A stretch of 64,000 bases of DNA from Thermoprotei archaeon (GTDB taxonomy: Archaea > Thermoproteota > Thermoprotei > Gearchaeales > Gearchaeaceae): the NCBI GenBank assembly GCA_017857595.1, contig JAFMCU010000005.1:1-64000 (forward strand), written 5' to 3'. Below are positions 1 to 64,000 of the stretch, piece after piece (within the stretch, counting starts at the first letter, position 1; each line of letters opens with the position of its first letter). The notes below the pieces were generated by a model. It worked only from the letters and a program-made list of their open reading frames with translations. It had not been told where the DNA came from and did no database searches. Position numbers and translations under genes: made by a program.

Positions 1-1304
1 GCTTAACAAGAGGTTGCATTCCATCAAAGATTTTGCTTTATCCAGCAGAACTCTTAAGCTTGATACGAAAATCACAGGAATTTGGCATAGATGCTGAAAT
101 CAAAAATATTGACTTCAAATTCATCATGGAAAGGATGAGAAGGATTATAAATTCAGAAATTGAATCAATAAGAAGAGGTTTATCGGAACACCCAAACATA
201 GACTATTATCAAGATAAGGCTGAATTCGTAGCCCCTTATACATTAAAGGTCGGTAATAATATAATTAAATCCAATTTCATTATATTAGGAATAGGTTCAA
301 GACCTTATATTCCTAAGATAGAAAATTTGGAAGATGTAGGATATTTGACAAGCGATACAATATTGGAATTGGATTATAAACCAAAAAGCATAGGAATTAT
401 TGGCGGTGGCTACATAGCTGCAGAATATGGACATTTTCTTTCTTCAATGGGTTGCGAAGTGAAGATAATAGGAAGAAATCCTCAATTTTTGCCAGATGAG
501 GAACCTGAAATTTCTAATGTTCTAAGAAAAGAGTTGGAAGAAAGGATGGAAATATATACAAACTATGAAGTTTTTAGAGTAGAAAAAGAAGGTAAGTTGA
601 AATCAATTTATGCGAGAAATCGCAAAAATAAAGAGATAAAAAAATTTGCTTGTGAAGAAATATTAGTAGCAGCAGGAAGAGAATCCAATGCAGACCTATT
701 AAATCCTAAGGCTGGAAATATCGAATTGGACGATCAAGGATGGATTAAAGTAAACGAATATTTAGAAACTTCACAACCAAACATATGGGCCTTAGGAGAT
801 GCAGATGGTAAATTCATGTTTAAACATGTAGCAAACTATGAAGCAGAAATTGTATACTATAATGCAGTTGAAAGAAGAAGAATCAAAGCAGATTACCATG
901 CAATTCCACATGCAGTCTTTACTTATCCTGAAGTTGCTAGTGTAGGTTTAAAAGAAAAAGAAACATTAAAGAAGTTTTCTAAAGATAGTATAGCAATTGG
1001 CTTTTATAAATATGAGAATACTGCAAAGGGCGAAGCTATGAATGCAAAGAGGTACTTTGTGAAGGTCATTTTAGATACCAAAAATATGAAAATATTGGGC
1101 GCACATGTAGTAGGCCCCTATGCGTCCATACTTATTCAAGAAATCATAAATTTAATGTATGTAGAGAATGATCATTTAAAGTATATGATAAATTCAATTC
1201 ATATACATCCCGCATTAACAGAAGTTGTACAGAGGGCTTTCTTTAATTTATTTTCAGTTGAAGATTATCATCATTTTCTAAAACATTTTTACGAATCCAT
1301 TTAG
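1..1304 (+). CDS. Dihydrolipoamide dehydrogenase / mercuric reductase-like flavoprotein, 5' end cut by window start
   Basis: Reading frame is open from base 3 (LTRGCIPSK redox-active motif) upstream of the ORF-track TTG start; GGGYIAAEYG NAD-binding motif, GDADGKF, C-terminal HPALTE. Confidence 0.85.
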   Translation, partial: LTRGCIPSKILLYPAELLSLIRKSQEFGIDAEIKNIDFKFIMERMRRIINSEIESIRRGLSEHPNIDYYQDKAEFVAPYTLKVGNNIIKSNFIILGIGSRPYIPKIENLEDVGYLTSDTILELDYKPKSIGIIGGGYIAAEYGHFLSSMGCEVKIIGRNPQFLPDEEPEISNVLRKELEERMEIYTNYEVFRVEKEGKLKSIYARNRKNKEIKKFACEEILVAAGRESNADLLNPKAGNIELDDQGWIKVNEYLETSQPNIWALGDADGKFMFKHVANYEAEIVYYNAVERRRIKADYHAIPHAVFTYPEVASVGLKEKETLKKFSKDSIAIGFYKYENTAKGEAMNAKRYFVKVILDTKNMKILGAHVVGPYASILIQEIINLMYVENDHLKYMINSIHIHPALTEVVQRAFFNLFSVEDYHHFLKHFYESI

Positions 1305-2806
1305 ATATTATAAGTTGGGTCGAATTCTTTTAATATAACAGGTATTTCCTTTATTAGATCACTTGCATTAATTTGGTTTCCATATTTTTCAGTAGCTCTT
1401 CTACCCGCAACTCCATTTATATATGCAGATGCCAAAGCTGATTCATATATTTTTTTAGTTCTAGCTACCAATCCTGCACAAAGTCCAGTTAATACATCAC
1501 CAGTTCCTCCAACTGTCATAGATTGTATTCCAGTTCTGTTAATTTTGTATCTTTTACCATCACTTATTATATCGTAATGACCTTTGAGTAAAATTACAAC
1601 ATTAAGTCTTTCTGCATGATATTTTACTTGTTCTATTCTTTTTTCTAAATTATCTAAAGAAGCAGGTTCTTCACTTGTCAATATTTTAAACTCACCTGCA
1701 TGTGGCGTGTAAATGCATGATGAATTCTTATGTTTCTCTTTAGCTATTTGAGTCTTCAAAGCATCCGCATCTAATACTAATGGTTTATTATATTTCTCAG
1801 CAATTTCAATAGCTTTTCTCACACCTTCTTCAACTTCAGTACCTAACCCTGGTCCTATAGCTATACAATCTGCTTTCTTGATAAATTTTTCATACTTTTC
1901 TATCGAATTTGGCGTTAATGATTCTTCATTATAAGATAATACGATTAGGTCAGGTGTTATTGATCTTATAGAATTAGCGATGGAGTTTGGGGCAACAGTA
2001 TACACAAGGTCAACACCACTTCTTGATGCTGCTAGTGAAGTAAAAATTGGCGCTCCATGATACAAGCTTGAACCTCCTATTACAACAACTACTCCATTAT
2101 CCCCTTTTTTTGAATATGGCTCTCTAGGCTTGATTAGATACTTGATATCGCCTCTTCCCACAAAGATTTCAACTTCATGAGGTATTCCTATGTTAGCTAC
2201 AATGATTTCTGATTTAAATGGTAAATTCGTTAATCCTTTCTTAATTTTATGCATCGTTATTATCACATCAGGCTTTGCATAAATTTTACCATACGTTCCT
2301 GTTGTAGGATCAATTCCCGTAGGTATATCAATCGAAATTTTTAAGCATTCCGCATGATTAAATAAATTTACAAGTCTCGCAATTTCGCCTCGTAGTTCCC
2401 CTTTTATTCCTGTTCCTATTAATGCGTCTATCACAACATTTGCATCTTTTAATTCAGATAAAATTTCATCATCACTAAAATCTCTCGAATTGAAAATTTT
2501 TACATTAAGATTAACTTTTTTTAATATCCTTAAATTTTCAGATGCTTCATAAGCTTTTATATTTTCTTCTTTATCTGAAAGAAATACAGTTACTTTTGAA
2601 CCAAAGTAAGCTAATTGCCTAGCTGTAGCAAATCCATCTCCAGCCTTATTTCCTGTTCCAGCGAGAATTACAATTTTTTTCAATAATCCCTTACTTTTTA
2701 TGTAATTTGAAATATTGGAAGCTGCATTTTCCATCATCATAAGTCTACTTATTCCAAATTCTACAGCGTTCTCTTCTATTGCAAGTATTTCTTCTAAGGT
2801 TAGCAT
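1301..2806 (-). CDS. nnr: Bifunctional NAD(P)H-hydrate epimerase / ADP-dependent hydrate dehydratase (YjeF_N + carbohydrate kinase-like)
   Basis: AGTGNKAGDGFATARQL, DALIGTG, GGTGDVLTGLCAGL motifs. Confidence 0.93.
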   Translation of the reverse strand: MLTLEEILAIEENAVEFGISRLMMMENAASNISNYIKSKGLLKKIVILAGTGNKAGDGFATARQLAYFGSKVTVFLSDKEENIKAYEASENLRILKKVNLNVKIFNSRDFSDDEILSELKDANVVIDALIGTGIKGELRGEIARLVNLFNHAECLKISIDIPTGIDPTTGTYGKIYAKPDVIITMHKIKKGLTNLPFKSEIIVANIGIPHEVEIFVGRGDIKYLIKPREPYSKKGDNGVVVVIGGSSLYHGAPIFTSLAASRSGVDLVYTVAPNSIANSIRSITPDLIVLSYNEESLTPNSIEKYEKFIKKADCIAIGPGLGTEVEEGVRKAIEIAEKYNKPLVLDADALKTQIAKEKHKNSSCIYTPHAGEFKILTSEEPASLDNLEKRIEQVKYHAERLNVVILLKGHYDIISDGKRYKINRTGIQSMTVGGTGDVLTGLCAGLVARTKKIYESALASAYINGVAGRRATEKYGNQINASDLIKEIPVILKEFDPTYNI

Positions 2807-2871
2807 GAATATTTAGAAAATAGTTACTACTAAGATAAACATTTATATTTTTATAAAATTCAAAAAAATAC

Positions 2872-3021
2872 ATGGTTAACTGTCCTAAATGTGGAGCAGA
2901 GGTTGATAAACCTGAGAAAACTTGGGTACTTGCACCTAAGGGTAAGAAGTCACAAACAATGGGTCTTTATAAATGTAATAAATGCGGTGCATATTTTAGA
3001 AAAGCTGTACCAAACAAGTAA
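2872..3021 (+). CDS. Cren7-like small chromatin protein with zinc-ribbon cysteines (49 aa; not in ORF track)
   Basis: ATG..TAA of 50 codons: MVNCPKCGAEVDKPEKTWVLAPKGKKSQTMGLYKCNKCGAYFRKAVPNK; TATA-like tttatattttta about 25-30 nt upstream; ungapped similarity to the Cren7 core [30 protein letters not shown]. Confidence 0.75.
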   Translation: MVNCPKCGAEVDKPEKTWVLAPKGKKSQTMGLYKCNKCGAYFRKAVPNK

Positions 3022-3081
3022 GTAGTTTTCTAAATAAATTTAAATATGTCTTATTTTTAAAATAATAAAGGTGTTGTATTC

Positions 3082-3303
3082 ATGCCCGTAGAACCTTTAA
3101 TTGCTATAGCTGCAGCAATAGTAATGGCTGGTGGATTAATTGGGACTGGTATTGCTCAACAAGGAATCGGTGCAGCTGGTATGGGAATTATTGCAGAAAA
3201 GCCTGAAAAATTTGGTCAAGTACTTTTCTTCTTCGTAATCCCTGAGACCCTTTGGATTATAGGTTTCGTACTAGGTATAATACTTCTGCTTCAAATATTT
3301 TAA
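3082..3303 (+). CDS. atpK: A-type ATP synthase subunit K (proteolipid c-ring), 73 aa
   Basis: Two hydrophobic hairpin helices, GIGAAGMGIIAEKPE loop, PET in TM2; first gene of ATPase operon. Confidence 0.93.
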   Translation: MPVEPLIAIAAAIVMAGGLIGTGIAQQGIGAAGMGIIAEKPEKFGQVLFFFVIPETLWIIGFVLGIILLLQIF

Positions 3304-3312
3304 ACCAAATCA

Positions 3313-3876
3313 ATGTCTTTAGAAGCATTAATAAAAGAGCTCAATGAAAAGCATAAAAAAGAGATAGAAGCTCTCTTAAAAGAGTATGACCAAAAGAAGG
3401 AAGAAATATTAAAACAAGCCAATGAGGAATATAATAAGATATTAAGCCAAGCTCAGATTCAATCTAAGTTTGTTGCTGAAAGAGAACTAGTTAAAAGGAT
3501 AGGGGCTGCTAAATTAAAAGTTAAACGAATAATGTTTGAAGCTACACAAGAAATGTTACAAAAAAATTATCAAAACTTGATAGAAGCTTTAAAGGGATAT
3601 GTTAATTCTGAAAAATATGATGATGTTTTGAAAGCGATGCTAAATTATGCTAAAAATAAACTAGGTGATGATATTCTGATAAAGTGTAGGCCCGAAGATA
3701 AAGCCAAAATTGAGAATTATGTAAAAAAAAGTATAAAAATTGAACCTGATTTGAATTGCTTGGGAGGTATAATTGCAATAAAGAGTGATCAGACTGCTTA
3801 TTTGGATCTCACATTTGAAGAAATTCTTAGATTAAACGATGAAAAAGTTAAAAGTTTAATTATGGAAAAAACGTAG
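3313..3876 (+). CDS. atpE: A-type ATP synthase subunit E (peripheral stalk)
   Basis: N-terminal charged coiled coil, globular C-terminus, operon position. Confidence 0.88.
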   Translation: MSLEALIKELNEKHKKEIEALLKEYDQKKEEILKQANEEYNKILSQAQIQSKFVAERELVKRIGAAKLKVKRIMFEATQEMLQKNYQNLIEALKGYVNSEKYDDVLKAMLNYAKNKLGDDILIKCRPEDKAKIENYVKKSIKIEPDLNCLGGIIAIKSDQTAYLDLTFEEILRLNDEKVKSLIMEKT

Positions 3877-4935
3877 ATGAGTAGTTTATCATATGCATCC
3901 GCGCTAGGAAGACTTAAAGCTCTTTCAATTAATTTTTTAACAAAGGATAAATTAATATCTTTAGCAAAATCAAAGAATATCAATGAAATTGCTGTAGAAT
4001 TGCAATCTACATGGTATAAAGAAGAGATTGAAAAAGCATCTGCTCTTTACAAACCACCCGAATCCGTAGAAATTGCATTAAACGAGCACTTAATGAAGAT
4101 GAATAAACTTTGTCTAGGATTGATTCCATATGCGAATAACGCTATAAAATTCTATCTTTCAAAGTGGGATATTCAAAATATTGAAATAATAATTGCTTCA
4201 AAATTTATGAATAATCCATTAAAAGAAACCGAATATTATCTAATTTCTTCAAGAGAGCTTCCAGTTGTATTCGAAGGCCAGCTAATACCTTATTCTGAAC
4301 TTAAATCTATGATTCAGCTTCCAGATGTTCAATCGATTGTAAATTATTTAGTTAAATATCCATATGGGCCTATTCTTTTGCAAAACATTGGGGAGTTTCT
4401 AAAAACTGCAGACGTAGGGATTTTGAGCTCAGCTCTAAAAAAATACTATTATGAGAAGTTATTATGGGAACTAAGATTTTTAAGAGGAGATGAAGGAGTA
4501 CTTAGAGAATATGTAAGAGCTGAAATAACAAAACAAAATATCATTTCATATGCAAAATCAAAGATTTTTAAATTAAATCCTGAAACATTATCGAGACATT
4601 TAATAGAAGGTGGACTTATTTCTACTAACATTTTCTTAGATGCTATGTCAACTAATAATGATGAGGAAATAATTAAACAAATTAAGCCTTATTTTGATCT
4701 TCAACAAGCTTTTACCAAATTCAATAAAAATTATGACATAAGTGAATTAGAAATAGAAATAGACAGGACAATTTATAATACCTACCTTAATAGATTAAGA
4801 GCTTTCAAAGTATCTTTGCTGTTTATTTTCTGGTTTATTCTTATGAATGAAGTTGAAAGACTCAACATAAGAAGAATATTGTATGGAAAGTATTATAATA
4901 TGGATGAAGATTATATTATTTCAATTATAATATAA
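3877..4935 (+). CDS. atpC: A-type ATP synthase subunit C (AC39 family)
   Basis: SYASALGRLKAL N-terminus; operon position. Confidence 0.88.
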   Translation: MSSLSYASALGRLKALSINFLTKDKLISLAKSKNINEIAVELQSTWYKEEIEKASALYKPPESVEIALNEHLMKMNKLCLGLIPYANNAIKFYLSKWDIQNIEIIIASKFMNNPLKETEYYLISSRELPVVFEGQLIPYSELKSMIQLPDVQSIVNYLVKYPYGPILLQNIGEFLKTADVGILSSALKKYYYEKLLWELRFLRGDEGVLREYVRAEITKQNIISYAKSKIFKLNPETLSRHLIEGGLISTNIFLDAMSTNNDEEIIKQIKPYFDLQQAFTKFNKNYDISELEIEIDRTIYNTYLNRLRAFKVSLLFIFWFILMNEVERLNIRRILYGKYYNMDEDYIISIII

Positions 4936-5288
4936 TGAGCTCAGATCTTCAAAAATTGAAGCAATACGTTGGTGATATCGCAGTAGTTGGTGAAAGAGAA
5001 TTAGTTATTGGTTATAGACTTCTAGGTATTGAAGATACATATGTAGTTTCAAAAGAAAATGCATTCAAAATTATACAAGATTTAATAAATAAAAACAAAT
5101 ATTCATTAATCATAATAAGCGGAGAAGTGAGAAAAATGCTTTCACAGAATTTTGTTGAAAAATTAGAATCTCTTTTAATACCCTTAGTAGTATTCCTTCC
5201 AACAACTAAAGAAGAAAAAGAAGAACCGTTAGCTGAATTGGCAAAGAAAGTTTTAGGTGTAGATATTCTAAAGAAGGAAACAAAATGA
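4935..5288 (+). CDS. atpF: A-type ATP synthase subunit F
   Basis: [20 protein letters not shown]; short Rossmann-like protein between C and A. Confidence 0.9.
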
Positions 5289-7057
5289 AATACGGTAGAA
5301 TTATTCGTGTAGCGGGTCCAGTAGTTACTGCTGAAGGGATGGAAAATGCTAAAATGTTCGACGTAGTTAAAGTAGGTGAGCTGAATTTAATTGGTGAAAT
5401 TATAAGAATACAGGGCAATAAAGTAATGATTCAAGTTTATGAAGATACAACAGGTTTAAGACCCGGCGATGTCGTTGTAAATACAAACCAAGCTTTATCT
5501 GTAGAACTAGGACCAGGTTTACTTTCTTCTATTTACGATGGTATTCAGAGACCACTGGATGTTATAAGATCAAAAGCGGGCGATTTCATTACAAGAGGAT
5601 TGTTGATTCCACCTTTAGATGAGAATAAAAAATGGGAATTTAAACCGGTTATAAAGAAAGGAGATGAAGTTGAAGCTGGTTCAATAATTGGAGAAGTTCA
5701 AGAAACTCCTTTAATCAATCATAAAATAATGGTTCCTTATGGATTGAAAGGATATATAAAAGAAATATACGATGGAAAGTTTACAATCAGAGAACCTATA
5801 GGAATCTTATCTACAAATAAAGGCGATGTAGAATTGTTTCTCTCGCAAAGATGGCGTGTAAGGACTCCAAGACCTTTTATAAGAAAGTTGCCTCCAGATA
5901 CTCCCTTGATCACAGGACAAAGAATTATAGACACATTTTTCCCAGTATCAAAGGGAGGTACTGCATGCATACCTGGACCTTTTGGTTCAGGTAAAACAGT
6001 AACTCAACATCAGTTAGCAAAATGGTCTGATAGTCATGTAATTGTTTATGTTGGTTGTGGTGAAAGAGGAAATGAGATGACTGAAGTCTTAGTTACTTTT
6101 CCAAAATTATTAGATCCCAAATCTAAAAGACCGTTGATGGAAAGAACTATTCTTGTTGCTAATACTTCAAACATGCCTGTTGCTGCAAGAGAAGCAAGTA
6201 TATACACAGGCATTACAATGGCTGAATATTATAGAGATATGGGTTATGACGTAGCTTTAATGGCAGATAGCACTTCAAGATGGGCTGAAGCTTTAAGGGA
6301 AATATCAGGCAGATTGGAAGAAATGCCAGGTGAAGAAGGTTATCCGGCATATCTTGCAAGAAGATTAGCAGAATTTTATGAAAGATCCGGAAAGGTTGTG
6401 GTTTTATCACCTGATCAAAGGATTGGTTCTGTGACAATTGTCGGAGCGGTTTCTCCACCGGGTGGAGATTTTTCTGAACCTGTTTCACAAAATACGTTAA
6501 GAGTTACAAGAGTATTTTGGGCGTTGGATGCAAGTCTTGCAGGAAGAAGACACTTTCCAGCTATAAACTGGTTAACAAGCTATTCTTTATACACAGAAGT
6601 GATAGCTGATTGGTATAGGAAAAACGTAGCGCCAGATTGGCCTGAACTAAGAAATGAAGCAATGGCAATTCTTCAAAAGGAAGCAGAACTACAAGAAATA
6701 GTTCAGTTAGTAGGTTACGATGCTCTTCCCGAGCCAGAAAAAGGTATCCTCGACATTGGTAGAATGATAAGAGAAGATTTTCTTCAACAAAGTGCTTTCG
6801 ACGAAGTAGATACATATTGCTCAGTTAAAAAGCAATATTTAATGATTAAATCCATTTTAATGTTTGGTAAAAAAGAATTAGAAGTAATTAAAAAAGGAGC
6901 TACTGCTGCACAAGTTTCATCATTACCTGTAAAAGATAAAATATCAAGGTTAAAATGGACACCAGAAGATAAAGTAGATGAGCTCATTAAAGAAATTGAA
7001 TTAGAGATTAACGAACAGTTTAATAACTTATTACAACAAGTATTATTACAACAATGA
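5285..7057 (+). CDS. atpA: A-type ATP synthase catalytic subunit A
   Basis: [12 protein letters not shown]-loop, [32 protein letters not shown]. Confidence 0.98.
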
Positions 7058-8460
7058 TACCTGTCTCATATAAAAGCATATCACAGGTAGCTGGTCCATT
7101 ATTATTTGTAGAAAAAGTAAGAGACGCAGCTTACGGAGAAATTGTCGAAATAACAAACGCATTAGGTGAAAGGTTAAGGGGACAAGTATTAGACACTAGA
7201 GAAGGTTTTGCTGTTGTTCAAGTTTTTGGGTCTACAATCGGTTTAGATACGAAGGAGACTTCTGTAAGATTTCTAGGCGAAACTGCAAAAGTTGCAGTAT
7301 CTGATGAAATGTTGGGAAGAATTTTTGATGGATTAGGAAACCCAAGAGATAATGGTCCACCTATTATTTCAAAGCATAAAGTTGACATTGTAGGTTCAGG
7401 AATAAATCCTTATGCTAGAGAAGAACCTTCCGAATTCATACAAACAGGGATATCTGCAATAGATGGAATGAATACTCTAGTGAGAGGTCAAAAGTTACCT
7501 ATATTTTCAGGTTCAGGCTTGCCTCATAATATGCTTGCAGCTCAAATAGCAAGGCAAGCTAAAGTTCTTACTTCATCAGAAAATTTTGCTGTTGTATTTG
7601 CTGCTATAGGAATAACAAGTGAAGAGGCAAATTTTTTCATAAAAGAATTTGAAGAAACAGGCGCTCTAGAAAGGACAGTTCTATTTTTAAATCTTTCATC
7701 CGATCCTTCAATGGAGAGAATATTAACTCCAAGACTTGCTTTAACAACTGCTGAATATCTAGCTTACGATTGTGAAAGTCATGTATTAGTTATATTAACA
7801 GATATGACAAATTACTGTGAAGCTTTACGTGAGATATCAGCAGCAAGAAATGAAGTTCCAGGTAGGAGAGGTTATCCTGGTTACATGTATACAGATCTTG
7901 CAACAATCTATGAAAGGGCTGGCAAAATAAAAGGTAGAAAGGGTTCGATAACACAAATCCCAATATTAACGATGCCAGCCGATGATAAAACTCATCCTAT
8001 TCCTGATTTAACAGGATACATAACTGAAGGTCAAATATATTTAAGTAGAGAACTTGAAAGAGCAGGAATCTATCCACCCATTGACGTTCTAGAAAGCTTA
8101 TCAAGGTTAATGAATCAAGGTATAGGTCCAGGTAGAACAAGAGAAGACCATAGAGCTTTGGCAGATCAATTATACGCTGTGTATGCTCAAGGTAAAGATA
8201 TAAGAGCTCTTGTTGCAATAGTAGGAGAAGAAGCTTTAAGTGAAACGGATAGGAAATATTTAAGAATAGCAGAAGATTTTGAAAGACGCTTCGTAAATCA
8301 AGGTGTTATGGAAGACAGGAGCATCGAAGTAACCTTAGATTTGGGATGGTCAATATTAGATCCTCTATCCGATTCAGAATTAAAGAGAATAAAACCTGAA
8401 TTAATTGAAAAATACAGAAAGAAAAGGAAAGCTGAAATTGGCGCTACTGTTATGAGTTAA
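7054..8460 (+). CDS. atpB: A-type ATP synthase subunit B
   Basis: [58 protein letters not shown]. Confidence 0.98.
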
Positions 8461-8462
8461 AA

Positions 8463-9089
8463 ATGCCAAGAATAACAAACGTTAAACCAACTCGAATGGA
8501 GTATCTTAGGACAATAAGAAGAATAGCTATAGCTAGAAAAGGATTAAGGCTGTTAAAATTAAAAAGGCAAGCATTAATAATGGAATTTTTCAATTTGAGC
8601 AGAAAAATAGCAACGCTGAGAGGGGAGCTTAGGGAAAAAATTGTAAAAGGATATGAAGCTGTACATAAAGCTGAAATGTTAGCTGGAGTCTTAAGAATAG
8701 AGTATGAAGCGCAAAGAATACCTAGAATTAAGAAAGCGAAAATAAGAACAAAAAATGTAATGGGCGTTAAATTACCTGAGCTTGAAGTCGAAGAAAGCCT
8801 TAAAGAGCTTTCAGATTTTCTGGTTGAATTACCACCTTCAATAGCACAAGTTATAATAACTTTTAGAGAAATCCACAAGTCTGTTATTGAGGTTGCTGAA
8901 AAAGAAACAGCTCTAAGAAAACTTTTATTGGAAATTGATAAGACAAAAAGACGTTCGAATGCGATCGAAAATGTATTAATACCAAGATTAATATCCACTG
9001 CGAGATTCATTAAGTTAATGTTCGATGAAATGGAAAGAGATAATTTTGTAAAGTTAAAATTTGTCAAAAATAGATTATTAGAAAGTTAA
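8463..9089 (+). CDS. atpD: A-type ATP synthase subunit D
   Basis: PTRMEYLRTIRRIAIARKGLRLLKLKRQALIMEF; RRSNAIENVLIPRL. Confidence 0.96.
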   Translation: MPRITNVKPTRMEYLRTIRRIAIARKGLRLLKLKRQALIMEFFNLSRKIATLRGELREKIVKGYEAVHKAEMLAGVLRIEYEAQRIPRIKKAKIRTKNVMGVKLPELEVEESLKELSDFLVELPPSIAQVIITFREIHKSVIEVAEKETALRKLLLEIDKTKRRSNAIENVLIPRLISTARFIKLMFDEMERDNFVKLKFVKNRLLES

Positions 9090-9090
9090 A

Positions 9091-9282
9091 ATGTCAGAAC
9101 AAAAAAAGAAGTATGGAATACCAAAATATTACTATTGGGCAAAAAATCCACCAAAACCTAAAACAGGTTTTGTCAATGACGCTCAGAAAAAATTCTTTTA
9201 CATTATAATCATATCATGGATGATCAAAATATCTGCGTTTGCTATATTGCTATTTGTGCTTTACTATCTTCATATAATATAA
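9091..9282 (+). CDS. 63-aa single-TM protein in the ATPase operon (possible counterpart of the small Sulfolobus epsilon subunit)
   Basis: Position between D and the stalk subunit with minimal spacing; basic N-terminus then hydrophobic C-terminus. Confidence 0.7.
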   Translation: MSEQKKKYGIPKYYYWAKNPPKPKTGFVNDAQKKFFYIIIISWMIKISAFAILLFVLYYLHII

Positions 9283-9615
9283 TTGCTTATGTCACAAGAT
9301 TACTTAAAAATACTAAAAACTATCAAGGAAATTGAGGAGAAAAATCAACAGGAATTAGAAAGACTAAAATCAAAGCTTGATGGTGAATTAAATGAGGTTT
9401 ATGAAAGAGCAAAGAATATTATAGAGGAAGCCAAAAAAGAAGCAGAAAGGATTATAAAAGAAGCTGTTAATGATGCAATAAAAAAAGCTGAAGAAGAAGA
9501 GAAGAAATTACTTTCTGATGTAGAAAAGGAAAAAAGAAAGATAATATCAAAGGAGCTAAAGAAAGAAGACTTAATTAAAATCGCAGAGAATATAATTTTG
9601 GAAGCATTAAAGTAA
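9283..9615 (+). CDS. A-type ATP synthase subunit H/G-like coiled-coil peripheral stalk protein
   Basis: 110-aa continuous charged coiled coil immediately upstream of subunit I. Confidence 0.8.
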   Translation: MLMSQDYLKILKTIKEIEEKNQQELERLKSKLDGELNEVYERAKNIIEEAKKEAERIIKEAVNDAIKKAEEEEKKLLSDVEKEKRKIISKELKKEDLIKIAENIILEALK

Positions 9616-9616
9616 T

Positions 9617-11638
9617 ATGTTCAAACCAGAACCAATGCAAAAAATTTTGGTTATAGGATTATCTGATTATTTACGTGATACTTTATCTTTACTTCATGAT
9701 TTAAAGGCTGTTCAAATTGAGCCAGTTAAAGATGAAATATTAAAATTTGCTAAAATACAAACACAAGTAGAAATAGGAAAAGTTGTTTCTGAAGAATATT
9801 TAAGAATAAGAGCTTTAAAGACAGCTCTGCCTCCAAAACCAGTAGTAGAAAAAAGAAAATTTTCAAATCTTAATGAACTTTTAGAAAGTTGCAAATCTGT
9901 CAACATAGATGAGCTGGTGTCAAAATTAAAAAAAGAACAAAATGAAATTCAAGTTAAACTAGAACAATTGAATAATAAGTTAAAATTAGCAGAAAGTTTA
10001 TCTTACATAGATGAAGATCTATCAATATTTAGTGTGTCTTCAGCTAGCTCTTTTTTCTCTTCAATAGAGAAGGAGGGATTTGAAAAATTAAAGAGAATAT
10101 TAGAGCAATCAAAGGCAAGTATCATTTATCAGATTAATGAACAAAAGGATGTACTAAATGTAATTTTTATTGTTGATAACAAAGATATAGAAAAATTTGG
10201 AGCAGCCATTCAAAAGGTTGAAGCTAAATTTTATGAATTAAATAACTTATCTGGCAAACCTAAAGAAATCATTGAACAATCAAAAAAGGAAATAAATGAA
10301 TTAATTAAAAGAAATGAAGAAATAAATTTAAAAATTGAAGAGCTATCTGATAAATATTATTCTTTATTATCTGCTTTGGAAGAACAACTTTCAATAGAGC
10401 AAAGAAAATACGAGATCCTCTCACATTTAGCTCGCACAGAAAAAATTTTTATAGTGGAAGGTTGGATTCCCAAGAAAAGATTGGTGACATTGAAAGAAGC
10501 TATTACAAAAATTTATGAAGGTAAGGTAATCGTCGTTGAAAAGGAAGATAATGATAATCCGCCCACATTAATGTCAAATCCAAAACCTTTAAAAGTATTT
10601 GAATCTTTCATAAGGTTTTACTCCTTACCGCAATATTATGAATTTGATCCTACAACTATATTTTCAATCATATTTCCGTTCTTCTTTGGTTTAATGCTAG
10701 GAGACGTTGGTTATGGCATTCTTATAATATGTATAGCATATTGGATAATAAGAAGGGTAAAATACGGGGGTAAAACAATTGTACCAGCTTGGATAAGAAG
10801 ATTTGCTAGAAATATTTTTAAACCGTCAGCCTTTGTTAAGATCGCAAAAGCAATGCTGCCAGGAGGTATCATTGGTATCATTTTTGGTTTTCTATTCAAT
10901 GAGTATTTCGGTTTTAAATTGAATCAATATCTATTTATTTACTTAAACAATCAATTTGGGTTACATTTACCTGAGGATGGTACATTCCTAGAACCTTTAG
11001 CAAGTCAAGGTTTAAAGACCTTGCTATTATTGAGTGGTTATTTTGGTTTAGCTTTGGTTTCTTTAGGTCTAATTGCAGGTGCTTTAAATTATGTTTGGAT
11101 AAAAGAAAAAAAGCATGCAATTGCAAAACTTGGTTGGCTTTTTGTAGCTTGGGGTATTTCTTTAATAGGATTGTCTTTACTAAAAAGACAGCTATTATCT
11201 CTTACTGGAAATATATTTCTTGATCTCTATTTAGCATTGGTAATTGGTGGATTGATTATGATAGCATTCGGAGAAGGGTTTAGCGCTATAATTGAAATTC
11301 CATCCATAATAAGCCATATTTTATCTTATACCCGATTAATTGGTATATTGCTTGCTTCAATCGTACTTGCTTCCGTAATTGACAGAATCTTTTTAAATAG
11401 CATTTATGCAGGACTGTTTAACGCTATTCTAGGGTTTATCATTTTAATCATAGGACAAGGCTTTAACTTTGTAATAGCTCTATTTGAACCAGGTATACAA
11501 GGAGCACGACTTTTATATGTTGAATTCTTTTCTAAATTCTATAAAGGAGGAGGAAGACCTTTTGTTCCTTTCGGAACACAAAGAAGATACACATTCAATG
11601 AAATAGATGTAGATGCTATATTGAGTAAAAAACAATAA
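9617..11638 (+). CDS. atpI: A-type ATP synthase subunit I (membrane subunit a)
   Basis: PFFFGLMLGDVGYG, LSYTRLIGILLAS, C-terminal membrane domain. Confidence 0.96.
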   Translation: MFKPEPMQKILVIGLSDYLRDTLSLLHDLKAVQIEPVKDEILKFAKIQTQVEIGKVVSEEYLRIRALKTALPPKPVVEKRKFSNLNELLESCKSVNIDELVSKLKKEQNEIQVKLEQLNNKLKLAESLSYIDEDLSIFSVSSASSFFSSIEKEGFEKLKRILEQSKASIIYQINEQKDVLNVIFIVDNKDIEKFGAAIQKVEAKFYELNNLSGKPKEIIEQSKKEINELIKRNEEINLKIEELSDKYYSLLSALEEQLSIEQRKYEILSHLARTEKIFIVEGWIPKKRLVTLKEAITKIYEGKVIVVEKEDNDNPPTLMSNPKPLKVFESFIRFYSLPQYYEFDPTTIFSIIFPFFFGLMLGDVGYGILIICIAYWIIRRVKYGGKTIVPAWIRRFARNIFKPSAFVKIAKAMLPGGIIGIIFGFLFNEYFGFKLNQYLFIYLNNQFGLHLPEDGTFLEPLASQGLKTLLLLSGYFGLALVSLGLIAGALNYVWIKEKKHAIAKLGWLFVAWGISLIGLSLLKRQLLSLTGNIFLDLYLALVIGGLIMIAFGEGFSAIIEIPSIISHILSYTRLIGILLASIVLASVIDRIFLNSIYAGLFNAILGFIILIIGQGFNFVIALFEPGIQGARLLYVEFFSKFYKGGGRPFVPFGTQRRYTFNEIDVDAILSKKQ

Positions 11639-11676
11639 ATTTAAAATATGATTTATGTTAACAAAAGATATTAGAT

Positions 11677-12006
11677 ATGGGTGGTAAAGGAAAGAAGGGT
11701 ATTTCGCAATTAGCTAAAAGACAAGAAAAAGCCATTAAAGAAGCTTCACAAAGGAAAGAAAAGCCAAAAATTCCTGAAAAGAAAGAAACCCAAAGACCAA
11801 TTTCTATTTCGAGCGAGTCTATTCTTGAAAGTATTAAAAAGGAATTAAAGAATTTTGATTATTTATCAGCGTGGGTTGTTTCTTCTAAATATAATATAAC
11901 TCAAGGCGAATCTAAAAGAATCTTACAAAGACTCGAAAGTGAAGGACTTATAAAGCCAGCTTATAAAATTTCAAGAAATCCGATTTATTCTATCCTGAGA
12001 GCTTAA
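11677..12006 (+). CDS. rps25e: Ribosomal protein eS25
   Basis: Basic N-terminus plus winged helix VSSKYNITQGESKRILQRLESEGLIK. Confidence 0.9.
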   Translation: MGGKGKKGISQLAKRQEKAIKEASQRKEKPKIPEKKETQRPISISSESILESIKKELKNFDYLSAWVVSSKYNITQGESKRILQRLESEGLIKPAYKISRNPIYSILRA

Positions 12007-12515
12007 GAAAATACCTCAGTAAAAGATTTTACTTTTTTATATTGTTCAAGAAGTTTTTGAGTGGCTGTTATAACACCTATCTCTCTATCCCATATTATTA
12101 AACCTTCTTCTTCCATTTTTCTTAGAACATAATCTATATTTTTGACTTTTTTATCAAAGTCTATTCTAATTCTTAATTCTCCTATGCTATAATACTTAGC
12201 TATGTATTCTCTTAATTTTTCTTCTCCTTCAATAATTTCTTTTTTTTCTTCAATTTTAGGTTTTTCCTCTTTTGTTTTACTTACTGCTATTTCTACTTTT
12301 TCAGGTAAAGGAAATAGCGGCTCAGATTTGCTCCACTTTCCTATTAATTTCACTACTTTTTTTTCTTCTAACTCACTTAATAATGCACTCAAAACTAAAT
12401 TACTAGCTCCCTTCTCTTTGGCCCACTTAATTAATTCTTCAATTTCTATTTGACCTTTACTTTCAATTAATGAAAGAAGTTCATCATATAAAGAATTTGT
12501 TTTATTACTTTGCAT
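12003..12515 (-). CDS. Uncharacterised protein with two apparent winged-helix segments joined by a charged linker
   Basis: Helical N-terminal and C-terminal segments separated by EEKPKIEEKKEIIEGEE. Confidence 0.55.
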   Translation of the reverse strand: MQSNKTNSLYDELLSLIESKGQIEIEELIKWAKEKGASNLVLSALLSELEEKKVVKLIGKWSKSEPLFPLPEKVEIAVSKTKEEKPKIEEKKEIIEGEEKLREYIAKYYSIGELRIRIDFDKKVKNIDYVLRKMEEEGLIIWDREIGVITATQKLLEQYKKVKSFTEVFS

Positions 12516-12536
12516 TATTTCAATAATAAATTATTA

Positions 12537-12818
12537 ATGAGCATATATAACTTAATGAAGAATTTTAATAACAAAATTCTAAATGAAATCATCAATTTGA
12601 TTCAGCAATCTAAAGAGAATTTCTTTTTCTATGTTTCGAATGGAATTTTAAATACTGAAGGTAAAAAGTTACAAATCCTCATAATAAGAAAATATTCAGT
12701 ATTGTTTAAAGATAAAAAATATTGGATTTATATTAGAAAAAATAAGGAAGAAGATTTTTTGCGGATGCTGAATTATATGGAAAAAGATATAGAAAACTAT
12801 TTACAACAAATTAAATGA
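12537..12818 (+). CDS. Hypothetical protein
   Basis: Open frame; ATG at 12537 preferred over the track TTG at 12510, which overlaps the divergent gene. Confidence 0.5.
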   Translation: MSIYNLMKNFNNKILNEIINLIQQSKENFFFYVSNGILNTEGKKLQILIIRKYSVLFKDKKYWIYIRKNKEEDFLRMLNYMEKDIENYLQQIK

Positions 12819-13326
12819 AATATTTCTTTTTGGCAGGAGGAATTACGTATAGATAAATTTTATGTGTCCTTCCTGAATCATAGATTTCTTCGACTTTTGT
12901 TGGAATCCATCCAGGTATTTCAAAGTCATGGCTTACAATTCTTGCACCAGGTTTTAATTCTTTTTCTAGTTTAGGCTTTAATTTTTCATTAACGCTCGTT
13001 AGTAAGTAAAGTGTTACTACATCTGCTTCATTTAGGGGAAATTCATATAAGTTACCTTGAATTATTTGAACACGATCATCCAAATTCATTTTTCTTATTT
13101 TTTCTTCAATATTCTTGACAAATTCATTTCTAATCTCAACTCCTATGCATTTTGCTTTGAATTCAGTAGCGCCTATTATTAAAACTCTACCATCTCCAGC
13201 TCCAAGATCTATTATCTTATCGTCAGGCTTTACTTCTGCAATTTTTAACATTTTTCTAACAACATTTTCAGGTGTTGGCACAAAAGGTACTTCAGGTATA
13301 TAATTCCTTTGTGAACTATTTGTCAT
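12811..13326 (-). CDS. Class I SAM-dependent methyltransferase
   Basis: IIDLGAGDGRVLIIGA motif I, GVEI acidic strand. Confidence 0.88.
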   Translation of the reverse strand: MTNSSQRNYIPEVPFVPTPENVVRKMLKIAEVKPDDKIIDLGAGDGRVLIIGATEFKAKCIGVEIRNEFVKNIEEKIRKMNLDDRVQIIQGNLYEFPLNEADVVTLYLLTSVNEKLKPKLEKELKPGARIVSHDFEIPGWIPTKVEEIYDSGRTHKIYLYVIPPAKKKYFI

Positions 13327-13411
13327 TATTCTTTAATTAAGTACTACTAATCTTAAAAATTTTGTTTTAATTAAGCTTAAATATGGAGTGACAAATAATT
13401 AGAATGGTAGA

Positions 13412-13807
13412 ATGGCCTTTAGCCAAGCATTTGTAAGAAGTATGCAAGAATGGGTAGGTGAACAGAAGAAAATTTTAGAATTGGCAAAGAAAAATATGGA
13501 AAATTTCAAAAATGCTGATAGATTAACTTTATTAATAGCTTCTAGAACAGCTTGTCAACATATCAGTAGAACAATCAAAGGTTTTGAAAATTGGTTGCAG
13601 AATCCAGCTATTATAACAGTCATGCCTAAGGAAATGCTTCAAGAAATTCATGAAAAAATTTGGAAAATTATGATTGATTTAATCGAATTCGATGCCAAAC
13701 ACACTGGAGACTTTCTTGAGTTTTTAAAAGATAAAGACAAATTGGATATTTCATCATTATTAATTAAAGAAGAAAAAGAAGATAGATCTCCACCTTATTC
13801 ACTTTAA
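13412..13807 (+). CDS. DUF2153-like crenarchaeal conserved protein
   Basis: All-helical 131 aa; resembles DUF2153 from memory. Confidence 0.55.
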   Translation: MAFSQAFVRSMQEWVGEQKKILELAKKNMENFKNADRLTLLIASRTACQHISRTIKGFENWLQNPAIITVMPKEMLQEIHEKIWKIMIDLIEFDAKHTGDFLEFLKDKDKLDISSLLIKEEKEDRSPPYSL

Positions 13808-14253
13808 ATTTTTCTAACTAAGTAGTACACTGCTCCTAAAAGTAATATTATTCCTATAACTAATAAAGTATCACGTGTATAATCAACAGAAGGCGTGATA
13901 ATTCCTTTATTATTTACAAGAATTTCATACAAATTACCCCAACCAGAAATGTTAGTATAAACTCTAACACCTAAGTAAGTATCTCCGTTAATTTGTCCCA
14001 ATGTTATTAGTATAGTTATAGGGTAGCTCTCATTTCCATTATAATAGTATGTCTGATAAAGAGTTCTATTTACAAAAATTTGAACTATCAATACTTTTTC
14101 ACCTTGAAAACTTGGGGCATTTACAGTTATTAAAAATTGACCCTTAGAAGGGTTAATATATTGTATGTTCACTGAAGCATAGGCGAACACTATATTTAAA
14201 TTTGAAATTAAAATTACAACGAATACTAAAATTACTAATCTCTTTTTGTCCAT
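13804..14253 (-). CDS. Secreted/membrane-anchored protein (signal peptide, beta-rich domain, C-terminal TM)
   Basis: N-terminal hydrophobic signal; C-terminal LLVIGIILLLGAVYYLVRKI. Confidence 0.65.
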   Translation of the reverse strand: MDKKRLVILVFVVILISNLNIVFAYASVNIQYINPSKGQFLITVNAPSFQGEKVLIVQIFVNRTLYQTYYYNGNESYPITILITLGQINGDTYLGVRVYTNISGWGNLYEILVNNKGIITPSVDYTRDTLLVIGIILLLGAVYYLVRKI

Positions 14254-14296
14254 TTTTAAATAGAAATTAAATATTTAAACTAAAATATTAGCGTAT

Positions 14297-15490
14297 ATGG
14301 TCGTAATTCTTCGCGAATCTGAATCATATAAAGAATTGTTTCCTGTTACATATATTCGATCTTATTATGATGTTATTATAGGGGCTTTATCTTTAAGAAA
14401 AAAGTTAGAATTGGCTGGAATTGAGGCGTATATTGAAACGAATAATCCTTTTTTATCTTTGCTTTATAAAAATCCTTCTTTTTCAATTGATGAAAGAGAT
14501 GTTACTATTAGCAAATTTGTGTATTTATCTAATGAAGAAATAAAAAAGTTTAAAAATGTAAGTGGCAAAACACTTATTACATCTAATGACGTAGTTATAG
14601 GATATACTGGTAATGTAGAGGATATTAAAGATTTTAAAAATTTTAACAAGTTGAATGTACGTGCAGAAATAATAAGTAAGCCCTTTGATTTGATTAAATA
14701 TAACAAAATAGCGCTAGAAGATGATGTTTTATACCTTTCAAAATTATATGAAGAGAAAAAAATATCAAGCAATAAATTAGGAAAATTTGGAATTTATTCA
14801 AATGGAGATTTTATATTAGAACCAAATGTTTTATTTGATGCAAGAAGCGGACCGATTATAATTGAAGATGGTGCATATATTCAAGGATTTACTAGAATAG
14901 AAGGACCTTCATTTATAGGCTCCAATTCACAAATAGTTTCATTTACAAACATTAGAAAATCCTACATAGGTAAAAGCTGTGTTATAGGAGGTGAGATTAG
15001 TAATTCAATCATTTTAGATTATACAAACAGTAGACATAATAGCTATATAGGCGACTCTTATATCTGTACATGGGTTAATATAGGTGCTCATACTGTAACA
15101 TCTAATTTAAAACATACATATGGAATAATAAAGTATGAAACTCTTCACAGTGAAATATTAACAAATATGACTAAATTAGGTAGTATTATCGGTGATTTTT
15201 CTAAGACTTCTATAGGTTGCCATATTTTAAGTGGAAAGTTTATTGGATTCTCATCTATGGTAAATTTCATACAAACAAAAAGTATTCCGAGCTTTACGAT
15301 TTGGCAAGGTATAAAAGGTGAAGCTTACGAATTCAATTTTGATTCAGCAGTAGAAACAGCAAAGCGATTTATGACGAAGAAAGGTATTGATTTTGATGGA
15401 AAAATGTATAACGTTTTTAGAGAGATATTTTATTCAACTGAAGAAGATAGAGTTAAGTTTGGTGTTAAAAAAGAGAAATTAAGATTTTAA
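14297..15490 (+). CDS. GlmU-like left-handed beta-helix sugar-phosphate nucleotidyl/acetyltransferase
   Basis: Hexapeptide-repeat pattern IIIEDGAYIQGFTRIEGPSFIGSNSQI...IGGEISNSIILDYTNSRHNSYIGDSYICTWVNIGA. Confidence 0.8.
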   Translation: MVVILRESESYKELFPVTYIRSYYDVIIGALSLRKKLELAGIEAYIETNNPFLSLLYKNPSFSIDERDVTISKFVYLSNEEIKKFKNVSGKTLITSNDVVIGYTGNVEDIKDFKNFNKLNVRAEIISKPFDLIKYNKIALEDDVLYLSKLYEEKKISSNKLGKFGIYSNGDFILEPNVLFDARSGPIIIEDGAYIQGFTRIEGPSFIGSNSQIVSFTNIRKSYIGKSCVIGGEISNSIILDYTNSRHNSYIGDSYICTWVNIGAHTVTSNLKHTYGIIKYETLHSEILTNMTKLGSIIGDFSKTSIGCHILSGKFIGFSSMVNFIQTKSIPSFTIWQGIKGEAYEFNFDSAVETAKRFMTKKGIDFDGKMYNVFREIFYSTEEDRVKFGVKKEKLRF

Positions 15491-15491
15491 T

Positions 15492-17906
15492 TCATTCAAA
15501 AAACAGGTCATAGGAAATATTCTCAATTTCTTGACTCTTTACATTTCCTGCACCTTTATCAAGTATTATTAAACTGTTAATTTTTAATGTATTTGCTATA
15601 TCTTCTTGATTTTGAACAATGAAATCTTTTAAATTTCCTGCATAAATTCTAACCTCTTTAATAGGCTTGCTCAATGCAACACGGTTTTTAACCTTTATTC
15701 TTCTTAACTCAGCTATCAGTGATATTATTGTATTGCCTTTGCTTATTGAATCTTCATCAAATGAGCTTGGTTGTGGATAACTTTTCAAATGAATTGTTTC
15801 ATTTTTATAAAAATTATTGTATATCTCTTCTGTTATATGAGGGGCGAAAGGTGCAAGTAATAATAAAATATGGAACAGGGCATGTCTTAAGACATAAAAA
15901 GCCGCTTTATCTCCTTTCGAAGTTCTATGCTTAACTGCTTCTAAATACTGATCGCAGAATTTATTCCAAATAAAGCTTCTCAATTCATTCAATGCGTCAA
16001 AAAAATTGTATTCTTCTAAGTACGTATTAACGTTGTTAATCGTCTTTTGTAACGAGTTCAATATCCATTTATCAATTAAATTATTGATTTCTACGTTTTC
16101 ATTCACTTCTTTTGTGAATGTAAATACATATTTTGCAGCATTCCATAATTTGATTAGAAATCTTTTGTTAAAGTCAAGATCTTCAAACCTTACAGCTATA
16201 TCTGAACCCGTTTTAACTGAACCTAGAGCCCATAGTCTAAAAGCGTCACAACCATACCTACTAAATAATTCTTCCAATGGAATAACATTTCCATAACTTT
16301 TATGCATCATTCTTCCATCCGTCCCTTTCACCATACCATTTATTAGAGCTAATTTGAAAGCAGGCACATTAAACATTGCAACATGTCTGAGAAGTAAATA
16401 ATAGTCCCAAGTTCTAATTATGTCATATCCATTTGGTTGCAAATCTGCTGGTAATAATCGCATATCTAAATTATCTGGCCAACCTGCATGTATTGCGCTA
16501 GTCATACTAGAATCATACCATGTATCTAAAACATCTCTTTCACCTTCAAATTCTTTATTTCCACATTTTGGACATTTATCTATCTTTGGTTCATTCAACC
16601 TTGGATCTATAGGAAGCCATTCTTCTTTAGCTAAAATAGTTTCTTTGCAATTTTTACAATACCAAATTGGTATAGGTGTACCGAAAACCCTTTGTCTTGA
16701 AATTACCCAATCCCAAGTTAAAGAATTTACCCAATCCTCTAACCTTTTGTATTGATAATTAGGTATCCATTTTATTTGCTTAGCTATGTTAAGAATTTCA
16801 TTATTTAATTTAGATGATGCAAAGAACCATTGTTCTTTTTCAATAATTTCTACATTCGTATGACAACGCCAACATTTACCTACTTCACTAGTTATTTTTT
16901 CTTCTTTAATAATTAAGTTTAATTTTCTCAATTCTTCAACGATTTTTCTTCTTGCATCCTGAGCTTTAAGATCCTTAATTATTGCTAATCTATCATCTTT
17001 TATCCTGCCTTTTTCATCTAAAATTACCTTTATAGGTAAATCATACTTTGCTTGAATTTTTACATCTCTCTTATCGCCAAATGTACAAATCATCATTACA
17101 CCTGTACCAAAGTTTAAATCTACTTCATTGGAGTATATGAAAGGAACTTTGTTTCCATATATAGGCACTTCGACAAATTTACCTGAATATTTTAAATATC
17201 TTTCATCGTTAGGATTTGCAGCAACTGCTACACATGAACCTAGTAATTCAGGTCTTGTTGTGGCTATTATTAAATCCTCATTGTCAACTTTGAATTTTAT
17301 ATAATAAAATTCTCTTGTTTCCTCATTATATTCAACTTCTGCTTCAGCTATTGCTGTCTCACATCGAGGACACCAATAAATAGGATGTTTACCTCTGTAA
17401 ATGAAGCCTTTTTTAAACATCAATATAAAAGATAATTGAATTTTTCTAACGTAATCTTCATTCATTGTATAATACATAAGATCCCAATCAAACGACATTC
17501 CTAATCTCTTAAAAGATTTTATCATATCTTCTATCCAGATTTTTGTGTAATTGACACACGCATTATGGAATTCGACCCAATCCATTTCACTTTTATTTTT
17601 CTTTAATATTTTTTCCACCCTCACTTCTGTAGGCAAACCATGGCAATCAAAACCTATCGGAAAATTTACATTGTAGCCCTTCATTCTTTTGTATCTAGCA
17701 ACAACATCACAATATACATAGTTTAATGCATTACCAGGCGTTATTTCTCCAGAAACATAAGGTGGAGGAGTATTTATAGCAAAAGTAGGTTTTCTAGTAT
17801 CATTCTTATTGTACTTAAATATTTTGTTCTCTATCCAATACTTTTGCCATTTTTCTTCTATAGATTTATAATCGTAATCTTTCATATTGCCTTTTTTATC
17901 CCACAT
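15492..17906 (-). CDS. valS: Valyl-tRNA synthetase
   Basis: PPPYVSGEITPGNALNYVYCDVVARYKRMKGYNVNFPIGFDCHGLPTE, KSYGN KMSKS-like motif, CPRC/CWRC/CPKC zinc sites. Confidence 0.95.
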   Translation of the reverse strand: MWDKKGNMKDYDYKSIEEKWQKYWIENKIFKYNKNDTRKPTFAINTPPPYVSGEITPGNALNYVYCDVVARYKRMKGYNVNFPIGFDCHGLPTEVRVEKILKKNKSEMDWVEFHNACVNYTKIWIEDMIKSFKRLGMSFDWDLMYYTMNEDYVRKIQLSFILMFKKGFIYRGKHPIYWCPRCETAIAEAEVEYNEETREFYYIKFKVDNEDLIIATTRPELLGSCVAVAANPNDERYLKYSGKFVEVPIYGNKVPFIYSNEVDLNFGTGVMMICTFGDKRDVKIQAKYDLPIKVILDEKGRIKDDRLAIIKDLKAQDARRKIVEELRKLNLIIKEEKITSEVGKCWRCHTNVEIIEKEQWFFASSKLNNEILNIAKQIKWIPNYQYKRLEDWVNSLTWDWVISRQRVFGTPIPIWYCKNCKETILAKEEWLPIDPRLNEPKIDKCPKCGNKEFEGERDVLDTWYDSSMTSAIHAGWPDNLDMRLLPADLQPNGYDIIRTWDYYLLLRHVAMFNVPAFKLALINGMVKGTDGRMMHKSYGNVIPLEELFSRYGCDAFRLWALGSVKTGSDIAVRFEDLDFNKRFLIKLWNAAKYVFTFTKEVNENVEINNLIDKWILNSLQKTINNVNTYLEEYNFFDALNELRSFIWNKFCDQYLEAVKHRTSKGDKAAFYVLRHALFHILLLLAPFAPHITEEIYNNFYKNETIHLKSYPQPSSFDEDSISKGNTIISLIAELRRIKVKNRVALSKPIKEVRIYAGNLKDFIVQNQEDIANTLKINSLIILDKGAGNVKSQEIENISYDLFFE

Positions 17907-17965
17907 GATTGATGTTTACAAAATTAATTAATGAAGACATCTTTCTTAAAAATAACAGCTTTAGG

Positions 17966-17986
17966 CAAAATAAAGATTTTATTTTG
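17966..17986. promoter_or_regulatory. Perfect inverted repeat CAAAATAAA-gat-TTTATTTTG (9-3-9), putative operator
   Basis: Read directly in the intergenic region 24 nt upstream of the GTG start at 18010. Confidence 0.5.
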
Positions 17987-18009
17987 TAATAACTACTAAT
18001 ACTTATATC

Positions 18010-18825
18010 GTGTCAAAGACCGATGAAATTTATAAATTATTATCTAATAAAACTGTTCGTAAGACAATTTCTTTATTAGCTGAGAAAGGTTCATTGAGAG
18101 CAACTCAAATAATTGAAATGATTGGTTGCTCTCCAGGAACCTTTTATGATGCCTTAAAAAAAATGCAGGAATTTGTCAAGAAAAAAGAAGATGGGAGCTA
18201 TATGTTGACAGATAGAGGTTTAGAACTTTACAATATAATATTAAAACAAGAAAAAGGTCAACCTATGATTGAGAGTCCACTTTTAAGATTTACTCTTAGC
18301 TTACCTTACATATTTCCAATAAGAATTTTTACTTTCTTAAATGAACAAAAGCGAATTCATTTATTTTTATTCTTCGCAATTTTAGTTTATTTAAATAGTT
18401 TAATATTAAGCATCTCGCAAAATCCATTATTATTTTACTTATTAATTCCTATAAAATTAAATTCGATGCCTTTTTTATTTTTTATATATTTTTTTGTAAA
18501 TTCAATAATAAGCTTTGCAATATGCTATTTTTTTTCTATATTGTTTAATTTAATCAGAGACTCATTGAGATTATTTTTTTTATTTCCCTTAACGTATTTA
18601 CCTTCTACGCTATATAATTTAATCATAATTTCATTTAATTTATCTACTAATGACTTTTTGTTCATGACATTACAGGTAGTACCATTATTTTTTACTTTCA
18701 CTTTCATAGTTTCTATATTATGGTCTCAAACAAAATCTAATATTGAAGCTTGCTTTATAGTATCTTTTATACTAATAATGGTAAGCTTATTATCATCTCA
18801 ATTTATATTGTTTAAAATAACCTAG
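18010..18825 (+). CDS. Membrane-integrated winged-helix transcriptional regulator (N-terminal wHTH + multi-TM domain)
   Basis: VRKTISLLAEKGSLRATQIIEMIGCSPGTFYDALKKM wHTH followed by about 6 hydrophobic segments. Confidence 0.75.
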   Translation: MSKTDEIYKLLSNKTVRKTISLLAEKGSLRATQIIEMIGCSPGTFYDALKKMQEFVKKKEDGSYMLTDRGLELYNIILKQEKGQPMIESPLLRFTLSLPYIFPIRIFTFLNEQKRIHLFLFFAILVYLNSLILSISQNPLLFYLLIPIKLNSMPFLFFIYFFVNSIISFAICYFFSILFNLIRDSLRLFFLFPLTYLPSTLYNLIIISFNLSTNDFLFMTLQVVPLFFTFTFIVSILWSQTKSNIEACFIVSFILIMVSLLSSQFILFKIT

Positions 18826-20199
18826 ATGACTTACGACAATCTACTACCATCGTATGAATTTGAAAAATTAATGGGTATTCCTTATTTCTTTACATCTACC
18901 CAACCTATTCATGGAGTGATAAAATATAGAATTGATGATTTTTATGTTGAGGAGATATTTAAAAATGGAATATTTGCTACACAAATCGATTTGCTTAATA
19001 ATTTATTCCCAAATAAGGGCAATTATTTATATGTAGTTATTCAGAAGAGGAATTTAAGCGTGAATGAACTATTAGATTATATATCTAATAAACTACGAAT
19101 AAATAAAAGTAGCATAGGTATATCAGGAATAAAGGATAAGAGAGCTATAACTACACAGATATTATCTCTAAAAGGTATTAATTCTGAACATGTTAAAATT
19201 TTGAATTCATCAAGAGTTAAAATATTAGGCAGTTTCTATTCCTATGGGCCTTTAAGATTGGGTACACATGAAGGCAACCATTTTATAATAATTATAAGAA
19301 ACATAAAATTAAACAAAGACAAATTAATCGAAATCTCTAGCTTTTTGCAGAACTTTTTTAATTTCAATCTAATACCTAATTTTTTTGGTTATCAGAGGTT
19401 TGGCATACCTCGTTCAGTAACACATTTAATTGGTAGAGAACTTCTACTTAACAATTTTGAAAAGGTTATCGATCTTATCTTAGGCTATCCTGACGTATAT
19501 GAACCTGAGGAAATAAGGAATTTTAGGGAAGTATATAATAAAACTAGAGACCTTAATCTTTGTCTTAAATATTTACCAAGCAGCTTGTATTATGAAAAGA
19601 TTGTAATAGAGTACTTATTACAACATCAGAATGATTATGAAGGTGCTATTGCAGCCTTGCCAGCAACAACGCTTAGAATGTTTTTAGAATCTTATTCATC
19701 TTATATCTTCAATATTCTGTTGACCAAGAGACTTTCTTTAGGAATTGAACCTATTAAGGGCGATTTGATAGCTCCATTGGATAGATATACACCTATTAAT
19801 TATTCTTGGGAAATCGGTAGAGAAATTGACTTAGATAAAGCTGTTAAATTAATATCAAATAGGAAGGCAACTCTAGTATTACCTGTTTTAGGTTACAAAA
19901 TAAAATTAGGTTATGGACTTGTTAGAGATATATTAAACGAAATTTTAATCAATGAAGGATTAAGGCTGAAGGATTTTAAGTTTATAGTTCAAAATAAGCC
20001 TGTAATAATTCGTGGCTCCTATAGAAGTGCTTTTGTTAATTTGATAAGTAAATTACGTTATACGATTGAAGAAGATTTGATATTGGATGGGAATGCTTTA
20101 ATACTTGATTTTAGTCTTCCAAGAGGAAGTTATGCAACAATTGTATTAAGAGAATATATGAAATCTCCAAATGAAGGCTTTTATATTGGCAAGATTTAG
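18826..20199 (+). CDS. truD: tRNA pseudouridine(13) synthase
   Basis: IGISGIKDKRAITTQ, PNFFGYQRFG motifs. Confidence 0.93.
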   Translation: MTYDNLLPSYEFEKLMGIPYFFTSTQPIHGVIKYRIDDFYVEEIFKNGIFATQIDLLNNLFPNKGNYLYVVIQKRNLSVNELLDYISNKLRINKSSIGISGIKDKRAITTQILSLKGINSEHVKILNSSRVKILGSFYSYGPLRLGTHEGNHFIIIIRNIKLNKDKLIEISSFLQNFFNFNLIPNFFGYQRFGIPRSVTHLIGRELLLNNFEKVIDLILGYPDVYEPEEIRNFREVYNKTRDLNLCLKYLPSSLYYEKIVIEYLLQHQNDYEGAIAALPATTLRMFLESYSSYIFNILLTKRLSLGIEPIKGDLIAPLDRYTPINYSWEIGREIDLDKAVKLISNRKATLVLPVLGYKIKLGYGLVRDILNEILINEGLRLKDFKFIVQNKPVIIRGSYRSAFVNLISKLRYTIEEDLILDGNALILDFSLPRGSYATIVLREYMKSPNEGFYIGKI

Positions 20200-20483
20200 C
20201 CTAATTTATTTTTTAAATACTCATATAAGTTATGCATATAGTTATAAATCTCATCCAAATTTTTTTCAGCCTTTGAAAGTCTTGCATTTAATTCATCAAC
20301 TTGCTTTTTAACACTATCAACTTCTTGATCTTTTGCCAAATCTTTTGAATGAGTTAATTTTTCTTGGATCGAACTCATCTCCTTTCTTACTTCTTCTAAT
20401 CTAACTTCCAAATCTTTAAGAGTCATGCGCTTAGTAGCCATGAAAAATGTTTTATTTATTTTATTTAAGTAATTTTTTTCCAT
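20196..20483 (-). CDS. Small coiled-coil protein (true start may be the internal Met at MATKRMTL)
   Basis: Heptad-rich sequence. Confidence 0.6.
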   Translation of the reverse strand: MEKNYLNKINKTFFMATKRMTLKDLEVRLEEVRKEMSSIQEKLTHSKDLAKDQEVDSVKKQVDELNARLSKAEKNLDEIYNYMHNLYEYLKNKLG

Positions 20484-20537
20484 GGTAAATTATAAAAAAT
20501 TTTAATAATTTCTTGACTTTCTTATGAAATAAGTTAT

Positions 20538-21113
20538 TTATAATAGGGAAATTTCATATGCTATTATTTGACTTATCAAATTTGAAAAAAGCCATGCAGA
20601 CAAAGCTATGAAAGATGCCGTTATGAATTTAATGTTTTTTGCTTTATTCATGTAATAAGTTTGTAATAGTAGAGCCCAAAATATGGCTATGTAAATTATA
20701 ACGTAGCTAAGCGTTATTCTATAGTTGTAAGGTATTAAAAAAATCAAAGCTATTATGATAGCAATTGCATAGGAAATAACTTTAACAGATATTGAATATA
20801 AAAACATGCCAAAATCTTTCTTAGTTTTTACTTCGACTTTAATAATATTAATTGTGAAAAGTATAAGCCCCACGCTGATAAGTGCATCCATCAAGTTTAG
20901 CATACCTTGAATTGCCGACAAAAAAATAGATTCCCTATTAAAATTCTGCAATGTAATCAATTTTAATAAAAAACCTAATGTAAAATACAAAACTAATAGA
21001 ATAATTGGGCCAATAATATCGGGATTTATATTATATTCTAATATGAAAGAGTTTGGTTTATATAGAGATTTTATTGTTCTTTTATAAAATTTTCTTAACC
21101 ATGTAATAAACAT
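20538..21113 (-). CDS. Yip1-like multi-TM membrane protein
   Basis: About five hydrophobic helices with Yip1-like spacing. Confidence 0.55.
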   Translation of the reverse strand: MFITWLRKFYKRTIKSLYKPNSFILEYNINPDIIGPIILLVLYFTLGFLLKLITLQNFNRESIFLSAIQGMLNLMDALISVGLILFTINIIKVEVKTKKDFGMFLYSISVKVISYAIAIIIALIFLIPYNYRITLSYVIIYIAIFWALLLQTYYMNKAKNIKFITASFIALSAWLFSNLISQIIAYEISLL

Positions 21114-22339
21114 TATTTTTTATGTCCACCAAATTCTTCATGTGCCTTTGCTAAATGACCTGATGCTAGAGCTGAAAGTAATGAGATTTCTCCTGCAAGT
21201 ACAGCTGCAGCTATTATTTCACTGAATTTTTTAGCATTAGAACCTGGTGGGTTGCCTGAGCCGTAACATCCTAGTAATTTTAAGCATTCTGATTGGGTGG
21301 ACAAATGCGTTCCTCCTCCTACTGTGCCCACCTCTAATGACGGTAAATAAACACTGACGTATAAATCTCCATTTTCGTTCAATTCAGCAATACTTACTCC
21401 CATGGATGACTCAACAATCTGTGCTGCATCTTGGCCAGTAGCTAAGAATATCCCTGCTACAACGTTTGCAAAATGTGCATTTAATCCATAGCTATGAATA
21501 AAGGAGCTTCCGAGAATATTTTTTCTATAAGCTGTTTCAACAGCTTCTTCAGGAGTAGTTTTAAGTTTATTACGAACAATATCTCTATTTATTGTAGCTT
21601 CAGCTACTACTGTTTTACCCCTACCTAATAACCAGTTTATAGAACTTGTTTTCTTATCAGTACAAAGATTACCGCTTAACGCAATTAATTTTGCATCTTT
21701 GTTATGGTTTAATATATATTTTATAGCAAGATCTGTAGCAATTGTTACCATGTTCATACCCATTGCATCACCTGACTCAGCTTCAAATCTTAACCAAAGA
21801 TTTCTTCCTAAGATCCAATGTTTTATATTTTTAAGTTTTAAATGTTTTGATCTACTTTCGAAAACATCTTTTATATCATTAAAATGTTCTTTAATCCATT
21901 CTACTATTTCTAATGCATGCGTAATATTCTTTACTTTTATCAATGGCGCTCTTGTCATTTTATCATCTAAGATTTTAGTGTATACATAGCCACTTTCATA
22001 TAGTGCTGAACAGCCTCTGTTTACGCTAGCAACCAAAGCACCCTCTGTTGTTGCAATTGGTATGTAAAATTCACCATTTGCATAATCACCTTTTATCATA
22101 ATTGGGCCAGCAATACCAACTGGTATTTGTATACATCCGATCGCATTTTCAATGTTTTTGTTGTATGTTGAATTCAAATCAATGTGATATTTACCAATAT
22201 TTTCCAAACTAACACCAATTTTATTTTCTAAAAATTTTCTTCTCAACTCAGCAGCTTTGTTCACATCCTTGGTTATTTTTTCTATTTCATACAATTTCAA
22301 ATTACCTTTTTCTATTTCATTGACAATATCTAACTCCAT
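21113..22339 (-). CDS. hmgA: Hydroxymethylglutaryl-CoA reductase, class I
   Basis: ATTEGALVASVNRGC, ESGDAMGMNMV, GTVGGGTHL, HLAKAHEEFGGHKK. Confidence 0.97.
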   Translation of the reverse strand: MELDIVNEIEKGNLKLYEIEKITKDVNKAAELRRKFLENKIGVSLENIGKYHIDLNSTYNKNIENAIGCIQIPVGIAGPIMIKGDYANGEFYIPIATTEGALVASVNRGCSALYESGYVYTKILDDKMTRAPLIKVKNITHALEIVEWIKEHFNDIKDVFESRSKHLKLKNIKHWILGRNLWLRFEAESGDAMGMNMVTIATDLAIKYILNHNKDAKLIALSGNLCTDKKTSSINWLLGRGKTVVAEATINRDIVRNKLKTTPEEAVETAYRKNILGSSFIHSYGLNAHFANVVAGIFLATGQDAAQIVESSMGVSIAELNENGDLYVSVYLPSLEVGTVGGGTHLSTQSECLKLLGCYGSGNPPGSNAKKFSEIIAAAVLAGEISLLSALASGHLAKAHEEFGGHKK

Positions 22340-22391
22340 TAATTCATAATATCTATAAAGAAAATTATCATTATGTATTAATTTTATTTGT

Positions 22392-23633
22392 ATGAAAATT
22401 TTGGTTGTTGGTGCTGGAGCTGCAGGAATTGAGGCTTCATTTGTAGCATCTGAACTTGGTTCTAAAGTTTTTTTAGTGGATAAATTTGAAATAGGTGGAA
22501 ATTACATAAATAGGACATGTATTCCTTCTAAATTTCTTATAAGATTTATAAAAGGTAGAAATATTCAAAAAGCCCTGAAATTAGCAAAAAGGGAAATTCA
22601 TTTGTACAGGAGAAATATTATAAATGAATTAAATAGTAAAGATATAGTCTTTCATAAAGCAAAATTCTTCATAACAAACACTGGCTTTAAAATAAAAGAG
22701 ACTAGCATAGGGGACGTCTCTAAAATAATACTATGTAATGGAAGTGAACCAATAGTTCCTAATATCAAAGGTAAAGAATACTTAACGTATTCTAACGAAT
22801 TACTTGAGAAAATTGAAAACTACAATAGTATTTGTATAATAGGTTCTGGTCCTGAAGGAATAGAAATGCATGAAATTTTTTCAAAAGCAAAAATTAATAC
22901 ATTTATAGTTGAGAAAAAAGATCGAATTCTTTCAATAGAAGACGAAGATATTTCAAAAATATACGAAAAAATTTTAGAGAATAGAAATGCTAAAATAATA
23001 TTAAATAACTCAGTAATCGGTGTTAAGAAAGTTGGTAATAATTTTAAGGTGATATTGGCAGATTCTTCAGAAATTAAAGTTGATTGCGTAGTGTCCTGTG
23101 TAGGTTGGAGACCTAATTATGAAGGTATAGAAGAAATCTTAAAAAACAATCGCTTGGTTGTTGACGAACGACTAATGGTTAATGATAAAATTTATGCGGC
23201 TGGAGATGTAGTAAAAGTTGCATCAGCAAGTATTGCAAAAATCCAAGGAAATATAGCCGCTAAAAATGCACTAGGGATGAATAAAATTTATAACTTTGAA
23301 AACTTAATACCACATACAATATTTACTTCACCCCAAATATCTGTAGTAGGAATTAAAGAGAATGATATTAAACATAATAAAGATTATAAGATCATCAAAT
23401 TATCAAACATTGATCTGAAAGAATTATATTCAATCAATAATTTTTATTTAAAAATTATTTTAAAGAACGATTTAATTGTAGGTGCAGCATGTATTTCTGA
23501 AAGGGCAGATGAAATAATAAATTTCTTCTCATTTTTAATTTCAAAAAATGTAAGATTATCAGAATTATCTTCCCTCATTCCTACACATCCTTCAATCTAT
23601 GAAGAAATATTAGATTACTTAAAATCAAAATAG
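22392..23633 (+). CDS. Dihydrolipoamide dehydrogenase-like flavoprotein lacking the first redox Cys
   Basis: GAGAAGIEASFVASELG FAD motif; GGNYINRTCIPSK; AAGDVVK; THPSIYEE. Confidence 0.88.
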   Translation: MKILVVGAGAAGIEASFVASELGSKVFLVDKFEIGGNYINRTCIPSKFLIRFIKGRNIQKALKLAKREIHLYRRNIINELNSKDIVFHKAKFFITNTGFKIKETSIGDVSKIILCNGSEPIVPNIKGKEYLTYSNELLEKIENYNSICIIGSGPEGIEMHEIFSKAKINTFIVEKKDRILSIEDEDISKIYEKILENRNAKIILNNSVIGVKKVGNNFKVILADSSEIKVDCVVSCVGWRPNYEGIEEILKNNRLVVDERLMVNDKIYAAGDVVKVASASIAKIQGNIAAKNALGMNKIYNFENLIPHTIFTSPQISVVGIKENDIKHNKDYKIIKLSNIDLKELYSINNFYLKIILKNDLIVGAACISERADEIINFFSFLISKNVRLSELSSLIPTHPSIYEEILDYLKSK

Positions 23634-24268
23634 ATAAGTTTCTTTAGTAAATTATAAAAAGCTGCGTAAGCTCCATTTTTAGCTCCTTTCTCATTATCTG
23701 AACCGGAGATAATTATTACATCGCCTTCATCATAAGTTGTTTTGTTTAATAAAAATCGGGTACATTCTGTATAGTTTCCATTGAATTCAAAGCCGTCTGG
23801 GAAATAAAATTTTCCAGCTTTATATACTAATGTTACTAAAATGTTAGCACCGAATTTTATGGCTGTGTCTCTTTCTTCTATTCCTTTTTTAATTTTTTCC
23901 GATAAATTTGATGTAATTAAGCAATAATTGTGTCTCTGACCTGTTAGCTTGTTAAATACTATTTCAGGTAATTCAAATTCTTTTTTTATATACTTGATCA
24001 GAATGTTATATATTGAGTTACCTTTTTCTTTTAAAAGTATGCCTGATTTTATTATACTGATTAATTCTAAATTTTTCATTCTCTTTATCATGGTTCGTAT
24101 ACTTCCTTCCCCAATATTTAGAAGCTTAGCTAATTTAGTTCTAGAAATTATTTTATAATCACCTATGTATTTTATTGCTTGCAATACATCTATAACGTTA
24201 AAACTTTGAGCATGCCTTTTTTGCCAATGAGCTAATATTTCAATTGAATTTAGCTTTTCTTTATGCAC
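23615..24268 (-). CDS. HTH regulator with DUF4443-like C-terminal domain
   Basis: ISRTKLAKLLNIGEGSIRTMIKRMKNLELI wHTH; C-terminal domain resembles DUF4443 from memory. Confidence 0.7.
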   Translation of the reverse strand: MHKEKLNSIEILAHWQKRHAQSFNVIDVLQAIKYIGDYKIISRTKLAKLLNIGEGSIRTMIKRMKNLELISIIKSGILLKEKGNSIYNILIKYIKKEFELPEIVFNKLTGQRHNYCLITSNLSEKIKKGIEERDTAIKFGANILVTLVYKAGKFYFPDGFEFNGNYTECTRFLLNKTTYDEGDVIIISGSDNEKGAKNGAYAAFYNLLKKLIYFDFK

Positions 24269-24281
24269 TATTTTTTAAATG

Positions 24282-24300
24282 GTTTATATAAAATATAAAC
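24282..24300. promoter_or_regulatory. Perfect palindrome GTTTATAT-aaa-ATATAAAC (8-3-8) upstream of the DUF4443-like regulator
   Basis: Direct reading of intergenic region 24269-24339. Confidence 0.5.
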
Positions 24301-24313
24301 TTAAGATTTATAT

Positions 24314-24332
24314 ATTGGATAATTTATCCAAT
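24314..24332. promoter_or_regulatory. Perfect palindrome ATTGGATAA-t-TTATCCAAT (9-1-9) between TATA-like box and start of the S-component gene
   Basis: Direct reading; TATA-like tttatata at 24307-24314; ATG at 24340. Confidence 0.6.
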
Positions 24333-24339
24333 TTTTAAT

Positions 24340-24873
24340 ATGAAGGTCAAAATCGTAGCTACGGCATTATTAATAGCAACCGCATTAGCAACAAATTATG
24401 CTCTAATATGGCTTCTCAACATAAAATTAATGGACGGGATAATATTTCTAATAAGTTATGCGTTTGGTGTTTATTATGGTTTAATTGCCGCTATAATAAT
24501 TTGGGTTATATATGGTACACTAAATCCTTACGGTTTCAATTTGTTATCTTTAATGATCGTAATCTCAGGTGAAATGGTTTATGTAATATTTGGATCACTG
24601 CTTAGAAAAATATATCCATTAGATAACATAAAAAGTATAATTAATGGTAAATTAACAATTGTAGCATTATTTGGTTTAATTTCTACTTTATTTTATGATT
24701 TGTATACAAACGCTCTAGTTGGTATCATATGGTACAATTCATGGTTAATGGGTCTTTTAACTATGAACTTCCCATATCCATTTGGATTAGTACATGAAAT
24801 TTCCAATTTATTCCTAATACCACTTGTCTTATCAGCAGGTGTTCTTATAATGAAGAGGACTGGAATAATATGA
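24340..24873 (+). CDS. ECF transporter S-component-like membrane protein
   Basis: Multi-TM protein with GLIAAIIIWVIYGTLNPYG; paired with DUF4430 protein. Confidence 0.65.
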   Translation: MKVKIVATALLIATALATNYALIWLLNIKLMDGIIFLISYAFGVYYGLIAAIIIWVIYGTLNPYGFNLLSLMIVISGEMVYVIFGSLLRKIYPLDNIKSIINGKLTIVALFGLISTLFYDLYTNALVGIIWYNSWLMGLLTMNFPYPFGLVHEISNLFLIPLVLSAGVLIMKRTGII

Positions 24874-25361
24874 GTAAAGCAGCAAATAGGTGGTTGTATG
24901 TTTCAGCAGCCTTAGCAATACTTGTAATAATTTTTGCATCAACAACTGCGTATTATTATTCCCAATCACAATATTACAGTTCACAATATCAAAATTTAGT
25001 AAACATACTCAATCAGAAAAAATATAAGATAAGCGTATCAATGGGTATAGAATTTCCAAATAAAACTATCATATGGTTTAATGATTCTAATGTAAATGTA
25101 AATACAACTTTATGGCAGTACATGCTCTCAAAATTAGATGGAAAAGTGACGTATCAAAACTATACAAGTTTTGGTGCCTGTGGCATATTTGTAACAGGTA
25201 TTATGGGAGTAACAGATAACAAAACATGGTATTGGTTAATATTCTATTATGTAAAGGGAGCAAAAACATGGTCAATGCTACCTGTGGGAGTAAGCTGCTA
25301 TACTTTACAAGACGGAGATGTACTTCTCTGGAATTATACAAATGAAACTGGATTTGCTTAA
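24870..25361 (+). CDS. Membrane-anchored DUF4430 / transcobalamin-C-like protein
   Basis: N-terminal TM anchor; TLWQYMLSKL...FGACGIFVTGIMGV...WYWLIFYY...GVSCYTLQDGDVLLWNY. Confidence 0.75.
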   Translation: MSKAANRWLYVSAALAILVIIFASTTAYYYSQSQYYSSQYQNLVNILNQKKYKISVSMGIEFPNKTIIWFNDSNVNVNTTLWQYMLSKLDGKVTYQNYTSFGACGIFVTGIMGVTDNKTWYWLIFYYVKGAKTWSMLPVGVSCYTLQDGDVLLWNYTNETGFA

Positions 25362-25396
25362 TTAATTAATATTTTTTATTCAACATTTTATTCTTA

Positions 25397-26188
25397 ATGC
25401 TTACTGCTGAATTACTAGTTGTAGGTAGGGAAATTTTGTATGGAAGAACTTTGGATACAAATTCAAACTGGATCTGCAATGAATTAGTTAGATTAGGAAT
25501 AAGAGTTAGAAGGATTTATGTAGTAGATGACATTTACGAGGAAATATCTGAAATTGTACATTTAATTTTGCAAAGAAAACCAAATATTTGTATAAGTACA
25601 GGAGGCCTAGGTCCCACTTTTGATGATATAACAGTTGAATCAATCTCTAAAGCATTAAATATTGAATTGGAAGAAAATTCTATTGCAATTTCATATATTC
25701 ATGATTTCTTGAAACGTAGAAATTTGGAATTAACTAAAGAAAGAAGGAAAATGGCAATTTTACCAAAAGGTGCTATTCCATTAAAAAATGAAGTTGGTAC
25801 AGCACCCGGAGTTTATCTTAAGTATAATTTAATCCATTTTTTTATATTACCCGGTATACCTTCGGAGATGAAATTTATCTTTTTGAATCATGTAAAGCCA
25901 ATTATTGAAAATATGCAAGGAAGAGATTATTTTGGAGAAATTAACATTGAAATAAAAGGAATTCCTGAATCTGATCTTTCTAAAATAATAAATAAAATAA
26001 AAGATAATTATCCTGATTTTTATTTTAAGTCAAATCCAAGAGGATTGGATGAAGGTAAAAGCGTAATTTTGCTTAACATCTCTATTTTCACTTCTGATAA
26101 AAATAAACTCTCGTTATTTGAAAAAATAAAAGAAGATTTATGGAATAATTTAAAAGGCATTGCTTCAAGTATTAAAGTTATCGAATGA
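25397..26188 (+). CDS. CinA N-terminal / MoaB-like molybdopterin-binding domain protein
   Basis: AELLVVGREILYGRTLDTNSNWI, STGGLGPTFDDIT, PGIPSEM. Confidence 0.9.
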   Translation: MLTAELLVVGREILYGRTLDTNSNWICNELVRLGIRVRRIYVVDDIYEEISEIVHLILQRKPNICISTGGLGPTFDDITVESISKALNIELEENSIAISYIHDFLKRRNLELTKERRKMAILPKGAIPLKNEVGTAPGVYLKYNLIHFFILPGIPSEMKFIFLNHVKPIIENMQGRDYFGEINIEIKGIPESDLSKIINKIKDNYPDFYFKSNPRGLDEGKSVILLNISIFTSDKNKLSLFEKIKEDLWNNLKGIASSIKVIE

Positions 26189-26949
26189 CATCAAAATATA
26201 TATATGTTTTAGGAACAGCAGGCTCTGGCAAATCAACACTTGTCTCTGTACTTGAATCTACATTTCAGAAATATAAAAAATATGCTATATTGGTTAATTT
26301 GGATCCTGGCGCTGAAGAATTGCCATATCAACCTACAGTTGATATCAGGAATTTTATAAGTCTTAATGATGTAATGAAAAAATACAAACTAGGTCCAAAT
26401 GGAGCTTTAATCGTTGCAACCGATATAATGGTGAATTATTTACCAGACATTAAAAAAATTATAGATAGCGAAAATACAGATTATGTGGTTATCGATACAC
26501 CAGGTCAGCTTGAATTATTTGCCTATCGTGAAACAGGAGTACGTGTTCTAAATTCTTTCTCAAAGACTGATTCATTAATTTTATTTTTAATGGATTCTTT
26601 TCTAGCTCAAAGGTCGAATGTTTTTGCTTCATTATTACTATTGTCCTATTCAATACAAGCAAGATTTTTGTTACCTTATTTATTGGTATTATCAAAAATT
26701 GATTTAATAGATGAGGAAAAGCTAGAGAAGATAACAGAATGGTCTGAAGATTTAAGTAAATTGGAGGAGGCTTTGCAAGAAGATTCTGCAATGACAAGAG
26801 AAATTTATTTGAATTTAGTACCTATATTTAGTAATTTATTCATACCGTCTTTGATCCCTGTTTCAGCAATAAATAATACAGGCATCTTGGACTTATACAG
26901 TTCAATTCAACGTATATTTGGGACAGAGGATGAATTTAGCAATGAATAA
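26185..26949 (+). CDS. GPN-loop GTPase
   Basis: LGTAGSGKSTL P-loop, GPNGAL GPN motif, VIDTPGQLELF. Confidence 0.94.
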   Translation: MTSKYIYVLGTAGSGKSTLVSVLESTFQKYKKYAILVNLDPGAEELPYQPTVDIRNFISLNDVMKKYKLGPNGALIVATDIMVNYLPDIKKIIDSENTDYVVIDTPGQLELFAYRETGVRVLNSFSKTDSLILFLMDSFLAQRSNVFASLLLLSYSIQARFLLPYLLVLSKIDLIDEEKLEKITEWSEDLSKLEEALQEDSAMTREIYLNLVPIFSNLFIPSLIPVSAINNTGILDLYSSIQRIFGTEDEFSNE

Positions 26950-27003
26950 ACTAAATTAAATTATATATACCTTATTTTTTATTAAATAAACACGAACCAT
27001 TTT

Positions 27004-27903
27004 ATGGTGGATACAATGGAGAAAAAAGAAAACAATAATTCTCCGATTAATTCCTTGGAAAAACTAACTGAAAAAGAATTGCAAGAAATGCTATCTGAGG
27101 TAAAATCCTTGCAAATCTATAAAAAGAAGGAAATGTACACATTGATGGAAAGGCATTCTGAAGCTATAAAAGAAGCAGGTATAATAAAAAGAGAGATACT
27201 AAAACTAAAGGAACTTGTGAATCAATTGAGCCAGAAATCTAGCGAAATTAGAAAAGAGCTTGAACAATATAGAATAGCAAGGTCAAACTTGGATGAAGAA
27301 AGGAGAAGATTATACAGTGAATTAAGGAATATTAGTTCTAAAGGGGATGCAGAAAAGGATAAATTATTGGCAAAATTGATGAAATTAAAATGGATTCATC
27401 AAACAACACCTTTGCCTCCAGATGAAGAATTGAATCTTATAGATAAAATAGCAGAACTAGAGAAGAAGAGCTTAAAGCTTGAGAAAATGGAAAAGCTTAG
27501 AGAGAAGACATCTGAAACGGAGAGTAAGATAAATGAGCTTTTAGCAAAAAGGGAGGTTCTTATAGAAGAGCTGATAAAAATAAATACTCAAATAAGAGAA
27601 AATAAGAAGAGAATTAAAAACCTATTTGTTAGTTTAATTGAAAAAAGCAAGCAAATAGATCAAATCAAACAAGATCTATTCAGAGTTATAAAAGAATTTG
27701 CAGAATTAAAGGATCAGTACAATAAAGTTAAGCAAGAATTAGTAAGAAGAAGAATAAATATTAAAGCAAGGGTTTCAGAAAATGTCGTAGATGTAGAAAA
27801 AGAGATAGCAAAGAGCGCTTTGGAAAAATACAAAGCTGGCAAAAAGCTTGATCTATATGAGTTACAATTACTATACAAGCAAATGGAAGAGAAAATTTCT
27901 TAA
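27004..27903 (+). CDS. Archaeal long coiled-coil protein (COG1340-like)
   Basis: Nearly continuous heptads; MKLKWIHQTTPLPPDEE signature. Confidence 0.75.
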   Translation: MVDTMEKKENNNSPINSLEKLTEKELQEMLSEVKSLQIYKKKEMYTLMERHSEAIKEAGIIKREILKLKELVNQLSQKSSEIRKELEQYRIARSNLDEERRRLYSELRNISSKGDAEKDKLLAKLMKLKWIHQTTPLPPDEELNLIDKIAELEKKSLKLEKMEKLREKTSETESKINELLAKREVLIEELIKINTQIRENKKRIKNLFVSLIEKSKQIDQIKQDLFRVIKEFAELKDQYNKVKQELVRRRINIKARVSENVVDVEKEIAKSALEKYKAGKKLDLYELQLLYKQMEEKIS

Positions 27904-27953
27904 AATAAAAATTAGCTTTAATATTTTTTAATCTATTCTAAAATTAGGATAAA

Positions 27954-29078
27954 TTGGATTCAAACGCTAATTCAGTATTAATTTTATATATTGATAGAGA
28001 TGGTGATATAGAAAAAATTACAAATGTTAAGACACCTATCATCGGCAGAGAAGAAAATTTGAAAGTAGCTCAATTATTTGGATTATTAAGCCCTGATGAT
28101 TCTGATTTGAATGCTTTGTATTATAGCATAAAAATTTATGATGAAATAAAAAGTAAGGGGAATTTTAAATCATGTGAAATAGTAACGATTAGCGGCGATC
28201 CATCGGAGGGAATAACTGCAGATATAAAAATAAGAGATGAATTAATCAAAACTTGTAGTCTTATAAAACCTGATGGGGTTATATTTGTGAGTGATGGAGG
28301 GAGGGATGAACTAATTATTCCTTTGATTAGCTCAATTGTGCCAATTATTTCTATCAAGCGAGTAATAGTAGGTCAATCAAAAAGTGTCGAAGAAACCTAC
28401 ATGATAATCTACAAGTATATCAAAAAAATTGTTCATGATCCATATTTAAGCAAGGTATTTTTAGGTATTCCAGGTTTATTGCTGTTAATATATGGGATTT
28501 TAGCAATCTTCAATCTTGGATATATATTTTCTATTATTTTCTTATTAGTAGTAGGAACTGTAGCAATTGTAAAGGGTTTTTCCGTTGATATAGCTATAAA
28601 GAAAGAATGGAGTGCTTCAAAAATTCAATTTATAGCAGGAATCTTATCATTCATACTCGGATTAATTGTAATATACAATGGGATAAACGGCGTATATGAA
28701 TTTTTAAAAACTGAACCAAATCCGAGTTATTTGCAAATTTTAGGTGTATTTATGATAACGCCTTTTGCATATGGATTAAATACTTTACATTCTCTTGCTG
28801 TTTGCGTTATAATATTCTTATCCGGAAGAATGGTGGATAATTATTTAGAGAATAAAAACATAAAGTATGAGGTTATTTATAGTGTATTCATTTTCTCACT
28901 TAGTATTGTGGGAACATATATAGGATTTATAATAACAAAGCCAGGACTTCCTAGCAATTTATGGGGGTTTGACTTTCTCACTATGATTTTGATATTATTT
29001 TTGTTAAATGCAATTATGATAGTTACAATAAGTGTTTATGAAAGATTGAATAAACCTAATACTCCAAAGGAAAAGTAG
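27954..29078 (+). CDS. DUF373 family membrane protein
   Basis: LILYIDRDGDI..K....PIIGREEN, GVIFVSDGGRDE, multiple TMs. Confidence 0.85.
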   Translation: MDSNANSVLILYIDRDGDIEKITNVKTPIIGREENLKVAQLFGLLSPDDSDLNALYYSIKIYDEIKSKGNFKSCEIVTISGDPSEGITADIKIRDELIKTCSLIKPDGVIFVSDGGRDELIIPLISSIVPIISIKRVIVGQSKSVEETYMIIYKYIKKIVHDPYLSKVFLGIPGLLLLIYGILAIFNLGYIFSIIFLLVVGTVAIVKGFSVDIAIKKEWSASKIQFIAGILSFILGLIVIYNGINGVYEFLKTEPNPSYLQILGVFMITPFAYGLNTLHSLAVCVIIFLSGRMVDNYLENKNIKYEVIYSVFIFSLSIVGTYIGFIITKPGLPSNLWGFDFLTMILILFLLNAIMIVTISVYERLNKPNTPKEK

Positions 29079-30132
29079 ATAAAACTTCACCTTTCTCTTT
29101 TTGTACTAATACATCATCTTCTAATCTTATACCTACTTCATCTTTTATGTAAATTCCTGGTTCAATCGTTATTACCATTCCAGCTTTTAATATATTCTCA
29201 CTTCTATAACTAATGGTTGGTAATTCATGTATTTCTAATCCTATACCATGACCTAGTGAGTGAATAAAGTATGAATCTAAACCTTTATTTTTGAGATAAT
29301 TCCTTGCAACTAAATCCAATTCTTTACAGGATTTTCCTTCTCTTACTTCATTTATAGCTAGCTGAATTGCATTTTTTACTTCGTTGAATAATCTTTCCTT
29401 TTTGTCGTTTATTTTTCCTCTTAAAAAAGTTCTAGTTAAATCAGCACAATAACTTGCATATCTACCTCCTATATCAACCAAAGTGAAATCATCATTTTTT
29501 AATTTTATCTCTGATGGATTATAGTGTGGGAATGTAGCGTTTTTTCCTGTAGCTATAATAGGATCAAAAGAAACTCCTTCACATCCATTCTTTATTAATT
29601 CAATGTGAACTTCTTTTGCTATTTCCTTTTCTGTATAATCCCCTTTTTCTATTAATTCCTTAGCAACTTTTAGCGCTTTCTCTGTTGCCTTAATAGCCAA
29701 TTTTATATTATTAATTTCAAAAGGATCTTTAATCATTCTTAAGCTTCTTATTGCTTCTCTTATCCATCTAAATCTATAATGTTTTTTTCTAAGTTTTGCT
29801 AACAAATGATAATTCAAAGTATTGTTCTCATAACCAATAATGATATGTTTTTTAAGCAAATTTGAAATAATTTCATCTAATTTTTGAGAAAATTTCCATT
29901 CTACTATTTCACAATCACTGCACATTAATTTGCAATAATCAGCTTCTAGCGAAGGAGAAATAACATAAAGCTTATCTTCTATTGCAAGCATGAATAATTC
30001 TTTTGGTGGAATTGTAGTCGTATGCATACCTGTAAAATATTCCATATTAGCTGGGTCGTTAGTTAAATAAGCATTCACATTTTTTTCTTTTAAAACGTTA
30101 AATAATTTTTCTTGTCTTGATTTATAATTCAT
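29056..30132 (-). CDS. Xaa-Pro aminopeptidase/dipeptidase (M24)
   Basis: VDIGGRYASYCADLTRTF, HSLGHGIGLEIHE, ITIEPGIYI. Confidence 0.94.
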   Translation of the reverse strand: MNYKSRQEKLFNVLKEKNVNAYLTNDPANMEYFTGMHTTTIPPKELFMLAIEDKLYVISPSLEADYCKLMCSDCEIVEWKFSQKLDEIISNLLKKHIIIGYENNTLNYHLLAKLRKKHYRFRWIREAIRSLRMIKDPFEINNIKLAIKATEKALKVAKELIEKGDYTEKEIAKEVHIELIKNGCEGVSFDPIIATGKNATFPHYNPSEIKLKNDDFTLVDIGGRYASYCADLTRTFLRGKINDKKERLFNEVKNAIQLAINEVREGKSCKELDLVARNYLKNKGLDSYFIHSLGHGIGLEIHELPTISYRSENILKAGMVITIEPGIYIKDEVGIRLEDDVLVQKEKGEVLSTFPLEY

Positions 30133-30151
30133 TAATACATTTTACTGTTTG

Positions 30152-31369
30152 CTAATAAATACCTTTTATTATCCCCATTTCTTTACCTAAAACTTTAGCA
30201 CTTTCTTTCCTTAATATAGAATCAATATATTTGATGATTTTTTCTTTATTTCTTTTTTCAGTTACCAAATTTTTTTTAGCTTTAGTGAAAGAATATATGT
30301 CATTACCATTTGCTTTATTTTTTTTATACTGTTGTATTAATATTTTGTGTATTATATCTATGTAGCTTTCTGCGTATATGGGAACCTCTATTCGTTTTAC
30401 TGTATTTAAATCAAACTTTACATAAAATATTGCAATTTTTTCCCTTAGATATGGGTTCTCCTCAAATATAAAGTTAGTATAGTTTAGCAAAGGAGATCTA
30501 TGAAATTTGTTTAGTTTCCCAGATAAGAATAATTTATCATTAATATACAATAACATTTCTTTCAATAAACTTGGTTCAGCTAAAATTTTCTTTTCATATT
30601 TTTCTAGATATTTAATTAAAGCGAATAATAAAGGTGACGTGTTTGAATTGTAAATCGAAACAGGTACTATATTATATGAACGAGTAATTGATAGAAAATT
30701 TTGAAGTGATTCGAATATTATATCATAATCTTTTTTTTGCATATCAAAGGCTTCTTGGCAAGTTAATGAAAAATCTACAAATATCAAATTTAATTCTTCA
30801 TTGATGTAATCGTTGATATTTGAATTAATCTCGTTTATTATCATGCTATGAATTTCTGTAATATCATATGAACTAATTTCTTTATTTCTATTGATCAGTT
30901 CAGGACTAGAATTTTTATCTTGTACTTTTATAGAAAAAGCATTATTTAGTTTAATCTCATTACCTTTTTCTTTGTAGATAGAAACTTCATATATTTTAAA
31001 TGGAGGTATAAACTCATTACTTAAATTAAGTATATTTGATGCAATAAATGTAGCATTATACGAAGTATTTTCATTTTCGATGTTATAGATTGAACCTTTT
31101 TTCCATTCATCTTCCTGATAGGGCCATGCTAAATCAAGCATCTCATTGAATAATGATGGGTCGTATGAAATTATTTCATATATTTCTGTTAGATTTATTT
31201 CGAATGGATTCAATTTATCTAATAGTCTAAGATAATCAAATACTAAACCAAGATTCTTAAAGAAAAGATGAGAATTTTCTCTAACAGCATTACCTAATCT
31301 TTCAAATTTAATTATATCACTTTTAAACATACTTAAGTAAGCAATATTATTTGTAATATTAAATAACAT
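30152..31369 (-). CDS. Possible NurA-domain nuclease-like protein
   Basis: NLIFVDFSL motif-like strand and C-terminal EVPIYAESYIDIIHKIL segment; weak. Confidence 0.35.
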   Translation of the reverse strand: MLFNITNNIAYLSMFKSDIIKFERLGNAVRENSHLFFKNLGLVFDYLRLLDKLNPFEINLTEIYEIISYDPSLFNEMLDLAWPYQEDEWKKGSIYNIENENTSYNATFIASNILNLSNEFIPPFKIYEVSIYKEKGNEIKLNNAFSIKVQDKNSSPELINRNKEISSYDITEIHSMIINEINSNINDYINEELNLIFVDFSLTCQEAFDMQKKDYDIIFESLQNFLSITRSYNIVPVSIYNSNTSPLLFALIKYLEKYEKKILAEPSLLKEMLLYINDKLFLSGKLNKFHRSPLLNYTNFIFEENPYLREKIAIFYVKFDLNTVKRIEVPIYAESYIDIIHKILIQQYKKNKANGNDIYSFTKAKKNLVTEKRNKEKIIKYIDSILRKESAKVLGKEMGIIKGIY

Positions 31370-31402
31370 AAAGCTTATTATCTATTATTATTGTGAATAT
31401 AC

Positions 31403-32053
31403 ATGGTCATTATTCAAGCTGCAATTAATGTAAACAATTATGAAGATGCTATTAATGCAGCAGAGATTTCTTTCATAAAAGGCGCCAACATAATTGAGAT
31501 AAGTAATAAAATAACAAAAAAATTTGGATATACGATAGCGAGGGACTTAAAATTAAGGTTACCAAGAACTAAAATATATTTTGATTTACGAGTAATTGAA
31601 GATCCAGAATTTGATTTTGAATTAGCCTATGAATGCGGTGCAGATATAATATCTGTTTTAGCAGTTGCTCCTTATGAAACTATAACCACATCTTTAAACT
31701 TAAGTAAAAAATACGGAATTGATGTAGCATTAGATTTCTTAGGCATAAATGACCCAATAAACAAAGTATTGGAAATTTTGCAAGCAGGAATTTACTATTA
31801 TAGGATAAATGTACCTAGAACCATAAACAATCAATCTTATGAATTTAAAAGATATGTAAAAATGGTAAAAGAATTATCAAGGGTTTCTTCTGTTCCAATA
31901 GCAGTAAGAATAAATAATGATATAACTTTATTACCTTATTTTATTAATATAGGAGCTTCTATAATTATTTTAGATATTAATAACAATTCAGAAGAAGAAA
32001 TTGAACAACTTATAAAGAGTGTCAATAAGTCTATAGAAACTGCATATTTATAA
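31403..32053 (+). CDS. HUMPS/OMPDC (hexulose-phosphate synthase-like) TIM barrel with substituted active site
   Basis: AINVNNYEDAINAAE, FDLRVIEDPEFDFELAYECGADIISVLAVA, VALDFLGINDP. Confidence 0.65.
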   Translation: MVIIQAAINVNNYEDAINAAEISFIKGANIIEISNKITKKFGYTIARDLKLRLPRTKIYFDLRVIEDPEFDFELAYECGADIISVLAVAPYETITTSLNLSKKYGIDVALDFLGINDPINKVLEILQAGIYYYRINVPRTINNQSYEFKRYVKMVKELSRVSSVPIAVRINNDITLLPYFINIGASIIILDINNNSEEEIEQLIKSVNKSIETAYL

Positions 32054-32798
32054 AAGTTTCCTCTAAAAATTCAAAATAATTCATAATATCATAAGGCCAA
32101 TTTAAAAATCTAAATTTTCTTCTATCTTTAATAAGATCATTAAAAATGTTTTCATTCTTCAATTTAGTTTTCATAAATTTAGGTTGAGTATTAAGGATAT
32201 AGTTTTTATTAATCGCAATCTTGTTTTCTTTTAAAATATACACGCTTGCACCTTTAAGCGTATCATACTTGCTATAAATCGGTATAAATCTAGAACTTAC
32301 CAAATTTAATGTGATAGATAGATCATTATTTAAATTTATCATATTGTGACCATAATTAGGTGGGATTATTACAGTTTCACCTTCTTTTGCTTCAATTAAT
32401 AATAATTCATCAATTACGTTGTTATAACTCTTTTGAAGTACGAACATAACTTTACCTTTTAAAATTTGGTATAGTTCAGGGAAGCTTCTACCAGGTGAAG
32501 CTTCTGGATGGTAATGACCATATGTCTTATTATATTCTTCCATTATAACAATATCTTTCATTACGGTCAAATCAATTCTCAAATCTTCTTCTTTCAAAGC
32601 ATCTTCAATTTCTTCATTTGATAAATTCCTAAATACATAATAAAGTATCAAATTTTCATCATAAACTGTATCCTTGTAATAGAACAAATCTTTCATTTCC
32701 TTATATGTTCTTATATTTGCTTTGTATTGTTTGTTTTCGAAATTCAAAACCTCTAAAACGTTTAATTCAGATATTTCGTAACTTTTATTTAAAATCAT
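32031..32798 (-). CDS. Archaeal cupin-type glucose-6-phosphate isomerase-like protein
   Basis: EYNKTYGHYHPEASPGRSFPELYQILKGKVMFVLQ, VIIPPNYGHNMIN. Confidence 0.85.
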   Translation of the reverse strand: MILNKSYEISELNVLEVLNFENKQYKANIRTYKEMKDLFYYKDTVYDENLILYYVFRNLSNEEIEDALKEEDLRIDLTVMKDIVIMEEYNKTYGHYHPEASPGRSFPELYQILKGKVMFVLQKSYNNVIDELLLIEAKEGETVIIPPNYGHNMINLNNDLSITLNLVSSRFIPIYSKYDTLKGASVYILKENKIAINKNYILNTQPKFMKTKLKNENIFNDLIKDRRKFRFLNWPYDIMNYFEFLEETFINMQFL

Positions 32799-34002
32799 TT
32801 TTTCTTCCTTCCTTCAAATATTCATTTATTAAAATTACACCCTTATTTATTCTATTCTCATTTTCACCGACAAATGTAATTCTAATATGATTTTTACCTG
32901 ATGGACCAAAAGAGCTTCCGTTTATTACGGCGACCCCTTTTTTATTGACCAAATCCATCATGAAAGTCTTATCATCTATATTTAAGTTCTTCAAATATTT
33001 TGAAAAATCTGCAAATAAATACATAGCTCCTGCTGGCTTAACAAACCTAGCTTCAGAGATAAATTCAAGCATAGAATTAATTAATGCATCTCTTCTTCTT
33101 TTGTATATATCTAAAGTATATTTTAAGACTCTTTCCTTTATCCTTGGTTCTAAGTACTTTAAAGCAGCTATCTGTGCAGGTGTATTAGAACACAATGTGG
33201 TATATTGCTTTATTCTTTCCATTGAACTGATAACCTCTTTTGGACCAAATGCATAACCCAATCTAAAACCTGTCATTGCTGGATCTTTGGAGAAAGTATT
33301 TATACAGATAGTTCTATTTCTTGCGTCTTCATTTCTCCAAAACCAAATATGTTCTCCTTCATAAATTAAGTGCTTGTAAGCTTCATCAACAATGATCCAT
33401 AAATCATGGTCTTTCGCAATTTCAATCAATCCTTTTGCAATTTGTGGATTTATAATTCTTCCAGTAGGATTATCAGGAGTGGCAAAAATAATGGCTTTTG
33501 TCTTATTTGTAATTTTACTTTTCAATTCTTCTAAATCGGGCTGGTATCCATTTTCCATTTTTTGTGTTAAAAAAATTGGTTTTGCACCTGCAATTAAAAC
33601 CACATTAGGATAACTCACATAACTAGGTTCAAGTATTATCACTTCGTCTTCATCATCGAATAAAGCTAATGATGCAAGTAATAGACCTTCAGAAGCTCCT
33701 TCAGTTATCACCACTTCATTTTCCTCTACTTCTATCTTTCCAAAATACTTTAAATCTTCAATAATTTTCAAGATTAGTTGCTTAATGCCTCCTGTAGGCG
33801 TGTATGAGCTTACTGTTAATGGGTCTTCCTTTAATTTACTTATAAGAAATTCAATTACTTCTTCATCTAAAGGCAAACTTGGTTGACCAGTTGAAAGTTG
33901 GATTACATCTATACCTTTATATTTTAATTCACTAACAGCTTTCAGCATTTCTCTAATAGGTGAAGGCTGCAAAGAATTGACAAGCTTTGATAATTTACCC
34001 AT
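32785..34002 (-). CDS. Class I/II aminotransferase
   Basis: PDNPTGRI, VDEAYKHLIYEG, INTFSKDPAMTGFRLGYAFG. Confidence 0.94.
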   Translation of the reverse strand: MGKLSKLVNSLQPSPIREMLKAVSELKYKGIDVIQLSTGQPSLPLDEEVIEFLISKLKEDPLTVSSYTPTGGIKQLILKIIEDLKYFGKIEVEENEVVITEGASEGLLLASLALFDDEDEVIILEPSYVSYPNVVLIAGAKPIFLTQKMENGYQPDLEELKSKITNKTKAIIFATPDNPTGRIINPQIAKGLIEIAKDHDLWIIVDEAYKHLIYEGEHIWFWRNEDARNRTICINTFSKDPAMTGFRLGYAFGPKEVISSMERIKQYTTLCSNTPAQIAALKYLEPRIKERVLKYTLDIYKRRRDALINSMLEFISEARFVKPAGAMYLFADFSKYLKNLNIDDKTFMMDLVNKKGVAVINGSSFGPSGKNHIRITFVGENENRINKGVILINEYLKEGRKNDFK

Positions 34003-34054
34003 TTTGATAAATACAATTGTTAAAATATATAATAATGAGCTTTCTAGATTGATT

Positions 34055-34837
34055 TTATTTACCGAATCGTCTATCCCTTTTTTGATATGTTCTGATTGCT
34101 CTGTAAAGGTCTATATCTCTGAAATCTGGCCAATAAACATCTAGAAAGCATAGTTCACTATACGCTGCTTGCCAAAGTAAAAATCCAGAAAGTCTTTCTT
34201 CTCCACTAGTTCTGATTATTAAATCAGGATATGGATTGGGTAAATGTGAAGTGTACAATCTTTTTTCTATTTCTTCTTCACTAATGTTTTCTGGCTTAAG
34301 CTTATTTTGCTTTACTTCTTCAGCAATTTTTTTAACAGCGTCTACTATCTCTATCCTTCCGCCATAAGCCATTGCAATATTTAAGTAGTGATTTGAATAA
34401 TCTTTAGTCAAATTTTCTACTTCTTCAAATTTTTTTACTAGAAATTCTGGCAAAATCTCTTTTTTTCCAACGAGTTTTACTTTTATTTTATGCGTATGTA
34501 TATCGGGTGAACTTATTATTTCATCCAATTTTTCAGCAGCTATTTCCATTATCTTTTCCACTTCATCCTTAGTTCTTTGAAAATTTTCTGTAGAAAAAGC
34601 GTAAAGAGTTAATGTCTTTATGTTTAATTCTAAACATTTATCAAGTAGCATTTTTACCTTTGAAGCTCCTACCTTATGTCCCATCCAAGCAGGTAAATCT
34701 TTTTCAGAAGCCCATCTTCTATTTCCATCAAGGATAACAGCTATATGAGAAGGCATAGGTTTATTTTTAATCTGTGAAAGTAAATACCACCTATAAATTT
34801 TATAGATGCCAAATAATTTAAGAAGTGTTTGAAACAT
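34055..34837 (-). CDS. uppS: cis-Prenyltransferase (undecaprenyl/polyprenyl diphosphate synthase)
   Basis: HIAVILDGNRRWA, AFSTENFQR, DLIIRTSGEERLSGFLLWQAAYSELCFLDVYWPDF. Confidence 0.96.
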   Translation of the reverse strand: MFQTLLKLFGIYKIYRWYLLSQIKNKPMPSHIAVILDGNRRWASEKDLPAWMGHKVGASKVKMLLDKCLELNIKTLTLYAFSTENFQRTKDEVEKIMEIAAEKLDEIISSPDIHTHKIKVKLVGKKEILPEFLVKKFEEVENLTKDYSNHYLNIAMAYGGRIEIVDAVKKIAEEVKQNKLKPENISEEEIEKRLYTSHLPNPYPDLIIRTSGEERLSGFLLWQAAYSELCFLDVYWPDFRDIDLYRAIRTYQKRDRRFGK

Positions 34838-34895
34838 TGCTTAGTTTTTAGATATAAAGATAAATTTATAAATATTTAATAGTTATATAAGGCAA

Positions 34896-35210
34896 ATGGC
34901 ATCGGACAGGCTTGTAGGAGCTGGAATATTAGTAGTATCTGTAATCGTAATACTTGTATATTTAATATGGGTTTTAATAGCACCTTTGGCACCAAGTGCA
35001 TTTCCAGATTGGTTTACAAGTTTAACCACACAACTTTGGTTTTTAAGAGCGCCTGTATTAGTCGCAGTTTTTGCATTAGGAGGTATTGCAGCTTGGATTG
35101 GTTGGACAATACTTACAACTCCTCCACCAAAACCAATTGAAGAAATACAGAAGGAAATTGAACAAGAGTTATCTAAAGAATCACCTCCACCTCCACCAGA
35201 GAAAAAATAA
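34896..35210 (+). CDS. Small two-TM protein with proline-rich cytoplasmic tail
   Basis: Two hydrophobic segments then TTPPPKPIEE...SPPPPPEKK; TATA-like tttataaata upstream. Confidence 0.7.
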   Translation: MASDRLVGAGILVVSVIVILVYLIWVLIAPLAPSAFPDWFTSLTTQLWFLRAPVLVAVFALGGIAAWIGWTILTTPPPKPIEEIQKEIEQELSKESPPPPPEKK

Positions 35211-35241
35211 GCTTTTCTATTATTTAGATTAAAAAATTTTT

Positions 35242-38025
35242 GTGTCTAATGCTATTATATTTACTCTTGATCATAAATTAGTTAAATTATTACCTAAATT
35301 TGGTTATGAAAGATTAACTGAAATTCAACAAAAAACAATTCCTAAAATCTTATTGGATAATAAAGATTTATTGATAATATCGCCCACCGGCTCAGGTAAG
35401 ACAGAAGCAGTTTTCTTTCCTTTAATTTCCTTAATATTGAAAAATCCAAATAAAAAGATTTTCGCAATATACGTAACACCTCTTAGATCTTTAAACAGAG
35501 ATATTTTTAAAAGAATGAAAGAAATATGTGAAGAACTAAACATAAAAGTAGCTGTTCTTCACAGCGACACAACAAGAAGTGAAAGAAGAGAAATATACAA
35601 AGATCCACCACATATTCTAATAACTACGCCTGAAACTTTAGATGCATTAAGCATATTTAATTTTTTCATATCTAATTTACGCAATTTGAATTTTTTAATT
35701 ATTGATGAAGTTCATGAAATTATTGAAAGTAAAAGAGGTATTGGTTTACTACTTGCAATAGAAAGATTGAAGATTTTTTCTAAAAATAATTTTAGAATAA
35801 TTGGACTTTCTGCGACTTTAAGCGATCCAATCTATGTATCAAACTATTTATTTGACAAAGATTTTGCAATAGTATCCACATCTGATGATAAAATAGCAGA
35901 AGTAACAATTTATTTTGAACCTCATGATCACATACAGAAATTTACTAAGATCCTTCATGAGTTATTCGAAAGAAATAAATCAATGATTATATTTACTAAC
36001 ACAAGAAGCTTAGCTGAATACATAAGTTATATTTTGAAAGATAAATTGGATTTTAACGTTGAAGTTCATCACAGTAGCTTAGGTAGAGAAATCAGAGAAA
36101 GTATCGAAGGAGAATTGAAGAAGGGTGCCTTAAAAGCGGTAGTTGCAACTAGTTCTTTGGAACATGGCATAGATATGCCTTATGTTGATGCAATATTTCA
36201 ATATGGGTCACCTATACAAAGCATTGTTTTTAAACAAAGGGTTGGAAGATCGATGCATAAGGAGAAATTAATATCTCGTGGTTACATAATAGCTTTTAAT
36301 CCTATAGAAGCTTTTGAGAGCTATATTATAGCATTACGTTCTAATGAAAATAAACTAGAAAGAGTAAAAGTGCAAACTAATTCATTAGAATTATTAGCTC
36401 ATCATATAGCTGGTCTCTTGCTTTATTTAGAAGTTATTGAAATCGCTAAATTATATGAAGCTATAAAAAAGATTAAATTGTACAACGGTCTAGAATACTA
36501 CGATTTTTTAAAATTAATTGAACATTTAAAATCTATCAGAATCTGTTATGAAAAGGATGAAAAGTTATATCCTTTGAAGTTGAAGTGCAAGATTTATTAT
36601 TATAATACATTCTCAACTATATTTGAAGAACCGTTATACACATGCGTGGATGTTTCAACAAGAAGAATAATCGGTAAAGTAGATGGATCATACATATTAA
36701 ATGCCCACACAAATAATAATGGCATAGTTTTAGCAGGGAAAGCATGGAAAATAGTAGATATAGATGAAGAAAATATGAGATGTGAGTTAATTCCTATTAC
36801 AGAAGAATCTGAAATACCGATATGGTCTGGAGAAATGTTGCCTGTTAGTAAAGAAGTATCCAATGAAGTATTTGAATTAATAGGTTCTTTATCTCAAAAA
36901 TTAGATAAAATTAATTTGTTTAATACGAATGGAATGGTAAAATTTGATGAAAAATCGGAACACTACATAAAAGATTTTTTAAACAATTTATTATTAGAAT
37001 TTCCTGTCAGGATAAATAGCAAGATGTTCATTATAGAGAAATGTAATAATATTGTATCAATAATAAATCCTAACGGTTCTAAGATTAATCGCGCATTATC
37101 TATTTTATTAAAAGGATTTTTGAAAGATAATCTTGTATCGTTGATTGAGCATCCTTACGGAATTGTTCTATACTTAAAGAAAGAGATAAATTTGAAAAGT
37201 ATTTTAGAATTTATTGAGAAAATACCTAAATTTGTAAAAAACAATGATTATGAGCTAAAGGAGATCCTACTTAAAGATAGCAGGTATTTAAGCACTTTAA
37301 AAAGAGTTTCTCTATTTTTAGGATTGGTGAGTAAAGAGAATCTGAATAAAATGACTAATAATATGCTTGTTAGTTTGAATGAAACTTTCGCTGGAGATGT
37401 TGCATTAAGAGAATTTTTAAATAATGTAATAGATTATACCGATCTTGAAGATTTAATAAATTCGATCATAAACAGAGAGATCAAACTTTTAATGTATGAG
37501 CTTCGAAATCCTAGTGTAATTACGAGGGTATATCTAACCAAAGTTCCTTATTTAAAAGATTTGATAAAGGGTACTACAGTTCTATCAATATATGACGCAG
37601 TTGAAAAAAGGCTTTTGAATGAGCAAATGCTTTTTGTCTGTATAGCTTGTAAGAATTCATTTCAAAAGAAGGTGATGGAACTAGAAGAGCAAATTGTATG
37701 TAATCGTTGTGGTTCAATTAAAATTGCTTGTCTTAATCCTTATGATGAAAATTTAATGGAAGCTGTTAAAGCTTTTATGAATTCAAGTAGGAAGTTGCTT
37801 AAGAACAAGTTTGTGAATGAATTTAAAAGAATTTTAACTAGTGCAGAAATCATATCAATTTATGGTAAGATAGGTGCAATGGTATTGGCCGGGCATGGAA
37901 TAGGACCAGAATTCGCAAGAAGAATTCTAATAGAATGGAATGGTGACAAAGAGGAGTTAATTAAAACTATAATACAATATGAAGCAAAGTTTTCTCAAAC
38001 TAAAAGATTTTGGAAAGATAGCTAG
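35242..38025 (+). CDS. Lhr-like superfamily 2 DEAD/DEAH helicase with C-terminal zinc-binding cysteines
   Basis: SPTGSGKTEA, IDEVHE, GLSATL, ATSSLEHGIDM, QRVGRS, CIACKNSF...CNRCGS. Confidence 0.92.
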   Translation: MSNAIIFTLDHKLVKLLPKFGYERLTEIQQKTIPKILLDNKDLLIISPTGSGKTEAVFFPLISLILKNPNKKIFAIYVTPLRSLNRDIFKRMKEICEELNIKVAVLHSDTTRSERREIYKDPPHILITTPETLDALSIFNFFISNLRNLNFLIIDEVHEIIESKRGIGLLLAIERLKIFSKNNFRIIGLSATLSDPIYVSNYLFDKDFAIVSTSDDKIAEVTIYFEPHDHIQKFTKILHELFERNKSMIIFTNTRSLAEYISYILKDKLDFNVEVHHSSLGREIRESIEGELKKGALKAVVATSSLEHGIDMPYVDAIFQYGSPIQSIVFKQRVGRSMHKEKLISRGYIIAFNPIEAFESYIIALRSNENKLERVKVQTNSLELLAHHIAGLLLYLEVIEIAKLYEAIKKIKLYNGLEYYDFLKLIEHLKSIRICYEKDEKLYPLKLKCKIYYYNTFSTIFEEPLYTCVDVSTRRIIGKVDGSYILNAHTNNNGIVLAGKAWKIVDIDEENMRCELIPITEESEIPIWSGEMLPVSKEVSNEVFELIGSLSQKLDKINLFNTNGMVKFDEKSEHYIKDFLNNLLLEFPVRINSKMFIIEKCNNIVSIINPNGSKINRALSILLKGFLKDNLVSLIEHPYGIVLYLKKEINLKSILEFIEKIPKFVKNNDYELKEILLKDSRYLSTLKRVSLFLGLVSKENLNKMTNNMLVSLNETFAGDVALREFLNNVIDYTDLEDLINSIINREIKLLMYELRNPSVITRVYLTKVPYLKDLIKGTTVLSIYDAVEKRLLNEQMLFVCIACKNSFQKKVMELEEQIVCNRCGSIKIACLNPYDENLMEAVKAFMNSSRKLLKNKFVNEFKRILTSAEIISIYGKIGAMVLAGHGIGPEFARRILIEWNGDKEELIKTIIQYEAKFSQTKRFWKDS

Positions 38026-38261
38026 TCGCCGTTCTTAAATTTTTTTAAGTTATTTTCAAACATTCTTTTTGTTATCATAAACCATATTAATAGCCAGGAA
38101 ATGAAAAGGATACCACCTACGATCGAATTTAGTATTCTGTATAACCAATATTTTTGTATAGCTAATGTTGATACTATTAATGCTATTCCATAGGTAAAAA
38201 ATATGAATAATATCCATGAAATTAATAGCAGTTCAAGTAAAAATAGTATATTTCTTTTCAT
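38022..38261 (-). CDS. Small two-TM membrane protein
   Basis: 79 aa, two hydrophobic segments, coupled to upstream GPT gene. Confidence 0.6.
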   Translation of the reverse strand: MKRNILFLLELLLISWILFIFFTYGIALIVSTLAIQKYWLYRILNSIVGGILFISWLLIWFMITKRMFENNLKKFKNGD

Positions 38262-39244
38262 ATTTTTGTTAAAAAAGATGTTATTATTGCAAGTATGGAT
38301 GAGATGCAGGACATGAAAAAGAAAACTTTAGCAACTTCCTTTTCTTGTAATGGTCCGGCTGAAAGAATTAATCTCATTAATGTAATAGGGGCTTTAGGAT
38401 CGTCTGAAGGATATAATAAGCCATCTTTAAGTATTACAGGCTTATTTTTTATTTCTCTTCTTTCGAACAATCTTCCTACTGAAGAAAGTACATAAAAACC
38501 ATGCATAATGTAAGGTAACATAGCAACGAGTACTACAGTTTCAAACCTAAAAACTATAGCGATTGCACCTAACAATCCACCTATAAAAAAATCTCCAATA
38601 TTTCCCATAAAAGTTTTCGCTGGATATTTGTTATAGAAATAGAAAGCTAATAAACTTGCTAATATCACAACCAAAATAGGTATGGCATTATACTTGTTTT
38701 CTATTAAACTAACAATTATTAATGAAGTAAAAATAGGCATTGTTAATAGTGGAGTGGCGCCGTTTATAACATCCAGCATGTTTACAGCATTACTTGTGAT
38801 TGCTATCCCTATAGGTACTAAAATTGGATACAAGATAATCAAGCTTGTAGAAGGTAAAAATGGTAATGCGGGGTGAGGATTGTAAGATAAAGTTATTAAA
38901 ATTGGAGCACCACCAAGTAGAGTTAATGCAGGTTTTAATTTTCCTCCTAAATTATATAAGTCATCTAAAAGACCTATTATGCCTGTAATTAGGCCACTGA
39001 TAAATATAACCAAATAATAGTTAAGATGTAAGAGGAAATAAAGCATTAAAATAACAATAGTAAGAGTTATTAGAATTGAAATACCACCCATATCAGTAAT
39101 TTCAGGTTGGTTTTGCTTATGAATGTCCTTACCAACTTTACCTTTACTTTTCAGAAACTTTATTAAAGGTGGCATTAAAAGGTAGACTAGAAAAAAACTT
39201 AAAAAAGGTAGTAGTACTGTCGAAACGATATATATTGCATCCAT
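38258..39244 (-). CDS. MraY/GPT-family glycosyl-1-phosphate transferase (family 4; AglH-like)
   Basis: GLLDDLYNLGGKLKP, GNIGDFFIGGLLGA, NAVNMLDVINGA. Confidence 0.9.
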   Translation of the reverse strand: MDAIYIVSTVLLPFLSFFLVYLLMPPLIKFLKSKGKVGKDIHKQNQPEITDMGGISILITLTIVILMLYFLLHLNYYLVIFISGLITGIIGLLDDLYNLGGKLKPALTLLGGAPILITLSYNPHPALPFLPSTSLIILYPILVPIGIAITSNAVNMLDVINGATPLLTMPIFTSLIIVSLIENKYNAIPILVVILASLLAFYFYNKYPAKTFMGNIGDFFIGGLLGAIAIVFRFETVVLVAMLPYIMHGFYVLSSVGRLFERREIKNKPVILKDGLLYPSDDPKAPITLMRLILSAGPLQEKEVAKVFFFMSCISSILAIITSFLTKI

Positions 39245-39374
39245 GGAACTATAATAACATAAGCGTTCTTGCCATATTTATATTATTCACGTGTTTATAT
39301 TTAGGAAGCAATTATTACCTTTATCAACTTTCAATTCCTAAATTGTATTGTTTAATTTTTATATTATGTCTTTA

Positions 39375-39449
39375 TGCGGGCGCCGGGATTTGAACCCGGG
39401 TCACCAGCGTGGCAGGCTAATGTCCTAGACCTGGCTAGACGACGCCCGC
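39375..39449 (-). tRNA. tRNA-Gly (anticodon GCC)
   Basis: GCGGGCG acceptor pairs with CGCCCGC; T arm CCGGGTTCAAATCCCGG; anticodon loop CTGCCAC; CCA not encoded. Confidence 0.95.
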
Positions 39450-39574
39450 ACATCTTATTTATTTGCAAAATCGTTATATATTTTTAACAATTGCTGATTT
39501 TAATATATCAATTGTTTATTAAGTTTAGTTTATGGCAGAAATATAAAATATGCTCATATAAATGCCTTTTCATC

Positions 39575-39599
39575 ATTAATCAGAGTAACTCTAATTAAT
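39575..39599. repeat. Near-perfect 25-bp inverted repeat ATTAATCAGAGT-a-ACTCTAATTAAT (11/12 arm pairs)
   Basis: Direct reading in the intergenic region between tRNA-Gly and PIN-ATPase gene. Confidence 0.5.
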
Positions 39600-39638
39600 C
39601 ATTGCCTAATATTAACTATATTTTGAAGGATATATTTA

Positions 39639-41177
39639 TTAAACAGGTACTAATTGAAGTTCAATTTCATACTTATTAGCTATTTTCTCTAGCTTTCTTG
39701 AAGCTTTATGCTGTAGCCTATAGTAATATGAGATTGGAACCTTCAGAATATATTTCTCACCTTTTTTTTCTATTTGTGTTTCTGATGCAGGTGCATATTT
39801 CTTGACGATTGATAATATCGAATTTTTAACATGGTCATCCTTTCCTTCGCCTTTCTTTATTGGAACGACAAATGTTCTTTCTCCGAATACATATATTTCA
39901 TACAATGGTTCATCTGTTTGTAAATCTTTGACTAGTACTACAGGTCTAGTTAAATCTGCTTCAGTTAAACCATGAGGTATTTTAACTGCTGTTTCTAATG
40001 TATACGTTTCTTTAATTTCACCGTATTTTATGAATATTACTGTATCTATAATTGATGGGATCATACCAAGTTCAACTCTGTTGATAAACCTTTGTATTGC
40101 ATCAATAGGTGTTGTAGCATGAACAACGCCAACCATTCCAATTCCTGCTAACCTTAGATCTGTGAATATTTCAAAATCCTTTGTATCTCTCATCTCATCG
40201 AATATTGTATAATCAGGTCTTGAAAGTAACAAAACATCATGTAATTCTTCTGAAGTTCCATGTGTTTTAGATAATTGGGTAATTTCTACAGGAAGGACCA
40301 TATCTCTAGGAGATTCTAATGTCTTAACAATTTTGTTTTTCCTGTAATAAAATTCTGCCAAAGCTTGTGCGAATGTAGTTTTTCCCATACCAGGCGCTCC
40401 TGCTATTAAAATACCCTCAGCTTGTTTTTCTAATCTTTCAAGCAGCTTTGGAGTTATGTTATAGTCTTCTATCTTCATGCTCTTAATTGGTTTAACAATT
40501 GTTATTTCGATTCCATCAGATAATGGTGGTTTCGTTAAAACGATTCTGTAATTATCTAATTGAGCTATAAGTGAAGCTTTTCTATCTATTTCTTTAACTT
40601 GTTCATAAGAACTCTTTGCGATTTCATATATTTCCTTGGATAAAGATTCTAAATCCGCTCTTGTAAGAATCTTATCCCCGATTCTAGATAGTTCCCAACT
40701 ACCAGGCTTACCTCTCTTTACATATGGATATGTGCCTTCCTTTAGATGTAAGCTCATGACATCCCCCTCAAAGTACTTAGTGAAACTTGGGATAGAAGCT
40801 ATAGGTCTTTTATATATACAGCTAATATTAGATGCCTTAGCTATTTCATATAAAGAAGTATCACTTGTTATTAGTGTAGCGCCTAATTCGATTGCTAGCG
40901 TTAGTAGAAAATGATTCTTATTCTTTTCAAAATCTTCGTATGATAAGCCTTTAGGTAGATAGTTTATTAATTCAGCAGATAATTCATCACTCTGATTAAC
41001 TAAACTTGTAATTTCACCAACTGCCTCAGAAATAGATTTTATCTCTTCAACGGTCTTTGAATGCTTAAAGAAAGCTGTATGCACTAAAATTTTACCTTTA
41101 ATACTATACTCTAATATAATGTCCTTTAAGGTATTATTCGTAACTGAATAAAGATCTAATATATATTTATTCGACAC
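39639..41177 (-). CDS. PIN-domain / PilT-like ATPase with C-terminal KH-like region (COG1855-like)
   Basis: N-terminal PIN-like LITSDTSLYEIA; GAPGMGKTTFAQALAEFY; DYTIFDEMRDTKDFEIF; VVHATTPIDAIQRF. Confidence 0.92.
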   Translation of the reverse strand: MSNKYILDLYSVTNNTLKDIILEYSIKGKILVHTAFFKHSKTVEEIKSISEAVGEITSLVNQSDELSAELINYLPKGLSYEDFEKNKNHFLLTLAIELGATLITSDTSLYEIAKASNISCIYKRPIASIPSFTKYFEGDVMSLHLKEGTYPYVKRGKPGSWELSRIGDKILTRADLESLSKEIYEIAKSSYEQVKEIDRKASLIAQLDNYRIVLTKPPLSDGIEITIVKPIKSMKIEDYNITPKLLERLEKQAEGILIAGAPGMGKTTFAQALAEFYYRKNKIVKTLESPRDMVLPVEITQLSKTHGTSEELHDVLLLSRPDYTIFDEMRDTKDFEIFTDLRLAGIGMVGVVHATTPIDAIQRFINRVELGMIPSIIDTVIFIKYGEIKETYTLETAVKIPHGLTEADLTRPVVLVKDLQTDEPLYEIYVFGERTFVVPIKKGEGKDDHVKNSILSIVKKYAPASETQIEKKGEKYILKVPISYYYRLQHKASRKLEKIANKYEIELQLVPV

Positions 41178-41236
41178 AATTTTTCTTTTTACTATATTTT
41201 TTTATAATAGCTAATTAATTAACTTTTCTGATAAGC

Positions 41237-42067
41237 TTAAACCTTTATTATCTCATACTCCTTTAACAATTCAACAATTAATTGTCTGATGTTACTTTTA
41301 ACTCCTTTCCAATCAACCATAACTTTATCGACTTTTTCAAAAGTTTTAATTATAGGCTCTATTAAAATTTGCTTATCTATTTTTTTAGTGTTTTGTAATG
41401 AATACTTTGAAATAATATGACCAATTGCAAACTCATTGCTTATTTCATAGTTTAAGAAAGCCGGCGCATAATGGGGACCTCCAAAGCAAACTACAGGTTC
41501 GTATTTAAAATTTTCTTTTAAATCTATAGATTCAAAAAGCTTTTTAATGACCGCATAAGCTAGCTCCCTATTTGCCCACTGTTCTTCAGAACTACCAATT
41601 TCTAAGAATAATGAAGGTGTTTTCTCGATGTAGGGTCCATGATGAGTTGCCTCAAGACCTACATTCATATTAACAATTTCTCTCAACTTGAGAAATATAA
41701 CTTTCATAAATATAGCAGAAACATAACTCAATTTATTAGGTAATCCGCCTAAAGGTGCTGAATTCGAGAAGTTTCCTATAGGATGTATGTAAATACCTGG
41801 CAAATTGTTTTCTGATTTATGCTTAGATAAAAACACTATAAAGTCATAACTTAATTGTTTATCTAAAAAATTTAGATCTAACAACGAATTATTTGTAAGA
41901 AATAAATCGACTTTCTCGTTAATTCGGCATATTGTATATTCATTATAAATTTCTTTTTCTTTGTATCCAAAATGTTCTAATATTACATTTTTCATATTAG
42001 TTGAAGCAATATCTTGTGTAGATGAGACAAGCAAAATTCTTTTATTATGTAAACTTAAATAAACCAT
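41237..42067 (-). CDS. dtdA: D-aminoacyl-tRNA deacylase (GEK1/DTD2 family)
   Basis: NVGLEATHHGPYIEKTPSLFLEIGSSEEQW; VVCFGGPHYAPAF. Confidence 0.93.
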   Translation of the reverse strand: MVYLSLHNKRILLVSSTQDIASTNMKNVILEHFGYKEKEIYNEYTICRINEKVDLFLTNNSLLDLNFLDKQLSYDFIVFLSKHKSENNLPGIYIHPIGNFSNSAPLGGLPNKLSYVSAIFMKVIFLKLREIVNMNVGLEATHHGPYIEKTPSLFLEIGSSEEQWANRELAYAVIKKLFESIDLKENFKYEPVVCFGGPHYAPAFLNYEISNEFAIGHIISKYSLQNTKKIDKQILIEPIIKTFEKVDKVMVDWKGVKSNIRQLIVELLKEYEIIKV

Positions 42068-42600
42068 TTTATCATATAATAAGTTATTTTCCGAGAAATA
42101 GGGTCCACAGAAGCTAAGAGTAATTTTTTCCTTACGTTATGAGACAGCCTTCCAGCTCTTAATATTTCCAATGAGGATATTTTTTCTTGCCTTATCACTA
42201 CGTCAACCAAAAACGGTGCATGGTCTATTCCAGGTCCATATTTATAAACCATAAAAGTAACACCGTATTTCATTCCAGATTTAACAACGAGTCCTTTATT
42301 TCTTAGATCTTTGTAGACATTGTATTTTTCTAAAAAATTATCGATGAATTTATTTGCTTCAGAAATTAATTTTTCTCTTGACATTTTTAATCCACTTTCT
42401 TCAAGAATTTCTAATTCTTCATTTTCCATTAGATACAATGCCTCGTAGAAGCTCAGAATCATTCTTGCTTTGAAAATGGGGGTTTTAGGTTTATTTATTT
42501 CTAAAGGTTTACCAAAAAATCCTATTTTATACAATAGAGGGCCGTTTTCTATATCTAATATGATAAAATGACCCTTGGTATAAATAGCTGTTTGCTTCAT
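42055..42600 (-). CDS. endA: tRNA-splicing endonuclease
   Basis: LRNKGLVVKSGMKYGVTFMVYKYGPGIDHAPFLV; VRKKLLLAS (Tyr/His/Lys triad). Confidence 0.93.
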   Translation of the reverse strand: MKQTAIYTKGHFIILDIENGPLLYKIGFFGKPLEINKPKTPIFKARMILSFYEALYLMENEELEILEESGLKMSREKLISEANKFIDNFLEKYNVYKDLRNKGLVVKSGMKYGVTFMVYKYGPGIDHAPFLVDVVIRQEKISSLEILRAGRLSHNVRKKLLLASVDPISRKITYYMIKWFI

Positions 42601-42785
42601 TTAATTAATAATTAAGCTGCGATAGTTTTATTTATGAAAACAAATTATTTAGGCAAAATCTAAGTATTTTTCTATTCAACGCTTGCTCATAATTTTTGAA
42701 GGGAAATAAAGGTATAATTAGTTATGGCAAAACTTAAGAAGTGTCAGTTAATTATTTAAGCAATAACTCTCACTATTGAATAGGC

Positions 42786-43787
42786 TTGAAATTTAAAAAA
42801 TTGCTTAGAGGCATATTCATAATCATAATCGTAGTTCTCTTTGTTTATTTATTTTTAAATATAAACATTGTAGAATTTTCTCATATTCTTGAATCAGCTG
42901 ATGTGTTTTACTTGTTCTTAATTGGGGTATCAGATTTTGTTGCTATAATAATGTTTATTATTGCTTGGCATGTTGTAATAAGAATAATTACAGGAATTAA
43001 ATTCAAACATAACTTTATAGCAACATTATTGCAAATATTTGGTAACATCGTGATTCCTTCAGCATCGCTTGGAGGAGAATATCTTAGAGTAACTTATCTT
43101 AAAAATAAAACTAATGTGGATGTTGATAAATTATTAGCGTCAATTGCAATAAATCGATTTCAGTATGGAATAACAATGATTGCCTTTATTTTATTAGGAA
43201 TATTTTTCTTAACGATAAATGGGTTATTTTCTACTTATATATTTTTAGCTTTATTTTTAATTTTCTTATTCACATTTTTTCTATATTTTTTAACTTTTAA
43301 GTCAAAATATATCAAGAATCTGACAAACAGAATTATTGCTTACACATATAGAAAATTTAATAGACCACGAAACCATATTGAAGCTTTAAATAAAATTAAT
43401 GATTTTATTGATAAATTCGATTACTGGATAAAAAGAATAACTAAAACAAAGTTATGGATTATAGGAATTTTATTCATGGTTTTGCAATGGATATTCAATT
43501 CATTTACTATTTATCTAGCCTTTTTAGCTGTTCATGCAAGTGTTAATTTTTCAATAATAGCTTTCACATATCCAATCTTTGTTCTATTAACGGTGACACC
43601 TTTAGGCATTCCTGGTAATTTAGGTTTTTTAGATTTAATAATGATAGCTGTTTACACCAAACTCGGCATTGATTTAGCTTACGCAACAGCTGCAACTTTA
43701 ATAGCAAGAACGTTTATGCTATTGGAAGATTTGTTTATCAGTTTACCATTTGCCATAAAACATAGAAAACATTACTTACATTATTGA
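42786..43787 (+). CDS. UPF0104 / LPG-synthase-TM-like flippase-like membrane protein (AglD-like)
   Basis: NIVIPSASLGGEYLRVTYLK; TPLGIPGNLGFLDLIMI; multiple TMs. Confidence 0.85.
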   Translation: MKFKKLLRGIFIIIIVVLFVYLFLNINIVEFSHILESADVFYLFLIGVSDFVAIIMFIIAWHVVIRIITGIKFKHNFIATLLQIFGNIVIPSASLGGEYLRVTYLKNKTNVDVDKLLASIAINRFQYGITMIAFILLGIFFLTINGLFSTYIFLALFLIFLFTFFLYFLTFKSKYIKNLTNRIIAYTYRKFNRPRNHIEALNKINDFIDKFDYWIKRITKTKLWIIGILFMVLQWIFNSFTIYLAFLAVHASVNFSIIAFTYPIFVLLTVTPLGIPGNLGFLDLIMIAVYTKLGIDLAYATAATLIARTFMLLEDLFISLPFAIKHRKHYLHY

Positions 43788-43813
43788 GATTAAAAATTTA
43801 GGTAAGTAATATT

Positions 43814-44092
43814 TCAACTGCTTAATGGTCTTCTAATTGTTGCAATTGTATTATTCGCTATTCCATACGTTTTCGCTTCAGAAGTATTAATGATAACTTG
43901 TTCAGGTGGTACTTCTGAAGACAGTATAACATTAAAAACTATTTTTTTCTTTCCTCCTACGACAGCTTCTAATTTATCTGCTATGCCTAATTCATTAGCT
44001 ATTTTTTCATTCATTTTAGCCTTTCCTTCCTTTATATCATCTGATAATACAAGTCTTAATCTTTTCTCTTTCCTAACTTTTTCTTGTGACAT
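43814..44092 (-). CDS. Small protein resembling a standalone double-psi beta-barrel (Cdc48-N-like)
   Basis: Pattern MNEKIANELGIADKLEAVVGGKKKIVFNV...SEAKTYGIANNTIATI. Confidence 0.45.
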   Translation of the reverse strand: MSQEKVRKEKRLRLVLSDDIKEGKAKMNEKIANELGIADKLEAVVGGKKKIVFNVILSSEVPPEQVIINTSEAKTYGIANNTIATIRRPLSS

Positions 44093-44155
44093 CCTATTTT
44101 AATCTAAATTCAAATTAGATTTAAATATTATTAACCAAAGATTAACATTATTACT

Positions 44156-46981
44156 ATGTTCAATCCTGGTCATTTAAAAAAATATGCATGTATAATAATC
44201 TTATGCGTTCTTATTTTTAATGTCGCATCTAATCATGTTTATTCTCAACAACCAAATGGAATCATCAAAGAAACTCTTAGAATAGATCAAATATATAATA
44301 ATAGCATAGTTACTGTATCTATATCATCCTCTGAATTACAAAATTTAATAAATTCACTAGCAATAAATGCTAGCTTTATAAATAGTTACACAGTTATAGT
44401 TGCAAACATTAATCTAAATAACCAAACTTTGAGCTGGTTCTTAACGAATAATCCTGAAAAACTTTATACAGACTTCATTTTTGAAAAAGGATTTTTAATT
44501 ACTATAAATTATACATCGTCTGGTATGAAATATATAAATGAGACATTGAACGCTTTAAATTTGGAGCTAAGAACTAATTTAGTATATGTTGAAAATAAAA
44601 GTAATTACTTTGTATATACATCTCCTGCATTCTACCAAAGCTATCTCAGCTTATTTTTAAACAAACTTAACTATAATTATGGTGGCTTTTTTAATATAAC
44701 TAATCATGTTAAACCTAGCTTATTCATCTATAACTATAATTCAAAAGGCTTTCAAAATCTTACATTGATTTCTTTTTTACAAACCGTAAACGCAAGTAAA
44801 ATTTTGACTCAACAATACTTTCTCATAAATTATACCAAATATTTGGGCATTATTGATTCTTCAAAATTTGCAACATCTTCTAGGATTATATTAAACCTGT
44901 ATGGAATGATAGCTAATTATTCATCACCAAAAATAAAATTTGTAAGCTCCTATTCTGATGGATTTATAACAAAGGGAGAAGTTTATTTACAACCCGGTGA
45001 AACATTGGATGATTTTTACGTTAACGCTTCTTTCATTAATCCATTTATTACCGTGCAGCAAATCCCGAAGCCTGCCATTACAAATTCGTCCTTCAATATG
45101 ATAGTTAAATTATACAACTTAGGTTCTATTGAAGCAAGAAATGTTACAGTCAAACTATTTACACCGCCAAACTTTATAGGTTCAAGAACGCTTATTTTTA
45201 ATTCGATTAAGCCTAATAGTTCATCGGAACAGACGTTATCTTTTATAATTAATGGTAGTGTACCTAAAGTATATTATCTATCACCACCAATTGCATATCT
45301 TAACATTGGAGAAACAAACATTACTTTTGTTGGTAACCCGGTATATGTAGCTTACAAACTTAACCATTTTTCTTCGTTAAGTTTTTCAATACCTTATGTA
45401 GATTCTAGTTTTTTAAAGAATATAATCGCATCTGTCCTCATGAAAGTTAATATAACTAATACAGGTGATATAGCAGCTAATAATATAACCTTAAGCATCG
45501 ATCATTTTACTTCAAAATTATCTACATTAAATTCTTCTTCAAGCTATGTATTAAATCTTAACATACAATTGAGCAACCTGAAAGAATTACCCAATGGTTC
45601 TTTATTGTTCAACTCTTTAGTTTTAAGTTACTATTCAAATAATGTTCTGTATCAATTGAATGCTTCAAACTTATTATTTAGTTCTTTACTAAATTATGAA
45701 TACACAAGTTACGCATCAGTTTCACCTTATCCAACAAATTCAATAATTAATAATACGATAGATTTGATCTTGCTATATAACGTTTATGGTGGAGATGGAA
45801 ATGTCACAATAAATATACCTAAACAGCTTGTTCAATCACAAAACCTTACAATTTTGAGTCCTACTAATTTCAAATTACTCAATAATAGTTATTCCTATGC
45901 TTTAGTTACACATGCTGGTAGCAGAAGCAGTATTAGGCTTGAACTTAGTGTAAACAATAAAAATATTTTCTTTATAACGCCTATATATGAAAAAATAAGT
46001 TATTTAAACGATAAAATACTAATTCCAGCATCAATATTTTCTAATGCAGTAAGTTTTCAAGAATTATTAAATTCTACCCAAATTCAATTGGGCAACAGTG
46101 TATCTTTACTTATAAAAGTTATCAATTTTGGTCAATATCCTGTATATGATGTTAGATTAAATATTTCACTATATAAAGGTTGGAATTTGATTGACGGTTT
46201 ATCAAATTACACAGTAGGCAATTTATTGCCAAATCAAACCATCTCATATAAGATAATTGTAAATGCGACAAAGCCAACTTCACCTTATATACCGCCTTTA
46301 AGCATACAATATAGCATAGGAAATCTTAATTTTACACAGCAAACGCATGAATTGTTTTTAAAAATTAGCATGTCGGTTAATTTTATCGCAACAAATATAT
46401 TTAATGGACAACTAAATAATTTCAATCTAATTATTTACTCGATTAATAATACCCTTTTAAATAACATAACTACAAGTAACGGAATAGCTAGCTGGAATGG
46501 TTATATAGGTATATTCAATGTATCTGTTATCTATAAAGGAGTTGTCGTTTATCAAAATAAATTAAATGTCACAGCTTATAATTCGACGATATATCTTAAG
46601 TCAAACGTAACCCTAATACAACTCACAATTACTGATATATTCGGAGATGTGATTCATAACGCAAATGTAAATATATTTGGGACCACAAAGGAAGCAGCAA
46701 TACTATCGAATTCTACATATTATTTTTTGAATAATTTACCTTTTGGAAACTATACTGTTCAAATATCTATAAACGGTAAGTATTACATTATTCCAATTAA
46801 GATTGATTCATACACTCCTTTAAAAATTAAGCTTGTTGTACCTGTAATAAACTTATTTGGATTTATCTTATCTGTTCAATTAGTAGCAGGAATTTTTATT
46901 ATTTTAATTTTCTTACTTTTAGTAATTTTCTTTGTAAGATTGAATTTAACAAGAAAATTCTCAGCTGCTCCGAGAAAGTAA
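44156..46981 (+). CDS. Large sequon-rich secreted surface protein with beta-sandwich repeats and C-terminal TM anchor
   Basis: Signal-like N-terminus, many N-x-S/T, C-terminal VAGIFIILIFLLLVIFFVRLNLTRK. Confidence 0.8.
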   Translation: MFNPGHLKKYACIIILCVLIFNVASNHVYSQQPNGIIKETLRIDQIYNNSIVTVSISSSELQNLINSLAINASFINSYTVIVANINLNNQTLSWFLTNNPEKLYTDFIFEKGFLITINYTSSGMKYINETLNALNLELRTNLVYVENKSNYFVYTSPAFYQSYLSLFLNKLNYNYGGFFNITNHVKPSLFIYNYNSKGFQNLTLISFLQTVNASKILTQQYFLINYTKYLGIIDSSKFATSSRIILNLYGMIANYSSPKIKFVSSYSDGFITKGEVYLQPGETLDDFYVNASFINPFITVQQIPKPAITNSSFNMIVKLYNLGSIEARNVTVKLFTPPNFIGSRTLIFNSIKPNSSSEQTLSFIINGSVPKVYYLSPPIAYLNIGETNITFVGNPVYVAYKLNHFSSLSFSIPYVDSSFLKNIIASVLMKVNITNTGDIAANNITLSIDHFTSKLSTLNSSSSYVLNLNIQLSNLKELPNGSLLFNSLVLSYYSNNVLYQLNASNLLFSSLLNYEYTSYASVSPYPTNSIINNTIDLILLYNVYGGDGNVTINIPKQLVQSQNLTILSPTNFKLLNNSYSYALVTHAGSRSSIRLELSVNNKNIFFITPIYEKISYLNDKILIPASIFSNAVSFQELLNSTQIQLGNSVSLLIKVINFGQYPVYDVRLNISLYKGWNLIDGLSNYTVGNLLPNQTISYKIIVNATKPTSPYIPPLSIQYSIGNLNFTQQTHELFLKISMSVNFIATNIFNGQLNNFNLIIYSINNTLLNNITTSNGIASWNGYIGIFNVSVIYKGVVVYQNKLNVTAYNSTIYLKSNVTLIQLTITDIFGDVIHNANVNIFGTTKEAAILSNSTYYFLNNLPFGNYTVQISINGKYYIIPIKIDSYTPLKIKLVVPVINLFGFILSVQLVAGIFIILIFLLLVIFFVRLNLTRKFSAAPRK

Positions 46982-48481
46982 AACTCCAGCCTCTTCGAAT
47001 TTTATTTGCTTTCTTAGTAGTTTCATTAATGTTTCTTTAAGTAACTTTCTTGGTATTCTTATTTGTCTCCAGTCATCCCTATTTCTGACAGTTAATGTAT
47101 CATCATTAATTGATTGATAATCTATTGTTATACAAAATGGGACTCCTATTTCATCGTATTTTGCATATATTTTTCCAATATATTCTGTATCATCGAATAC
47201 CACATCAAAACCTTCTTCTTTTAATTCTCTATATAAACTATGTGCATATTTAACAATATGATCTTTATTTACTAGCGGAGCTATAACAGCACTGTACGGA
47301 GCTATTTCATAAGGTAGTTTTAATATAATTCTAGATTTATATTCTTGCATGCAATTTTCAAGTACGCAGAGAAAAATCCTTTCCAATCCAAAAGAAGGCT
47401 CTACAACGTAAGGATAAAATCTTTCAATCAATTTATTGCCTTCAATTCTTTCTGCTGTTAAACTCACACCGCTTTTAATAGAGTGATTTTTTAGATCATA
47501 ATCAGTTCTAAAAGCATGACCTGATACTTCTATCCATGTATCTTCTGAAACCTTTATCATTTGATCGAATGTTTGTGAAGAATAATGCGCTCTTTCTTCG
47601 GGGAATTTCTCTAAGAAATATTGATTTTGATATGGTACGCCTAATTCTTGCATAAATTCCTGTGCTAAATACATAAAATAAGCTATCCATTCATTTTTGA
47701 ATATACCATTACTTATTAATTTATGAATGCTTTCTTCATATGGTGTCTTTACCCCTTTAGCTCTGGCATTTATATCTAAAATTCTAATTTTCTTATCTAA
47801 GATTTCATCAATATATTTACATTTAGGATTTTTATAATCATAGAATATTTCTAAGTCTATGATAGTAAATTCTCTCATTCTATACAATCCTTTTCTAGGA
47901 GATATTTCATTCCTGTCTACTTTACCTATTTGTACGATTCCTATAGGAAGTTTTTTACCTGTTAATTCATAGACCTTTTTAAAATTTATAAAAATACCTT
48001 GTGCCGCTTCCGGTCTTAAATATCCGATATCAGAAGCATAAGGAGATATATTCGTTTTCATAAGTAAATTAAACTTAGATGGCTTATCGAATTCACCTCC
48101 ACAATTTGGACATGTTATCTTATTATCTCTTATATAATTTTCTATTTTTAATTCATCCCATCTATCAACATCTTCTTTTTCAATTATGTTATCAACTCTA
48201 AATTTTCTTCCGCAATTTTTACAGGTAACAATTACATCAGTAAAGTGTTTCAAATGGCCAGATGCTTCAAACACGATTTCAGGCATTACGAGAGGCGTAC
48301 TTATTTCATAAATGAAATCATGTCTATTAATAAAGAACTCTCTCCATTTATTTTCAATCTTTTTTAAAATTTTCAATCCTATTGGCCCAAAATCAACAAA
48401 CCCAGATACTCCTCCATAGATTTCAAACGATTGCCATATAAATCCTCTTCTTTTGATCAAATCATTAATCTTATTGTTCAC
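46961..48481 (-). CDS. glyS: Glycyl-tRNA synthetase
   Basis: FIWQSFEIYGGVSGFVDFGPIG; RPEAAQGIFINFK; EPSFGLERI. Confidence 0.96.
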   Translation of the reverse strand: MNNKINDLIKRRGFIWQSFEIYGGVSGFVDFGPIGLKILKKIENKWREFFINRHDFIYEISTPLVMPEIVFEASGHLKHFTDVIVTCKNCGRKFRVDNIIEKEDVDRWDELKIENYIRDNKITCPNCGGEFDKPSKFNLLMKTNISPYASDIGYLRPEAAQGIFINFKKVYELTGKKLPIGIVQIGKVDRNEISPRKGLYRMREFTIIDLEIFYDYKNPKCKYIDEILDKKIRILDINARAKGVKTPYEESIHKLISNGIFKNEWIAYFMYLAQEFMQELGVPYQNQYFLEKFPEERAHYSSQTFDQMIKVSEDTWIEVSGHAFRTDYDLKNHSIKSGVSLTAERIEGNKLIERFYPYVVEPSFGLERIFLCVLENCMQEYKSRIILKLPYEIAPYSAVIAPLVNKDHIVKYAHSLYRELKEEGFDVVFDDTEYIGKIYAKYDEIGVPFCITIDYQSINDDTLTVRNRDDWRQIRIPRKLLKETLMKLLRKQIKFEEAGVLLSRSS

Positions 48482-48572
48482 TTTAGATAATTAAACGAAT
48501 GCAATATTAAAATCCTTTCTACTCATTTTGATTAATTTTATATTTCAGCGATTACGTTTTATTTTATAATTC

Positions 48573-50309
48573 ATGCGAATCAAATTAACAAGGTCAATAG
48601 TAGTAGGAATTATACTAATTATAATTGCTGTTAGCCTTATAGCATATGCAATTATTCCTAAAGGACAACATTTAGTCACAACTAACAAATATACAGTGTC
48701 TTTAACCTTTTATGATGTTATATCTAATCAAACACATAAACCGCTTACAACCTTAACCGTAAAATTATCTTCTTCCACTTTTAACTCAACATTATTAGCC
48801 CCTAATGTAGCGAACCAAACATATGATTTTAAAAATTTAACAAAAGGGAATTATAATCTATTAGTATATTCTCCAGAAAACATTTTATTGTATAATTCAA
48901 CGATTAATGTAAGTGATAATATTTCTTCGAATATAGTTTTAAATTCACAGCCTTTAACAATTTATGTTAATCTTAATGGAAAGGCAAGTACTTTCCCATT
49001 CAATGTTACTATAAAGGGCAAAATCGTCAATATAACTAAGCAATTGATTCCCTCTCTTCCTCTTCAAATTAATGAATTGCCTTTAGGAGAATATAACATC
49101 ACCATTCTATATAATAGAATAGTACTTAATTCAACCTCAGTAAATATAAATGGAAAATTAAATAATGTTACCTTAAACACATATCTAGAAAATGTTACAG
49201 TAAAGCTTTATGATCAAAATAAAAAGCTTGTTCCAAATGCAAGTATTTACTTGATTTATGATAACAGAACCTTTATTTCCCAATTTTCAAAAAATGGCAT
49301 CTTTAATATAACTAATATACCCTTACTAAATTATCATGTTAAATTCAATTATAAGGGAATTAATTTAACCATACTACCTTCTTCATTTCTTAATGTTGTA
49401 AAAAATTTCACGATTTTTAATTTCACAACCTATTTTAGTAATGTTACATTTAATTTAAAATACCAAAATAATCATCCTGCAAGTGGATTATTAATACAGT
49501 TATCAGGAAATATTACAGGTATAACAAATAAGAATGGTACTTTATCCTTAAATTACGTTCCTGCAAATGTAACTATATTAGCTAAAGTATATCGTGCTGG
49601 TATAATTGCATTTAAGCAACCTATATCTTTGATTCCTAATAAAGTTAGTATATTGAATTTTACCATTGAAAATTCAACATTACAATTAAACCTATTAAAT
49701 ATTAATAATCAGACAATTCAAGGTGGAACATACACCGTTATCCAAGATAGTTTTAACTCATCCTTTATATTGACTTTAAATAGTTCAAAAATTAATTTAT
49801 CGCTTTACCCGAGCTCTTATCTTATTGAAGTATATTTATTTACACCAGCAAAAGATACAATACTTACATATAAGTCGTACGTTACGGTTAATTCATCTAT
49901 TGTAAAGAATATTGTATTGCCAGAAGGTTTTACGCTTAAAGTTTATACGAATTCTTCTTCTGCAAGTATATATCTATATTATATATCAAACTATGGGACT
50001 TCTGCTCTTGTTTCACAAAATCAAGGCTCGATGGTATCTTTTTCCAATTTAGTTGAGGGGCTCTATAAAGTAGTTTTAATGCAAAATGGTACATACTTAA
50101 GTTCTACAACGTTTACGATCTCTAATTCAACAACTTCTACTTATGTTCTAATTCTAACAATTCCTAAGATTCAGACCACAACAAACATAATTACGCCAGA
50201 TATTGCACTAGCTGCAGTTTTAACAATTTTAACTTCTGTATTTATAGCGTTATCTTATCGTGAATATAGAAAAAAGGTTGTAAAGAAAGAATCAAAAGAA
50301 AATGTCTAA
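48573..50309 (+). CDS. Sequon-rich surface protein with tandem Ig/carboxypeptidase-regulatory-like repeats and C-terminal TM
   Basis: N-terminal TM; repeated NVT.xLY/..NGT.....P..V; C-terminal IALAAVLTILTSVFIALSYREYRKK. Confidence 0.78.
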   Translation: MRIKLTRSIVVGIILIIIAVSLIAYAIIPKGQHLVTTNKYTVSLTFYDVISNQTHKPLTTLTVKLSSSTFNSTLLAPNVANQTYDFKNLTKGNYNLLVYSPENILLYNSTINVSDNISSNIVLNSQPLTIYVNLNGKASTFPFNVTIKGKIVNITKQLIPSLPLQINELPLGEYNITILYNRIVLNSTSVNINGKLNNVTLNTYLENVTVKLYDQNKKLVPNASIYLIYDNRTFISQFSKNGIFNITNIPLLNYHVKFNYKGINLTILPSSFLNVVKNFTIFNFTTYFSNVTFNLKYQNNHPASGLLIQLSGNITGITNKNGTLSLNYVPANVTILAKVYRAGIIAFKQPISLIPNKVSILNFTIENSTLQLNLLNINNQTIQGGTYTVIQDSFNSSFILTLNSSKINLSLYPSSYLIEVYLFTPAKDTILTYKSYVTVNSSIVKNIVLPEGFTLKVYTNSSSASIYLYYISNYGTSALVSQNQGSMVSFSNLVEGLYKVVLMQNGTYLSSTTFTISNSTTSTYVLILTIPKIQTTTNIITPDIALAAVLTILTSVFIALSYREYRKKVVKKESKENV

Positions 50310-51240
50310 GGAAAAGGTATTTCAGTATAGTGAATTGTACTTTCTTCCATCTAAGGAATTTGGAGGTATCAAAAAAAGAGTTGAGGATGCTAAATTTGTT
50401 ATATTTGGTGTACCTTATGATGCTACCACCACATTTAGACCAGGAACACGATTCGCTCCATCTAGCATAAGGGAAGCTTCCATAAACATTGAAACCGTTA
50501 GCATCTTAACCAAAGATTATTTAGAATATGTTAATTTTTATGACGCAGGAGATTTGGATGTAATAGGCTTGGATGTAAAAGAGTGTTTAAGAAGAATAAC
50601 CACAACGATAGAAGATATTGTTCGCTCTGGAAGGTTTCCAATAATGATCGGAGGTGAGCATACCATTACATACGCTGCAATCAAAGCTTTAAGACCTGAT
50701 CAAATAATCATCTTTGATGCTCATTTCGATTTAAGGGATGAGTATCCTACAGGCACAAAATTAAGTCATGCAACTGTTTCAAGAAGGATTTATGAGGATA
50801 TAGGTGTTAAAAATATAGTTTATCTTGGAGTAAGAGCATGGAGCAAGGAAGAATATGACTTTCTTAAAAATACAGATATTCATGTTTATGATATTTTATC
50901 TTTAAAATATAGCTTCAATGAAGCTTTGAATACTATAAAAAATTTAACAAGGAATCACGAAAAGGTATATATTTCAATTGACATGGACGCTTTAGATCCA
51001 TCGCATGCTCCGGGTGTTAGTAATCCTGAGCCAAATGGAATATATACTCATGAAATTTATCCTATTCTTAAAGAATTAATCAATGAAAAATTGATAGGAA
51101 TGGATATTGTCGAGGTTTGCCCATCTTTCGATAATGGAAACACTTCAATTTTAGCGGCGAAGATTTTAATTGAATGTCTTACCTTATGGAATAAAAGCTT
51201 TATAGATAAAGTAAGATCAAGGCTTATTAAAAATCCTTAA
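50302..51240 (+). CDS. speB: Agmatinase / arginase family ureohydrolase
   Basis: GVPYDATTTFRPGTRFAP, GGEHTITY, DAHFDLRDE, SIDMDALDPSHAPG. Confidence 0.95.
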   Translation: MSKEKVFQYSELYFLPSKEFGGIKKRVEDAKFVIFGVPYDATTTFRPGTRFAPSSIREASINIETVSILTKDYLEYVNFYDAGDLDVIGLDVKECLRRITTTIEDIVRSGRFPIMIGGEHTITYAAIKALRPDQIIIFDAHFDLRDEYPTGTKLSHATVSRRIYEDIGVKNIVYLGVRAWSKEEYDFLKNTDIHVYDILSLKYSFNEALNTIKNLTRNHEKVYISIDMDALDPSHAPGVSNPEPNGIYTHEIYPILKELINEKLIGMDIVEVCPSFDNGNTSILAAKILIECLTLWNKSFIDKVRSRLIKNP

Positions 51241-51244
51241 AATA

Positions 51245-51421
51245 TCACTCAGCTTTAACTATTTTAGCAGCAGGTCTTTTTATTTTTATTAAAATCCTAG
51301 AATTGCAATAGATGCAAGAGAAATTTCTTACTGTAATACTTCTTTCTAAAATTTCTTTATATGATATTTTCCTTCCACATCTAATACATTGATATTCAAA
51401 GGATTGAGCAGATGTTTCCAT
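51245..51421 (-). CDS. rpoP: RNA polymerase subunit P (Rpb12-like), 58 aa, not in ORF track
   Basis: METSAQSFEYQCIRCGRKISYKEILERSITVRNFSCIYCNSRILIKIKRPAAKIVKAE; CxxC...CxxC, stop TGA at 51245-51247. Confidence 0.9.
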   Translation of the reverse strand: METSAQSFEYQCIRCGRKISYKEILERSITVRNFSCIYCNSRILIKIKRPAAKIVKAE

Positions 51422-51525
51422 AAAGTAGATACCTTATGATTAAATATTTAAGGTTTTAGTATTATAATTTATTATCAAAAGAATGAAAAATACAAACATT
51501 TCCGTCACAAGGCGGGGGTGGGTCC

Positions 51526-51825
51526 TTGGGTAAAAAGGAAACCGACGACCTCTTCTCTGTAGAAGACATATTAGAAAACTTAGATAAAGAACAAAAAAGA
51601 ATAAAAATTAGGTTCGAAAAAAGAAAATTTGGGAAGGGCGTTACTGTTATTGAAGGATTATCTGAAGATGTAGGTCTTGAGATAACTAAAGAGCTTAAAA
51701 CAAAATTAGCTTGTGGAGGAACCTATAAAAATGGGAATATTGAACTACAGGGCGATCATAGAAATACTGTAAAACAATATTTATTATCATTAGGATATTT
51801 GGAAGATAATATCATAGTAGAATAA
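51526..51825 (+). CDS. Translation initiation factor aIF1 (SUI1), inferred TTG start
   Basis: RIKIRFEKRKFGKGVTVIEGL...LKTKLACGGTYKNGNIELQGDHR; no in-frame ATG. Confidence 0.92.
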   Translation: MGKKETDDLFSVEDILENLDKEQKRIKIRFEKRKFGKGVTVIEGLSEDVGLEITKELKTKLACGGTYKNGNIELQGDHRNTVKQYLLSLGYLEDNIIVE

Positions 51826-52014
51826 ATGAGTATTAAAGATATTTTTAAAAATCTTAAATATAAGAAAAAATACGAACTAAGATGTCCCGAATGCGGAAGT
51901 AAAAATATTTATAAATTATTTTCAATGCAATGGCTTGCACCTTCACCTTATATATGCAAAGATTGTGGCTACACAGGATATATATTGATCGAATTTGAAG
52001 AGAGTAAAAAATAA
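51826..52014 (+). CDS. Small zinc-ribbon protein downstream of aIF1
   Basis: RCPECGSKN...ICKDCGYTGYI. Confidence 0.7.
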   Translation: MSIKDIFKNLKYKKKYELRCPECGSKNIYKLFSMQWLAPSPYICKDCGYTGYILIEFEESKK

Positions 52015-52015
52015 G

Positions 52016-52414
52016 CTAAAGATGAAACGGTAATCCGCTTTTTATGATTTTTTCTGGAGTCTTATCTTTCCATTTCTTTAAAAAATCCAAATCTTCATCC
52101 TTTTTTCTTAGTTCATCAGGAAGCATTATTGGTATTTCTTCTTGAATTGGATACCATCTATTGCATTTATTACAAATTATAATTCCTTCCACCACTTCCT
52201 TTTTTGTACATTCAAGACAATCTATTTTATTTATATCTATATTTTTTAAGTAATCTTTATTTAATCCACAATAATCCTTACAGAATGGTGTTTTTACTTG
52301 CAAATCTTTGTATTCATATCTTGTTTCACTAAACACTATAAATTCTAAAGGCCAATTTTTACAAATAGGGCAAGCCAACAGGTCTAATAATCTGTATTTC
52401 ACAAAGAAATACAA
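52016..52414 (-). CDS. Trm112-like zinc-binding methyltransferase partner
   Basis: LLDLLACPICK...IICNKCNRWYPIQEEIPIMLPDELR. Confidence 0.85.
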   Translation of the reverse strand: MYFFVKYRLLDLLACPICKNWPLEFIVFSETRYEYKDLQVKTPFCKDYCGLNKDYLKNIDINKIDCLECTKKEVVEGIIICNKCNRWYPIQEEIPIMLPDELRKKDEDLDFLKKWKDKTPEKIIKSGLPFHL

Positions 52415-52443
52415 TAAAATTTTGTATTTATTGTTATTGGTTA

Positions 52444-53208
52444 TTAGGATATGAGTTTAAGTTTAGGGAATTCTATTGTTCCTAACTTTTCATCTATTAC
52501 GAATGGAACTGCTTCTTCAATTATAGCATATTTCTTGGTTATTTCGGACATAAATCTTCTACTACTCATATCAACGTTTATTGCGCTTCCTGTAGAAAAA
52601 ATAGAAAATGGTGGAACGATAACGATTACATTATTTAATATCGTTGGAACATAAAGGATAGCTAGTAACTTTTTATGTTCCCCATACTCGTTTACGATAT
52701 TTATTGCAGGATGTTCATGACCTAAGATTATAATCTTGCTTTTAGGAATTATATTTCCAAATTCTTTATGTCCATGTATAATAAGGATTTCATTTTCGAA
52801 TAAATAATCAATTAGCGGATATCCAAATCTATTCGCTATAGGACGAATGAATGTGTCATGATTTCCTTTTATCAATATAATTTCTCTATAGTAAGAAGAA
52901 AGGTACAATAAAAAATTTTCAATTTCTTTAATTTCTTTTTTGTTTATTTTACCAAAACCATGTCTTATGTCTCCATTTATTATTATTCTGCGCGTATTCA
53001 ATATGCTATTTATTTTTTCTATTCTTCGCTTAATATCTTCTTTTTGAGTTTTTGGCATCATTATTCCTTTTTTCTGCAGTTCTTCTTCATAACCGAGATG
53101 TACATCACATATTACTGTACTATCAAGTTCTGGTAAATATAACGCTGGATAACCGGGAATAGGTATAGCTTTTTTTGAATATACTAATCTTATTTCTTTT
53201 TCATTCAT
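52444..53208 (-). CDS. Calcineurin-like metallophosphoesterase
   Basis: VICDVHLGYE, INGDIRHGFG, IKGNHDTF, IIHGHKEFG, LGHEHPA. Confidence 0.93.
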   Translation of the reverse strand: MNEKEIRLVYSKKAIPIPGYPALYLPELDSTVICDVHLGYEEELQKKGIMMPKTQKEDIKRRIEKINSILNTRRIIINGDIRHGFGKINKKEIKEIENFLLYLSSYYREIILIKGNHDTFIRPIANRFGYPLIDYLFENEILIIHGHKEFGNIIPKSKIIILGHEHPAINIVNEYGEHKKLLAILYVPTILNNVIVIVPPFSIFSTGSAINVDMSSRRFMSEITKKYAIIEEAVPFVIDEKLGTIEFPKLKLIS

Positions 53209-53795
53209 TAAACTCCTTTAAGCTTTTCACGAATTCTTTTCATTGTCCATTTTATTGAATTGGTTAAATTTTTAATAGATGACTGATCTTCTATGTTTAT
53301 GTTCTTCAAAATTATTTGAGTAACATTACCTTCATTATCTTTAATTATTTCATAATCAAAGGCTTCTTCAACTTTTTTACCACTTTCTATATCTGTCGTT
53401 TTTTTCCCATCGAAAACCTTTTTAATTAAAAAGTTCTTAAATGGAGAAATATCCTCTTTAAACTTTAAATCAGGATTAGGAATTATTTCAATTGTATTGT
53501 TTTGATAGAAATTTAATGTAGATAAAAGATAACCGTCAATATCTACTATTTTTTCCACGTGAACAGCTTTAGCTTTTTCTTTTGGCTGAGTGTAAACTTC
53601 TTGCTGCTTAATTTCGGGAACTTCTTCCTTTTTTTGTAATAATTCGCTTGCAGTCGTGAAGCTAGATTCTGCGAGAGCTTTATCAATCAAGTTTAAGTTA
53701 ATATTAATTAAATCTAATTCATCTTCAATTTGCTTTTTTCTTGTTTCTAATTGTTTTTTTAATTCAGCTAATTTTTTAACGTAATCTTCTGACAT
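53208..53795 (-). CDS. Uncharacterised coiled-coil protein in a ligase/phosphoesterase operon
   Basis: N-terminal coiled coil and conserved-looking C-terminal domain; start abuts lig and stop overlaps phosphoesterase start. Confidence 0.6.
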   Translation of the reverse strand: MSEDYVKKLAELKKQLETRKKQIEDELDLININLNLIDKALAESSFTTASELLQKKEEVPEIKQQEVYTQPKEKAKAVHVEKIVDIDGYLLSTLNFYQNNTIEIIPNPDLKFKEDISPFKNFLIKKVFDGKKTTDIESGKKVEEAFDYEIIKDNEGNVTQIILKNINIEDQSSIKNLTNSIKWTMKRIREKLKGV

Positions 53796-53817
53796 TTTAT
53801 TATTTACTAATTATATT

Positions 53818-55608
53818 TTATTCCTTAATTTCTATCTTTTTAAGTTGTCTTTTATACATTTCAATAACTTCTTCTTCAGTTGTTGCATCTTCAGGCTTTT
53901 TGTCTTCTCTGTATCTTCCTGTAAACCTTGGGAATCTAATTGCTAATCCAGAATCCTTACTTATCAAACCTTGAGCAGTTGTGTGAATTGGACTTAAGGT
54001 TATTTCATCACCGATAACTTCTATAACAAAATTAGGAACATACCAGACATCTGCATCTATTTTACTTACTACTCTAGGGTGTATATGGTCAATTTTATAA
54101 GGTTCTAATAGTTTAGGCAGTTTTTCTAAATCTTCGTCAGTAAATCCTGAACCAAGTTTGCAGATAGTTTTGAAGACATCGTTTTTATCATCATAAACTG
54201 CAACTAATAAGCCTCCGAGTTTTCCGGCTCTTCTACCTGTACCATAAAATCCTCCTACAACTACTACATCAATAGGTTCAATCATTTTAGATTGATATGA
54301 TCTTTTAAATTTTATCCACAGGAAGCCTCTAGAACCTGCTTTATAAATAGAATCATCTTTTATAGATTTGCACATCAAGCCTTCACATCCAGAAGATACA
54401 GCCTCGTTAAAGAATTTTGTAAATTCTTCTTCATTTGAAACTAGCTTACCTACAGCTAATCTTATATAATCATTTGTAACCACAATTTTTTCAAGGAACT
54501 CTTTTCTCTTAAGAATAGGTAAATCTATCAATTCTTCTTCATCAATATATATAATATCGAATAAATATACAACGGTTGGATATTCTTCAATTGCTTTTTC
54601 TACATCATATTTTCTTCTTCTATGCATTAATTCTTGAAAAGGAAGCATCTCTCCTGTCAGTGCATTTACAGCGACTATTTCTCCTTCTAATATTACTTCA
54701 TTTGCTTTCAAATTGTTTTTTATATTTTCTATAATATCAGGATAGTGATTCGTTATGTTTTCAAGTGATCTCGAGAACAGTATGAATTCATTTCCTTTTT
54801 TATGAATTTGAACTCTTTCTCCATCATACTTATATTCAGCTATAAACTTGGGTCCTAATCTTGTAAATATTTCCTCAACAGATTCAGCTCTTTCAGCTAA
54901 CATAGGTCTTACAGGAATTCCAATACGTACTTTTATTTTCTTTAAACCTTCAATTCCTTCATTTAATGCTACTTTAGCAACATAACCAAGGTCGCTTGAG
55001 ACATTGTAAGCTCTTTCAACGAGTTCACGATAATCTTTACTTCCTAAGTAAGCTATGGCTATAGCATCTAATATAGTCATATCAGCTAATCCCAGCCTTA
55101 AGGTTCCTACGATCGTTCTTGCTAAGTACTTAGCTTCGTTTGGCGTTGCCTTTTTTAAAAGGCCACTTATAATCTTAATCTTTGCATCTTGAGAACCCTC
55201 TCCAGTTATTTTTGCTACTTTATCCAATGTTTCATATACTTCGTCTACTGTTAGTTTTTCCTCGTTTAAACCTATAAATTCAAATAATGCTGCTTGCCTC
55301 TTTTGGGTTATAATTTCTTGCGCAATTATACCTATATCTCCTTTTTTCTTCAATTCTTCATTAATTTTATTTACGTTTACTCCAGTAGCTAAAGATAAAG
55401 CTCTTACCATAAATTTTTCTGCAAAACCCAATTCTAACCCGACATAGTCAGGATAAAGTTTTCCCTGTGTTAGGTAAACAATTTTATCTACATTTTCTTT
55501 TGATGCTTTTTTTAATAGATTGACAAGTATATCAGTAATTTCCAATCTACTTGTAGTACTGGATATTTTCTCATAAGCGTTAACAATTTCAGAATATGGA
55601 AGACTCAC
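53818..55608 (-). CDS. lig: ATP-dependent DNA ligase
   Basis: EYKYDGERVQIHKKG nucleotidylation motif, LEGEIVAVN, LWIKFKRSY. Confidence 0.97.
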   Translation of the reverse strand: MSLPYSEIVNAYEKISSTTSRLEITDILVNLLKKASKENVDKIVYLTQGKLYPDYVGLELGFAEKFMVRALSLATGVNVNKINEELKKKGDIGIIAQEIITQKRQAALFEFIGLNEEKLTVDEVYETLDKVAKITGEGSQDAKIKIISGLLKKATPNEAKYLARTIVGTLRLGLADMTILDAIAIAYLGSKDYRELVERAYNVSSDLGYVAKVALNEGIEGLKKIKVRIGIPVRPMLAERAESVEEIFTRLGPKFIAEYKYDGERVQIHKKGNEFILFSRSLENITNHYPDIIENIKNNLKANEVILEGEIVAVNALTGEMLPFQELMHRRRKYDVEKAIEEYPTVVYLFDIIYIDEEELIDLPILKRKEFLEKIVVTNDYIRLAVGKLVSNEEEFTKFFNEAVSSGCEGLMCKSIKDDSIYKAGSRGFLWIKFKRSYQSKMIEPIDVVVVGGFYGTGRRAGKLGGLLVAVYDDKNDVFKTICKLGSGFTDEDLEKLPKLLEPYKIDHIHPRVVSKIDADVWYVPNFVIEVIGDEITLSPIHTTAQGLISKDSGLAIRFPRFTGRYREDKKPEDATTEEEVIEMYKRQLKKIEIKE

Positions 55609-55652
55609 AAATTTAAATTTTCTACTTTTCTAATATGTTTAACTACTAAGTA

Positions 55653-56372
55653 TTAATTAAATTTATAAAACTTAATGCCATCGTAGAAGGTTCTAGCTAC
55701 GTAGATATTCTCTGGTTTGTTTTTAGTGAGAACTATTTCCAAATATTTTATAATATTATATTCATTTATTAAAGTTACAGTTATATTTTCTAAATGATTT
55801 TCATAAATATTATCTGATATCTTTCTTATTTCATAATTATTTAACAAATTATTCAAATTTGGCTTATAATTTTTATTATCTATTACATTTATTATTACAA
55901 CTGATTTTTTATACTTTGTTTTTTTAAAATCTTTATTAAAAATATTTACTCTTGATCCCGATTTAAATAGAAAGGGATAGACAAAAAAATCAGGTATATT
56001 ATATCTAGAAATATCATTTAATAAATCATTAATTATTAGATTTATATCGATTTCTTTTAAATTAGATTCAATATATTTATCTAATATTTTAATACCTATT
56101 AATGTACCGATAAACATACCTAATTCCCATGCGCAAGGTAACTCGTAATATATTAGGATTTCATTATTTTCTAATATTCCCAAATTATCACAAAAATTTT
56201 TGATTTCTTCCATCATCTCATGTGGAATCTTATTGTAGAATTTTAATCCTTTTCCCTGAAAAACGTATAAATTTAATCCTTTATCAATTGGTAAAAAATC
56301 TACTACATTATTTTTATATGAAATCGATAAATATGCCGGTATGAAAAGTGAATATTTAATGTTTTTATTCAT
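55653..56372 (-). CDS. Uncharacterised protein, possible degenerate GHMP-kinase-like fold
   Basis: LPCAWELGMFIGTLIG resembles a degraded GHMP motif; weak. Confidence 0.35.
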   Translation of the reverse strand: MNKNIKYSLFIPAYLSISYKNNVVDFLPIDKGLNLYVFQGKGLKFYNKIPHEMMEEIKNFCDNLGILENNEILIYYELPCAWELGMFIGTLIGIKILDKYIESNLKEIDINLIINDLLNDISRYNIPDFFVYPFLFKSGSRVNIFNKDFKKTKYKKSVVIINVIDNKNYKPNLNNLLNNYEIRKISDNIYENHLENITVTLINEYNIIKYLEIVLTKNKPENIYVARTFYDGIKFYKFN

Positions 56373-57534
56373 GGTTTAGTAATTTCTTAAAAGTTAAAAG
56401 AGGTTGATATTCTTTTAATAAATCTCTTATAGCTAGAATCTTATTTAGATACATATACCTATTGCTTAAGAAATTTTCCATCAGTTTTTCTAGGTCCTTT
56501 TGATTCAGATCTTCAATAAATACGATTTCGCAAGCTCCCATTTTTTTAAGTGAAATAGAATTGTTAATTTTCTCTGTGTGACCTTTGAGTAAAAACACAA
56601 TAAAAGGCTTTTCGAAAAAAATTGCCTCGAATAGCGAAGTATGTCCACCCGTAACTATTAGAGCTTTTGATTTATGTATATTTTCTTCAATAAATTGCTT
56701 ATCCATGTAACCGAATATGTTCAAATTATTTTTCCTAAAATTTTTTAAATATCTTATACCTGTAAATATATTATATTTATAAATTAGATTAGAGTTATTC
56801 AATAAATTTAAAATATATTTAAGATAGGAAAATCTTTCTTGCAATGTACCTGCTATTAGAATTGTTATCATATTATCTTCTTTAATATTTTTATAATTAA
56901 ATATTTTATCTAAAAATATAAGAGGACCTATAAAAATAATTTTTTTAAAATTAGCAATATTTTTTATTCTTATATTTTTAGAGGAAACTGTATAAGGAGG
57001 CTTTATGTCTGGTATTATAATATATTTTGCTTTTCTCCACCAATAAAAAATAATCTCATATATAATTCTTTCAGATAAATTTTTCAAAAATTTTATGAAA
57101 CTATTCATCGGCTTTATTCTTGGTATTTCCACAAAGATTTGGTTACTTATAACAATTGTTTTTATTCCTAATAAATTCGAAGCGATAACCGATGATATTC
57201 TACTATCACATATAACAACATCAGGCTTTATTGCTAACAAGTTTCTAAATTCAATGAATAAATGAAATAGCCACGAAATTTGGAATTTTATAAATTCTCT
57301 TGACAAAGTTATCTTAAAAGATAATCTTCCTCTATCGTCGAAATAATACTTAATCTCTTTGTTATTGATTATATTCTTATATAAGTTACTAAAATAATTA
57401 TAACCATCGTAATATGTACTTATATAAACTTTATGTTTTTCTTTTAAAAGAAATTGAATTATATAATTACAACGTGAAGAATGTCCAAATCCTAAACCGT
57501 TTATACTAAAGTAAATCTTTTTTATCGAGCTCAA
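56365..57534 (-). CDS. MurG/GT28-like glycosyltransferase
   Basis: INGLGFGHSSRCNYI N-terminus; VTGGHTSLFEAIFFEKPFIVF. Confidence 0.82.
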   Translation of the reverse strand: MSSIKKIYFSINGLGFGHSSRCNYIIQFLLKEKHKVYISTYYDGYNYFSNLYKNIINNKEIKYYFDDRGRLSFKITLSREFIKFQISWLFHLFIEFRNLLAIKPDVVICDSRISSVIASNLLGIKTIVISNQIFVEIPRIKPMNSFIKFLKNLSERIIYEIIFYWWRKAKYIIIPDIKPPYTVSSKNIRIKNIANFKKIIFIGPLIFLDKIFNYKNIKEDNMITILIAGTLQERFSYLKYILNLLNNSNLIYKYNIFTGIRYLKNFRKNNLNIFGYMDKQFIEENIHKSKALIVTGGHTSLFEAIFFEKPFIVFLLKGHTEKINNSISLKKMGACEIVFIEDLNQKDLEKLMENFLSNRYMYLNKILAIRDLLKEYQPLLTFKKLLNHE

Positions 57535-58160
57535 TGCACCCCTTTTTCTATTTCTTTTTTAATTATCCTTGAACTTGGTTCCAATTCACCAAAAATTTCA
57601 GCTTGAAATGTATAAATTTTTGTACCTTTCCATAACCATGCATCTGGTGGCAATCCTGCTTTTAAGCAAGCATTACATAGGAATGTTTCGCTGTCCCATC
57701 TATTTTCAACGGCAACTTGTGGAAGTAAAAGACCAGATGAAAAACCATGTTCTATTATTAATCCATCCCTACCAATTTTTATTAAACTTGGCAGTTTTTT
57801 CTTATCAACATCTACCAATTTAGGCTCAGTAAGCACGCTTACTTCAAATACGACTTTATTTAATTCGCTAATATGTAATGGAGGAAATCTGAAATCTTCT
57901 GTAGCTGCTAAAATTGCTGATTTAACTACTAATGTATATAATTCTTCATTAGGAAATGGAAAACCAATACAGCCTCTCAATTCTTTATTTATAACATCAT
58001 CAATAACTTCATATTTTTCGATCGTTGTAAATACTCCTCTTTTTAAATTCAAATCTGGATCGTAGATAATTGGTTTAATAACCCCATTTCCTTTTAAATA
58101 TTCATAAACTGCCTTTCTAGCCAATTTTACTAAAAAAGCACCTTTTTGTAACGATAACAT
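57531..58160 (-). CDS. AMMECR1 family protein
   Basis: LRGCIGFPFPNEELY, SVLTEPKLV, WDSETFLCNACLKAGLPPDAW. Confidence 0.94.
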   Translation of the reverse strand: MLSLQKGAFLVKLARKAVYEYLKGNGVIKPIIYDPDLNLKRGVFTTIEKYEVIDDVINKELRGCIGFPFPNEELYTLVVKSAILAATEDFRFPPLHISELNKVVFEVSVLTEPKLVDVDKKKLPSLIKIGRDGLIIEHGFSSGLLLPQVAVENRWDSETFLCNACLKAGLPPDAWLWKGTKIYTFQAEIFGELEPSSRIIKKEIEKGVH

Positions 58161-58168
58161 ATTTATAT

Positions 58169-58636
58169 TTATTTTAAAATTTCCTTTAATTCACTTTCTA
58201 TATTTTTCCAATGAGAACCATGCCAATAAATTTTCTTACAATTACTACACATCCAAAATTCGTCATTATTTTCTATTATTCTTCTTGGTAATTTTTCTTG
58301 CAATTCTTTTTTATCAACAAATATAAGCTTATTATTGCATTCAATACATCTACTTCCTATCTCTAACTGATCCGTTTTTACATTTAAAATATTTAATATT
58401 TGCTTAATTGTCTCTATTTTTCTCTCTTTCTTAATTAGAATCACTTCAACATCGTTCCTAATAGCCTTGTAACTCAATTGTTCATCTCTAGTTACTAATA
58501 CACCTTGTAGCTCTTTTGTTAACTTTAATAAATAATCATCATCTATATTAGGTTCATAAAAAACATCAAATCCCAATAGTCTCAACCATTTTGCTATATT
58601 GCCTAGCATACCATCAACTATAATTTTCATCGTCAA
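58169..58636 (-). CDS. Mut7-C RNAse (PIN-like) domain protein with zinc ribbon
   Basis: VDGMLGNIAKWLRLLGFDV, TRDEQL, RCIECN..MCSNCKKIYWHGSHW. Confidence 0.92.
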   Translation of the reverse strand: MTMKIIVDGMLGNIAKWLRLLGFDVFYEPNIDDDYLLKLTKELQGVLVTRDEQLSYKAIRNDVEVILIKKERKIETIKQILNILNVKTDQLEIGSRCIECNNKLIFVDKKELQEKLPRRIIENNDEFWMCSNCKKIYWHGSHWKNIESELKEILK

Positions 58637-59484
58637 TTCATCGCAATTATTTTTACTACGTCATTTTTAGAAATTGTTCCAACGATTTCTCCATTTATAT
58701 CTATCACTGGCAAGGCTGGAAGATTGTAGCTTAAAATTAGGTTGACCGCCTTAATCAATTTTTCATTAATATTTATTGCTATATCTATTTTATACATAAG
58801 TCTTTCTGCAACATTTCCTATTTTTATTTTTGTAAATTCTTCGTTGCCTCTAATCAATGATGATTTTGACTTTAATATTTCATTTTCATCCATTGTTGCA
58901 ATTTTAGATAAAGTTATAACACCAACTGGATTCTTATTATCTTCAACTATTACGATATCAAATCCTTCAATAAATTTTTCGACAATTTTGTTGAAGCTAG
59001 AAAATATATTAACATTAGCAAATCTTGAGCTCATGACATCTCTGACTTTTATACTTTCAATGGGATATTGCTGAAAAACTTTACAAGCATCAGTTTTAGA
59101 GAATATTCCTGTTAACTCATTATCTTGTAGGATAACAACACTTCCTATCTTCTCATGATACATTATTTCACATGCTTCCTTTGCATTTGCTTCGGTAGGC
59201 AGAGTAATAACTTTATTTTTCATTACCTTTTTAACTGTTATTAAACTAAGACTTTCAGGATAATCTGATCCTAATTTTGTTAGTATCAAGGCAATATCTC
59301 TTAAGCTCAATATTCCAACAACTTTCCCATTATCTGAAACGACAACTCTAGAAATGTTATACTTAAACATAATCTTCCTTGCATATGATAAAGTATCATT
59401 TGGTTGAACGATATATACTTGGTTTGTATAAAAACCCTTAATTGGTATTTTTGAATATAAATTATTTTCTTTGGAAATACTCAC
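58633..59484 (-). CDS. CBS-domain protein (about four CBS repeats)
   Basis: Repeated (V/I)GI(L/F)S..D pattern. Confidence 0.9.
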   Translation of the reverse strand: MSISKENNLYSKIPIKGFYTNQVYIVQPNDTLSYARKIMFKYNISRVVVSDNGKVVGILSLRDIALILTKLGSDYPESLSLITVKKVMKNKVITLPTEANAKEACEIMYHEKIGSVVILQDNELTGIFSKTDACKVFQQYPIESIKVRDVMSSRFANVNIFSSFNKIVEKFIEGFDIVIVEDNKNPVGVITLSKIATMDENEILKSKSSLIRGNEEFTKIKIGNVAERLMYKIDIAININEKLIKAVNLILSYNLPALPVIDINGEIVGTISKNDVVKIIAMN

Positions 59485-59521
59485 TGATTATATAATGTTA
59501 ATAAAATTTTTTATAATTTTA

Positions 59522-60370
59522 TTATTGAATAGAAGGAAGCAAATACTTTACAATATCGTCTTTAGTAATTGAACCAAGATATTCATTATTTGATCCGACT
59601 ATGGGCAATCTACTAATTTTATATTTAAGCATGGTTTTAGCAGCTTCTATAATGGTACAATTAGGTCTTATCTTTATTACATTTTTGTTCATAATTTTAT
59701 TAACCGTTATGTAATTTGATTCTTTATGATTTTCTAGAGCTATATTTAAACCAGGTATCTTAGCAATAAGTACATCATAATGGGTTATAACCCCTACAAC
59801 TTTTTTATCCTTATCCAAAACAAATAATCCATTCGTATTTTCTTCCTTCATTTTTTCCCATACTTTAAACAATGTGTCATCTGAATAGCAGAAACCTTTA
59901 TTCTTTTTAACAACATCAATTACTTTGCTATTCAATAGCTCGGTATTTATTTTAGTTAATGCATCCATAACATTTTCTAAACTTAATATTCCGGAATAGC
60001 GTTTATTTTGTTCATCTTCTATGACTGGAATACAATCTTCCCTCCTTTGTAGCATTTCTTCTGTAATCTCCTTTATTTCTGTTTTTATACATGTATATAA
60101 CAATACTTCTTCTAGAACATCCTGAACTAACATGGCTGATGTCTTTGATGAGGATTTTAAGAATTTATATCTTTTAACAGTTCCTACCAACTTACTTCCT
60201 TCATTTGTTACAGGTATTTGGCAGATACCTCTACTTCGAAATATAGATTTAACCTTTATAATGAGGTCATCAGGTAAAACAGGTCTAATAGTATCATCTA
60301 GAATTTCATTTACCCTTATAACATAACTTGAAGTTATTGCTTTTTTAAAAAAACTCAATCTTCTCTGCAT
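59522..60370 (-). CDS. CBS-domain protein (about four CBS repeats)
   Basis: Repeated VGVITHYDV / LGSITKDDIVKY pattern. Confidence 0.88.
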   Translation of the reverse strand: MQRRLSFFKKAITSSYVIRVNEILDDTIRPVLPDDLIIKVKSIFRSRGICQIPVTNEGSKLVGTVKRYKFLKSSSKTSAMLVQDVLEEVLLYTCIKTEIKEITEEMLQRREDCIPVIEDEQNKRYSGILSLENVMDALTKINTELLNSKVIDVVKKNKGFCYSDDTLFKVWEKMKEENTNGLFVLDKDKKVVGVITHYDVLIAKIPGLNIALENHKESNYITVNKIMNKNVIKIRPNCTIIEAAKTMLKYKISRLPIVGSNNEYLGSITKDDIVKYLLPSIQ

Positions 60371-60918
60371 GATTCACAAATATACAATCCATCTACTAGT
60401 TGGAGATTATCACTAAAACTACCACACTTATCACAGTATCCTAAGCTCTCAAAATTTGATTTAAAAGAACTGAAATTAGCTCTTAATTTTTCTTGAATAA
60501 CATCGATCATAGAAGGTGTTATTCTAAGAATATCAGACACAGTTACAATTCCCAATATTTTTTCTCCATCCATCACAACAAGTCTTCTTATTTTATTCTT
60601 TATCATTTTTATCATTGCATTCAATATATTTTCCTTAGGGTCTATTGATATAACAGGAGAAGACATTATTTCTTCTATCTTTATTTCTTCAGGATTTTTG
60701 CCTTTAGCAAGAACTTTATTAAGCAAATCCTTTTCAGTTACAATACCAATAACTTTATTATTATCAACAACTAGCACGACTTCAGAATCCATCTTACTCA
60801 TCATATCTGCGACAATTAAAACATTGGTAGTTTTATCGACACATAATGGGCGGCTATTCATTATGTCACCAACGGTTAATGAAGTTATTGGATCATCATG
60901 CTTTTCCATATAATACAA
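60355..60918 (-). CDS. Two-CBS-domain protein with C-terminal zinc ribbon
   Basis: VIGIVTEKDLL, ILGIVTVSDILR, YCDKCGSFS...LYICESC. Confidence 0.92.
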   Translation of the reverse strand: MYYMEKHDDPITSLTVGDIMNSRPLCVDKTTNVLIVADMMSKMDSEVVLVVDNNKVIGIVTEKDLLNKVLAKGKNPEEIKIEEIMSSPVISIDPKENILNAMIKMIKNKIRRLVVMDGEKILGIVTVSDILRITPSMIDVIQEKLRANFSSFKSNFESLGYCDKCGSFSDNLQLVDGLYICESCRED

Positions 60919-60992
60919 TAATTAGTTGTTCTAGTATAAAATTTTAAATTTGCATATCTTTTTTAGGCTAAGTAATTCTTAATATTTTTATA

Positions 60993-62930
60993 TTAAGATT
61001 TATTTTCAATTATACTGAAATTTCCTTTTTGTAGATTCAAACTTATTTCATTTTTTATTTTATCAGCGTTTATATTTGGATTCTTATTCAATACCCAGGT
61101 AAGTATTTTTTTAATAGCATCTTCTTTTGATTGGGAACCTGGCATTAGAATTAAGTATTCTTTAAACTTCTTTTGGGCTGTTAAAAATGGATAAACTTTA
61201 ATTTCATCATTGGTAATACAAACTGCCAATTTTAAAGGGACATTATTTATCATATTCTTTTTTCCATAAATCATAAAGGATCCTTTTGATAAATACATAC
61301 CAGATGGCGCTTTCTTAGAAACTTGATCTTTTTTTACCCAGTAGGCATTTAAAGACGTGAAGCCATATTTCCATCCACTTGAATAAGAAACAGTAAATTG
61401 TGCAGCTTCGAATAATTCATCTTCGTTTACGTCTTTATTATCAACTTTTAAAATTGTAAAGGGCGATCCGTGTATGTCTGCATGAAAAATTATATCTTTT
61501 TCATCTGTACGTTTTTTAATCAAAGTTTCATTTTGCGATGCGTCTCTGCCAGCAATGCATAAATGGTTATTTGAAGTTATAAACCATAAAAAGTTCTCAT
61601 ACCAATTTTTTCTTTGCTTTTCTTTAATATCTAATGGTTTTTCATCAAATTGAATTTCTTCAGGCATCTCTAATTCTTTTAGTTTTTTCTCTAATTCCTC
61701 TTTTGCAAGTTTTAATTTTTTTATTTCAGAATATAATTCATTAATATTTTTCATAATGTTATAATTTAAATTTAATTTTAAAATTTCGTTATTAAATTCA
61801 ATTAATAATGTTTTTTCTTTCTTATCAATTTCTATTATATTACCAAACTCATTACTCCATAATTTATGTAAAAGAACTTTTATATTTTCGTAGTCTTTAT
61901 CATATAAATATTTTTTAATCAGATCTAAGATTGTTTCAAAATGAGTAATATTTTGTTTAATTTTAAGTATAAAATTATTATAAGAATTAATTTTATTTTC
62001 AATTTGGCTTAAATTGAGACGAATTTGATTGATCAATTTTTCTTTCTTCTCTAATTCTAAATTTATTTTTTCTCTTTTTTTCAATTCATCAATAAATTTA
62101 ATATAATTTAAGTAATAAAGATTAATAGCTTTATTCATATCTTCATATATATCGAATACGTAATTTTTATATAGTTTGTAATTTATTTTGCTAAAAAATA
62201 TAAACTTTTTATCATTATGATATATAAATATATTATTTGAATTAATATATTCTTTAGAAAGCATTATAATTAATGATAAGGCCTTTAAGACAACATCCTT
62301 ATTTAGTTTATTTACAGATATGTCTCTTGAGATGTTAAGAATGTAACATGCTTCTTCACTTATTTCAGAAGGAATTCCTAATTTTTTGAAAAGAGTAGGG
62401 ATTAATCCTGCTTTAGAATCCTTTATTATATCATATAAGTTCTCTGGCGATGTATTCAATATATCTACTTTATTTATATTAGGTAATGAATAGTTTATTT
62501 TAGGCTTTATTTCTCTGTCTTTATATTTTACATGTCTAAAAGAATCAACAATTAATCCATCCTTTTCGAGAATAATGTTACCCCCTTGCATAAATTCTAT
62601 ATGAAGATTAAAATCATTTGTTAATTCTATCTTTACATATCTATCAAAATAAGGCGTTGAAATATTTAGTATTTTTTCCCCTACAATATTCTTCCTTAAA
62701 ATTCTTACGAAATTTGTTATTTCTTTTCTTTCAATTTCATATGCTATTAGAAATACCCATCCTCTAATATCTATTAATAATTCAATTTTATCATCGCCTT
62801 TTTTTAGTTGAAGGATAATCCCTGATTCAATTGAATAAACGTTACTTATATATGAGTTTTTTAGAATATCTTTTATATTTAGAACTATTGATATTATGTC
62901 AATAGTGTGTAAAAATGTCTTCGAAGTCAT
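60993..62930 (-). CDS. NFACT family (Rqc2/Tae2/FbpA-like) ribosome quality control protein
   Basis: Central coiled coil; NHLCIAGRDASQNE; IFHADIHGSPFTILK. Confidence 0.93.
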   Translation of the reverse strand: MTSKTFLHTIDIISIVLNIKDILKNSYISNVYSIESGIILQLKKGDDKIELLIDIRGWVFLIAYEIERKEITNFVRILRKNIVGEKILNISTPYFDRYVKIELTNDFNLHIEFMQGGNIILEKDGLIVDSFRHVKYKDREIKPKINYSLPNINKVDILNTSPENLYDIIKDSKAGLIPTLFKKLGIPSEISEEACYILNISRDISVNKLNKDVVLKALSLIIMLSKEYINSNNIFIYHNDKKFIFFSKINYKLYKNYVFDIYEDMNKAINLYYLNYIKFIDELKKREKINLELEKKEKLINQIRLNLSQIENKINSYNNFILKIKQNITHFETILDLIKKYLYDKDYENIKVLLHKLWSNEFGNIIEIDKKEKTLLIEFNNEILKLNLNYNIMKNINELYSEIKKLKLAKEELEKKLKELEMPEEIQFDEKPLDIKEKQRKNWYENFLWFITSNNHLCIAGRDASQNETLIKKRTDEKDIIFHADIHGSPFTILKVDNKDVNEDELFEAAQFTVSYSSGWKYGFTSLNAYWVKKDQVSKKAPSGMYLSKGSFMIYGKKNMINNVPLKLAVCITNDEIKVYPFLTAQKKFKEYLILMPGSQSKEDAIKKILTWVLNKNPNINADKIKNEISLNLQKGNFSIIENKS

Positions 62931-63226
62931 CTCAAAAGCGTGATATTAAAAAAATAGATGAACCAACTTTAAATAGATTATACTATATTCGTTTTCTTTT
63001 TGGCGTATTATCAGGGTTTATAAGCGGTATAATTCCACCACTTTTTGCTCCATTATCAATTCTTGTTTTGATTTTTGTACTTCTGTTTTCGAATACGATT
63101 ATGCGTTCACTTATTTTAAAAAATCAAGCAGATCCTCCTCTTACGCATGGAATAGGGATTTATATACTATCTTGGGTTGTTTTCTTCGGAATTAGTGCTA
63201 CTCTCTTTTGGGTTTACCTTTTTTAA
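62915..63226 (+). CDS. Small three-TM protein, possibly EMC6/Rab5-interacting-like
   Basis: NRLYYIRFLFGVLSGFISGI plus two further TMs; topology-based only. Confidence 0.5.
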   Translation: MSSKSSQKRDIKKIDEPTLNRLYYIRFLFGVLSGFISGIIPPLFAPLSILVLIFVLLFSNTIMRSLILKNQADPPLTHGIGIYILSWVVFFGISATLFWVYLF

Positions 63227-63520
63227 ATAATCAATTATGTCTAAAACGGCTGTCTTATAACCTTTAATCCATTCATCATCCAATTCTTTTATTTTAATTG
63301 AGATATTATTCTTCTCAAGATTATTGATTAAATAATAAAACAAATCTTTATCTTCGAACTCTGTTAATTTTTTTAAAAAATTTACGAAGCCCTTTAAACA
63401 TGCTAAATATCCGCGATCAAAATTCGATTGAGGTTTAATACCGCTTAAATATGCATCATTAATTCCTTCTTTATTTATTTTATACAATATTTTCCTCAAT
63501 TCATTTAGAGTATTATTCAT
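63167..63520 (-). CDS. Hypothetical protein in operon with recombinase gene
   Basis: Open frame whose start overlaps the upstream stop. Confidence 0.55.
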   Translation of the reverse strand: MNNTLNELRKILYKINKEGINDAYLSGIKPQSNFDRGYLACLKGFVNFLKKLTEFEDKDLFYYLINNLEKNNISIKIKELDDEWIKGYKTAVLDIIDYLKKVNPKESSTNSEENNPR

Positions 63521-64000
63521 TCGTCTACACTTATAATTCCGTTATTAGTTATCATCAAATATGTTATAGCATACTTTCTTTTTGCATTATAATTTTCTAT
63601 TATACATCTTATTCTATTCCCTTCATTCTCTAACTTAATTTTTGTATTGATAATTTCATTTACTGCACTACCACCAAGCGGTGTGATATTATTTTCTCCT
63701 TTTTCATCAAATCTTACTTGGTTAGAAAAAATTATGCAATTATTTTTTGAAGCCATTATTAATAATTTTCTCAAAACTTTTTTAAGCTCAATTTCATAAA
63801 ATTTGTTTTGAAGAAGTCTTAAATGTGTTGTTAATGTGTCAATTATTATTAATGAATCTTTAATATTTTCTAAACGCTCTAAGGTTTCTAAAAATTGCTT
63901 TTCATTCAAAGGTTTACTCACATATATTCTATTAAGAATTTCTTTAATGATACCTCCATATCTAACAGAAAGATTTAATAATATTTCAGGCCTAAATGTA
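63517..64000 (-). CDS. RadA/RadB/RecA-family recombinase, 5' part cut by window end
   Basis: Frame is open beyond the track GTG start to the window edge: TFRPEILLNLSVRYGGIIKEILNRIYVSKPLN; IIIDTLTTHLR Walker B; IIFSNQVRF; GGSAVNEI. Confidence 0.82.
   Translation of the reverse strand, partial: TFRPEILLNLSVRYGGIIKEILNRIYVSKPLNEKQFLETLERLENIKDSLIIIDTLTTHLRLLQNKFYEIELKKVLRKLLIMASKNNCIIFSNQVRFDEKGENNITPLGGSAVNEIINTKIKLENEGNRIRCIIENYNAKRKYAITYLMITNNGIISVDE

Follow-up and report, generated by a model that had tools for sequence, protein, structure and literature searches.

In a hot-spring archaeal MAG, the gene for aIF1 appears to be translated from a UUG codon that is marked by a strong Shine-Dalgarno (SD) site and lies at the end of an overlapping, transcribed upstream ORF (uORF); we put the probability of this combination at about 60%. 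The locus lies within a stretch of 64,000 nucleotides, hereafter called the window, from a genome of 1.47 Mb with a GC content of 29.1% (476 kb sampled). Genome statistics were obtained from this 476 kb, fetched as stretches, and start codons were assigned by a simple in-house gene caller, so that all frequencies are approximate. For the family comparison, the window was set beside two further loci, L007 from the same genus and L003 from another genus, giving three genomes in two genera. L007 belongs to Crenarchaeote SCGC AAA261-N23, the closest named relative (same contig in genome G001), whose aIF1 is 82% identical. The features of the locus, in window coordinates, are as follows.

51245..51421, minus strand: divergent Rpo12-like gene (RNA polymerase subunit P), matching NCBIfam subunit P models at E ~1e-5, below the curated cut-off
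51440..51451, no strand assigned: palindromic TATA element TTAAATATTTAA, in the intergenic stretch that separates aIF1 from the divergent Rpo12-like gene
51468..51473, plus strand: predicted aIF1 transcription start, about 51470, placed from the TATA match and a spacing of 33-40 nt
51483..51533, plus strand: uORF MKNTNISVTRRGWVLG with its stop codon, beginning at the first AUG of the predicted mRNA and overlapping aIF1 by 8 nt, as read from the sequence
51497..51520, plus strand: possible, weak hairpin CAUUUCCGUC-ACAA-GGCGGGGGUG that would bury the SD site, from RNA folding
51514..51521, plus strand: SD site GGGGGTGG, with its core GGTG at 51517-51520, 5 nt before the TTG, from complementarity to the 16S 3' end
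51526..51528, plus strand: TTG start codon of aIF1, the sole canonical start in the open frame, aligned with TTG in L007 and L003
51526..51825, plus strand: coding sequence of aIF1 (SUI1 family), 99 aa, from Pfam SUI1 and NCBIfam
51826..52014, plus strand: gene for a small zinc-ribbon protein, whose ATG abuts the aIF1 stop codon (TAAATG)

The protein read from 51526 was identified as SUI1/aIF1 (Pfam PF01253, E 6.7e-19), and its match to the NCBIfam subfamily PRK00939 exceeds the cut-off. The top NCBIfam model for 51526-51825 carries the name 'stress response translation initiation inhibitor YciH', and automatic annotation may therefore misname the archaeal aIF1. Both L007 and L003 also have a divergent neighbour that resembles the Rpo12-like gene in sequence. 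A contig end of AAA261-N23 (L004:1-110) holds the aIF1 start again, as a truncated second copy fused to phosphoesterase sequence; this is probably an amplification chimera of the single-cell genome.

The aIF1 frame opens after an in-frame stop codon, TGA 51484-51486, and reads AAA ATA CAA ACA TTT CCG TCA CAA GGC GGG GGT GGG TCC TTG up to the start, with no ATG, GTG or TTG in frame between the TGA and TTG 51526. The first-pass annotation of this DNA had described aIF1 as having no in-frame ATG and TTG 51526 as its plausible start; this is exact in the sequence, and a TTG is aligned at the position in all three family genomes. The codons around it are CAA GGC GGG GGT GGG TCC TTG GGT in the window, ATG GGA AGA GGT GGT TCA TTG AGT in L007 and ATG GGT GGT GAA CTT TTG AAC in L003. 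We conclude that aIF1 very probably starts at TTG 51526. Such a start is unremarkable in itself: TTG makes up about 7% of predicted starts in the window's genome (28/398), and at this frequency its presence alone is not beyond chance. UUG is accepted as a start codon across archaeal mRNAs of every leader size (PMC7531240) and therefore need not be a regulatory device. When position-matched TTG starts of the window family were compared between genera, two of six, aIF1 included, remained TTG. A glycosyltransferase-like gene on the minus strand of the window (56365-57534; NCBIfam MJ1255 family match, below cut-off) has a TTG start behind GGGGTG, and this TTG is retained in the other genus (G002).

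Both relatives have an ATG in frame with aIF1, which raises the reading that the true family start is this upstream ATG, and that the window lost it and took the TTG as a recent substitute. An ATG at the equivalent site in orthologs had been named beforehand as an observation that would refute the first-pass reading, and the outcome is divided: the two relatives do have an in-frame ATG, but it lies 18 nt (L007) and 15 nt (L003) upstream of the aligned TTG, and the equivalent site is TTG in both. The codons before the TTG differ between the window and L007 mostly at third positions, which favours an upstream start. Against it, the two ATGs stand at different offsets and pair weakly with the anti-SD (-3.9 kcal/mol in L007 and -2.7 kcal/mol in L003), their position is not that of a leaderless start, and what all three genomes have in common is the SD core and the TTG. 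We therefore regard an upstream ATG start as improbable.

The stretch before the TTG is G-rich beyond chance for a genome of 29.1% GC, where the 476 kb sampled contain 10 places with a 12-mer of at least nine G. We assigned GGTG as the SD core because the 16S 3' end of a same-family genome is GGATCACCTC, to which GGGGGTGG is complementary; 16S is absent from the window's own MAG, and the anti-SD was taken from this same-family sequence. SD sites are rare in the genome, as 322 of the 398 predicted starts lack an exact match of 4 or more. The aIF1 site pairs with the anti-SD at -8.7 kcal/mol, where the median over the genome is -1.5, and ranks as the fifth strongest of the 398. At the aligned TTG the pairing energies are -11.0 kcal/mol in L007 and -9.2 kcal/mol in L003, and in all three genomes the GGTG core ends precisely 5 nt before the TTG. 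The earlier description of this leader as SD-like and unusually G-rich for the genome is thus borne out by its rank and by the conservation of core and spacing. Since core and spacing are conserved and pairing is strong at the TTG and weak at the upstream ATGs, the best explanation of the G-richness is that it forms the SD site of the UUG start.

The region 51470-51560 folds at -22.9 kcal/mol (z -1.7), and 15 of 200 shuffled sequences folded equally well. We rejected the leader hairpin as a conserved switch: z values in the three genomes are -1.7, -1.9 and +0.7, and no helix is common to them. The strongest SD site of the sampled genome, TAGAGGTGG at -15.1 kcal/mol (L045:3596, plus strand, own genome, contig C7), lies inside a short ATG ORF (MLSFSRGGL), and the TAA of this ORF shares bases with the start codon (TAATG).

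To place the transcript, we trained a TATA model on upstream sequences from the window's genome; its peak lies 33-40 nt before ordinary start codons. On the aIF1 strand the top match, with 6.4 bits against 2.4 for the runner-up, starts at 51435, which is 48 nt upstream of the uORF ATG and 91 nt upstream of the TTG. Because the model puts the transcription start near 51470, the uORF is probably part of the mRNA and would hold its first AUG after roughly 10-15 nt. The first-pass annotation had left it ambiguous whether transcription starts before or after 51483; the model predicts a position of about 51470 and does not favour one beyond 51483. In L003, the top-scoring TATA match lies 39 nt before the uORF ATG at -68; the matches in L007 are weak and make its transcription start less certain. 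On the opposite strand, the match lies 35 nt before the ATG of the Rpo12-like gene (7.3 bits), and the palindromic element TTAAATATTTAA appears to serve both genes.

The ATG at 51483 opens a 16-codon ORF, MKNTNISVTRRGWVLG, that stops at TAA 51531-51533; its earlier description, as an out-of-frame ORF ending across the TTG, is correct letter for letter. An overlapping uORF is present in all three family genomes. That of L007, MRKKGISTEWEEVVH, has 15 codons and that of L003, MSDYNRSACVAYKSVNLTWVVNF, has 23 codons (28 from an earlier ATG); both terminate at the TGA of TTGA, with a 4-nt overlap in each, compared with 8 nt in the window. In each of the three genomes, the uORF stop overlaps the aIF1 start and the SD site lies within the uORF. 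The distance from the uORF ATG to the TTG is 43 nt in the window, 44 nt in L007 and 68 nt in L003, and the frames differ. We rejected the uORF as a conserved peptide, since its peptide is not conserved across the three family genomes; a role of the uORF, if it is used, would be positional, through termination at the start codon, and not via the peptide.

The same distances bear on a further reading, in which translation of aIF1 truly begins at the uORF AUG and continues into the aIF1 frame, through programmed frameshifting or because a one-base assembly error in the G run has split what is really a single frame. Removing a single base between 51486 and 51525 would indeed bring ATG 51483 into frame, and there is a precedent in Sulfolobus: the aIF1 gene of S. 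solfataricus P2 was annotated with an interrupting -1 frameshift, re-sequencing gave a full-length gene, and a peptide of the shifted form was reported (PMC8211752). The aIF1 genes of S. solfataricus and of the window resemble each other in carrying odd expression signals; the former is full length on re-sequencing, while the frame offsets in the window family speak against frameshifting. A shift of +1 would be needed in the window and of -1 in the two relatives, and the uORF stop codons stand right at the TTG in all three genomes. A frameshift fusion of uORF and aIF1 was rejected on these inconsistent offsets (43, 44 and 68 nt), which rule out a shared frame relation, and a single-base assembly error was rejected because the uORF is out of frame by different amounts in all three genomes. 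Joined frames of either kind are, in our judgement, very improbable.

A less elaborate account deserves more weight: a plain UUG start whose strong SD offsets the weak codon, with the uORF as a chance AUG that has no role, and with no feedback. We consider this a serious possibility, although not the favoured one. The strong SD could equally just compensate for the weak codon, and TTG starts are ordinary enough, at the 7% given above for the window's genome and at 15-25% of starts in another family, f18. Overlapping uORFs are also common. Within the 55 nt upstream of each gene, the first ATG began an overlapping ORF at 40 of 203 genes; among predicted long leaders the count was 7 of 40. At about 20% of genes, an overlapping uORF at one gene alone is not beyond chance; moreover, neither peptide nor frame is conserved. 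On the other side, the first AUG near the predicted transcription start opens an overlapping uORF in 3/3 genomes. When leaders were shuffled, the chance of an overlapping uORF in the loose form was 0.33, 0.34 and 0.17 in the three genomes, with a product of about 0.02, although the genomes are related and not independent. In a strict form, requiring an AUG within 16 nt of the predicted transcription start and a stop within 8 nt of the start codon, the chances were 0.05, 0.12 and 0.04, but this form was chosen after the data had been seen. Per genome, the range is therefore 0.04-0.12 (strict) or 0.17-0.34 (loose), and we take the recurrence in three of three genomes as mildly suggestive. Several of the strongest SD sites in the genome belong to operon-distal genes, which also counts against a plain start. 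By our own count, overlapping uORFs before aIF1 elsewhere in the class occur at about the background rate. A genome-wide link between strong SD sites and overlapping uORFs at first genes was tried and rejected, as it depended on the threshold (p 0.02 to 0.45).

Under the reading that we prefer, a UUG/SD start together with a transcribed uORF, the aIF1 mRNA would have a leader of ~55 nt and its start at UUG 51526 would be selected by the strong SD. The short ORF opened by the first AUG would run across the SD and terminate over the aIF1 start, so that aIF1 would occupy the position of a second cistron whose start overlaps the first. If the uORF is translated as well as transcribed, ribosomes terminating on it may restart at the UUG by termination-reinitiation, possibly aided by the opening of the hairpin over the SD. 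The layout of the two ORFs suggests such coupling of aIF1 translation to the uORF, which we put forward tentatively. A further step would be negative feedback, in which a high level of aIF1 lowers its own synthesis, as with eIF1 or IF3 in principle. Feedback could arise because aIF1 disfavours non-AUG start codons: according to published work (cited in PMC6237735; PMC8211752), the factor helps mRNA to bind, while complexes formed on non-AUG codons are destabilised by it. Retention of the TTG and the SD site in the relatives makes autoregulation of aIF1 through its own start conceivable, but we judge it unlikely. A literature search limited to open-licence papers turned up no archaeal example of aIF1 autoregulation.

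We surveyed aIF1 loci across the class together with a sample of the phylum (66 further loci). Nearly all of these genes have an in-frame ATG, ruling out a non-ATG start of aIF1 as a general rule. On whether non-ATG starts are conserved in orthologs, the picture is mixed: they are kept in the window family and in some clades, but most orthologs use ATG. The exceptions cluster by clade, with TTG in 12/12 genomes of f18 and in the one sampled of f42 (1/1), and GTG in 4/4 of genus g25 of family f13. In f18 (L173, L185, L190 and L205-L213), the TTG stands behind an invariant AGGTGA in all 12 sampled genomes, covering seven genera; it lies 66 nt before the SUI1 match, mostly without any uORF. Between two f18 genomes, seven position-matched TTG genes, aIF1 included, were compared; three stay TTG and four become ATG. 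The aIF1 TTG pattern of f18 is noteworthy, but not far outside background. The g25 genes (L037, L038, L082 and L085) lack an in-frame ATG and carry a GGGGATCC or GGGGGAAC stretch upstream; their start appears to be GTG. In many aIF1 genes of the class, a G run (for example GGGGGTAATG, GGGGATAATG or GGGGGAGAATG) sits just 2-5 nt upstream of the ATG, nearer to it than an SD normally is; such loci include L010, L012, L022, L023, L026, L033 and L035.

Known systems resemble parts of this arrangement. In crenarchaea with mostly leaderless mRNAs, transcripts of translation genes are SD-leadered (Wurtzel et al. 2010, as cited in PMC7531240). Like these, aIF1 is a translation gene with a leader and an SD in an SD-poor genome, the SD having 16S 3' end complementarity, proper spacing and conservation; the window adds a UUG start and a uORF to the pattern. 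In archaea, including crenarchaea, with mostly leaderless mRNAs, SD motifs serve mainly for reinitiation where two genes overlap; in H. volcanii, the overlapping pairs that were tested are strictly coupled (PMC6728339). Coupling needs short overlaps, typically 4 or 1 nt, with 4 nt among the commonest coupled forms (PMC10666635). The aIF1 locus shares with such pairs a stop codon that overlaps the start and an SD in the 3' part of the upstream ORF. It differs in that this ORF has only 15-28 codons, begins near the predicted 5' end and is only presumed to be translated, and in the 8-nt overlap of the window, compared with 4 nt in the pairs.

The feedback reading would ally aIF1 with factors that police start-codon choice and curb their own synthesis through a weak start, as IF3 does in bacteria and eIF1 in eukaryotes. 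The window holds the same elements, a gene for a start-codon police factor with a weak start codon (TTG) and, here, a very strong SD. That UUG, strong SD and overlapping AUG uORF together act as a feedback sensor of start-codon stringency is a speculative proposal that we think unlikely to hold, and the same doubt applies to its corollary, that the UUG version of f18 and the GUG version of g25 arose separately. In bacteria, infC, the gene for IF3, is autoregulated through an AUU start codon that is very widely conserved. Both infC and aIF1 encode start-codon fidelity factors and have a non-AUG start. AUU, unlike UUG, is not an ordinary alternative start codon, and whereas the infC AUU is widely conserved, non-ATG starts of aIF1 are confined to some clades and feedback through them is hypothetical. 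Because nearly all orthologs outside the family use ATG, the arrangement in the window does not amount to a general equivalent of infC or eIF1. The eIF1 protein represses initiation at the AUG of its own gene, which stands in a poor context (Ivanov et al. 2010, as cited in PMC6237735); it is a homologous factor of the SUI1 family, and in both genes the start site is suboptimal. The weakness lies in the context for eIF1 but in the codon for aIF1, whose SD is unusually strong, as judged from sequence. If feedback does operate, aIF1 would be an archaeal counterpart of the infC and eIF1 loops. Whether such feedback is shared by all three domains has its test cases in f18, with its invariant UUG and strong SD, and in the window family, with its UUG and leader ORF.
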